35,864 nucleotides of DNA from Bacillota bacterium (lineage in GTDB: Bacteria > Bacillota > Clostridia > RUG12999). Position numbers and translations under genes: made by a program. This document shows positions 1-35,864 of the stretch, piece by piece (within the stretch, counting starts at the first letter, position 1; each line of letters begins with the position of its first letter). The DNA is taken from assembly GCA_030705675.1 (NCBI GenBank), contig JAUZPZ010000004.1, positions 1-35,864 on the forward strand, in the 5' to 3' direction. The notes under the pieces were generated by a model. It made no database searches, was not told the DNA's origin, and saw only the letters and a list, made by a program, of their open reading frames with translations.

Positions 1-480
1 AAGCCCTACGGGCGTTTTTTCGCGGATTTCCTTGATTTCGGTTAAGGACAGTTCGCGGGCAAGCACAACACGTGTCGCGCCAAGACGGTAAAAAGCTGCC
101 GCTGTGCGGGAATTTACAATGTTTGCCTGTGTGCTTACGTGAATATCAAGACCGGGTACCTGCTCGCGAACGGCGATAATAGTGCCAAGATCCGAAATAA
201 TTGCTGCGTCAACTCCCAAGCTGTGAGCGGTTTTTGCGGCTCCGATAATTTTATCCACGTCCTCGTTGTGGGGAAATATGTTCAGTGCAATATATACCTT
301 TACGCCCTTTTTGTGAGCAAATTCCACCCCTTCGCGGATATCTTCCTCGGAAAAGTTTTCCGCCGCCGTACGTAGAGAAAACATTTCTCCGCCTATATAT
401 ACCGCGTCGGCGCCGTATAAAACGGCAAATTTTAATTTTTCAAGGCTCCCTGCGGGAGCGAGCAGTTCAACTCTGTCCAT
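1..480 (-). CDS. Peptidase U32 family protein, N-terminal part (runs off the window)
   Basis: This is the first 160 residues of a U32-family protein. Members are annotated as collagenase-like peptidases, and several relatives take part in rRNA or tRNA hydroxylation. The start ATG at 480 follows a clear GGAGGTG ribosome binding site. The family signature is visible as LLAPAGS (residues 6-12) and GADAVYIGG (23-31), followed by the TIM-barrel-like run with ALNIFPHNED and HVSTQANIVN. The catalytic C-terminal part lies outside the window. It starts 29 bases after the O-methyltransferase stop and is the last visible gene of the mltG operon. The order mltG, methyltransferase, U32 matches the yrrL-yrrM-yrrN order of Bacillus. 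Whether it is the YrrN or YrrO (RlhA-like) paralogue cannot be told from this fragment. Confidence 0.9.
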   Translation of the reverse strand, partial: MDRVELLAPAGSLEKLKFAVLYGADAVYIGGEMFSLRTAAENFSEEDIREGVEFAHKKGVKVYIALNIFPHNEDVDKIIGAAKTAHSLGVDAAIISDLGTIIAVREQVPGLDIHVSTQANIVNSRTAAAFYRLGATRVVLARELSLTEIKEIREKTPVGL

Positions 481-509
481 GATTTTCACCTCCAAAACCC
501 ATTTGGTTT

Positions 510-1160
510 TTAAAACAGCTTGCGGGAAATACCCAATCCGTCGCCCAAAGGCAGAATAGTGGTATCTAACCGCGCGCTATGGCTTATCTCGTATATATAA
601 TTTCTTAAATTTCTTGCAATAGTAATGTGTTTTCGCGGTGCAAGCTCTTCACTTGCCACTATCCCACGGTATAGGATATTATCCGTAATAAGGGTGCCGC
701 CTGTTTTAAGAAGGTCAAGGCATTTCGGAAGAAATTTGCCGTACTGACCCTTTGCAGCGTCTAAAAATACTACGTCAAAAGGACCGTCAATTGTGCCGAG
801 GACATTCTGCGCATCTCCCTCAACAACGGTAATTCGGTCAGAAAAACCGGCGCGGGCAATATTCGCCATTGCCTTTTCTATCATTTCGGGATCACGCTCA
901 ATTGTTACTATTTTTCCGCCGCTTCCCATTAAAGAAGAAAAATATATAGCTGAATATCCTATTGCAGTTCCCACCTCCAAAATGGTTTTTGGTGAGGAAT
1001 AGCTGAAAAAAACTTTGAGAAACTGTGCCACTTCCCTTTGAATTATGGGAACATACGGATCGGCGGCATATTCTTCAAGCTCTTTTAAAAGACCCTCGTG
1101 CTGGGGCAGCTGGCTGCGCAAATATTCGTTAAGCTCGGGGTATATAATTCTGTCTTCCAA
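510..1160 (-). CDS. SAM-dependent O-methyltransferase, caffeoyl-CoA OMT family (YrrM-like)
   Basis: This is a class I SAM-dependent methyltransferase of the O-methyltransferase 3 family, 216 residues, the usual length. Motif I reads LEVGTAIGYS (residues 61-70). The acidic ribose-binding stretch VTIERD follows at about 85-90. The metal-site region FDVVFLDAAKG has D134, and D160-N161 in LITDNIL completes the divalent metal site typical of cation-dependent catechol OMTs. It starts at a TTG one base after the mltG stop, with AAGGAG about 11 bases upstream, so it is translationally close-coupled. In Bacillus the orthologue YrrM (TrmR) methylates 5-hydroxyuridine in tRNA to 5-methoxyuridine. The conserved mltG-yrrM-U32 context makes that tRNA role the best guess, since U32 proteins make the hydroxylated precursor. 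Confidence 0.9.
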   Translation of the reverse strand: MEDRIIYPELNEYLRSQLPQHEGLLKELEEYAADPYVPIIQREVAQFLKVFFSYSSPKTILEVGTAIGYSAIYFSSLMGSGGKIVTIERDPEMIEKAMANIARAGFSDRITVVEGDAQNVLGTIDGPFDVVFLDAAKGQYGKFLPKCLDLLKTGGTLITDNILYRGIVASEELAPRKHITIARNLRNYIYEISHSARLDTTILPLGDGLGISRKLF

Positions 1161-1161
1161 T

Positions 1162-2163
1162 TTAATGTAAACTCCTTTTTTTCTTCAAATGTTCCTCATA
1201 AGTTGCGGAAAACAGATTTTTACCTTTGCCGTCCGCTATAAAGTACAGGTAATTTGTATCGGCGGGATAAAGGGCGGCCTCAAGCGCGGCGACCCCCGGC
1301 GAGCATATCGGGGCGGGCGGCAGACCGCTGTTTCTATAAGTATTATAAGGAGAGTCGATATGTGTGTCCTTATAGCTTAAAACATTCTTAGGCTTATCAA
1401 ACAGATAATTTACCGTTGCGCACGATTCAAGGCGCATACCAGTTTTTAAGCGGTTGTGAAATACCGAGGAAATCTCCGCAAGGTCAGAAGACCCTTCTTT
1501 CTCTATTACAGAGGCAAGAATAACGATTTCTCTTGGGGAATATCCAAGCTCTTTTGTGCGGGCGTAAAGTTTATCGCCAAACACAGAGCCAAACTCTCTA
1601 AGCATCGTGTCTATTATAACATGCGCGCTTGTCCCTTTTTCAAAAAAGTAAGTATCGGGAAAAAGATAGCCTTCAAGGCGGGTTTCACCGGCAGGCAAAT
1701 CGGCCGAGATAAAGGAATAATTAAATTGCCCTACGGCGACCTCATTAAGGAAATCCTTACGGCTCACCAGCCCTTTTTTCTCAAAAGTTTCGGCAATTTG
1801 AGTTATCCTGTACCCTTCGGGAATAGTAACTCTGATACGGGTATCTATTCCATGTCCCGTAAGCGTGGAAATTATTTCGGAATAAGACATTTTCGGCGAC
1901 AGCTCATAAGTTCCGGCTTTAAGGGGTTGTCCGGAAAATTTTAAGGCTATACGGAAAAAGGCTTCACAGCGCACAGCGCCCTCTTTTTTAAGAGAAGCGG
2001 AAATTTCCCGTCCCGTCATTCCTTTAGAAACCGCAAAGGTTATTGACCTGTCCTTCTGCCCAAAACCGTGAAAGCCGTTTGTGGCAAAAAAAGCGCACAA
2101 AATTACAACCGCAAGAAGTGCGGCGGCTATAATATTGCGCGTGCTTTTAAAGAATATTTTCAT
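1162..2163 (-). CDS. mltG: Endolytic murein transglycosylase MltG
   Basis: MltG cleaves nascent peptidoglycan glycan strands at the outer face of the membrane and so sets glycan length. The 333-residue protein has one N-terminal membrane anchor (residues about 9-29), a LysM-like region (FAVSKGMTGREISASL) and the YceG catalytic domain. The catalytic Glu lies in ILASVIEKEGS (E221), followed by FHNRLKTGMRLESCATVNY and the C-terminal YNTYRNSGLPPAPICSPG motif. I chose the ATG at 2163 because the anchor begins directly after it. Upstream alternatives are an ATG at 2205 and a TTG at 2220. Both overlap the preceding lipoprotein gene and add a polar stretch with no parallel in the family. It sits 25 bases downstream of the sixth lipoprotein gene, in the same operon. 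Confidence 0.95.
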   Translation of the reverse strand: MKIFFKSTRNIIAAALLAVVILCAFFATNGFHGFGQKDRSITFAVSKGMTGREISASLKKEGAVRCEAFFRIALKFSGQPLKAGTYELSPKMSYSEIISTLTGHGIDTRIRVTIPEGYRITQIAETFEKKGLVSRKDFLNEVAVGQFNYSFISADLPAGETRLEGYLFPDTYFFEKGTSAHVIIDTMLREFGSVFGDKLYARTKELGYSPREIVILASVIEKEGSSDLAEISSVFHNRLKTGMRLESCATVNYLFDKPKNVLSYKDTHIDSPYNTYRNSGLPPAPICSPGVAALEAALYPADTNYLYFIADGKGKNLFSATYEEHLKKKRSLH

Positions 2164-2188
2164 ATAATACCAACCTTTTACGCGGCAA

Positions 2189-2596
2189 TCAGTTTGCTCT
2201 TTCATACTTACCGCCGGCAATTTCTATACCCGTCTCGGTAAATTTGTAATTTACATCAATGCCGTTTTTTCTTTTTTGCATATCCTCACGCGTTTTATAC
2301 ATTTCAAAGACTTTTCCGCGCTCTTTGTCGCGGTAATAAAACACGCGCGGGGTAAGCGCTTCGGTAATTTCTTTCTGTGACAATTTGAGGGATTTTGCCG
2401 ATTCGCCCTTGTTAAGCGAGTTCCCTATAGTGAGAGTTCCGTCCTTTGAAAAATCAACGGTTTGGGATGTCACATCAGAATACGCCGCCCAGTGTGAGCC
2501 TTCAAGAACCGGAGTTTTCCCACCCGTTTTCCCACAGCCGACAAGCAGGACTGAAATTATAAAAAGCAAAATCAGCGGTTTATTTAAACTTTTCAT
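2189..2596 (-). CDS. Small lipoprotein, array member 6 (unknown function)
   Basis: This 135-residue predicted lipoprotein has a short signal peptide ending in the lipobox LLVGC, so it should be anchored on the outer face of the membrane. I do not recognise the mature domain. It shares the layout of its five upstream neighbours: a G-S-x-W start, a beta-rich stretch with FSKDGTLTI, a short helix (LSQKEITEAL), an aromatic strand VFYYRD, then EMYKTREDMQ and a final strand near GIEIAGG. Two adjacent ATGs are possible starts; the second (2596) is better spaced from AAGGA. It overlaps the end of member 5 by about 17 bases and ends 25 bases before mltG. No catalytic motif is visible. Confidence 0.82.
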   Translation of the reverse strand: MKSLNKPLILLFIISVLLVGCGKTGGKTPVLEGSHWAAYSDVTSQTVDFSKDGTLTIGNSLNKGESAKSLKLSQKEITEALTPRVFYYRDKERGKVFEMYKTREDMQKRKNGIDVNYKFTETGIEIAGGKYERAN

Positions 2597-3071
2597 CATG
2601 TTCCTTTATTTTTTTATCAATTTCTTTTCCTAATTTTTTATCCACTCTTAAGCTCACATTTCCGTTCATATGAAGCCCTTCTTTGTCAATGTGGTAAAAT
2701 ATCAGGCTTTCGTTTTTGTTGCTCTTAAAATCCGCTAAAGAAGAATATACGCGCATGGCATATTTGTCCTTAGGGTCTTGAGGCGCATTAGAAGCATCGG
2801 CGTGGTATTTTCCTAAATCCTTGTAGTACTTTGTTTCCGACATATTTTCTATATCGCTGAGTCCCACACGCGAGGCGCGGTCCGGATTAATCAAAAGGTA
2901 CTGAATGGTAAGCTTGCCGTCTTTACCATAGGTAGAAACGGTGCGCACGGTTTTATTTATATCGTCATTGTACCAACGCTGCGTTGTGAGCGAGCCTACG
3001 CCGCAGGATACACAAGTCAGCGAAAGTAGTGCGGCAATAAAAATAATAAAAAATCTTTTTAAATTAGTCAT
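2580..3071 (-). CDS. Small lipoprotein, array member 5 (unknown function)
   Basis: This is a 163-residue predicted lipoprotein with a hydrophobic signal peptide and the cysteine of LTCVSC as probable lipidation site. The mature part follows the array pattern: RWYNDD, then STYGKDGKLTI, a helix GLSDIENM, KYYKDLGKY, AMRVYSSLADFK and YHIDKEGLHMNG. Unlike the other members it ends in a lysine/glutamate-rich helical tail of about 20 residues (DKKLGKEIDKKIKEHDEKFK). It starts 13 bases after member 4. Its last bases overlap the start of member 6, so the two are probably translationally coupled. I cannot name a function. Confidence 0.82.
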   Translation of the reverse strand: MTNLKRFFIIFIAALLSLTCVSCGVGSLTTQRWYNDDINKTVRTVSTYGKDGKLTIQYLLINPDRASRVGLSDIENMSETKYYKDLGKYHADASNAPQDPKDKYAMRVYSSLADFKSNKNESLIFYHIDKEGLHMNGNVSLRVDKKLGKEIDKKIKEHDEKFK

Positions 3072-3084
3072 TTGTGTTTATCTC

Positions 3085-3522
3085 TCACTTTTCGTATTTT
3101 TGGTAAACGCTATCGTTTATGATAAGTTTTTTTCCGTCAAACTTATAGTAAGCTGTATCCGCGTCTTTGTCCGCCTTCATATTCGCCTTTGAGGTATAGG
3201 TTTTGATCATGGACTTTCCTACGGCTTCTTTCTTTTGCTTTGGGGTCATTTCGCTTTTTTTGACCACTTTGTAGTAGCCAAAAGTCTCCATAGAGTCCAA
3301 AATCTCCTGAGTAAGACCGTATCCGGAGCTTATTTTACTGTCGGAAATGCGGTAGACCGAGTGCATTTCCCCGTTTGCGGAAAAGGTGGTAACGGTGTAG
3401 TAACCTATATTGTCTGTCTTCCATGTGCCATAAAGGGCTTCACTGCCGTCCGGCCCAGTGCAGGAGCAAAGAGCGAACATCGCCGCCCAGACAGCGAGCA
3501 GCAAAGAAAAAGCTTTTTTCAT
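3085..3522 (-). CDS. Small lipoprotein, array member 4 (unknown function)
   Basis: This is a 145-residue predicted lipoprotein with signal peptide and lipobox ALCSC. The mature domain begins ALYGTWKTDNIG, close to SLYGSWYTEKNG in member 2. It continues with VTTFSANGEMHSVYRISD, the helix GLTQEILDSM, FGYYKVVKK, a lysine-rich linker, MIKTYTSKANMKAD and YYKFDGKKLIIND. Members 2 and 4 are the most similar pair in the array, which suggests a recent duplication. The ATG at 3522 has AAGGAG upstream and lies 3 bases after the stop of member 3. The function is unknown. The compact beta-rich shape starting with GxW recalls small lipocalin-like or beta-barrel binding domains, but that is only a shape argument. 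Confidence 0.82.
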   Translation of the reverse strand: MKKAFSLLLAVWAAMFALCSCTGPDGSEALYGTWKTDNIGYYTVTTFSANGEMHSVYRISDSKISSGYGLTQEILDSMETFGYYKVVKKSEMTPKQKKEAVGKSMIKTYTSKANMKADKDADTAYYKFDGKKLIINDSVYQKYEK

Positions 3523-3525
3523 AAT

Positions 3526-3927
3526 TTATTCTCCTTTACCTTTATAAGTATAAGTGATCTTTTTCATGTGTAGACCCTTGTCATCAATCTTGTATGGTAT
3601 TATTTTAGCGTTTTTATCCCCATTTTTATCTTTCTCGGATTTATACACGCGAAGAGTGCGTTTGCCGTGCGCGTCAAACCCATCGGTATAATAAAAGGTT
3701 TCCTTTCGGCTTAAAAGCATTTTATCTGTTATGCCGGCGGCCTTCTGGCTTTCTTTATTTATAACGGAGGGGGTAAGCGTCATTACGCCGTCCTTTGAAA
3801 AGCGAAGGGTAATTAAAAAGAATTTCTCGGTTTTTAGCCATACCGTGCCCTTAACAGAGCGCGGCATACAGCCGTATAAAGACATACATATTGCAAGACT
3901 TAAAAATAAAGTAAAGATTCTTTTCAT
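3526..3927 (-). CDS. Small lipoprotein, array member 3 (unknown function)
   Basis: This is a 133-residue predicted lipoprotein. I placed the start at the ATG at 3927, where AAGGAG precedes it and a normal signal peptide with lipobox LYGC follows. A longer frame upstream would run 107 bases into member 2 and put the signal sequence internally. The mature part reads VKGTVWLKTEKFF, RFSKDGVMTLTPSVIN, helix GITDKMLL, TFYYTDGFD, TLRVYKSEKD and YKIDDKGLHMKK, the same order of elements as the neighbours. It lies 13 bases after member 2 and 3 bases before member 4. No enzymatic motif is visible. Confidence 0.82.
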   Translation of the reverse strand: MKRIFTLFLSLAICMSLYGCMPRSVKGTVWLKTEKFFLITLRFSKDGVMTLTPSVINKESQKAAGITDKMLLSRKETFYYTDGFDAHGKRTLRVYKSEKDKNGDKNAKIIPYKIDDKGLHMKKITYTYKGKGE

Positions 3928-3940
3928 TTTTAATATCTCC

Positions 3941-4417
3941 TTATTCGCTTTTTTCAAATACTGTATCGGAATAAACGGGATTGCCAGTCGTTTTATTAAA
4001 GCTTCCCGTTTTTTGCGTGGTAACGAATTTTTTACCCTTAACAACAAAATAAGTATGACCGCTCTGCTTGTTTTTTTTCATATTTTCCGCAGAAGAATAT
4101 TGGTTAAGACGCATTTTCCCGCCGAGGCTATCCTTCTCTTTTTTGGAAAGAGCGGGTCTTTTGTCAACACCGTACCAACAGGAAATGTTCATTTTTTTAA
4201 GCATATCTTCATTTATTCCAGCGGTGGAAGCGGCGGCTTTGTCAACAATTTTGCATACCGTTGACATAGTGCCGTCGCTTCCGAAAGAAACTGTCATGCC
4301 GACACCATTTTTTTCGGTATACCATGAGCCGTAAAGGCTTTTATTTGTCTGACCGCACCCGGCAAAGATTATGGCGCAAAGCACGCCGGCGACAATTATC
4401 TTAACGTTTTTTTTCAT
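3941..4417 (-). CDS. Small lipoprotein, array member 2 (unknown function)
   Basis: This is a 158-residue predicted lipoprotein with lipobox IFAGC after a clean signal peptide. The start at 4417 has AAGGAG upstream. The mature domain shows SLYGSWYTEKNG, VSFGSDGTMSTVCKIVD, the helix GINEDMLKKM, CWYGVDKRP, a lysine-rich linker, MRLNQYSSAENMKK and TYFVVKGKKFV. It is most like member 4. It begins 34 bases after member 1 and ends 13 bases before member 3. Function unknown. Confidence 0.82.
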   Translation of the reverse strand: MKKNVKIIVAGVLCAIIFAGCGQTNKSLYGSWYTEKNGVGMTVSFGSDGTMSTVCKIVDKAAASTAGINEDMLKKMNISCWYGVDKRPALSKKEKDSLGGKMRLNQYSSAENMKKNKQSGHTYFVVKGKKFVTTQKTGSFNKTTGNPVYSDTVFEKSE

Positions 4418-4451
4418 AAGTAAAACTCCTTTTTATCAGGGTATCGGGGAT

Positions 4452-4952
4452 TTATCCGCGTGTCAGAACAAGGTCGGCGTTTTGAGGGAAGTCTGGTCTG
4501 TGGGTGCCCATATACAGGGTATTATCCTTTACCAGCACATAATTTTTGTCCCCGTCAATTTCCACCGTATACACACCGACGTCATCCATCCCGGTTACGG
4601 TATAGTTCGCTTCGTGGCTTGTCTTGGCAAGCATATCCTCAAGTTCTTTGTCCGAGTATCCTTGCGAACGGAAAAGCTCCTTTGTCTGTTCGTTTGCAAA
4701 CTCGGTAGACATAATAAATTTTCCGTCGGAAAAAGACACATTGAGCTTTAGCGCGATACCGTTTTCGTCCATAATATAGTGCCAATTTCCGCCCGCTGTA
4801 TTTTTAAAGTTTTCAGCAAGCTGCTTCGCCGTAAGATTATTGGCGCCGTTGCCGTTTGAAGGATTTTGTGAATTTTGCGGGTTCCCTCCGCAGCCTTCAA
4901 ACAAAAAGGTTAAAAGGCACACGACCGTTGCAAGGGCAAATAAACGTTTCAT
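4452..4952 (-). CDS. Small lipoprotein, array member 1 and operon leader (unknown function)
   Basis: This 166-residue predicted lipoprotein is the first gene behind the promoter at 5059-5087. The ATG at 4952 has GGGAGG seven bases upstream; a longer frame from 4967 would read through that site. The lipobox is LFEGC, followed by an Asn/Gly-rich flexible linker (about residues 23-40) of the kind that spaces lipoproteins from the membrane. The domain resembles the other members only loosely: GNWHYIMDENG, VSFSDGKFIMSTEF, helix YSDKELEDML, NYTVTGMDDVG, then VEIDGDKNYVLVKDNTLYMG. It is the most divergent of the six and may be the founder. Function unknown. Confidence 0.82.
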   Translation of the reverse strand: MKRLFALATVVCLLTFLFEGCGGNPQNSQNPSNGNGANNLTAKQLAENFKNTAGGNWHYIMDENGIALKLNVSFSDGKFIMSTEFANEQTKELFRSQGYSDKELEDMLAKTSHEANYTVTGMDDVGVYTVEIDGDKNYVLVKDNTLYMGTHRPDFPQNADLVLTRG

Positions 4953-5058
4953 ATAAATACCTCCCAATATAAAATCAAAAATTTTTAAGCGCGTGTAAAC
5001 TTTCTTTTAGATTTTTCGTGAGGTATATTATTTTTTAAAAAGCGGTTTTAGCGGTTTT

Positions 5059-5087
5059 ATTATACCATAAAAGTCGCCGCAATTCAA
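5059..5087 (-). promoter_or_regulatory. Sigma-A promoter of the lipoprotein-mltG operon
   Basis: On the minus strand TTGAAT (5082-5087) and TATAAT (5059-5064) are separated by exactly 17 bases, with TGG directly upstream of the -10 box. Transcription would start near 5052, giving a leader of about 100 bases before the first lipoprotein gene. The leader opens with a short direct repeat (ACCGCTAAA, ACCGCT). The promoter lies just past the end of the FBPase gene, and I see no terminator between them. Confidence 0.8.
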
Positions 5088-5110
5088 CACCATAATAAAA
5101 ATTCCGTAAT

Positions 5111-7105
5111 TTATTTTCTGTATTTTTCCACGTGAATGTTCTCTTTAATTTCGCCGCATTCGTATGCCGCGAGCAGTTTTTTCAAATCTGCCACGGTTTC
5201 GGCAATTCTTTTGCCGCCGTCAGTTTCTGCAACTCGTATAGGTTCGGCGGGGCGTTCAAACAATACCGATGTGGATAAAATGTCCGAGCCTTCCCGCACG
5301 GCTTTTTCTTTTCCCTCAAAAGGTTCGTGGGCTGAAATCCGCATTCCGTTTGAGCTGTAAATAAGAGTGTATCCCGCAATACCAGTGGTTTTCCTGTACG
5401 CCTTGCATAACCCCCCGTCAATGACAATTAACCGCCCGCCACATTTTACGGGATTTTCTCCCGACTTTGAAATTACCGGTACGTGACCGTTTATTATGTG
5501 CGATTGCAATCCGCTACGTGTTTGGAGAGGAAGCCCGAATTCTTTTAAAATACGGTCCACCACCTTATTGTCGTTTACATAAGCATAGTAAGCATTTTTA
5601 GGTTCTTCGTAGGCGGTTTTGTCGTCTATAAGCAGCCTTTCAAAAGTAGCAATTTTCATTCTTCCGCAAAGCGGCGAATTTTTTCCGCACCATAAATACC
5701 ACATTATATCGAGCCCTTTTTGTTTTTTAGGAGAAGAAATGCCAGCGTAAAAACCCTGTCGCGCCGTGGTTTCAAAATAATCCATAAGCGCTTTGCCATG
5801 CAGGGATTTTCCGTCAAACTCAAAGTTCATAAAGCTACCGTCATCGTTAAGGGGCACACAGCCGTGAAACAAAAGATTTGAGTTGAAACACTTGTAAATA
5901 TCTCCGCTATCAAATAAGAAATCAATATGCCTTTGCAGTTTTTCGCTTTTTCCAAAGGCAGTAGAAAGATATGAAAGCACATCTTCTTCACCGGGTGTGA
6001 GTTTAAGCGGGTCATTTTTGTCCACTGTGGGGAAATCGGTGTCGCTTAGAGGATAATCCTTTCCGTCAATTTTCACCGTACCCTTTTCGTAATCTATCTT
6101 ATCAAGAAGAATTCTTTCATTCATGTCAAAAGAGGGGTTACGCAGAATGAGGGCGGCTTCCGCCTTAAACTGTATTATTGAAATGGCTTTGTGCATACGG
6201 GCAATAAGCATGGTATCTTTTTCACTGCACTTGTATCCCGAACTTTTGGGCATAAATGCCGAAACGTCTCTGCCCGAATACACCGCGTTTGCAAACACCG
6301 CAAGGGGGCGCAGACTTATACCATAGCCTATCTCTATAACATCAAGATTTCCGTAGGTAATGGAATTGTTCAGTACAGCCGCAATGCAGGCGTCGCTACC
6401 GCCGGCGGCACCCATCCACAGTATATCGTGGTTGCCCCACTGTATATCCAGGTTTACGCCGGAAGAAATCGATTCCATTATTATATCCGCGCGGGTTCCG
6501 CGGTCAAAAATATCTCCCACAATGTGCAGGCGGTCAACGGCAAGACGTTTTATCGTATCGCTTACAGAGCAGATAAAATCCTTTCCGCGGCCGGTTTCCA
6601 CAATGGAAGAAATGATATTGTCATAGTAATTTCTTTTGTTTATCGAGCTGTGGGTATGACTGAGCAGTTCTTCAATAATATAGGCATACATTGGAGGCAG
6701 CAATTTGCGCACTTTTGAACGGGTATATTTTGAGGCTATCAGGCGGCAGACTTCCATTATACGGTTAAGGGTTATCCTGTACCATTCGTACATATCCGGC
6801 TCCGACTGGGCAACCTCTTCTATTTTTTCTTTGGGATAGTATATTACGGTCGCAAGCAGACTGCGATCCGCTTCAGAAAGCTTATCGCCGAAAAGCAAAT
6901 CAATTTTTTCACGGATAATACCAGATGCGCTGTTTCTAAGATGCAGAAAAGCCTCATATTCCCCGTGTAAATCCGACAAAAAATGCTCCGTCCCCTTGGG
7001 AAGAGTAAGTATAGCCTGAAGATTGATTATTTCAGTGGAAACGGCGCCTATGTTGGGGTAGCTTTTCGCAAGTAAATTCAATAACTTTTCATCCTTGTTA
7101 TCCAA
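5111..7105 (-). CDS. fbp: Fructose-1,6-bisphosphatase, class III
   Basis: This is the Firmicutes-type class III FBPase, a manganese-dependent enzyme that converts fructose 1,6-bisphosphate to fructose 6-phosphate in gluconeogenesis. At 664 residues it has the family length. The calcineurin-like phosphoesterase motifs are intact: SDLHGEYEAF (D45, H47), VGDIFDRG (197-203), QWGNHDILWMG (224-227) and INGHVPV near the C-terminus. I place the start at TTG 7105 because GGGAGGG lies seven bases upstream. An upstream TTG at 7123 would make the ribosome binding site part of the coding region. The gene stands alone, divergent from the cobalamin adenosyltransferase, with its own promoter at 7160-7188. 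Confidence 0.96.
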   Translation of the reverse strand: MDNKDEKLLNLLAKSYPNIGAVSTEIINLQAILTLPKGTEHFLSDLHGEYEAFLHLRNSASGIIREKIDLLFGDKLSEADRSLLATVIYYPKEKIEEVAQSEPDMYEWYRITLNRIMEVCRLIASKYTRSKVRKLLPPMYAYIIEELLSHTHSSINKRNYYDNIISSIVETGRGKDFICSVSDTIKRLAVDRLHIVGDIFDRGTRADIIMESISSGVNLDIQWGNHDILWMGAAGGSDACIAAVLNNSITYGNLDVIEIGYGISLRPLAVFANAVYSGRDVSAFMPKSSGYKCSEKDTMLIARMHKAISIIQFKAEAALILRNPSFDMNERILLDKIDYEKGTVKIDGKDYPLSDTDFPTVDKNDPLKLTPGEEDVLSYLSTAFGKSEKLQRHIDFLFDSGDIYKCFNSNLLFHGCVPLNDDGSFMNFEFDGKSLHGKALMDYFETTARQGFYAGISSPKKQKGLDIMWYLWCGKNSPLCGRMKIATFERLLIDDKTAYEEPKNAYYAYVNDNKVVDRILKEFGLPLQTRSGLQSHIINGHVPVISKSGENPVKCGGRLIVIDGGLCKAYRKTTGIAGYTLIYSSNGMRISAHEPFEGKEKAVREGSDILSTSVLFERPAEPIRVAETDGGKRIAETVADLKKLLAAYECGEIKENIHVEKYRK

Positions 7106-7159
7106 ATACAATCCCTCCCACAACAGTTTATTATAATCTAAGCGTCTTTATTAATAATA

Positions 7160-7188
7160 ATTATACCATATCACGTCAATAAATTCAA
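7160..7188 (-). promoter_or_regulatory. Sigma-A promoter of fbp
   Basis: On the minus strand TTGAAT (7183-7188) and TATAAT (7160-7165) have a 17-base spacer ending in TGG. The predicted start is near 7153, about 48 bases ahead of the TTG start codon. Confidence 0.8.
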
Positions 7189-7206
7189 CGAAATAGAAAA
7201 TTTTTC

Positions 7207-7235
7207 TTGTAAAAAGCAAAACCTTATGATAAAAT
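7207..7235 (+). promoter_or_regulatory. Sigma-A promoter of the cobalamin adenosyltransferase gene
   Basis: TTGTAA (7207-7212), a 17-base spacer ending in TGA, then TAAAAT (7230-7235). Transcription would begin near 7242. That leaves only about 15 bases of leader, which carry GGAAGG ahead of the ATG at 7257. Confidence 0.75.
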
Positions 7236-7256
7236 ACTAACGGAAGGTGAAGAAAT

Positions 7257-7730
7257 ATGAATATACGCACAAAACGTGGGGATGACGGGACATCCTCCCT
7301 CGTGGACGGAATCCGCACTCCCAAATACGGAATACGTTTTGAGGTAATGGGCGAACTTGATGAACTATGCGCCGTACTGGGACTTGTAAAAGTTTTGGAA
7401 AATGCGGAGTATATTGAAAATGCCCAAAAGACTTTAAGCCGGGTTATGGCATTTATAGCATCAGGAGGGGATGGGAAATACGCTCTTTCGGCAAAAGAGG
7501 CGGAGGTTCCTCTTTCGATGGAAGACTATGATTTAAAAGATTTTAAAGATTTCGTGCTGCCGGGCGGAAGCGAGCTTTCCGCGAGGTTGGATTTTGCGCG
7601 CACGGTCTGTCGCCGCGCAGAACGCCATTATGTGAAGTACGCAGAGGAGTATCCGTCGGACGAAAACGCCTTTGTTTTTTTGAATTCCCTTTCGGACGCT
7701 CTTTTTATTGCCGCCAGAAAGGCGAATTAA
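7257..7730 (+). CDS. PduO-type ATP:cob(I)alamin adenosyltransferase-like protein
   Basis: The family transfers the adenosyl group of ATP to cob(I)alamin to make coenzyme B12. The N-terminal ATP loop TKRGDDGTSSL (residues 4-14), MGELDELCAVLG, and LPGGSELSARLDFARTVCRRAER with the catalytic RxxCRRAER segment are all present. At 157 residues it is shorter than most members (about 180-190). The C-terminal motif, usually NRLSD, reads NSLSDALFIAAR, so the conserved arginine is a serine. The gene has its own promoter and is not next to other B12 genes. Most likely a functional but divergent ATR; a related nucleotide-binding role is possible. Confidence 0.85.
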   Translation: MNIRTKRGDDGTSSLVDGIRTPKYGIRFEVMGELDELCAVLGLVKVLENAEYIENAQKTLSRVMAFIASGGDGKYALSAKEAEVPLSMEDYDLKDFKDFVLPGGSELSARLDFARTVCRRAERHYVKYAEEYPSDENAFVFLNSLSDALFIAARKAN

Positions 7731-7741
7731 GTCGGAAAATC

Positions 7742-7770
7742 TTGACAAAGGCGGGTATTTCTGTTATAAT
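7742..7770 (+). promoter_or_regulatory. Consensus sigma-A promoter of the TIM-barrel/acyl-CoA synthetase gene
   Basis: Perfect consensus TTGACA (7742-7747) and TATAAT (7765-7770), 17 bases apart, with TGT just before the -10 box. It begins 12 bases after the adenosyltransferase stop. Transcription from about 7777 leaves a leader of roughly 109 bases. Confidence 0.92.
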
Positions 7771-7796
7771 GTAAGACAATTGATATTTTTTATTTA

Positions 7797-7852
7797 AGTA
7801 ACGCATAAATTTAACAAAAAAGGTCTTTTGCGTTATGCTGGGGGCCTTTTTG
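7797..7852 (+). promoter_or_regulatory. Possible structured leader (pseudoknot-like) before the fusion gene
   Basis: Two inverted repeats interlock in the 5' leader. 7799-7805 can pair with 7829-7835 (7 base pairs). 7817-7825 can pair with 7843-7851 (9 base pairs, one G-U). The left arm of the second helix lies inside the loop of the first, which gives H-type pseudoknot topology or two competing hairpins. No U-tract follows. It matches no riboswitch class I know, and chance pairing in AT-rich DNA remains possible. Confidence 0.35.
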
Positions 7853-7885
7853 AAATATACAGATAAAAATTATGGAAGGAAGATG

Positions 7886-10417
7886 ATGGAATTGAAAATT
7901 GCGTTTTCGACGCTTTGCTGTCCAAACTATGAGTGGAAAGACATTTTTTCAATGGCAAAGGATTTGGGGTTTGACGGCATAGAAGTACGTCACATTAAGG
8001 AAGATGAGGCTTCCTCTCCGTTTGCTCCAGAAAAGTATGAGCAGACGGCAGAAAAACTATCAAAGCTAAAAATAGAAATTCCGTGTCTTTCGACCGGCGG
8101 CTGTTTGAAATTTGACGATAAATGGGCGGAAAATAAAGAGGAAATCCTGAAATATATCAAGGTTGCGGCACGTGTGGGTGCGAAATATGTAAGAATTTTG
8201 GGAGATCTTACGGCGGCTCCGAGCGGCGAAGTAAAGGACGGCGTTGTTGTTTCAAGAATAAAGGAACTTCTGCCCTGCGCCGAAAAAAACGGAATAACCC
8301 TTCTTGTGGAAACAAACGGGGTTTATGCAGATACGGAGCGGCTTAGCAATCTTTTAAACGAAATTGCAAGCGATAATGTGGCAGCACTGTGGGATGTGAA
8401 CCATCCATACAGATTTTTTGGGGAAGCTCCCGAAAAAACATTGACGAACCTCGGCGCTTATATAAAGCACGTTCATGTAAAGGACTCGGTTATTGGGGAA
8501 CAGGGCGAGGTTGTCTATAAAATTCCGGGAGAAGGAGATCTTCCGCTGCAAGAAATAATGAACGCTTTAAGATCTATAAACTATGAGGGTTATATTACCC
8601 TTGAATGGGTAAAACGCTGGGAATCGGAATTGTGCGATGCCGGGGTGATTTTCCCTAAATTTGTTGATTTTATATCTCAATACATAGGCGCACCGGTAAT
8701 GGGGAGCAGGCTTTATGACAATCATAGCGGCACGGGGAAATACATATGGCCGAAAGAAACGATTATCGACCTCACTTTTCCGCAGGTTCTCGACAGGGTG
8801 GCGGAGGAGTTTCCGGACCAATACTGTTTCAGATATACCACTCTTGATTATACAAGAACATATTCGCAGTTCAGGGACGACGTTGATACCTTCGCCAGGT
8901 CTCTTATTGCATTGGGAGTGCGCCCGGGCGACCATGTCGCCATATGGGCTACAAATGTGCCCGCATGGTATCTTACCTTTTGGGCATCAATAAAAATCGG
9001 AGCGGTACTTGTAACAGTAAACACCGCGTATAAAATTTATGAGGCGGAATATCTGCTTAAACAATCGGATACTCATACCCTTGTTATGGTAGAAGGCTTT
9101 AAAGACAGTAATTATGCGCAGATTATACAGGAGCTGTGCCCCGAACTTGCGACGCTTGAAAAGGGTGAGTCGCTTCATTCAAAAAAGCTGCCATTTTTGC
9201 GTAACATAATAACGGTTGACTGTGAGGTTCCCGGTTGCTATACCATGGAGGATGCAATTGAAAAAGCAGAGGAAGTAAAGGTGGAAGAGGTTTACCGCCG
9301 CGCCGCCGCAATAAACAAGCATGATGTCTGCAATATGCAGTACACGTCTGGAACGACCGGATTTCCAAAAGGCGTAATGCTTACCCATTATAATGTGGTA
9401 AATAACGGTAAGGCAATAGGGGATTGTATGGATCTGTCTACGGCGGATCGCATGATGATTCAGGTGCCCATGTTCCATTGTTTTGGTATGGTGCTGGCAA
9501 TGACGGCGTCAATGACGCATGCCGTGACGATGTCCCCAATTCCTGCGTTTTCGCCCAAAAAAGGACTTGACTGTATAAACAAAGAGAAAATCACTTGTTT
9601 CCACGGTGTTCCCACCATGTTTATTGCAATGCTTGGGCATGAAGACTTTAATAAGACGGATTTTTCATCAATGAGAACGGGAATTATGGCAGGGTCTCCC
9701 TGTCCCATACAGACCATGAAAGAGGTTGTGGAAAAAATGCATATGCCGGAAATCTGCATAACATACGGGCAGACAGAAGCTTCTCCGGCAACTACAATGA
9801 GCAAAACCACAGACTCTCTCGAAACACGTGTAAATACGGTGGGCTGTCCTATTTTCGGAGTGGAGTGCAAAATTGTCGATCCGGAAACGAACGAAGAACT
9901 GCCGGATAATGTGGACGGCGAGTTCGTTGCCCGTGGGTATAATATCATGAAGGGATATTATAAAATGCCGGCGGCTACGGCGGCGGCAATAGATGAGGAC
10001 GGATGGCTGCATTCAGGCGACCTTGCAAGGCGCACGCCCGAAGGTCATTTTAAAATTACCGGAAGAATTAAGGATATGATAATCCGCGGAGGCGAAAACC
10101 TTTATCCGAAAGAAATAGAGGACTTTATTTATACACACCCCGAGGTAAGCGACGTGCAGGTAATAGGCGTGCCTGACAAGCAGTACGGGGAAGAGGCGAT
10201 GGCGTGTGTTATCAAAAAAGCCGGCTCGGCTCTTACCGAGGAACAGTTGCACGAATTTATTGCCGCGAATATTGCAAAGCATAAAGTGCCTAAGTATATA
10301 ATGTTTGTTGATTCCTTCCCGATGAACGCCGCGGGAAAGATTTTGAAATATAAAATGCGCGAAGACGCTGTAGAATATCTCGGACTCCAAGACGCAAGCA
10401 AGATAGTAACCGCATAA
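7886..10417 (+). CDS. Fusion protein: sugar-isomerase-like TIM barrel plus AMP-dependent acyl-CoA synthetase
   Basis: This 843-residue protein has two complete domains in one uninterrupted frame. Residues 1-268 form a xylose isomerase-like/AP-endonuclease-2 TIM barrel. Its expected metal ligands are E142 (VETNGV), D170 (LWDVNHP), H197 (HVHVKD) and E240 (ITLEW), so it looks active rather than vestigial. Residues about 290-843 are an acyl-CoA synthetase of the ANL superfamily, close to medium-chain fatty-acid ligases. The P-loop is YTSGTTGFPKG (from 486), followed by TYGQTE, HSGDLARR, the hinge GRIKDMIIRGGENLYP (from 726), and the catalytic lysine in AAGKILKYK (K818). GGAAGGA at 7874-7880 favours the second of two adjacent ATGs (7886). 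Substrates are unknown. The fusion suggests a sugar- or polyol-derived acid being isomerised and then activated with CoA. Confidence 0.93.
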   Translation: MELKIAFSTLCCPNYEWKDIFSMAKDLGFDGIEVRHIKEDEASSPFAPEKYEQTAEKLSKLKIEIPCLSTGGCLKFDDKWAENKEEILKYIKVAARVGAKYVRILGDLTAAPSGEVKDGVVVSRIKELLPCAEKNGITLLVETNGVYADTERLSNLLNEIASDNVAALWDVNHPYRFFGEAPEKTLTNLGAYIKHVHVKDSVIGEQGEVVYKIPGEGDLPLQEIMNALRSINYEGYITLEWVKRWESELCDAGVIFPKFVDFISQYIGAPVMGSRLYDNHSGTGKYIWPKETIIDLTFPQVLDRVAEEFPDQYCFRYTTLDYTRTYSQFRDDVDTFARSLIALGVRPGDHVAIWATNVPAWYLTFWASIKIGAVLVTVNTAYKIYEAEYLLKQSDTHTLVMVEGFKDSNYAQIIQELCPELATLEKGESLHSKKLPFLRNIITVDCEVPGCYTMEDAIEKAEEVKVEEVYRRAAAINKHDVCNMQYTSGTTGFPKGVMLTHYNVVNNGKAIGDCMDLSTADRMMIQVPMFHCFGMVLAMTASMTHAVTMSPIPAFSPKKGLDCINKEKITCFHGVPTMFIAMLGHEDFNKTDFSSMRTGIMAGSPCPIQTMKEVVEKMHMPEICITYGQTEASPATTMSKTTDSLETRVNTVGCPIFGVECKIVDPETNEELPDNVDGEFVARGYNIMKGYYKMPAATAAAIDEDGWLHSGDLARRTPEGHFKITGRIKDMIIRGGENLYPKEIEDFIYTHPEVSDVQVIGVPDKQYGEEAMACVIKKAGSALTEEQLHEFIAANIAKHKVPKYIMFVDSFPMNAAGKILKYKMREDAVEYLGLQDASKIVTA

Positions 10418-10510
10418 AAACAGGAGGAGTTCGACAAACAGTTTCCGCCTAAGATAAAGGAGAAAAGACCGGGACAACTGGTTTGAAAATAGAAATCACA
10501 ATAACAAATA

Positions 10511-10559
10511 AAAAGCAGGGATTTTTAAACCTTTTCGGTAAAAAAATCCCTGCTTTTTT
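10511..10559. terminator. Bidirectional rho-independent terminator between convergent genes
   Basis: The stem AAAAGCAGGGATTTTT pairs with its complement ending at about 10557, across a loop of roughly 15 bases. A T-run follows on the plus strand and another on the minus strand. It serves the fusion gene on the left and the DUF4153 gene on the right. The stretch 10418-10510 before it has two ribosome-binding-site-like motifs but no plausible gene. Confidence 0.9.
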
Positions 10560-10600
10560 CAGTAGATTAGAAACAAAAACCGCATAATGTAAAAACACGT

Positions 10601-12136
10601 TTATTTGCTGAACAAACAGCCTTCAATAGAGTAATTTTCATAAAGTCCCTCGGGATTGGCGGAAAAAGACAGATTTTTTATATATAATATATTATTTTCG
10701 TCAATAGTATAAAAAGAGGGCGCATCAGACGACTGACTCTCAAAAGGCTTATAGGAATCAAGGAGCTTGTTTATATCAAAAGAAGGTGAAGGACCGCCCT
10801 TGGTGTAATAAACCCATTTTGCTGAAGTATAAGCTGAAATATCAACAGAAAGATCTTTCTGGTTGAAATCAAAGAATTTCTGTATAGGTTTAGCCTTATC
10901 AGAATATACGTAAACATACTTGGCAATCTGCTTTGATTCCATTATTTTGGGACGTCTGCCGCCAGAAGAATCTATATACATTGAGGCTTCCCTTATTACA
11001 GTCTTATCTTCCTGCGAAATATTTGAAAGATCGTTCCCGTATTTGGTCATTACAGATTGTATTCGCGCCGCCTGGTTTCTTATCGGAACATCAATAATAT
11101 TAAGCGGGGTAAGAGTGACCAAAAGCGCGATAGCGGCGATTTTGAGAAAAATCCATTCGCTTTTGTAAAGAAGGGTGAGTACCGTGAACGCCAAAAAAAC
11201 AATGGCAACAATTATGGATAAATACCTTTGCTGCGTCAAACCGTAAGCACTGACACGCTGATAAATCGCCGTTGCCTGCATGGCAAAAACGGGAAGGAGA
11301 GAATATCCTCCGAAACGGGTAAAAATCACAGCCGCCCGGTTTTCGTACTGCCGCACGCTGAAATAAATAACCGCAAAAACCGCCGCCGCCGAAAGGGCAA
11401 ACGGGTGTATTTCTCCGCTGGGCAGGTTTCTCAAAAAAGCGACCTTTATAAGATAAACATAGAGAATAAGCATTAAAAGCAGATATAGCGGAAGTGCCAC
11501 GTAAAGTGACAGCAGCTTAAAAAAGCGGGGAACTTCCGTTACATGCCCCCGGCGCGGCAGATAGCTTAGCACAAGAGCTGTGCCAATTACAAGAAAAATA
11601 AATAAATTAGCTATGTTGTATACCTTATATGAAAAGGAATAAATAAGCTCGTGAAACGCCAGCAGGCATAAATTTACCCCAAAGCAGATAACAAGGGTTA
11701 TTACCCCCGCGAAAAAGCTTTGCACCACAATATAGGGCAAAAGCGTCTCTTTGTTTTCCTTATCAAAAAGTAAGTAAAGAGCAACACACGCCATAGCGAA
11801 AATTAATCCAACAACGGCAGTTTTAACATATATAGAGGTCAGTGCGGAGCGGAAAAAAACAATTCCCACGCAGTAAAGCGCAAGCGGAGCAAGAGGGATA
11901 AAATAACCCCAAAAACGTTTAAGTCTTGTCCGTTCACATATTATGGTAAGCATAATGGCAAAAACCGCCGAAAAGATAAAAGGCAGATAAAAATCATCAA
12001 GAAAAGCCTTTTTGGACATTATGTCAACCGACATTATAATGAAAAGCGCAAACAAAAGCGCAACCGGAGTAATAAAACGGGTTATTCCGTTTCGTATGGT
12101 ATTGAATATACCGCTGAAAAATTCCCTTATTTTCAT
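10601..12136 (-). CDS. DUF4153 domain-containing integral membrane protein
   Basis: This is a 511-residue polytopic membrane protein. Roughly the first 360 residues hold about 11-12 hydrophobic helices. After the last, at LTPLNIIDV, comes a soluble domain of about 150 residues that is probably extracytoplasmic. The segment AYGLTQQRYLSIIVAIVFLAFTVLTLL is typical of DUF4153 proteins, which are widespread in Clostridia and have no settled function. The soluble tail includes YIDSSGGRRPKIMESK and ends ENYSIEGCLFSK. The gene is monocistronic: its own promoter lies upstream and the convergent terminator downstream. I see no transport or enzyme signature. Confidence 0.85.
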   Translation of the reverse strand: MKIREFFSGIFNTIRNGITRFITPVALLFALFIIMSVDIMSKKAFLDDFYLPFIFSAVFAIMLTIICERTRLKRFWGYFIPLAPLALYCVGIVFFRSALTSIYVKTAVVGLIFAMACVALYLLFDKENKETLLPYIVVQSFFAGVITLVICFGVNLCLLAFHELIYSFSYKVYNIANLFIFLVIGTALVLSYLPRRGHVTEVPRFFKLLSLYVALPLYLLLMLILYVYLIKVAFLRNLPSGEIHPFALSAAAVFAVIYFSVRQYENRAAVIFTRFGGYSLLPVFAMQATAIYQRVSAYGLTQQRYLSIIVAIVFLAFTVLTLLYKSEWIFLKIAAIALLVTLTPLNIIDVPIRNQAARIQSVMTKYGNDLSNISQEDKTVIREASMYIDSSGGRRPKIMESKQIAKYVYVYSDKAKPIQKFFDFNQKDLSVDISAYTSAKWVYYTKGGPSPSFDINKLLDSYKPFESQSSDAPSFYTIDENNILYIKNLSFSANPEGLYENYSIEGCLFSK

Positions 12137-12156
12137 TTACAGTCACCTCCGACTAT

Positions 12157-12185
12157 ATTTTAACATATACTTTATGTCATGTCAA
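12157..12185 (-). promoter_or_regulatory. Sigma-A promoter of the DUF4153 gene
   Basis: On the minus strand TTGACA (12180-12185) and TAAAAT (12157-12162) are 17 bases apart with TGT before the -10 box. The leader is very short, about 14 bases, and carries GGAGGTGACTG ahead of the ATG. The AT-rich 12186-12268 stretch upstream holds nothing else I can identify. Confidence 0.85.
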
Positions 12186-12282
12186 GAAAAACAAATTGTT
12201 CTAAATTTCGATAAGTTTTGCGGGATAAAAAAATTTAATAATCAAGAAAACATATTATTCTGAATTTTGTTGGGAGATAATG

Positions 12283-13659
12283 CTATTTCCCAACACAGAA
12301 CTTTGAAAATATTTTGTCTACAACTTCTTCGGAAACGCTCATGCCCACTACCTCACCAAGAGCGGCAAGGGCCTCGAAAATATCCACAAACAGCATATCA
12401 GCCGGGATACCGTTATCCATTGAAGTGAGGGCGCGGGAAACAGCGACTCTGGCGGTCATTATGCTTTCGGTATGGCGCAGGTCTGTAAGCAGACAGGAGT
12501 TGTCGTCTTCAATACCGCCTCCACCGAACATTTCGTTTATAATGCTAATCAGAGTGTCTATTCCATTTCCGCCGGAAGCGGAAACCTTTACAGAGCGACC
12601 GTCAAAAAGCTTTTGATAAGCGTCCGCCGCGAGGTTAAGTTCTTTGTCAAGTTTGTTCAGCACCATTATCGCGGGTCTGCCAACCAGCATTTTCGCAAGC
12701 CGCGCGTCCTCGTCGGACGGCATTTGCGAAAGGTCAGCAACGAATAGGATAAGATCAGCCTTTTCCGACTGTTTTATAGCAAGGTCAACACCGATTTTTT
12801 CAACGGCGTCCCCCGTTTCGCGAATTCCGGCAGTATCGGAAATTTTCAGTACCACATCGCCGGTGTTTAAATAGTCCTCAATTATATCACGGGTAGTGCC
12901 CGGAATGTCAGTGACAATTGCCCTGTCTTCGCCCAGTAGAGCGTTCATAAGGGAGGATTTTCCGACATTGGGTCTGCCCACAATAGCCGTAGATATTCCG
13001 TCTTTTATAATTTTGCCTTTGCCGGCTGTGGCAAGCAAGGCTTCAAGGGTACTTAGAATGCTTTTAAGCTTGCCGCGAACCTCGTCGGAGGACAGACCCG
13101 AAACATCATCTTCGGGGAAATCGGTTTCCGCCTCAATATATGCCATAACGTCTGAAAGCTCGTCCCTGACGGAGTTTATGCGCGAGGAAAGCTTGCCTTC
13201 AAGCTGATTTACCGCCGCAGAAAGCGCGCGCTCGTTTTTTGAGTTTATAATGTCAATTACGGCTTCCGCCTGGGCAAGGTCAAGTTTGCCATTTAAAAAC
13301 GCACGTTTCGTAAATTCGCCCCTTCCCGCTAGCGCGGCGCCCGCCTCAAGAACGCTTTTCAACAGACCGCGAATGGAGGTAATACTGCCGTGACAGCTTA
13401 TTTCCACTACATTTTCGCCTGTGTAGGAATGGGGGGCGCGCATGTATGTCAGTAAAGCTTCGTCTATAACTTTCCCGCTGCCGTCAACGACTTTGCCGTA
13501 ATGGACGGTGTGGGTTTTTACTTTTGTTATATCTGTGCCTTTTTTTGAAACAAAAACCTTTGCGGCAATTTCAAGCGCGTTTTCGCCACTTATGCGGACA
13601 ATGCCTATCCCGCCCGTACCTGCCGGTGTGGCAATTGCCGCTATTGTTTTTTCAGCCAT
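12283..13659 (-). CDS. mnmE: tRNA uridine-5-carboxymethylaminomethyl(34) synthesis GTPase MnmE
   Basis: MnmE works with MnmG to modify U34 in the wobble position of several tRNAs. The 458-residue protein is full length. It has the N-terminal tetrahydrofolate-binding domain (TIAAIATPAGTGGIGIVRISG), a helical domain, the inserted G domain with GRPNVGKSSLMN (228-239) and DIPGTTRD, then NKLD, and the C-terminal catalytic FCVGK with C455. The ATG overlaps the cca stop by one base (TAATG), so the pair is translationally coupled. It is the last gene of the long minus-strand run. A seven-base inverted repeat (12269-12275 with 12288-12294) spans the stop codon but lacks a U-tract. MnmG is not in the window. 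Confidence 0.97.
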   Translation of the reverse strand: MAEKTIAAIATPAGTGGIGIVRISGENALEIAAKVFVSKKGTDITKVKTHTVHYGKVVDGSGKVIDEALLTYMRAPHSYTGENVVEISCHGSITSIRGLLKSVLEAGAALAGRGEFTKRAFLNGKLDLAQAEAVIDIINSKNERALSAAVNQLEGKLSSRINSVRDELSDVMAYIEAETDFPEDDVSGLSSDEVRGKLKSILSTLEALLATAGKGKIIKDGISTAIVGRPNVGKSSLMNALLGEDRAIVTDIPGTTRDIIEDYLNTGDVVLKISDTAGIRETGDAVEKIGVDLAIKQSEKADLILFVADLSQMPSDEDARLAKMLVGRPAIMVLNKLDKELNLAADAYQKLFDGRSVKVSASGGNGIDTLISIINEMFGGGGIEDDNSCLLTDLRHTESIMTARVAVSRALTSMDNGIPADMLFVDIFEALAALGEVVGMSVSEEVVDKIFSKFCVGK

Positions 13660-14843
13660 TAAAAATTCCCCCCTTCCATGAGATTTTCGGCGTATTTTAT
13701 AAGCTCTTCCTTGTTGTTGGGCGTTTTATCCTCCATTACAGCAAAAAGAAGAGTTTCAAGTATTTTTCCTATCTGTTTTCCCTGCACGCCGAGCTTTTTT
13801 ATATCGTGTCCGCCCACTGCGAGAGTTTCAAAACCACAGCACAGGTTTTTTTCGGTTATTTCATCAATAAGCTTTTGCGCTTTTGCGTCCTTCCTTATTT
13901 TTGCGAGAGAGCTCATAGTTTCATAGCCTGTACAAAATAAAGCCTTCCGCATGTCATTTATATTGCCGGGAAGCGCGTCTTTCCAAACGGACGAGAGAGA
14001 ACAGATAAATTTTATCGCCGCGTTGTCGTATTTTAACAGATGCAGAGCGTTTCTTACCTCCGTTTCAGCTGGAAACAAAGTGCAAAAAAAAGCCGCAAGC
14101 CGCAATTTCGGTTCGCACGCTTCTTCCGCCGCATCCGCCGCAAACAGCCAGTTTTCGGTACTAAAAGCAGGAAAAAAACAGGAAAAAATCTCGGTAAAGT
14201 CGGTCAGTATCTTTTTGCAGTTTTTCCCTTCCAAAAGCTTTGTAAATTCCGTATTTATCCGCTCTGCCGCTATATTTTTGAGCAGTTCGCATGTTTCCGT
14301 CATGGCGCGCGCCGTGTTTTCCTCAATTTCATATCCGTATACAGAGGCAAAACGCAAACCGCGGATTATGCGAAGGGCATCTTCACAAAAACGGGTCTTT
14401 GCATCGCCCACACATACAATTCTCCCCGCCATAAGGTCATTCATACCGCCAAACAAATCAATAAGCCCGCGCGCCGGGCTGTATGCCATGGCGTTGACGG
14501 TAAAATCCCGCCGTGACAGGTCTTCCTCTATGTTTCGCACAAATTTTACGCTTTCGGGGCGGCGGTTGTCAAGATAATCTCCGTCCACGCGAAAGGTGGT
14601 TACTTCAAACGGCTCATGCTCTATTATAATGGTTACGGTGCCGTGTTTTATTCCGGTTTCAATAACATTCAAATCCGCAAAAACACTTTTTGTTTCGTCG
14701 GGGAGAGCTTTTGTGCATATATCCCAGTCATAGGGTTCTTTTCCGAGCAGACTGTCACGTACACAGCCTCCCACGGCGTAAGCCTCATAACCCGCATTTT
14801 CCAGCCGTTCTATGATAAATGCCGCTTTGTCGGATATGCGCAT
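13659..14843 (-). CDS. cca: CCA tRNA nucleotidyltransferase / poly(A) polymerase family protein
   Basis: This is a class II nucleotidyltransferase that adds or repairs the 3' CCA end of tRNAs. Of 394 residues, the N-terminal head carries GGCVRDSLLG (25-34), the catalytic pair in YDWDIC (D39, D41), and RRDFTVNAMAYSP. ARIIRGLRFA-type sequence (DALRIIRGLRFASVYG) marks the neck. The C-terminal body is divergent and has no HD phosphohydrolase motif, as in most Gram-positive enzymes. GGGAGG precedes the ATG. It follows hemZ by 13 bases and couples to mnmE, putting two tRNA genes side by side. Confidence 0.95.
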   Translation of the reverse strand: MRISDKAAFIIERLENAGYEAYAVGGCVRDSLLGKEPYDWDICTKALPDETKSVFADLNVIETGIKHGTVTIIIEHEPFEVTTFRVDGDYLDNRRPESVKFVRNIEEDLSRRDFTVNAMAYSPARGLIDLFGGMNDLMAGRIVCVGDAKTRFCEDALRIIRGLRFASVYGYEIEENTARAMTETCELLKNIAAERINTEFTKLLEGKNCKKILTDFTEIFSCFFPAFSTENWLFAADAAEEACEPKLRLAAFFCTLFPAETEVRNALHLLKYDNAAIKFICSLSSVWKDALPGNINDMRKALFCTGYETMSSLAKIRKDAKAQKLIDEITEKNLCCGFETLAVGGHDIKKLGVQGKQIGKILETLLFAVMEDKTPNNKEELIKYAENLMEGGNF

Positions 14844-14856
14844 GGAAAAGCCTCCC

Positions 14857-16314
14857 TTATTTCAGCCGCTTACGGCTTATAATTTCGTCAAAGTTAGCAA
14901 TGTATTCCCAAGGGTCTTTATAATTGTACACTCTGTCAATACGGTTCGTTTCGGGATTGATAAGCTTGCTCACCCCGCCCGCTCCAAGACCGATAACCGT
15001 TGACAGGTCTTCCATCATAAGAATGTTGTATAGCCCTTCCTTTCCGCGCTTTGAGTAACCTGTGTTTTCAAGGCCGCCCAGAGTATCCTTCTGACGGTAC
15101 ATGTAATATGGCTCATACCCGTTTTCACAAAGGATTTTTCCGCCTTCGGACACCATTTTCCGCGCGGTTTCATCAGAAGTATCTACCATGCCGCCGTCTA
15201 AAGCCGCTGCACGTTTTATGCACATGGTGTGCATTGTGATGTTTTCGGGCGACATTTCACACAGCTCGTTAAGAGAAGAAATGAACATCTCGTAAGTTTC
15301 GGAGGGCAGACCCGCGATAAGGTCAGTGTTAATGTTGTCAAAACCTAAGGCGCGCGCCATAAAAAAAGCGTCTTTAAACTGACGGACCGTATGCCGGCGT
15401 CCGATATGTTCCAGCACGCTATCGTTAAGGGTTTGAGGATTTATGCTTATCCGCACGTCAGGCGGAGTAAAATTCTTTATGCTTTCAAGCTTTTCGCGTG
15501 TTATCGTATCAGCACGGCCTGCTTCTATGGTGTATTCGGCAAGCGAATTTATATCCACCGCGCGCTTTACTGCAAAAAGCAATTTTTTTAAGTTTTCATT
15601 ATCTAAAGATGTGGGAGTGCCGCCGCCTATATAAATGCTGTCTGTTATTATCCCTTCACTTCTTAGCATTTCGCCCACATATTCTATTTCTTTAACAAGA
15701 CAATCAACATAAGGAGCAATATTTTTCTTCTGCTTTGCAAGGGGCAGGGAAACAAACGAGCAGTAAAGACAGCGCGTCGGGCAAAAGGGTATGCCTATAT
15801 ATAAACTTACCCCGCGCCGCGGTTTTTCCGCAAGCACACGGGATTCGTTCAAAGCCACATTTGCCGCGAGGGTTGCTTTTTCCTCAGATATACCATATTC
15901 CGCGGCAAGAGATTTTACCGTACCTTCAAACGAAAGGGTTTTGAGCTTTTTTGCGGCAAGCTGTGCCGGGCGTATGCCCGTTTGCGCCCCCCACGGGAGA
16001 GAGGTTTCGTACAGTTCACAAAAAAGATAGTAAAAACTCATTTTTACCGCGTCAGTCATATTTTGAGTATCGTTTTTTTCGGGATTGATTTTATGAATAT
16101 ATTCTTTTTTGCCGCATTTACCGCAAAAATCAATCTCCGTTTCCGTATGTATGGAGGTATTCTCCGTGCGTGCGCGGCTTATCACAAAATCATGCAAGGG
16201 AAATTCTCCGGTCGTTTTTACCGTTCTTTTCAGCGCGAGATGAAGAATTTCGCGCATGGCAGTTTCCGCGCCATGCCCTTCAATTTTAAGAAAAACACTA
16301 TCCGGTATAGACAT
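14857..16314 (-). CDS. hemZ: Radical SAM coproporphyrinogen III oxidase-like protein HemZ
   Basis: This is an oxygen-independent coproporphyrinogen III oxidase family protein of the Firmicutes HemZ type, 485 residues. The radical SAM cluster motif is CPTRCLYC (C178, C182, C185). It is followed by IYIGGGTPTSL, TIEAGRADTIT and the C-terminal HemN-like helices. A second cysteine cluster CGKCG lies at 64-68 in the N-terminal domain. I start at the ATG at 16314 because AGGTGAGGAG stands upstream; a GTG at 16332 lies within that site. It overlaps the end of the MBL hydrolase gene by about 17 bases. No other heme biosynthesis gene is nearby, and the true substrate of HemZ in organisms without heme pathways is uncertain. 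Confidence 0.93.
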   Translation of the reverse strand: MSIPDSVFLKIEGHGAETAMREILHLALKRTVKTTGEFPLHDFVISRARTENTSIHTETEIDFCGKCGKKEYIHKINPEKNDTQNMTDAVKMSFYYLFCELYETSLPWGAQTGIRPAQLAAKKLKTLSFEGTVKSLAAEYGISEEKATLAANVALNESRVLAEKPRRGVSLYIGIPFCPTRCLYCSFVSLPLAKQKKNIAPYVDCLVKEIEYVGEMLRSEGIITDSIYIGGGTPTSLDNENLKKLLFAVKRAVDINSLAEYTIEAGRADTITREKLESIKNFTPPDVRISINPQTLNDSVLEHIGRRHTVRQFKDAFFMARALGFDNINTDLIAGLPSETYEMFISSLNELCEMSPENITMHTMCIKRAAALDGGMVDTSDETARKMVSEGGKILCENGYEPYYMYRQKDTLGGLENTGYSKRGKEGLYNILMMEDLSTVIGLGAGGVSKLINPETNRIDRVYNYKDPWEYIANFDEIISRKRLK

Positions 16315-16918
16315 TTTTTGCCTTCTCCTCACCTATTGTTGTGGACGCGCCGTGCCCGCAGTAAACTACCGTTTCGTCGGGGAGAGTATAAAGCTTTTCA
16401 TTGATAGAGCTTATCAAAGCTTTTTCGTCGCCGCCGGGAAAATCACATCTTCCTACATTTCCGCAAAAAAGAGTATCTCCCGAAAACAAAACGCCGCCGC
16501 CGTAAAGGCTCATTCCGCCTGCGGTGTGTCCCGGTGTGTAAATAACTTTAAGGGTCGAATTGCCGAAAACTATCTCATCGCCTTCATTTACCGCAATATC
16601 CTCTTTAAGGATTATGGGGACAGCTCCGTATCTGGTGGAAAGGTTGATTTTGCCGTTTTCCAAACCGCCGCGCTCCATAGCGTGGGTTACAAGGCGTGCG
16701 CCCGTTTCCTGCATTATGTCTTCCACGGCGCCCATATGATCAAAATGAGCATGAGTAAGAATGACATATTTTACCGAAGCGCCGATAGTTTTTGCCATAT
16801 TCAATATAACTTCCGCCTGTTCGGCAGGATCTATTATAACTGCCTCACGGGTGGTTTCGTCCACCGCAATGTAGCAGTTTGTTTTAATTATCCCCAAAGG
16901 GATATTTTTTATTATCAT
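16298..16918 (-). CDS. MBL-fold metallo-hydrolase (glyoxalase II / YqgX-like)
   Basis: This is a metallo-beta-lactamase-fold hydrolase of 206 residues. The zinc motif THAHFDH (H56, H58, D60, H61) is intact. Other ligands appear in YTPGHTAGGM, FSGDTLFCGNVGRCDFPGG and YCGHG. This pattern is that of the glyoxalase II-like group found next to rel and hemZ in many Firmicutes; S-lactoylglutathione or bacillithiol-type thioesters are the usual proposed substrates. AGGTGA six bases upstream supports the ATG at 16918 over a TTG six bases earlier. It begins seven bases after the comM stop. Confidence 0.92.
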   Translation of the reverse strand: MIIKNIPLGIIKTNCYIAVDETTREAVIIDPAEQAEVILNMAKTIGASVKYVILTHAHFDHMGAVEDIMQETGARLVTHAMERGGLENGKINLSTRYGAVPIILKEDIAVNEGDEIVFGNSTLKVIYTPGHTAGGMSLYGGGVLFSGDTLFCGNVGRCDFPGGDEKALISSINEKLYTLPDETVVYCGHGASTTIGEEKAKNVYTG

Positions 16919-16924
16919 GTGCAA

Positions 16925-18460
16925 TCACCTGTAAAACTTTCTGTCAAGCGTTCTATATTGCAGGGCCTCCGCAATATGAGAGGTATTGATATTCTCCGCA
17001 CCCTCAAGGTCGGCAATTGTGCGCGAAACCTTGACTATTCTTGAATATGCCCTTGCGGTAAGTCCCATTTTCTCAAAAGCGGCTTTCAGCATAGAACGTT
17101 CGTTTTCGCCCAAAACGCAAAACTTATCCATAAGCCGCGCGGTAAGCTGGGCGTTTGAATAAAACTTATATTTCTCATAGCGTTTTAGCTGAATTTGCCT
17201 TGCCATATTTACGCGTTTCCGGATTTCAGCAGAGGACTCCTCTTTAACAGTTGAGGTAAGATTTGAATACTCCACAGGCGCCACATCAATGTGCAGATCT
17301 ATTCTGTCTAACATGGGGCCGCTGATTTTCCCCAAATACTTATGTATCTGTGCGGGAGTGCATATACAGCGGCGTTTAGGGTCTCCAAAATAACCGCACG
17401 GGCAGGGATTCATCGCCGCCACCAGCATAAAATTGCAAGGGTATGTAATTGCTGCGTTCACTCTTGAAATGTTTACAACGCCGTCTTCAATGGGCTGACG
17501 TAGCACTTCAAGAGCTTCTTTTTTAAATTCGGGCAATTCGTCCAGAAAAAGCACACCGTTATGGGCAAGGCTTATTTCTCCCGGGCGGGGCATTCTTCCT
17601 CCCCCCGCAAGGCTCACCGAAGAAGTGGTATGGTGAGGACTGCGAAAAGGTCTTGTCGTTATAAGCGGTATATCCTTCGGAAGCACGCCGGCAACCGAAT
17701 GAATTTTTGTGACCTCGACCGATTCATCAAAAGACATTTCCGGAAGAATGGAAGGAAGCCGCTGGGCAAGCATGGTTTTTCCTGATCCCGGAGAGCCTAT
17801 CATACAGCAGTTATGACCTCCCGCCGCGGCAATTTCAAGCGCGCGTTTGACATTTGCCTGACCTTTTACATCGGCAAAATCGAGGGAGGTGTTCCTTCCG
17901 TCTATAAAAAGACTGTCTAATTCAATTTCTGTGGGGGAAATCGGGGCAGTGCCGGTCAAATGATTTATAACATCTGTTATGCTGTCCGCCGCGAATACTT
18001 CCATTCCCTTTACTATGCCCGCCTCTTTTGCGTTGTCTGTGGGAAGAATTACTTTTTTGACTCCCTTTTCCTTTGCTGAAAGTGCCATAGGAAGAGCGCC
18101 GTTTACGGGCCGCAGACTTCCGTCAAGGGAAAGCTCGCCAAAAAAAATATATTCTTCGGTGCGGGAAACCTGAATTTGCCCGTCTGTTATAAGGATGGCA
18201 AGAGCAATGGGCAGGTCGAACCCGGGGCCCTCTTTTTTTATGTCGCCGGGGGCGAGATTTATCGTGACACGGCGCAAGGGGAATTCAAAACCCACGTTTG
18301 AAATCGCGGAGCGAACCCTCTCTTTAGACTCCTTTACCGCCGCGTCCGGCAAGCCTACAATGTCAAAGGACGGAAGTCCCTGTGAAACGTCGGCTTCAAC
18401 CTCAATCATATAGCCGTCCAGACCTACCAATCCCACGCTGTAAATTTTAGACAGTCCCAT
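16925..18460 (-). CDS. comM: YifB/ComM family Mg-chelatase-like AAA+ ATPase
   Basis: ComM-type helicases promote branch migration of DNA taken up in natural transformation. The 511-residue protein has the N-terminal ChlI-like domain (SQGLPSFDIVGLPDAAVKESKERVRSAI, split here only for description), the AAA+ core with Walker A GSPGSGKTMLA, FLDELPEF as Walker B, and the C4 zinc-like segment CPCGYFGDPKRRCICT. The C-terminal Mg-chelatase domain ends RTLDRKFYR. GAGGAAC precedes the ATG. There are 118 non-coding bases between it and the lipoprotein gene upstream; these contain an imperfect hairpin but no clear promoter. No other competence gene is present. Confidence 0.94.
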   Translation of the reverse strand: MGLSKIYSVGLVGLDGYMIEVEADVSQGLPSFDIVGLPDAAVKESKERVRSAISNVGFEFPLRRVTINLAPGDIKKEGPGFDLPIALAILITDGQIQVSRTEEYIFFGELSLDGSLRPVNGALPMALSAKEKGVKKVILPTDNAKEAGIVKGMEVFAADSITDVINHLTGTAPISPTEIELDSLFIDGRNTSLDFADVKGQANVKRALEIAAAGGHNCCMIGSPGSGKTMLAQRLPSILPEMSFDESVEVTKIHSVAGVLPKDIPLITTRPFRSPHHTTSSVSLAGGGRMPRPGEISLAHNGVLFLDELPEFKKEALEVLRQPIEDGVVNISRVNAAITYPCNFMLVAAMNPCPCGYFGDPKRRCICTPAQIHKYLGKISGPMLDRIDLHIDVAPVEYSNLTSTVKEESSAEIRKRVNMARQIQLKRYEKYKFYSNAQLTARLMDKFCVLGENERSMLKAAFEKMGLTARAYSRIVKVSRTIADLEGAENINTSHIAEALQYRTLDRKFYR

Positions 18461-18578
18461 AATCAGTTCCTCATCATTTCGAATTTATGGTGTGTTTTTC
18501 AAAGAAGGGCGGATGTTTTTTTGTTTCGAACGACTCCCGCCTTCTTCAAAAAAAGCTTTTGTGCATAATAATGCCGCT

Positions 18579-19031
18579 TTAACCGGGGTTTTTCAGTACC
18601 ATTACCACTTCGCCCGTACTCTTTCGGAGGGCGACAAAACTCATGCCGGTGTTCAGATTATCTTTGGGAGTACCGTGGACTATCCAGCAGTCGGCGCGGG
18701 TATTTTCCGTAACAACAAAAGGCTCAAACCCTTCAAGTGCTTTCTTGCCGTAAATGTCGAGAATTACGGTAATGGCGGCGTTAAAGGCTTTTTTTTCGCT
18801 GTCCAGCTTGCCGAAATCTCCGCCTTTATACATAGTTCCCGACATTTTCTTAATAGATTTTATATTTGCTGTGTATAGATCACATCCGTAAGTGGCGGTA
18901 GGAACACAAGTGTCCATAGGCCTTTTCGTGGTGTAAGAATACTTCTTTTGATAAGAGTTACAGGCTGAAAGATTCAGCATAACCAAAGTTACAATTAAAA
19001 AAGACAATATGGCATTAATAAATTTTCTCAT
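18579..19031 (-). CDS. Lipoprotein with NTF2-fold immunity-protein-like domain
   Basis: This 150-residue predicted lipoprotein has the lipobox LSAC after its signal peptide (cysteine at about 24). The C-terminal 80 residues resemble the NTF2-fold immunity domain (Imm-NTF2-2 type): AAITVILDIYGKKALEGFEPF, then ADCWIVHGTP and a closing SFVALRKSTGEVVMVLKN. The family pattern is a helix ending in YG, a PF pair, W-x-V-x-G-T, a glycine turn and I/L-x-K-x-x-G-x-V. Such domains protect against polymorphic toxins in secretion systems, but similar folds occur in plain housekeeping proteins. No toxin gene is nearby. It lies 14 bases after the tautomerase gene, with GAGAGGCG before the ATG. Family assignment is by eye and moderate. 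Confidence 0.75.
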   Translation of the reverse strand: MRKFINAILSFLIVTLVMLNLSACNSYQKKYSYTTKRPMDTCVPTATYGCDLYTANIKSIKKMSGTMYKGGDFGKLDSEKKAFNAAITVILDIYGKKALEGFEPFVVTENTRADCWIVHGTPKDNLNTGMSFVALRKSTGEVVMVLKNPG

Positions 19032-19045
19032 GATATTTTCGCCTC

Positions 19046-19390
19046 TCAGAAATTAAATCCGTTCATTCCCCAGTTATCGATTTCTTCGTATTTCACATAA
19101 GTGTGGTCGCCGTCAATGCCCAGCACCTCTGTTATGTCGCTACATATTCGTGCGGTAAGGGCGCTGTAGGCGTCAGCGGTAGATTTCCCGAAAATTTTGA
19201 CCTCTACATACGCGATGGGCTTATTGTTTTTGCTGGCAAAATACATTCTGCAATCATCTTCAAAACAAAGCATGAGATGAGCTTCACTTTTGCCCGGAAG
19301 CAGAGTTATGGCACTGCCGAAGCGGTTTTTAAGCTCGGTTTCCTGTTCTTTTGTAATTTTTGTGGTTACTTTTGTTCCAATATAAGGCAT
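19046..19390 (-). CDS. MIF-family tautomerase (phenylpyruvate tautomerase-like)
   Basis: This is a 114-residue protein of the macrophage migration inhibitory factor family, the exact length of eukaryotic MIF. The catalytic proline follows the initiator methionine (MPYIGTKV). The mid-protein strand CRMYFASKNNKPIAYVEVKIFG and the C-terminal YVKYEEIDNWGMNGFNF match the family, whose usual ending is NWGWNGSTF. Tautomerisation of phenylpyruvate or dopachrome is known for relatives, but the bacterial physiological substrate is not established. AGGAGG precedes the ATG. It starts 16 bases after rel, so it is probably cotranscribed with it, an unusual neighbour. Confidence 0.88.
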   Translation of the reverse strand: MPYIGTKVTTKITKEQETELKNRFGSAITLLPGKSEAHLMLCFEDDCRMYFASKNNKPIAYVEVKIFGKSTADAYSALTARICSDITEVLGIDGDHTYVKYEEIDNWGMNGFNF

Positions 19391-19406
19391 TTTAAATTCC
19401 TCCTGT

Positions 19407-21596
19407 TTATTGCGAATTTCTCGCTATTTTTATTACTCCGCGTATTTGCGAAAGTTTGTTTATTAAAAGGTCTACCTGATTTGCCGTGGATACTTCCACG
19501 CCCACGGTTATAAAGGCCTCAAGGTTTTTGCTGCGACGCGCGTTTAAATTTGTGGTCGGAATTTTAAGTAAAGCAAGCGTATTTACGATGTCCGCAAGAA
19601 GCCCGGTACGGTCGTCCGCAATTATAAGCAAGTCGGCACAGTATTTTTCCGAAACATTGCCTTTTTTCCAGCTCACGTTTACCATGCGGTCTTCATCTTC
19701 TATATTGTTTATAACATTTATACAGTCTCTCCTGTGGACGGAAACGCCTCTGCCTCTGGTAATATACCCCACAATGTCGTCGCCCGGAACGGGACGGCAG
19801 CAGCGTGACAGTCTTACAAGACAGTTGTCTATGCCTTCAACAGTAACTCCGCCGTTATTGTCGCCGTGCTTGTGTGACACTCTGATATTGTCATCGTCTT
19901 CTTCTGTTTTACTGTTGCGTTTTTTATATTCTTCACGGAGTTTCTGTACGATTTTCAAAGCGGGAATGCCGCCAAATCCGATAGCGCTGTACAAGTCGTC
20001 CATATTTTGAAAATGGTGCTTTCTTAAAATCTGTTCGAGCACTTCGGGAATCATAAGTCGATTAATAGTATAACCGGTTTTTTTGATTTCGCGGTCCATC
20101 ATTTCTCTGCCAAGGGCAATATTTTCATCTCTGCCCTCTTTCTTGAACCATTGATTTATTTTTGCTCTTGCGCTACTCGTTTTGACTATTTTAAGCCAAT
20201 CCCGGCTGGGACCGTGTACCGAAGTAGAAGTGATTATACTGACAATATCGCCGTTGTTAAGCGTATAGTTAAGGGGCACAAGCTTGCCGTTTACCTTTGC
20301 GCCCATAGTTTTGCTGCCTATAGCGCTGTGTATGCTATAAGCAAAGTCTATGGGGCATGAGCCGGTAGGAAGACAGACAACATCTCCCTTAGGAGTAAAC
20401 ACATACACCTGATCGCTGAACATATCCACTTTAAGTGCGCGCATAAATTCGCTGCTGTCGGAGGATTCGTCTTGAATTTCCATTATTTTGCGGATCCACG
20501 CCAGCTTTTCGTCTGCATCGGAGTTTTTACCGCCAAGACCCTGTTTGTATTTCCAATGCGCTGCAATACCATATTCAGCCGTATAATGCATTTCCATTGT
20601 TCTTATCTGTATCTCGAACGGAGTGCCGTTGCTGCCTATTACCGTGGTATGAAGCGACTGGTACATATTTGCCTTTGCCATGGAAATATAGTCTTTTATC
20701 CTGCCGGGAATAGGGCGGTAAAGTTCATGTACGGCGCCAAGCACGGCATAACAATCCGCAATTGTTTCAACGATTACACGAATAGCAAAAATATCGTAAA
20801 TTTCATCAATTGCTCTGCCCTGCATAAATGTTTTTTTAAAGATACTGTAATTATGTTTTACCCTTCCTCCTATGGAAAGGACGTTTATGTTAAGTTCATC
20901 CAGTTTTTTGACGATTTTATCAACATTAAACTGTACAAAATCGTTATTACGGTTCTGCTTTTCGGCAACCTGAACTGTAATTTCGTTATATGCTACAGGG
21001 TCAAGGTATTTAAGCGCAAGATCCTCAAGCTCAGCCTTTACCTTAAAGATACCCAGCCTGTCGGCAATTGGCGCGTAAACCTCAATCGTTTCAAGAGATT
21101 TTTTAAGTTGTTTATGTGAGGGCATTGCGTCCAGCGTCCGCATATTGTGCAGTCGGTCGCACAGCTTTATAAGCACGATACGCACGTCTTTTGCTGTTGC
21201 AATAAACATTTTACGCAGGTTTTCCACCTGTTCTTCTTCCTGGGTGGTAAATTTGATCTTACCCAGCTTTGTAACCCCTTCGACCATATTCGCTATTTCG
21301 GGAGAAAATATTTTTGCAACCTGTTCGTAAGTTATTTCGGTGTCCTCTATTACGTCGTGCAGAAGCCCGGCAATCACGGTATCTTTATCAAGGGCAAAAT
21401 CGGCAATTATACAGGCGACTTCGAGGGGATGGCATATATAAGGCTCTCCGGAAAGGCGTTTTTGATCCTTATGTGCGTCCCGCGCGAATTCATACGCGCG
21501 GCGTACTTGCATGGCATCCTCAGGAGGGTAAATGGCGGATACCTTTTTCATTAAATTTTCAAAAATTTCATCACAGTTCACATTTGGTTCCGCCAT
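19407..21596 (-). CDS. relA: Bifunctional (p)ppGpp synthetase/hydrolase Rel
   Basis: This is the long RSH protein of Gram-positive bacteria that makes and degrades the alarmone (p)ppGpp on the stringent response. At 729 residues it has the full set of domains: HD hydrolase (H56, H80-D81 in GLLHDVIEDT), synthetase (YDIFAIRVIVE, GRIKDYISMAKANMYQSLHTTV, FEIQIRTMEMH), TGS (VYVFTPKGDVVCLPTGSCPIDFAY), a zinc-finger/helical region (LSRCCRPVPGDDIVGYITRGRGVSVHR) and a C-terminal ACT domain. Both active sites look intact. The start ATG at 21596 has GGAGGT upstream; the recJ stop overlaps this site. recJ followed by rel is conserved in Firmicutes, usually with apt between them; apt is missing here. Confidence 0.97.
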   Translation of the reverse strand: MAEPNVNCDEIFENLMKKVSAIYPPEDAMQVRRAYEFARDAHKDQKRLSGEPYICHPLEVACIIADFALDKDTVIAGLLHDVIEDTEITYEQVAKIFSPEIANMVEGVTKLGKIKFTTQEEEQVENLRKMFIATAKDVRIVLIKLCDRLHNMRTLDAMPSHKQLKKSLETIEVYAPIADRLGIFKVKAELEDLALKYLDPVAYNEITVQVAEKQNRNNDFVQFNVDKIVKKLDELNINVLSIGGRVKHNYSIFKKTFMQGRAIDEIYDIFAIRVIVETIADCYAVLGAVHELYRPIPGRIKDYISMAKANMYQSLHTTVIGSNGTPFEIQIRTMEMHYTAEYGIAAHWKYKQGLGGKNSDADEKLAWIRKIMEIQDESSDSSEFMRALKVDMFSDQVYVFTPKGDVVCLPTGSCPIDFAYSIHSAIGSKTMGAKVNGKLVPLNYTLNNGDIVSIITSTSVHGPSRDWLKIVKTSSARAKINQWFKKEGRDENIALGREMMDREIKKTGYTINRLMIPEVLEQILRKHHFQNMDDLYSAIGFGGIPALKIVQKLREEYKKRNSKTEEDDDNIRVSHKHGDNNGGVTVEGIDNCLVRLSRCCRPVPGDDIVGYITRGRGVSVHRRDCINVINNIEDEDRMVNVSWKKGNVSEKYCADLLIIADDRTGLLADIVNTLALLKIPTTNLNARRSKNLEAFITVGVEVSTANQVDLLINKLSQIRGVIKIARNSQ

Positions 21597-21597
21597 A

Positions 21598-23613
21598 TTA
21601 ATTACCTCCGTTTTCACTTAAATTTTTAAGAATTCTGGAAGCGTTTAAGTCCACCTTCTGATCGTTTTGCGAAAGATATATGTCATAAGAGCCGTCGTGA
21701 TCTACAAAACTCAGCAAGGAAAGCTCCGCAAAAACATTCATGCATATACGCAGCTTTTTTGTATCGAAACAGCCGCCGGGGCATAAGCTTAGCTTTCTTG
21801 CAAGCAAGTCTTCTCCGCAGCGGAAAAAACCGTTTATACTATATCTCCTTATAAAGCTGTAAAGGTTCGCAAAATCCTCCCGTACTGGCACGGGGTTTAT
21901 TTTTTTGCTGATTTTTGTATATCTTATATCTTTAAGTACAATTTGTATACGTTTTGTTCTGTTCCATTCATTTATAGTTATATGTCCTGCCACATCTATA
22001 GTATCATTCAGAATGATATTTGAAAATTCTTCCCCCATACCAAACCCTATGGCGTCAAGCTTTGTACCTTCCTTTTCAAGGCTTAGGCGTAAATGTTTCC
22101 CTTCAGACAATTGCTTGTAAGCCACCACCGTGCAGCCTGACAAGGAGAATACAGGTTGAAGATTTGCCGCGCCGAACGGCTCAAACAGATACATTTCCTC
22201 TACCGCTTTCGCGTAGATATACTGCATGGGCATTTCAAAATCAATATTAAGTACGGGTTTTTTGCTTTCGGATGAGAGAAAACCGCGTGCATATTCGTTT
22301 ATAGCAAAGTCCAGCTTTTCAAGGTTTTCCTCGTAAAGTGTGAGTCCGGCGGCTAAGGCGTGACCGCCGTATTTTATAAATATGTCCCCGCATGCGGTCA
22401 TTGCGTTAAACAGGTTAAATCCGTCAACGCTCCTTCCAGAGCCTTTGGCGACACCGCCTTCAACCGTTATTAAAATACACGGCTTTAAATATTTTTCGGA
22501 AATTTTTGAGGAAACTATTCCTATAACGCCATGATGCCAGCCCTCTCCCCAGATTACAAGTACCGGCTTATTTTTATAAGAAGGGTCCTTCTCAATTTTT
22601 TCTATTACCTCTTTGTATATTTTTTGTTCAAGATCCTGTCTATGCTTGTTTTCATTAATTAAATTCTCCGAAATTTCTTTTGCTTCGTCTTCGTTTTCGC
22701 TTAAAAACAAACTAACTCCGGTGCCGGCGTCACCTATTCTGCCTGCCGCGTTTATACGCGGTGCGATTCCGTAGCCTATGCCCGATACGGTAGCCGCCTT
22801 TTCTCCTATTTCGGCTACGTCTATAAGAGTGCGAAGCCCTAAATTATCGGTATTTTTGAGCATTTTAAGCCCGTAGTCTACAATTATTCTGTTTTCGCCG
22901 CTCAGCTCGACGACATCCGCAATAGTGCCGAGCGCCACAATATCACCGACATTTTGCAGGACCTCTTTCTGATTGCCGTTTTCCAGTCCGCAGATGAGTT
23001 TAAAGACAACCCCCACGCCCGCAAGAGATTTAAAAGGATAAGGGCAGTCTTCGCGGCGCGGATTTATAACAGCCTCACAGCACGGTATCTGCTCCTTGCA
23101 CTGGTGGTGATCGGTCACAATAACATCCATGCCCATTCCGATGATGCTGTCAATTTCCTTATATGCGGTGATGCCCGTATCTACGGTAATAAGCAGGGTC
23201 GTGCCGTTTTCAAATAAACTGTAAAGAGCGCCGGTGTTTATTCCGTACCCTTCCTCGACACGGTCGGGAATGTAGTAATCCACAATACCGCCTTTAGAGC
23301 GTAAATACTTCACAAGAATAGAAATTGAAGTGATTCCGTCCACATCATAATCGCCGTATACGGTGACATGCTCGTCATTTTCAAGCGCAAGACGTATCCT
23401 TGCCACGGCTTTTTCCATGTCTTTCATAAGAAAAGGCGAGAAAAGGTCGTCAGGAGATTTTTTATTGAACTTATTAAATTTTTCGGCGCTGTTTATGCCG
23501 CGGTCTAACGCCAGCGCGGCAATGACGGGCATTTTATCTATTTCTTGCGCAAGCGCTAAAGCTTGCGGAGAGTCAGGTGAAATGCCGCTGTAAACCCACT
23601 CAAACCTGTTCAT
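21598..23613 (-). CDS. recJ: Single-stranded-DNA-specific exonuclease RecJ
   Basis: This is a 5'-3' single-strand exonuclease for recombination and repair. DHH-family motifs are present: GDYDVDG (87-93), VDTG (from 144), TDHH (167-170), then RINAAGRIGDAGTGVSLFL. The DHHA1 domain carries GEGWHHGVIGIVSSKISEKY and GGHALAAG. An OB-fold region follows. At 671 residues the protein is shorter than Bacillus RecJ, which has a longer C-terminal tail. The gene starts 52 bases after rpiB and its stop lies next to the rel start. Confidence 0.95.
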   Translation of the reverse strand: MNRFEWVYSGISPDSPQALALAQEIDKMPVIAALALDRGINSAEKFNKFNKKSPDDLFSPFLMKDMEKAVARIRLALENDEHVTVYGDYDVDGITSISILVKYLRSKGGIVDYYIPDRVEEGYGINTGALYSLFENGTTLLITVDTGITAYKEIDSIIGMGMDVIVTDHHQCKEQIPCCEAVINPRREDCPYPFKSLAGVGVVFKLICGLENGNQKEVLQNVGDIVALGTIADVVELSGENRIIVDYGLKMLKNTDNLGLRTLIDVAEIGEKAATVSGIGYGIAPRINAAGRIGDAGTGVSLFLSENEDEAKEISENLINENKHRQDLEQKIYKEVIEKIEKDPSYKNKPVLVIWGEGWHHGVIGIVSSKISEKYLKPCILITVEGGVAKGSGRSVDGFNLFNAMTACGDIFIKYGGHALAAGLTLYEENLEKLDFAINEYARGFLSSESKKPVLNIDFEMPMQYIYAKAVEEMYLFEPFGAANLQPVFSLSGCTVVAYKQLSEGKHLRLSLEKEGTKLDAIGFGMGEEFSNIILNDTIDVAGHITINEWNRTKRIQIVLKDIRYTKISKKINPVPVREDFANLYSFIRRYSINGFFRCGEDLLARKLSLCPGGCFDTKKLRICMNVFAELSLLSFVDHDGSYDIYLSQNDQKVDLNASRILKNLSENGGN

Positions 23614-23665
23614 AATTCTACCTGCTTAAAGATTTATTTAGAATCTATATTCATAGCGGCGTTTC

Positions 23666-24127
23666 TCACAATGAATACAGGTTATTATTCTCAAGGGCGG
23701 TTATCTTACTTACTCTGTTTTCATGCCTGCCACCCGCAAAGGACGCGCTTAAATAACTTTTGACTATGCAAAAAGCAAGCTCGTCGCCGGTTATTCTTGC
23801 CCCTAAGGCAATGACGTTGGCGTTGTTATGTTCTTTCGCCATTGTCGCGCTGTAGGTGTCTGTACAGTGGGCGCAGCGAATTCCGCAGACTTTGTTTGCC
23901 GCAATGGACATACCTATGCCCGTGCCGCAGATAAGAATACCTTGTTCGCATTCGCCCTCAGTGATTTTCTTACACAAAGTTTTTGCAATGTCCGGATAAT
24001 CCACACTGCCGGTGTCGTAACAGCCGCAGTCAACAACATCATAATTCATATCCGTCAGCATTTTTACCATTTTTATTTTAAGTTCGTAACCGCCGTGGTC
24101 ACAGCCGATAGCTACAATTTTGTTCAT
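23666..24127 (-). CDS. rpiB: Ribose-5-phosphate isomerase B (RpiB/LacAB family)
   Basis: This enzyme interconverts ribose 5-phosphate and ribulose 5-phosphate in the pentose phosphate pathway. The 153-residue protein has CDHGGYELK (9-17), VDYPDIAK, the catalytic-cysteine loop GILICGTGIGMS, and NANVIALGARITG, all typical of the family. The ATG overlaps the tsaB stop by four bases, so it is translationally coupled. LacA/LacB or allose-6-phosphate isomerase activity cannot be excluded by sequence, but the absence of sugar-uptake genes favours the housekeeping role. Confidence 0.94.
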   Translation of the reverse strand: MNKIVAIGCDHGGYELKIKMVKMLTDMNYDVVDCGCYDTGSVDYPDIAKTLCKKITEGECEQGILICGTGIGMSIAANKVCGIRCAHCTDTYSATMAKEHNNANVIALGARITGDELAFCIVKSYLSASFAGGRHENRVSKITALENNNLYSL

Positions 24128-24813
24128 TTTCCAAATTCCCTTTCTGCCTGAGATTTTCTTAAATACAGCGCGTTTAAGCTTTCGGCGGGTGTAAATTCAC
24201 CCTTAACGGCTTTTTTCCAAGCGGCAAGAGCCACACTTGCGCCGCGCTGCATATTATTGTTAAATTCCGCCATTACGGCGTTTTTACCCATTGTTTTTAT
24301 AATTTCAAGGTTAGGCAAAACCCCATCCCCCATAAAAAGCACCTTTCCGCCAAGAGCGTTAAGGCGTGAAATGACTTTTTCGATTTCAATTGCTTCGGGT
24401 GGGAAAACCGTTTTAAGAGTTCCGCGAAACCGCTTGTAAACTGCGTTGTAAACCTGACCGTGGCGCGCGTCCATAATAGGGCATATATAATAATCGGTGT
24501 ATGTTTGATTATATGCCATAGCCTCAAGCCCGGATACAGCTACTGTAGGTTTGTTTTCGACGAAAGCAAGACCTTTTACCGTTGCAATTCCTATTCTAAG
24601 ACCGGTAAAAGAACCGGGGCCGCTACTGACCGCAAAAACGTCAATATCCGAAACCTTCATATTCAGAGATTTGAGCAGTTCGTCTATCATAGGCAAAAGA
24701 CGTTGGGAATGGGTAAGCTTATGGTTTACCGTATATTCTCCCAGCAGCTTTTCGTTTTCCGAAACCGCGACGCTTGCAACAGTTGAAGAACTGTCAATTG
24801 CAAGAATTTTCAA
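24124..24813 (-). CDS. tsaB: tRNA threonylcarbamoyladenosine biosynthesis protein TsaB
   Basis: TsaB is the scaffold partner of TsaD in making t6A37 of ANN-decoding tRNAs. The 229 residues show the ASKHA nucleotide-binding fold: MKILAIDSSSTVASVAV at the N-terminus, HSQRLLPMIDELL, and SSGPGSFTGLRIGIATVKGLA, a hallmark of the family. It overlaps tsaE and rpiB by four bases on each side. TsaD and the acetyltransferase RimI, common neighbours, are not in the window. Confidence 0.96.
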   Translation of the reverse strand: MKILAIDSSSTVASVAVSENEKLLGEYTVNHKLTHSQRLLPMIDELLKSLNMKVSDIDVFAVSSGPGSFTGLRIGIATVKGLAFVENKPTVAVSGLEAMAYNQTYTDYYICPIMDARHGQVYNAVYKRFRGTLKTVFPPEAIEIEKVISRLNALGGKVLFMGDGVLPNLEIIKTMGKNAVMAEFNNNMQRGASVALAAWKKAVKGEFTPAESLNALYLRKSQAEREFGK

Positions 24814-25241
24814 AACCCTTCCCCCTCTATTGTAATTTTTCTGTATTCTTCGGAAATATCGGGATTTTTTTCGATAGTGACATCGTAAACCCCGGCATCA
24901 GGATAATCCTGCAGAAGTTCGGGCCACTCCACAAGGCTCACTCCGTCTCCCGCTAAAAACTCATAAAGACCCGCTTCGTAAATTTCGTCTTCGCTTTCAA
25001 GGCGGTAAAGATCAAAATGATAAACCGGAAAAGTACCGTTATAAACATTCATAATTGCAAAAGTGGGACTGCATACATCAGACGCGCAATTAAAATATTT
25101 CGCCACACCGTGCACAAATACTGTTTTACCGACGCCGATATCCCCGTGAAGACGCACAATATTTCCGGGAACAAGCCTTTCTGCAAAGGATTGCCCCAAT
25201 TGTTCGGTATGTTCGGCAGTTAAGCTGTCAAAAATCTTCAT
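24810..25241 (-). CDS. tsaE: tRNA threonylcarbamoyladenosine biosynthesis ATPase TsaE
   Basis: TsaE is the P-loop ATPase that drives the TsaB-TsaD cycle. The 143-residue protein has Walker A GDIGVGKT (33-40), SPTFAIMNVY, HFDLYRLES and VSLVEWPELL (101-110), all conserved in the family. I place the start at the ATG at 25241, with GGAAGGTG upstream. A longer frame to 25280 would add a cysteine- and lysine-rich stretch foreign to the family. It is the first gene after the promoter at 25373-25401 and leads the 13-kb minus-strand run. Confidence 0.95.
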   Translation of the reverse strand: MKIFDSLTAEHTEQLGQSFAERLVPGNIVRLHGDIGVGKTVFVHGVAKYFNCASDVCSPTFAIMNVYNGTFPVYHFDLYRLESEDEIYEAGLYEFLAGDGVSLVEWPELLQDYPDAGVYDVTIEKNPDISEEYRKITIEGEGF

Positions 25242-25310
25242 TTTTTTGCACCTTCCGCATCTATAACCCATATAAAACAAATCATTTTATCATAATTTAA
25301 ATATATAATT

Positions 25311-25351
25311 GCCCATGTGCGTTTTGGCAATGCCAAAAAAATCGCACGGGC
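25311..25351 (-). promoter_or_regulatory. Hairpin in the tsaE operon leader
   Basis: A 16-base-pair hairpin lies in the 5' leader: 25311-25314 pairs with 25348-25351, 25317-25321 with 25343-25347, and 25322-25328 with 25332-25338 around a three-base loop. Small bulges separate the helices. It stands about 15 bases downstream of the predicted transcription start and has no U-tract, so it is not an ordinary terminator. It could stabilise the transcript or bind a regulator. Confidence 0.55.
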
Positions 25352-25372
25352 TTTTAAAACACATATATGTTT

Positions 25373-25401
25373 ATTATACCATAATTGACAATAAATTTCA
25401 A
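25373..25401 (-). promoter_or_regulatory. Sigma-A promoter of the tsaE operon
   Basis: On the minus strand TTGAAA (25396-25401), a 17-base spacer ending in TGG, then TATAAT (25373-25378). The start would be near 25366, giving an unusually long leader of about 125 bases before tsaE. Confidence 0.85.
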
Positions 25402-25436
25402 GAAAATTTTTTCCTGCACAAGAATATAAAGGCAAC

Positions 25437-25469
25437 AAAAAACGGAGAACCCAGAATTGGTTCTCCGTT
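25437..25469 (-). terminator. Rho-independent terminator of the glmU-prs-orf operon
   Basis: The 11-base stem AACGGAGAACC (25459-25469 and 25441-25451 on the minus strand) has a seven-base loop and is followed by a run of Ts. It stands 25 bases after the stop of the gene at 25494. Confidence 0.92.
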
Positions 25470-25493
25470 ACATAACGCAGTAAAATTTATAGT

Positions 25494-26078
25494 TTATTTA
25501 GAGGAAAGCATTATTCTTTTTGCAACAAGCTGGGAATAGCTGTTGTAGCTGCATTCTATGGCTATATTGTCACCGGCATTCAGGCTTTCAATGTCACTGC
25601 GTACACTGTCGTCCGCAATGCGAAGTTGAAGGGTTTTGCCTTCAATAAGCGCCTTTTTTGTGGTGTCGTAATCAAGCTGTGTCACCTCAAAAGAGTTTTC
25701 GTCAATCATTCCTTGGAATTTACATTGAAGGATATAAGATTTTTCCGTATCGGCGCTGCCGCCGGACGCTTTATCCCCCGCGTTTTTCGTGACGCCAGAG
25801 GTTTTGCCCCCCGTGTTTTTCGTGCTGTCGGAGGCTTTATCCCCAGCGTTTTTCCCACTGCCGGAGACTGGGGAGCGACCTTTCGGGATTTCCTGCATTC
25901 CGCTTTGAAGTGATGACCGACTGTCTTTGACAGTCTCTTGTTTTTTGCCGTGTCCGATCTCTTTTTTTAAGTTTATATTTGAGTTTATATTTAAAACGAT
26001 TACAGCCGCCGCCGTAACTAACGCGACAACAAGGATGCTTATAACAAAAGCCGCCGTATGTTTTTTGATTTTAGCCAT
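25494..26078 (-). CDS. Membrane-anchored protein with tandem Lys/Ser/Gly repeats and a small beta-rich domain (unknown)
   Basis: This is a 194-residue protein I cannot name. An N-terminal membrane helix (about residues 9-30) without a lipobox serves as anchor or uncleaved signal. A low-complexity linker follows, with three 11-residue repeats of the type GDKASDSTKNT (about 74-107), encoded by perfectly phased 33-base DNA repeats. Residues 114-192 form a compact domain (YILQCKFQGMIDENSFEV ... LQLRIADD ... GDNIAIECSYNSYSQLVAKRIML) whose alternating pattern suggests a small beta-barrel, OB-like, fold. It lies 24 bases after prs, is probably cotranscribed with glmU-prs, and is closed by the terminator at 25437-25469. 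Confidence 0.8.
   Translation of the reverse strand: MAKIKKHTAAFVISILVVALVTAAAVIVLNINSNINLKKEIGHGKKQETVKDSRSSLQSGMQEIPKGRSPVSGSGKNAGDKASDSTKNTGGKTSGVTKNAGDKASGGSADTEKSYILQCKFQGMIDENSFEVTQLDYDTTKKALIEGKTLQLRIADDSVRSDIESLNAGDNIAIECSYNSYSQLVAKRIMLSSK
25765..25863 (-). repeat. Three tandem 33-base direct repeats inside the membrane-anchored protein gene
   Basis: Units at 25765-25797, 25798-25830 and 25831-25863 share the core ...TTT-CCCC-GTGTTTTTC... with about a quarter of positions differing. Their length is a multiple of three, so changes in copy number keep the frame and lengthen or shorten the linker. Confidence 0.85.
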
Positions 26079-26102
26079 AAAACTTCACCCCGATATTATG
26101 TA

Positions 26103-27065
26103 TTATTCGTAAAGCGGGCTGATTGCAACATCTTCATAAATTCTTTTGATTGCTTCCGCGCATATGGGCGCAACGGACAGTTGCTTAATGATAGGGATTT
26201 GTTTTTCTTTCGGAAGATCTATAGTATCAAGAAGAACAAGCTCCTTAATTACAGAATTTTGAAGTCTTTCAATTGCGGGACCTGACAGCACGCCGTGGGT
26301 ACATGCCGCATAAACTTCTTTTGCACCTCTTTCAATAAGTGCCTGAGCACCTATTGTGATTGTGCCGGCAGTATCTATCATATCGTCAACCATTATGCAG
26401 TATTTATCCTTGATTTCACCGATTACGCTCATGACCTCCGAAACGTTGGGTTTCGGGCGGCGTTTATCCACAATTGCAAAGGGAACGTTAAGCTTTTGGG
26501 CAAACTGTCTTGCTCTGCCAACGCTTCCGTGGTCTGGCGAAACAACACAGACCTGGTCAAGAAGATCTTTGAATTTGCCTTTGAAGTAGCCTGCCAAAAG
26601 GGGCACACCGAGAAGATGATCTACCGGTATGTTGAAAAAACCCTGAATTTGAGGTACATGAAGGTCAATTGTGAGGACTCTGTCTGCTCCCGCTACGGTT
26701 ATGAGATCGGCAACAAGTTTGGCGGAAATCGGGTCACGAGCCTTAGCCTTTCTGTCCTGACGCGCATATCCGTAATAGGGGATAACCGCCGTAATTTTCG
26801 CCGCCGATGCACGTTTTAACGCGTCAATCATAATGAGCAGTTCCATAAGGTTGTCATTAATGGGCGAATTTGTGGACTGGATGATAAAAACTTCCGAACC
26901 ACGAACGGTTTCGTTAATGTTTACACAAATTTCACCGTCGCTGAAGGTTTTCACTTCCGCGTTTCCGAGTGGAAGTTGCAATCTCGATGCAATTTCCTTA
27001 GCAAGCTTTTTGTGAGAGTTTCCTGCAAAAATCTTAATGTTCTTTCCGTGTGTTGTCGATGCCAT
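26103..27065 (-). CDS. prs: Ribose-phosphate pyrophosphokinase (PRPP synthetase)
   Basis: This enzyme makes PRPP from ribose 5-phosphate and ATP for nucleotide, histidine and NAD synthesis. It has 320 residues, the usual length. The N-terminal [17 protein letters not shown], the flexible loop [24 protein letters not shown], the metal site [29 protein letters not shown] and the PRPP loop [13 protein letters not shown] are all present. It follows glmU by 162 bases, the classic glmU-prs pairing. A weak promoter (TTAAAT-16-TATAAT at 27086-27113) may give it separate expression. Confidence 0.97.
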
Positions 27066-27085
27066 GGTTTATCAGTTCCTTTCGT

Positions 27086-27113
27086 ATTATAAGTCTGCCC
27101 CTTCCTGATTTAA
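27086..27113 (-). promoter_or_regulatory. Weak candidate promoter of prs
   Basis: TATAAT (27086-27091) is perfect on the minus strand. The only -35 match is TTAAAT (27108-27113) at a 16-base spacing, and the TG found at every other promoter here is missing. The predicted leader would be about 13 bases. Confidence 0.35.
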
Positions 27114-27193
27114 CATGGCATTGCAAGTCATTATGTTTTTTAGAAACACCCTTGACAGGCAATCCGATAAATCGGACCGACGCAGCTTAAATA

Positions 27194-27229
27194 TAATTTT
27201 TTGCGCTGGAAAGCCAAAGCAAAAAAATT
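27194..27229 (-). terminator. Possible weak terminator after glmU
   Basis: An inverted repeat rich in A and T (TTTTTTTGCT ... AGCGCAAAAAA) begins at the glmU stop codon. The stem has only three or four G-C pairs and the downstream bases are not a clean T-run. It may slow or partly end glmU transcription before prs. Confidence 0.4.
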
Positions 27230-28595
27230 ATTTACCGTATTTTTTTATGCGCCAATCGGGTTTGACCACCTGGCGGTTTCGGGCTATTGCAAGAGCGTTA
27301 TCTGGGACATCTTCCGTAATAGTGGAGCCTGCCGCGGTGTACGCGCCCTTGCCCACAGTAACGGGAGCCACCAGATTAGTGTTGCAACCTATAAACGCGC
27401 CGTCTTTAATAGTCGTCCTGTGTTTCTTTTTGCTATCATAATTTACGGTGACTGTGCCGCAGCCGAAATTCACATTTCCTCCTACGTCGCTGTCGCCTAC
27501 ATATGTGAGATGAGAAATCTTTGTGCCGTCGCCCACAGTGGAATTTTTGACCTCCACAAAGTCGCCCACCTTTATATTATCACCGATTATACAGTTAGGC
27601 CTTACGTAAGCGTAAGGACCCACATGGGTGTTGTTTCCTATTTTACTTTCAAGAATTGTTGATGAATTTATTTCGGTATCGTCGCCTATTGTACATGAAC
27701 AAAGGTTAGAGTTCGGTCCTATGACACATCCGCTACCTATGACGCAACCTTCGCCTATCATAGTGCCGGGAAGAATTACGGTATCGTGACCTATGGTCAC
27801 ATCGGCGTCAATATAAGTGTTTTCGGGATTGATTATAGTGACCCCGCTGAGCATATGCTGCGTATTTATTCTTGTGCGCATAATTTTTTCCGCAACACTG
27901 AGCTGATATAAATTGTTTATTCCCATAAGTTCGCAGGCGTCATCTTTTTTGTATGCTCCGACACAATATCCGTTTTCAAGAAGAATGGCAAGGGTATCAG
28001 TAAGATAATATTCCCCCGCCGCGTTATCATTTTTAAGATTTGAAATTGCCGCGCGCAGTAGCGCAACGTCAAAACAGTAAAGACCAGCGTTTATTTCGTG
28101 GATCTCTCTCTGGTCGTCATCGGCGTCTTTTTCCTCGACAATTCCGAGGACATTGCCGTTTTCTCCGCGTATAATTCTGCCGTAACCGGTAGGATCGTCA
28201 ACGTCCACCGTAATAACGGTTGCCGCACAACGGCTTTTTATGTGAAAGTCTATCGCTTTTTGAAGGGTGTCTGAAGTTATGAGAGGAACGTCCGCGCAAA
28301 GAATAAGTACAATGCCTCCGTCGACAATGCTGTCGAGCGCAACGCTTACGGCGTGACCTGTGCCGAGCTGCTGCTCCTGAACCGCATAATCCTTATCCTC
28401 ACCCAGGGTAGCTATGACCTGTTCGCGTTTGTTGCCTATAACCGTTATGATTTTTTTTGCGTTTATTTTCTCTGCCTGGGAGTAAACCCATTTTATCATG
28501 GACTTCCCGCACAGTTTATGTATAACCTTCGACTTCTCGGATTTCATTCGTGTGCCGGCTCCTGCGGCAAGAATAATTGTTGAAATATCAGCCAT
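27228..28595 (-). CDS. glmU: Bifunctional UDP-N-acetylglucosamine diphosphorylase / glucosamine-1-phosphate N-acetyltransferase
   Basis: GlmU acetylates glucosamine 1-phosphate and then makes UDP-GlcNAc, the peptidoglycan precursor. The N-terminal uridyltransferase starts IILAAGAGTRMKSEKSKVIHKL, then GTGHAVSVAL, ADVPLI and EINAGLYCFD. The C-terminal left-handed beta-helix shows hexapeptide repeats from about residue 255 (VTIINPENTYIDADVTIG). The acetyltransferase pocket includes VRPNCIIGDNIKVGDFVEVKNSTVG and HLTYVGDSDVG. At 455 residues it is complete. GGAGGAT ahead of the ATG at 28595 sets the start. Confidence 0.97.
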   Translation of the reverse strand: MADISTIILAAGAGTRMKSEKSKVIHKLCGKSMIKWVYSQAEKINAKKIITVIGNKREQVIATLGEDKDYAVQEQQLGTGHAVSVALDSIVDGGIVLILCADVPLITSDTLQKAIDFHIKSRCAATVITVDVDDPTGYGRIIRGENGNVLGIVEEKDADDDQREIHEINAGLYCFDVALLRAAISNLKNDNAAGEYYLTDTLAILLENGYCVGAYKKDDACELMGINNLYQLSVAEKIMRTRINTQHMLSGVTIINPENTYIDADVTIGHDTVILPGTMIGEGCVIGSGCVIGPNSNLCSCTIGDDTEINSSTILESKIGNNTHVGPYAYVRPNCIIGDNIKVGDFVEVKNSTVGDGTKISHLTYVGDSDVGGNVNFGCGTVTVNYDSKKKHRTTIKDGAFIGCNTNLVAPVTVGKGAYTAAGSTITEDVPDNALAIARNRQVVKPDWRIKKYGK

Positions 28596-28653
28596 TGTCT
28601 GTATCCTCCATTTGAATGTCGTCAAAAAATGTTAAGGTTTTATGTTCGATACC

Positions 28654-28682
28654 ATTGTATCATATATTGCAGAAAAATGCAA
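28654..28682 (-). promoter_or_regulatory. Sigma-A promoter of glmU
   Basis: On the minus strand TTGCAT (28677-28682) and TACAAT (28654-28659) are 17 bases apart, with TGA ahead of the -10 box. The leader is about 50 bases. The AT-rich DNA between this promoter and the ylxM promoter (28683-28795) holds nothing else I can identify. Confidence 0.78.
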
Positions 28683-28795
28683 TTACTATTTTTACAAAAA
28701 TGTTTCAAAAAATTTGTTGATTTTTGGAATATTAATAATTTACGCAAAAAAGGGTACATATTAATAGGGAAAAACATATTTTTTCGAAAAAGCTC

Positions 28796-28824
28796 TTGAC
28801 AAAAGAAAATTATCATGATATACT
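28796..28824 (+). promoter_or_regulatory. Sigma-A promoter of ylxM-ffh
   Basis: TTGACA (28796-28801), a 17-base spacer ending in TGA, then TATACT (28819-28824). Transcription should begin near 28831. Confidence 0.88.
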
Positions 28825-28826
28825 AC

Positions 28827-28845
28827 GTAAAGTAATTTGCTTTAC
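28827..28845 (+). promoter_or_regulatory. Short inverted repeat over the ylxM transcription start
   Basis: GTAAAG (28827-28832) and CTTTAC (28840-28845) are separated by seven bases and begin three bases after the -10 box. The position suits a repressor operator, or a 5'-end hairpin if transcription starts slightly upstream. Short AT-rich repeats also arise by chance. Confidence 0.3.
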
Positions 28846-28863
28846 AGCAAGGCGGGGTGTGTG

Positions 28864-29232
28864 ATGAAAGACCTTAATATTTGTGTTTTGATGGATTTTT
28901 ATTCCTCGCTTCTTACCGGCAAACAGGCGGAAATGATGGCAGAATATTATAATGAAGATTTGTCGCTGAGTGAAATTGCCGAGGAAATGGATATAACAAG
29001 ACAGGGTGTGCGCGACGCCGTTAAAAAAGCGGAAGGAATACTAAGAGCCGCCGAAGATGAAATGGGCTTTGCAAAACGGTTTATGGATATGGCGGCGGCA
29101 TTGGGGAAACTTAGGGCACTTACCCAAGAACTTATTGAAAATAAAGAAAATATTAATGAAAAGCTTGCGCAGCTGCTTGAGGAAATTGACAGCCTGCGGG
29201 CTTTGAGTGGGGTAACTGATTATGGCATTTGA
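28864..29232 (+). CDS. ylxM: YlxM family putative helix-turn-helix SRP accessory protein
   Basis: YlxM is a small protein that in streptococci modulates the signal recognition particle and stimulates FtsY/Ffh GTP use. The 122-residue protein has the family sequence LLTGKQAEMMAEYYNEDLSLSEIAEEMDITRQGVRDAVKKAE, a sigma-70 region-4-like helix-turn-helix, and a C-terminal coiled coil (KLRALTQELIENKENINEKLAQ). GGCGGGGTG precedes the ATG at 28864. Its last 11 bases overlap the ffh start, so the two are translationally coupled, as in most Firmicutes. Confidence 0.93.
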   Translation: MKDLNICVLMDFYSSLLTGKQAEMMAEYYNEDLSLSEIAEEMDITRQGVRDAVKKAEGILRAAEDEMGFAKRFMDMAAALGKLRALTQELIENKENINEKLAQLLEEIDSLRALSGVTDYGI

Positions 29233-30559
29233 AGGTTTAATGGATAAACTTAGCGGTGTTTTCAGTAAACTTAAAGGACATGGTAAAGTGACCGAGGCGG
29301 ATATAAAGGTCGCAATGCGGGAAGTCAAGCTTGCGCTTTTGGAAGCGGATGTTAACTTCCGCGTGGTAAAGGATTTTATCGAAAAGGTATCCGAACGCTG
29401 TAAGGGCAGTGAGGTGCTTGAAAGCCTGACGCCGGGACAGCAGGTAATAAAGATAGTAAGGGAAGAACTTATCTACCTTATGGGAAAAGAAAACGAAAAA
29501 ATTTCTTTTTCTTCAAAACCGCCCACAATCATTATGATGGTAGGTCTTCAGGGAGCAGGTAAAACGACCACTGCGGGAAAACTTGCCGCGCTCATTCGTA
29601 AAGATAATAATAAACGACCACTTCTTGTGGCGTGCGATATTTACCGCCCCGCCGCAATAAAACAGCTTGAGGTTGTCGGGGCGCAGATAAATGTGCCTGT
29701 ATTTACTCTCGGTGATAAAGTAAGTCCCGTGGAAATTGCCCAAAAGGGAGTAGAACATGCCAAGCAGCATGGGAACGACCTTGTTATTATAGATACGGCG
29801 GGACGGCTGCATATTGATGAAAAGCTTATGGAGGAACTGTCCGAGATAAAGGAAAAGGTAAATCCGGATGAGATTTTGCTGGTTGTGGACTCCATGACGG
29901 GTCAGGACGCGGTAAATGTGGCGGCAAGCTTTAATGAACAGCTCGAAATAACGGGCGTTGTGCTTACAAAGCTGGATGGCGATACCAGAGGAGGCGCGGC
30001 GCTTTCGGTGCGCGCGGTTTCAGGAAAGCCTGTAAAATTCGCCTGCATAGGGGAAAAGATGTCTGATATAGAGCCTTTTTTTCCGGACAGAATGGCTTCA
30101 AGAATACTTGGAATGGGCGATGTGCTCACGCTTATTGACAAGGCACAGGAAGCCTTTGATGAAAAACAGGCGCAGGAAATGGAAAAGCGCCTAAGACAGA
30201 ACCAGTTTACGCTGGATGATTTTCTGGTGCAGATGAGCCAAATTAAGAAAATGGGTTCCGTGTCACAGCTTATGGGCATGATTCCGGGGATGGGCAATGT
30301 CAAGGATGTTGAGGTGGATGATAAGAAAATGGGAAGGATAGAAGCTATAATTCTTTCCATGACACCCGCTGAAAGAGGCAATCCTTCTATAATAAACGGT
30401 AGCAGGAAAATCCGTATATCAAAGGGTAGCGGCACGCAGGTGCAGGATGTAAACCAGCTACTGCGCCAGTTTGAACAGATGCAGAAAATGATAAAACAGA
30501 TGATGGGCAATAAGGCGTTTCGCCGGAAGGCCGCAAAAGGCTTTAATTTGCCTTTTTAG
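29222..30559 (+). CDS. ffh: Signal recognition particle protein Ffh
   Basis: Ffh binds signal sequences of nascent membrane proteins and delivers ribosomes to FtsY. The 445-residue protein has the helical N domain, the G domain with GLQGAGKTTTAGKLA, ACDIYRPAA, IIDTAGRLHID and TKLDGDTRGGAALS, and the methionine-rich M domain (MSQIKKMGSVSQLMGMIPGMGN, then QMQKMIKQMMGN). The C-terminus ends KAAKGFNLPF. The 4.5S/scRNA gene and ftsY are not in the window. Confidence 0.98.
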   Translation: MAFEGLMDKLSGVFSKLKGHGKVTEADIKVAMREVKLALLEADVNFRVVKDFIEKVSERCKGSEVLESLTPGQQVIKIVREELIYLMGKENEKISFSSKPPTIIMMVGLQGAGKTTTAGKLAALIRKDNNKRPLLVACDIYRPAAIKQLEVVGAQINVPVFTLGDKVSPVEIAQKGVEHAKQHGNDLVIIDTAGRLHIDEKLMEELSEIKEKVNPDEILLVVDSMTGQDAVNVAASFNEQLEITGVVLTKLDGDTRGGAALSVRAVSGKPVKFACIGEKMSDIEPFFPDRMASRILGMGDVLTLIDKAQEAFDEKQAQEMEKRLRQNQFTLDDFLVQMSQIKKMGSVSQLMGMIPGMGNVKDVEVDDKKMGRIEAIILSMTPAERGNPSIINGSRKIRISKGSGTQVQDVNQLLRQFEQMQKMIKQMMGNKAFRRKAAKGFNLPF

Positions 30560-30599
30560 TTAAGGTTAAATGAACCGCAAGGTTAATTTATACAAAAGA

Positions 30600-30627
30600 G
30601 GGAATAGGTAAAAGTTTATTTGTTCCC
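30600..30627 (+). other. Hairpin ahead of rpsP
   Basis: GGGAA (30600-30604) pairs with TTCCC (30623-30627), and the inner bases extend the stem with A-U and G-U pairs around a tiny loop. It lies 16 bases before the rpsP ribosome binding site. A weak promoter-like pair (TTAAAT at 30566, TATACA at 30589, spacer 17) precedes it. Confidence 0.35.
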
Positions 30628-30658
30628 GCGCAGAAGAAAATTTGAGGAGGTGATAGAG

Positions 30659-30904
30659 ATGGCAGTTAAAATTCGTCTTAGAAGAATGGGTTCAAAGAAA
30701 GCTCCTTTTTACAGAGTAGTAGTAGCCGATTCGAGATATCCCAGAGACGGCCGTTTTATTGAGGAGGTCGGAACATTCAACCCCCTTATGGATCCCGCTG
30801 AAATCAAACTTGACACCGAAAAGGTTCAGAAGTGGCTTGGTAACGGCGCGCAGCCTACGGATACCGTTAAAGCTCTTATTAAAAAAGCAGGTATCACAAA
30901 ATAA
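30659..30904 (+). CDS. rpsP: 30S ribosomal protein S16
   Basis: S16 is an assembly protein of the small subunit. The 81-residue protein is complete: [26 protein letters not shown]-type start ([19 protein letters not shown]), then [15 protein letters not shown] and [21 protein letters not shown] strong GAGGAGGTGAT site precedes the ATG at 30659. It follows ffh by 99 bases and leads the rpsP-khpA-rimM-trmD block. Confidence 0.97.
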
Positions 30905-30918
30905 TTTTAAAGATTGTT

Positions 30919-30983
30919 TGCCTGAAAAGGAACGGATAAAGTTTAATTTATTCAAATTAAGCTTTATCACGGCTTTTAGGCAG
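30919..30983 (+). other. Long intercistronic hairpin between rpsP and khpA
   Basis: A 65-base imperfect hairpin fills most of the gap. TGCCT (from 30919) pairs with AGGCA (to 30983), then AAAAG with CTTTT. An internal loop follows, then GATAAAG with CTTTATC, and TTAATTT with AAATTAA, closed by a four-base loop. That gives about 24 base pairs. It ends just before the khpA ribosome binding site GGGGAGG and has no U-tract. Confidence 0.65.
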
Positions 30984-30999
30984 GGGAGGTACTTTAAAA

Positions 31000-31227
31000 A
31001 TGAAAGAATTGCTGGAAAACATGGCAAAAGCTCTTGTTGAGTATCCGAACGACGTTAATGTTGAAGTAGAAGAAACGCAAACAGGGATGGTTCTTAAGCT
31101 TCATGTAAACGAGTCCGATATGGGCAAAGTTATAGGTAAACAGGGCAGAATAGCAAAGGCTATAAGAATAGTTATCAAAGCGGCGGCAATACATGAAAAC
31201 ATAAGGGTTTCCGTTGAGATTTTATAA
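31000..31227 (+). CDS. khpA: KH-domain RNA-binding protein KhpA (YlqC)
   Basis: KhpA is a single KH-domain RNA-binding protein which, with KhpB/Jag, affects cell elongation and division in Gram-positive bacteria. The 75 residues are almost all KH domain; the GxxG loop reads VIGKQGRIAKAIRIVIKAAA. GGGGAGG precedes the ATG. Its place between rpsP and rimM is conserved. A terminator-like hairpin follows 14 bases after the stop. Confidence 0.95.
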   Translation: MKELLENMAKALVEYPNDVNVEVEETQTGMVLKLHVNESDMGKVIGKQGRIAKAIRIVIKAAAIHENIRVSVEIL

Positions 31228-31241
31228 TAACAAGAGTTGCC

Positions 31242-31278
31242 GGGTTTTAGTAGAACGCTATTAAAACCCTCTTTTTTT
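31242..31278 (+). terminator. Intrinsic terminator/attenuator between khpA and rimM
   Basis: GGGTTTTA (31242-31249) pairs with TAAAACCC (31262-31269) around a 12-base loop, followed by TCTTTTTTT. The T-run leads straight into the rimM ribosome binding site AAGGTGG. Partial termination here would lower rimM-trmD expression relative to rpsP-khpA. Confidence 0.78.
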
Positions 31279-31293
31279 AAGGTGGTATACATT

Positions 31294-31794
31294 ATGAAAA
31301 CAGTTGAACTGGGAGAAATTATAAATGTTCACGGAGTTCACGGCGAAATCAAGGTCAATCCTTATGCCGATGGTCCGGAGTTTTTTAAGAATTTTAAAGC
31401 GCTTATTATCGATAATACAAGATATGAGATGAAAAGCGTAAAGATTACAAAGGGGTGCGCCGTGCTTAAGCTTGAGGGCGTAGACAGTGTGGAGGACGCG
31501 CAAAAACTTCGCAACAAAACTGTGTTTGTGCCTGAAGATGAGCTTCCTTCTCAACCCGAAGGAACTTATTATGTAAAGGATCTTGAGGGAATGGAAGTTT
31601 ATGCCGACGGGCAGCTGCTGGGAATACTCACAGAGGTGATTTTTACCGGCGCGAACGATGTTTATGCTGTTAAAAACGCCTGTGGCAAAGAATATCTTAT
31701 ACCGGCAGTAAAACAATTTATAAAAAGTACCGATGTGAAGGAAAAACGAATGGATATTACTCATATAAGAGGGATAACTTATGATGAAGATTGA
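31294..31794 (+). CDS. rimM: Ribosome maturation factor RimM
   Basis: RimM binds S19 and assists 30S head assembly and 16S processing. The 166-residue protein has the N-terminal VELGEIINVHGVHGEIKVNPY and the PRC-barrel DLEGMEVYADGQLLGILTEV. It ends near KEYLIPAVKQFIKSTDVKEKRMDI. AAGGTGG sets the ATG at 31294; a longer frame from 31237 would cross the terminator hairpin. It overlaps trmD by 14 bases. Confidence 0.96.
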   Translation: MKTVELGEIINVHGVHGEIKVNPYADGPEFFKNFKALIIDNTRYEMKSVKITKGCAVLKLEGVDSVEDAQKLRNKTVFVPEDELPSQPEGTYYVKDLEGMEVYADGQLLGILTEVIFTGANDVYAVKNACGKEYLIPAVKQFIKSTDVKEKRMDITHIRGITYDED

Positions 31795-32539
31795 TGTGCT
31801 CACTCTTTTTCCCGATATGATGGACGCCGTAATGGGCGAAAGTATTATAGGAAGAGCGAGAGAGAAGGGCATTCTTGACATAAATTTTATAAATATAAGG
31901 GATTATACTGAAAATAAACACGGAAATGTAGACGATTCACCTTATGGGGGTGGCAGGGGAATGGTAATGGCGGTTCAGCCGATTTTATCCGCGTATAAGG
32001 CGGTGTGCGGCGCTGAAAAGCCTTTTACCGTGTATATGTCGCCTCAGGGAAAGGTTTTTAATCAGGATATTGCAAAACAACTTCTTGAAAAAAGGCATAT
32101 TGTGATTTTATGTGGGCATTATGAAGGTGTGGACGAGAGAGTAATAGAAGAAATAGTTGATATGGAGCTGTCTGTGGGGGACTATGTGCTTACGGGCGGC
32201 GAAATTCCGGCAATGGCAGTGATTGATTGCGTGTGCCGTATGGAAAAGGGCGTTCTGCCGGACGAGGAGGCATTTACCGAAGAATCACACTTTAACGGAC
32301 TGCTCGAATATCCTCAATATACAAGGCCGGAGGAAATTTTGGGTAAACGCGTGCCGGAGGTGCTGTTATCCGGGCATCATAAAAATATAGCCTTGTGGCG
32401 AAGAAAACAAGCGGTTTTCCGTACATGGAAAAAGCGCCCCGATATGCTAAAGCACGCGCCGCTGACAGACGGTGACAAAAAATATTTGCTTAAATATAAG
32501 GGAAAAAGACGCAGTAACGTAAAATTTATTGATGAGTAA
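31781..32539 (+). CDS. trmD: tRNA (guanine-N1-)-methyltransferase TrmD
   Basis: TrmD makes m1G37 in tRNAs, which prevents +1 frameshifting. The 252-residue protein has the SPOUT knot: MKIDVLTLFPDMMDAV, DSPYGGGRGMVM, LCGHYEGVDERVIE, then SVGDYVLTGGEIPAMAVID, the SAM-binding knot. The C-terminal helices include YTRPEEILGKRVPEVLLSGHH. Two adjacent ATGs start the gene; AGAGGGA favours 31781. It overlaps rimM. The usual next gene, rplS, is absent. Confidence 0.97.
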   Translation: MMKIDVLTLFPDMMDAVMGESIIGRAREKGILDINFINIRDYTENKHGNVDDSPYGGGRGMVMAVQPILSAYKAVCGAEKPFTVYMSPQGKVFNQDIAKQLLEKRHIVILCGHYEGVDERVIEEIVDMELSVGDYVLTGGEIPAMAVIDCVCRMEKGVLPDEEAFTEESHFNGLLEYPQYTRPEEILGKRVPEVLLSGHHKNIALWRRKQAVFRTWKKRPDMLKHAPLTDGDKKYLLKYKGKRRSNVKFIDE

Positions 32540-32550
32540 GGGATTTTTAA

Positions 32551-33411
32551 ATGGTAGAATTTAAAAGGGTCTCTATAGAAGATAAACCGTTGGTAGACAA
32601 GTTTCTTGATGAAGCGGGTTTGTTTAACGGAGACAGTTGTTTTGGAAACATTTTCGCGTGGAGTGACGCATTTAATACGAAAATTTGTACCGATGGCAGT
32701 CTTTTTACCTGTATTGCTGAGCTGGGAAAAGACAGAATGCTCATAAATTTTCCGCTCGGAAAAGGTGACAGGATAACGTTTGTAAAAGAAATATGCGATT
32801 ATGCCCGTCAAGCCGGAAGGAAGCCTTCAATAGGACTTATTGCGGACCGGCTTAAACCGTTGGCAGAGGAGACATTTGGGGATAAATTGAAGCTTTTGCG
32901 TTGCCGTAACAATGACGATTATGTTTATTTGGCGGAAAAACTGATAAATCTATCCGGAAAAGATTTGCACTCAAAGAAAAATATGCTTAACGGTTTTTTG
33001 AAAAATGAGTATACTTATGAAGGTATTAACGCGGGCAATCTCGGCGAAATAAAGGAGTTTTGTCTGCAGAATTCCTTTACGACTGCCGAAACGCTTGTAA
33101 TAGGAAGGTTTTTTGATAATTTTGTCCCTTTGGGGCTGACAGGAGCGGCAATAAGAATAAACAAAACGCTTGTTGCGGCAACCGTGGGTGAAAGAAAGGG
33201 AAACACAATAATCATTCATGTGGAAAAGGCTTTGCATGACGTGCGGGGTGCTTACGCGGCAATAAATAACCTGTATCTGAAAAATGATAATGCAGATGTA
33301 TATTATGTAAACCGCGAGGACGACATGGGCCATGAAAACTTGCGCAAAGCAAAGATGTCATATAAACCAGATTATATGGTCGAGAAATATATCGGGGAAT
33401 TTGTTGAGTAA
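32551..33411 (+). CDS. DUF2156 / phosphatidylglycerol lysyltransferase-like domain protein
   Basis: This is a 286-residue protein of the DUF2156 family, which shares the tandem GNAT-like fold of the C-terminal domain of MprF (lysyl-phosphatidylglycerol synthase), but without the membrane flippase part. The family core is clear: NDDYVYLAEKLINLSGKDLHSKKNMLNGFLKNEY, and YVNREDDMGHENLRKAKMSYKPDYMVEKY at the C-terminus. These soluble members probably transfer an acyl or aminoacyl group, but substrates are unknown. It sits 11 bases after trmD and 12 before rnhB, where rplS and rbgA would be expected. Confidence 0.88.
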   Translation: MVEFKRVSIEDKPLVDKFLDEAGLFNGDSCFGNIFAWSDAFNTKICTDGSLFTCIAELGKDRMLINFPLGKGDRITFVKEICDYARQAGRKPSIGLIADRLKPLAEETFGDKLKLLRCRNNDDYVYLAEKLINLSGKDLHSKKNMLNGFLKNEYTYEGINAGNLGEIKEFCLQNSFTTAETLVIGRFFDNFVPLGLTGAAIRINKTLVAATVGERKGNTIIIHVEKALHDVRGAYAAINNLYLKNDNADVYYVNREDDMGHENLRKAKMSYKPDYMVEKYIGEFVE

Positions 33412-33423
33412 GAGGGAAAAGCT

Positions 33424-34086
33424 ATGCCAAAAACAAAGGAAGAAAAAATTGAACATTCACGGCTGATGGTCGAGTTTGACAGTTTGTTCGGATACGATTT
33501 AATTGCGGGCGTTGACGAGGCAGGCAGGGGACCTCTTGCCGGGCCGGTGTTTGCGGGCGCGGTAATTCTGCCGACAGACTGCGCGATAGAAGGAATTGAC
33601 GACTCTAAAAAGCTGTCCGAAAAAAAGAGGGAGGAGCTTTTTGAGCTTATAACCGAAAAGGCGATAGCGTGGGCGGTAGCGTCTGTAGATGAGAAGGAAA
33701 TCGACGAAATAAACATAAGGAACGCAACATATAAAGCTATGAATATGGCGGTGAACTCACTTAAAGCCATGCCCGAATATGTAATAGTGGATGGGGACGC
33801 GGTGACGAACATGGAAATTCCCCATATGTGCGTAATAAAAGGGGACGCTAAAAGCAGATCCATCGCCGCGGCGTCTATTCTGGCGAAAGTGAGCAGGGAC
33901 AGGTATCTTATGGAGCTGGATAAGCAGTACCCGGAGTATCAATTTGCGAAACATAAGGGGTACGGCACAAAACTGCATACGGAAATGATTTTGAAATACG
34001 GTCCATGCCCGATACATAGGCGTACTTTTTTAAAAAAACTGCTGGATGAAGAGAAAGTCGTTAATATAGAGGCTGCGGCAAAATGA
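33424..34086 (+). CDS. rnhB: Ribonuclease HII
   Basis: RNase HII removes ribonucleotides from DNA. The 220-residue protein has the catalytic GVDEAGRGPLAGPV with D and E, then DDSKKLSEKKREELF, VIVDGDAV and KSRSIAAASILAKVSRDRYL. HKGYGTKLH and GPCPIHRRTF close the active site. AGAGGG precedes the ATG at 33424. It is the last gene of the operon and is followed by a strong terminator. Confidence 0.97.
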   Translation: MPKTKEEKIEHSRLMVEFDSLFGYDLIAGVDEAGRGPLAGPVFAGAVILPTDCAIEGIDDSKKLSEKKREELFELITEKAIAWAVASVDEKEIDEINIRNATYKAMNMAVNSLKAMPEYVIVDGDAVTNMEIPHMCVIKGDAKSRSIAAASILAKVSRDRYLMELDKQYPEYQFAKHKGYGTKLHTEMILKYGPCPIHRRTFLKKLLDEEKVVNIEAAAK

Positions 34087-34121
34087 AAACAAAGCGGCAA
34101 AACTTATAATTATCAAAAAGG

Positions 34122-34169
34122 AAGCGAGCCGAAAATTAGCTGTTAAAGCTGATTTTCGGCTCGCTTTTT
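34122..34169. terminator. Strong rho-independent terminator after rnhB, probably bidirectional
   Basis: A 19-base stem (34122-34140 with 34148-34166, one G-U pair) with a seven-base loop is followed by TTTTTG. On the minus strand the stem is followed by CCTTTTTG, so it may also end transcription of the membrane protein gene at 34253. The rest of 34170-34252 shows no feature. Confidence 0.92.
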
Positions 34170-34252
34170 GTATATGATTTTTTTGGGAAGCTATTTTAAA
34201 AAAGTCCGTTTTAACATCAAAGCACAAAGCGGCTTAGCCTGCCCTTGTTTTG

Positions 34253-34990
34253 TTATAACCTTACCGAAATCACCAACAATATCATACACACCGCAAGTAT
34301 TGCCGCGTATATTCTAAACCCTATTTTGTTTTTATTCGCCGCGTTTAAATTTGCACGGCATAAAATGACAAGCAGTTCGTCATAATCTCCGTCCGCTATT
34401 TTGCCGCTTCTGTCCGCCCTTTTGAGAGTGTTTTTCTTTACACTGTTCTGCCTGTTTGCAATTCCAAGAGAAAACGCACAATAGAGCGCCGATACCGCAA
34501 GTAAAATTACACATACCGTTTTAAAAAACACGTTTCCCGTGCCTGAAACCGCCGCAAACATAATCATTATAGGCACTGCCGCTACCATTCCTGCCGCCAA
34601 AGCAAAAGTATTTCTGCTTTGCGTTTCAAACGCGGAGGTCTCCGCGCCGTAAACGATTGCCTTTATAAGTTTGTCAGTTTCCCGCAAAACAACTTTTTTA
34701 TCCTCAGGAGTTTCGTTTTGAGAGTTTGGCAGGGGCTGGGCATTTAATTCTGTTTTTAAAGGGTCGCCCTGCTCTTTAAAGAGCGCGACAGGAACTATAC
34801 TGTTGATTTTTTTTATTTCATATATAACATTTCCCGTTTCGGTAATAAGGGTAAGACCGTCATTTTCAATCCCCTTAATTGTACCTTCAACCACATTGCC
34901 GTTATTTAAATTTATACGAACCCTTCTGCCTGTCATTTCACCCAGCCTTTTATAGATGTCGTATGCATTCTCTAAAACTGTTTCCACCAT
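34253..34990 (-). CDS. Membrane protein with N-terminal Sm/SH3-like beta-barrel domain (unknown)
   Basis: This is a 245-residue protein I do not recognise as a named family. Residues about 15-68 (GRRVRINLNNGNVVEGTIKGIENDGLTLITETGNVIYEIKKINSI) have the strand-turn pattern of small Sm-like or SH3/BPL-C barrels: x-V-x-x-x-L-x-x-G, then G-x-I-x-G-I-x-x-D-G-L. A polar linker (72-100) and a helical segment follow. Then come two membrane helices (about 129-149 and 154-177), a charged cytoplasmic-looking loop (about 178-222) and a third membrane helix (225-243). AAGGGGTGA precedes the ATG. It is divergent from the CARF-type gene, with overlapping promoters. A link to nucleic-acid or small-ligand sensing at the membrane is possible but unproven. 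Confidence 0.8.
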   Translation of the reverse strand: MVETVLENAYDIYKRLGEMTGRRVRINLNNGNVVEGTIKGIENDGLTLITETGNVIYEIKKINSIVPVALFKEQGDPLKTELNAQPLPNSQNETPEDKKVVLRETDKLIKAIVYGAETSAFETQSRNTFALAAGMVAAVPIMIMFAAVSGTGNVFFKTVCVILLAVSALYCAFSLGIANRQNSVKKNTLKRADRSGKIADGDYDELLVILCRANLNAANKNKIGFRIYAAILAVCMILLVISVRL

Positions 34991-35020
34991 AAACTCACCC
35001 CTTTAATTAAGCGAAAAACC

Positions 35021-35049
35021 TTGAATTTATCTTACAACTCTGTTATAAT
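35021..35049 (+). promoter_or_regulatory. Promoter of the DUF1887/CARF-type gene
   Basis: TTGAAT (35021-35026), a 17-base spacer ending in TGT, then TATAAT (35044-35049). Its -10 box lies three bases from the -10 box of the opposing promoter, so RNA polymerase cannot occupy both at once. Confidence 0.85.
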
Positions 35050-35052
35050 ACA

Positions 35053-35081
35053 AGTATAACATATTCTTTTATATATTGCAA
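35053..35081 (-). promoter_or_regulatory. Promoter of the Sm-like membrane protein gene
   Basis: On the minus strand TTGCAA (35076-35081), a 17-base spacer ending in TGT, then TATACT (35053-35058). Transcription would begin near 35046, inside the -10 box of the plus-strand promoter, leaving a leader of about 56 bases. Confidence 0.8.
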
Positions 35082-35105
35082 CATAATTTACCGGAGGAGT
35101 TTGCC

Positions 35106-35864
35106 ATGACTATTATTGAATACTACTCTGCCGCGGCAATAGAAAATGCCGTAACGAGCCTTTCCTTTAAGCCTGACAAAATGATTTTAATTTATGATAA
35201 CACCCTCCCGCGCGGACAAATTGAAACCGATGCGCAGCGTATTTATAATCTGTTGTACTCCCATAGCAGGAATTTTAAGAAAATTATTCCCGTGCCTGTA
35301 AATATTCGCGCCGTACGCGAAACCGCGGAAGTTCTTTACAATCTTGCGGAAGAATATAAAGACTGCACATTTGACCTTACCGGCGGCGACCGCCTTGTAA
35401 TGGTGTCAATGGGCATTGCGTATGAGCGTCTGCGCAGTCACAATGTACAGATGATAAGGTATGATATTGTAAACGGCGCTATTACCGATTACGACGGAGA
35501 CGGCAATATACCGCTGCTTATCAGACCGGAATATATTTCGGTTCCCGAAAGCATTTCCCTTTACGGGGGGCAATGCCGTTGGACGCGCGTAGAATACACA
35601 AAAGCTTTTTCAGACAACCTCATGGAGCTTTGGGAGATAAACAGAAAAAATCCCACAAAATGGAACAATAACACTTCGCTGGTTTCCAGAATGCGTAGCA
35701 AATCCCGAAATGAAAGCAATAATCCTCTTGTCATTACGGAGGATTATAACTTTTCGCTTAGTAAATTCAGTGCGCAGGAACGCGGGGAGCTTGATTCTTT
35801 TGTAAAAGAACTTATTCGGGAAAACATTCTTGTCAGGGACCAAAAAAACGGAAAAGAGATATGG
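35106..35864 (+). CDS. DUF1887/Card1-Can2-like CARF-domain protein, N-terminal part (runs off the window)
   Basis: These are the first 253 residues of an open frame with no stop before the window ends. GGAGGAG precedes the ATG at 35106. The N-terminal Rossmann-like half resembles DUF1887 CARF domains: TIIEYYSAAAIENAVTSL, KPDKMILIYDN, and above all TFDLTGGDRLVMVSMGIAYE (89-107), matching the conserved [DN]-[IL]-TGG-[TD]-[KR] ligand-binding turn of Card1/Can2. The following region (about 150-253) looks like the linker and winged-helix part. The PD-(D/E)xK-type nuclease expected at the C-terminus would lie off the window. Card1/Can2 nucleases are switched on by cyclic oligoadenylate in type III CRISPR systems, but many DUF1887 genes in Clostridia stand away from CRISPR loci. 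No cas gene or array is visible here. Confidence 0.78.
   Translation, partial: MTIIEYYSAAAIENAVTSLSFKPDKMILIYDNTLPRGQIETDAQRIYNLLYSHSRNFKKIIPVPVNIRAVRETAEVLYNLAEEYKDCTFDLTGGDRLVMVSMGIAYERLRSHNVQMIRYDIVNGAITDYDGDGNIPLLIRPEYISVPESISLYGGQCRWTRVEYTKAFSDNLMELWEINRKNPTKWNNNTSLVSRMRSKSRNESNNPLVITEDYNFSLSKFSAQERGELDSFVKELIRENILVRDQKNGKEIW

What the first reader, a model, noticed from the sequence alone, without database searches (positions are those of the whole stretch)
35106..35864. CARF/DUF1887-type protein with no visible CRISPR neighbours
The LTGGD turn with its flanking strands is the signature of the cyclic-oligonucleotide-binding CARF fold in DUF1887 (Card1/Can2) proteins. In type III CRISPR immunity these are activated by cyclic oligoadenylate. 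Here the gene begins at the window edge beside housekeeping genes, and no array or cas gene is visible within 35 kb to its left. It may belong to a system that starts just off the window, or be a free-standing CARF effector that senses another nucleotide signal.
Basis: partly seen in the sequence, partly recalled or inferred. Interest (0 to 1): 0.75.

Follow-up and report, generated by a model that had tools for sequence, protein, structure and literature searches.

The report
Orphan CARF–nuclease without its CRISPR system
A gut-type Clostridia genome carries a lone gene for a two-part protein, a sensor for small nucleotide signals joined to a DNA/RNA-cutting domain; such proteins normally work for a CRISPR immune system, but this genome shows no such system, so what switches the protein on is an open and testable question.

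Summary
The ORF from 35106 runs off the window. The last 141 bp of the window are identical to the start of contig C174 of the same assembly; joining them gives an intact 408-aa protein: CARF sensor plus PD-(D/E)xK nuclease, DUF1887/Card1-Can2 type (PADLOC CARF4–PDDEXK 3e-25; Pfam Card1_endonuc 2.5e-6). A model of the window's own residues matches the Can2 CARF domain (Z 16.2); a homologue's model matches VC1899 and Can2 over its full length (Z 31 and 27). The gene stands alone: no cas gene or array within 35 kb left or 11 kb right, and no Cas10, RAMP, mCpol or SMODS match in the genome. It belongs to a large Clostridia clade (48 of 391 class genomes), mostly orphan and not associated with Cas10. 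In all 91 aligned members the ExK glutamate of characterised relatives is serine (S-C-K), while E..ExD..K is invariant. One member ends a complete type III-B operon with an array, so the clade is CRISPR-related. A minority sit beside RyR-domain and channel-like genes, hinting at another signal. Orphan DUF1887 CARF proteins are known (VC1899); the S-C-K clade and these links are less familiar. Ligand and activity are untested.

The parts
35106..35864 (+). CARF–PD-(D/E)xK gene (DUF1887, Card1/Can2 type): first 253 of 408 codons; the rest (codons 254-408 and stop) is on contig C174, bases 142-609 (locus L003)
35106..35579 (+). CARF domain, residues 1-158
   Evidence: AlphaFold2 model of the window residues; VIA-align Z 16.2 to Can2 7bdv over residues 1-158
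35373..35390 (+). D-L-T-G-G-D turn (residues 90-95) of the CARF ligand pocket; R96 follows at the place of Can2 Lys99
35583..35864 (+). linker / helical subdomain between CARF and nuclease (residues 160-253); W186 and G154 conserved
35724..35864 (+). 141-bp stretch identical to the first 141 bp of contig C174 (assembly overlap that gives the continuation)
35093..35099 (+). Shine-Dalgarno-like GGAGGAG, 6 bases before the ATG
   Evidence: read directly in the sequence

Best explanation
It is a free-standing, single-gene member of the DUF1887 (Card1/Can2-type) CARF–PD-(D/E)xK family. By analogy with Can2 and VC1899 it should be a homodimer whose paired CARF domains form one pocket for a (cyclic) oligonucleotide or related nucleotide ligand; binding would close the two nuclease domains on nucleic acid and cause metal-dependent nicking or degradation, stressing or arresting the cell. 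In this genome the ligand is not made by a recognisable Cas10; either another nucleotide-producing pathway or an invader supplies it, or it acts when a mobile type III system is present. Shown: intact ORF, both domains, conserved E273, N311, E312, D314, K329, lack of CRISPR neighbours and lack of the tested synthetase families. Inferred: dimerisation, ligand class, nuclease activity and its regulation.
For: PADLOC CARF4–CARF_PDDEXK 3e-25 and Pfam Card1_endonuc 2.5e-6; full-length fold match of homologue L113 to VC1899 Z 31.1, Can2 Z 27.1, Cdn1 Z 25.6, Card1 Z 23.6; window's own CARF residues Z 16.2 to Can2; intact 408-aa ORF; catalytic positions invariant in 91 of 91 members, which argues for selection on the nuclease site; no cas gene or array around it or around nearly all homologues; no association with Cas10 over 391 genomes, 4 of 48 versus 46 of 343, p 0.49; precedent: VC1899 is an orphan DUF1887 CARF protein (PMC7969007).
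Against: No biochemistry. The ExK glutamate is Ser, so activity is not assured, and VC1899 itself showed only weak RNase activity not regulated by cA4 (PMC7969007). The CARF pocket keeps few of the Can2 cA4 contacts (S8, D31, R96, R118 for Ser19, Thr42, Lys99, Tyr118; alignment-based). The genome is a 225-contig draft, so a Cas10 gene could be missing from it.
Confidence: 0.6

Rival explanations
1. In-trans or part-time type III effector: the gene is a Can2-like ancillary nuclease that normally serves type III systems in related strains and is activated by cyclic oligoadenylate whenever a Cas10 is present in the pangenome.
For: L119 (uncultured Ruminococcus sp. RUG10751) has the same S-C-K clade gene as last gene of Cas6-Cmr1-Cas10b-Cmr3-Cmr4-Cmr5-Cmr6 with a CRISPR array 380 bp downstream; L122 has an array about 430 bp downstream of its copy; family-mate G005 has both an unlinked S-C-K CARF gene and a Cas10b/Cmr3/Cmr4/Cmr6 cluster.
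Against: Only 1 operonic case in 58 loci with flanks, only 4 of 48 CARF-positive genomes have Cas10, no positive association; own genome has no Cas10 or RAMP match.
Confidence: 0.25
2. Part of an RyR / channel-linked nucleotide-signalling conflict system: the CARF–nuclease works with a membrane TM–Rossmann(RCK-like)–RyR protein and a stand-alone RyR protein that sense or are gated by a related nucleotide.
For: About ten of 58 loci have the TM–Rossmann–RyR protein (c1) within a few genes, several directly adjacent; stand-alone RyR domain genes in 6 of 48 CARF-positive versus 4 of 343 other genomes, p 0.0004; c1 in 7 of 48 versus 11 of 343, p 0.003 including the kinase fusions and a partial hit; kinase–Rossmann–RyR–CARF–PD-(D/E)xK fusions in three genomes; potassium-channel gene 39 bp upstream of the DUF1887 CARF gene in Peptoclostridium acidaminophilum.
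Against: The window genome has neither RyR nor c1; without fusions and the partial hit the c1 association is weak (4 of 48 versus 11 of 343, p 0.098); p-values ignore phylogenetic relatedness; co-location may reflect shared defence islands.
Confidence: 0.12
3. Nuclease-dead or weakly active sensor: loss of the ExK glutamate turned the protein into a ligand binder or sponge, or into a weak unregulated RNase as reported for VC1899.
For: Glu to Ser at the ExK position in 91 of 91 members versus Glu in Can2, VC1899 and Cdn1; VC1899 weakly active in vitro even with Glu (PMC7969007).
Against: The other catalytic positions are strictly kept (E273, E312, D314, K329), which drift after loss of activity would not do; the restriction enzyme PfoI is described with the site E...ExD...K, its lysine being preceded by Ala with no ExK glutamate named (PMC6344858).
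Confidence: 0.15

Closest known systems
VC1899 of Vibrio cholerae (DUF1887, PDB 1XMX)
   Same: Best full-length fold match (Z 31.1); orphan CARF–PD-(D/E)xK protein with no type III system; Asp and Arg at two of the cA4-contact positions, as in the window protein (D31, R96)
   Different: About 18% identity; VC1899 has ECK, this clade has SCK; different phylum
Can2 / Card1 (type III CRISPR ancillary nucleases; 7BDV, 6XL1)
   Same: Same two-domain architecture and fold (Z 27.1 and 23.6); conserved E-x-D and Lys of the nuclease site; one clade member (L119) sits in a type III-B operon
   Different: Those are encoded with type III systems and activated by cA4; here no Cas10, Ser in place of ExK Glu, and most cA4-contact residues differ
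Cdn1 (CARF-domain dual-activated nuclease, 9U49/8Z4I)
   Same: Full-length fold match Z 25.6
   Different: CRISPR-associated, ECK motif, 12% identity
RtcR CARF regulator of RNA repair (PMC7790460)
   Same: Precedent for a CARF domain that works outside CRISPR
   Different: Transcription activator, no nuclease; compared from its abstract only

Membership tests
DUF1887 / CARF4 CARF–PD-(D/E)xK family | N-terminal CARF domain with TGG turn | tested here: met
   PADLOC CARF4–CARF_PDDEXK 3e-25; window model Z 16.2 to Can2 CARF
DUF1887 / CARF4 CARF–PD-(D/E)xK family | C-terminal Card1-like endonuclease domain | tested here: met
   PF09002 27.6 bits, cut-off 26.4; homologue L113 full-length fold
DUF1887 / CARF4 CARF–PD-(D/E)xK family | Complete E..ExD..ExK active site | tested here: not met
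   E273, E312, D314, K329 present, but the ExK Glu is Ser327. A variant active site; family membership itself rests on the profile and fold tests
Can2/Card1 as type III CRISPR ancillary effector | Encoded with, or in the same genome as, a Cas10 type III system | tested here: not met
   No Cas10 or RAMP match in the genome; no cas gene or array nearby. Draft genome, so absence is provisional; met by homologue L119
Can2/Card1 as type III CRISPR ancillary effector | cA4-binding residues Ser19, Thr42, Lys99, Tyr118 (Can2 numbering) | tested here: inconclusive
   By alignment S8, D31, R96, R118: one identical, one conservative; no ligand modelled
Can2/Card1 as type III CRISPR ancillary effector | cOA-activated nuclease activity | not testable with these tools
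   needs protein
Panoptes / CBASS-type signalling (mCpol, CD-NTase) | mCpol or SMODS nucleotidyl cyclase in the genome | tested here: not met
   PF18182 and PF18144: no match in the genome. In the 14 control genomes the mCpol search rang once, below cut-off, so its sensitivity is little tested
RyR / channel-like (c1) neighbourhood seen in some homologues | RyR domain gene and c1 gene in the genome | tested here: not met
   PF02026 and A5 profile: no match in G000, while both ring in other class genomes

The most novel reading that the evidence does not exclude
A large, mostly CRISPR-free clade of CARF-gated nucleases in gut Clostridia with a serine-variant (S-C-K) active site responds to a nucleotide signal made by a non-Cas10 pathway, in some lineages one shared with RyR-domain and membrane channel-like proteins, and forms an undescribed defence or stress-signalling system.
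Probability: 0.3. Interest if true: 0.8.

Novelty: new variant of a known kind. Interest (0 to 1): 0.5.

Why it matters
CARF proteins are understood almost only as receivers of Cas10-made cyclic oligoadenylates. Here is a widespread clade (12% of sampled class genomes) that keeps sensor and nuclease under strict conservation without any link to Cas10. Finding its ligand would either uncover a new nucleotide second messenger in gut bacteria or show that effectors can persist as in-trans servants of mobile CRISPR systems. The invariant S-C-K site also allows a direct test of how far the PD-(D/E)xK active site can change.

Tried and rejected
(1) System just off the window: rejected for 11.5 kb, contig C174 holds no cas gene. 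(2) Association with Cas10 in the class: rejected; strong hits first gave 3 of 48 versus 36 of 343 (p 0.45); after recognising that about 500-aa weak hits are Cas10d (III-D) the count became 4 of 48 versus 46 of 343 (p 0.49). Cas10d detection with PF22335 is weak, so the counts are lower bounds. (3) Conserved neighbour around 29 search loci: none enriched; PADLOC hits there were not accompanied by system partners and include SMC/ABC-type ATPases. (4) Link to CCA-adding enzyme suggested by a fusion ORF in L048: not repeated in other loci, dropped. (5) Phage or viral carriage: no match in phages or viral contigs. (6) search for related loci with the window protein alone found nothing, with A3 no conserved stretch; A4 worked. 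(7) Single-sequence PDB search gave only noise; profile search was needed. (8) Horizontal transfer by composition: gene GC 41.6% versus window 43.5%, uninformative. (10) Makarova 2020 CARF classification and the Card1 paper were not held, so prior notice of this clade could not be checked.

Full report
Observation. The ORF starts at ATG 35106 with a good ribosome-binding site and runs off the window. Searching the window's own genome (G000, 225 contigs, 1.92 Mb, completeness 100, contamination 5.99) with the 3' end showed that the last 141 bp of the window equal the first 141 bp of contig C174 and occur nowhere else, the usual sign of an assembly-graph overlap. The frame continues across the join and gives 408 aa. 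Homologues align continuously across it. The joined gene is an inference from this overlap, not a single contig.

Identity. The 253 window residues alone hit no Pfam family. The full protein hits PF09002 Card1_endonuc (2.5e-6, above cut-off) and PADLOC CARF4–CARF_PDDEXK (3e-25). Profiles of the family find Can2 (1.3e-19), VC1899 (9.5e-18), Cdn1 and a DUF1887 Can2. AlphaFold2 of homologue L113 (pLDDT 94.8) matches VC1899, Can2, Cdn1 and Card1 over its full length. A model of the window's own residues matches the CARF domain of Can2 and others.

Context. Left: rnhB and other housekeeping genes; a divergent gene at 34253-34990 with a weak BPL_C match. Right (C174): a small membrane-protein-like ORF, a 2'-5' RNA ligase-like ORF, and by reading the translations a gerA-type cluster and a FeoB-like gene. 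No cas gene, no array. No match in the genome to Cas10 palm, RAMP, mCpol, SMODS or RyR families. The absence is provisional in a draft genome, and PF22335 is a weak detector of Cas10d.

Distribution. Three congeners and genus g2 lack the gene; two genomes of a third genus of the family have it at about 30% identity, next to nad genes. In the class 48 of 391 genomes have a homologue. Named loci are Clostridia, Oscillospiraceae, Ruminococcus and similar, mostly from herbivore guts, plus Massiliimalia timonensis. The window protein's nearest relative is in another family (G085, 32%) rather than its family-mates: a patchy distribution by transfer or loss. No phage or viral relatives were found.

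Active site. In 91 of 91 aligned members the residues equivalent to E273, N311, E312, D314, S327, C328 and K329 are invariant. Can2, VC1899 and Cdn1 have E-C-K where this clade has S-C-K. The search favours close relatives, so E-C-K members outside the clade are not excluded; a fused CARF in G235 does have E-C-K and one in G350 has lost the lysine. The restriction enzyme PfoI is described with the site E...ExD...K (PMC6344858), the same pattern as here, so S-C-K need not mean inactive.

Ligand pocket. By alignment, Can2's cA4 contacts Ser19, Thr42, Lys99, Tyr118 correspond to S8, D31, R96, R118 here; in the clade the first is mostly Asp and the third mostly Glu or Asp. This holds also for the type III-B-linked L119 (D, N, D, R). 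The ligand or its binding mode may therefore differ from Can2; this is inference.

Link to CRISPR. L119 shows the clade gene directly after a complete type III-B operon with an active-type GGDD Cas10b and followed by a repeat array. L122 also has an array next to its copy. Against this, there is no association with Cas10 at genome level (4 of 48 versus 46 of 343) and no other linked case among the fetched loci.

Other links. About ten of 58 loci carry a 600-740-aa TM–Rossmann–RyR-like protein (c1) nearby, five a stand-alone RyR domain, some a double-AAA/M41 protein. Stand-alone RyR genes are enriched in CARF-positive genomes (6 of 48 versus 4 of 343, p 0.0004); c1 less clearly (p 0.003, or 0.098 without fusions and a partial hit). 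These p-values ignore relatedness, and the strong-RyR cut was chosen after seeing the hits. Three genomes have kinase–Rossmann–RyR–CARF–PD-(D/E)xK proteins of 1334-1412 aa. My memory that RyR domains have been proposed as nucleotide sensors in bacterial conflict systems (Burroughs and colleagues, 2015) could not be checked.

Verdict. A confirmed, ordinary-looking but unlinked DUF1887 CARF–nuclease, in a conserved, mostly CRISPR-free clade with a variant active site. Orphan CARF proteins of this family are known in VC1899 (PMC7969007). What is not known is the signal. Best reading: stand-alone nucleotide-gated nuclease (0.6); rivals: part-time type III effector, RyR/channel partner, weak or dead nuclease.

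Noticed in passing
L119:336-9420 (uncultured Ruminococcus sp. RUG10751, CACWNY010000009): Complete type III-B operon (Cas6, Cmr1, Cas10b, Cmr3-6) ending in an S-C-K CARF–nuclease gene, with a CRISPR array downstream.
   Followed up: yes
L106:4733-6529, L088:4527-6572, L115:8249-10435, L082:5060-6892 and others: Family c1: N-terminal membrane segments, two Rossmann/RCK-like domains and a C-terminal RyR-like LEHRRWNAYMR motif, no Pfam or PADLOC match, often beside the CARF gene.
   Followed up: partly
L140:7018-11253(-), L141:2656-6657, L142:2780-6856: Kinase–Rossmann–RyR-like–CARF–PD-(D/E)xK fusion proteins of 1334-1412 aa; in L142 preceded by a PP2C phosphatase and followed by a stand-alone RyR gene: looks like an undescribed kinase/phosphatase-controlled conflict system.
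   Followed up: partly
L048:6576-9056: CARF–PD-(D/E)xK read in frame into a CCA-adding tRNA nucleotidyltransferase (827 aa), single case.
   Followed up: partly
L087:6998-9097: CARF–PD-(D/E)xK read in frame into a metallo-beta-lactamase-like domain (699 aa), single case.
   Followed up: no
L143:6975-8951 (Peptoclostridium acidaminophilum plasmid NZ_CP007453.1): Potassium channel family gene directly upstream of a DUF1887 CARF gene with S-C-K motif, no CRISPR nearby.
   Followed up: partly
L144:6703-13786 (G164:C9): Type III-D Cas10d and Cas7/Csx10/Csx19 cluster in a CARF-positive genome, unlinked to its CARF gene; Cas10d scores poorly with PF22335.
   Followed up: partly
window 34253-34990 (-): Divergent neighbour gene: N-terminal SH3-like/BPL_C-type match followed by hydrophobic stretches, function unclear.
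   Followed up: no
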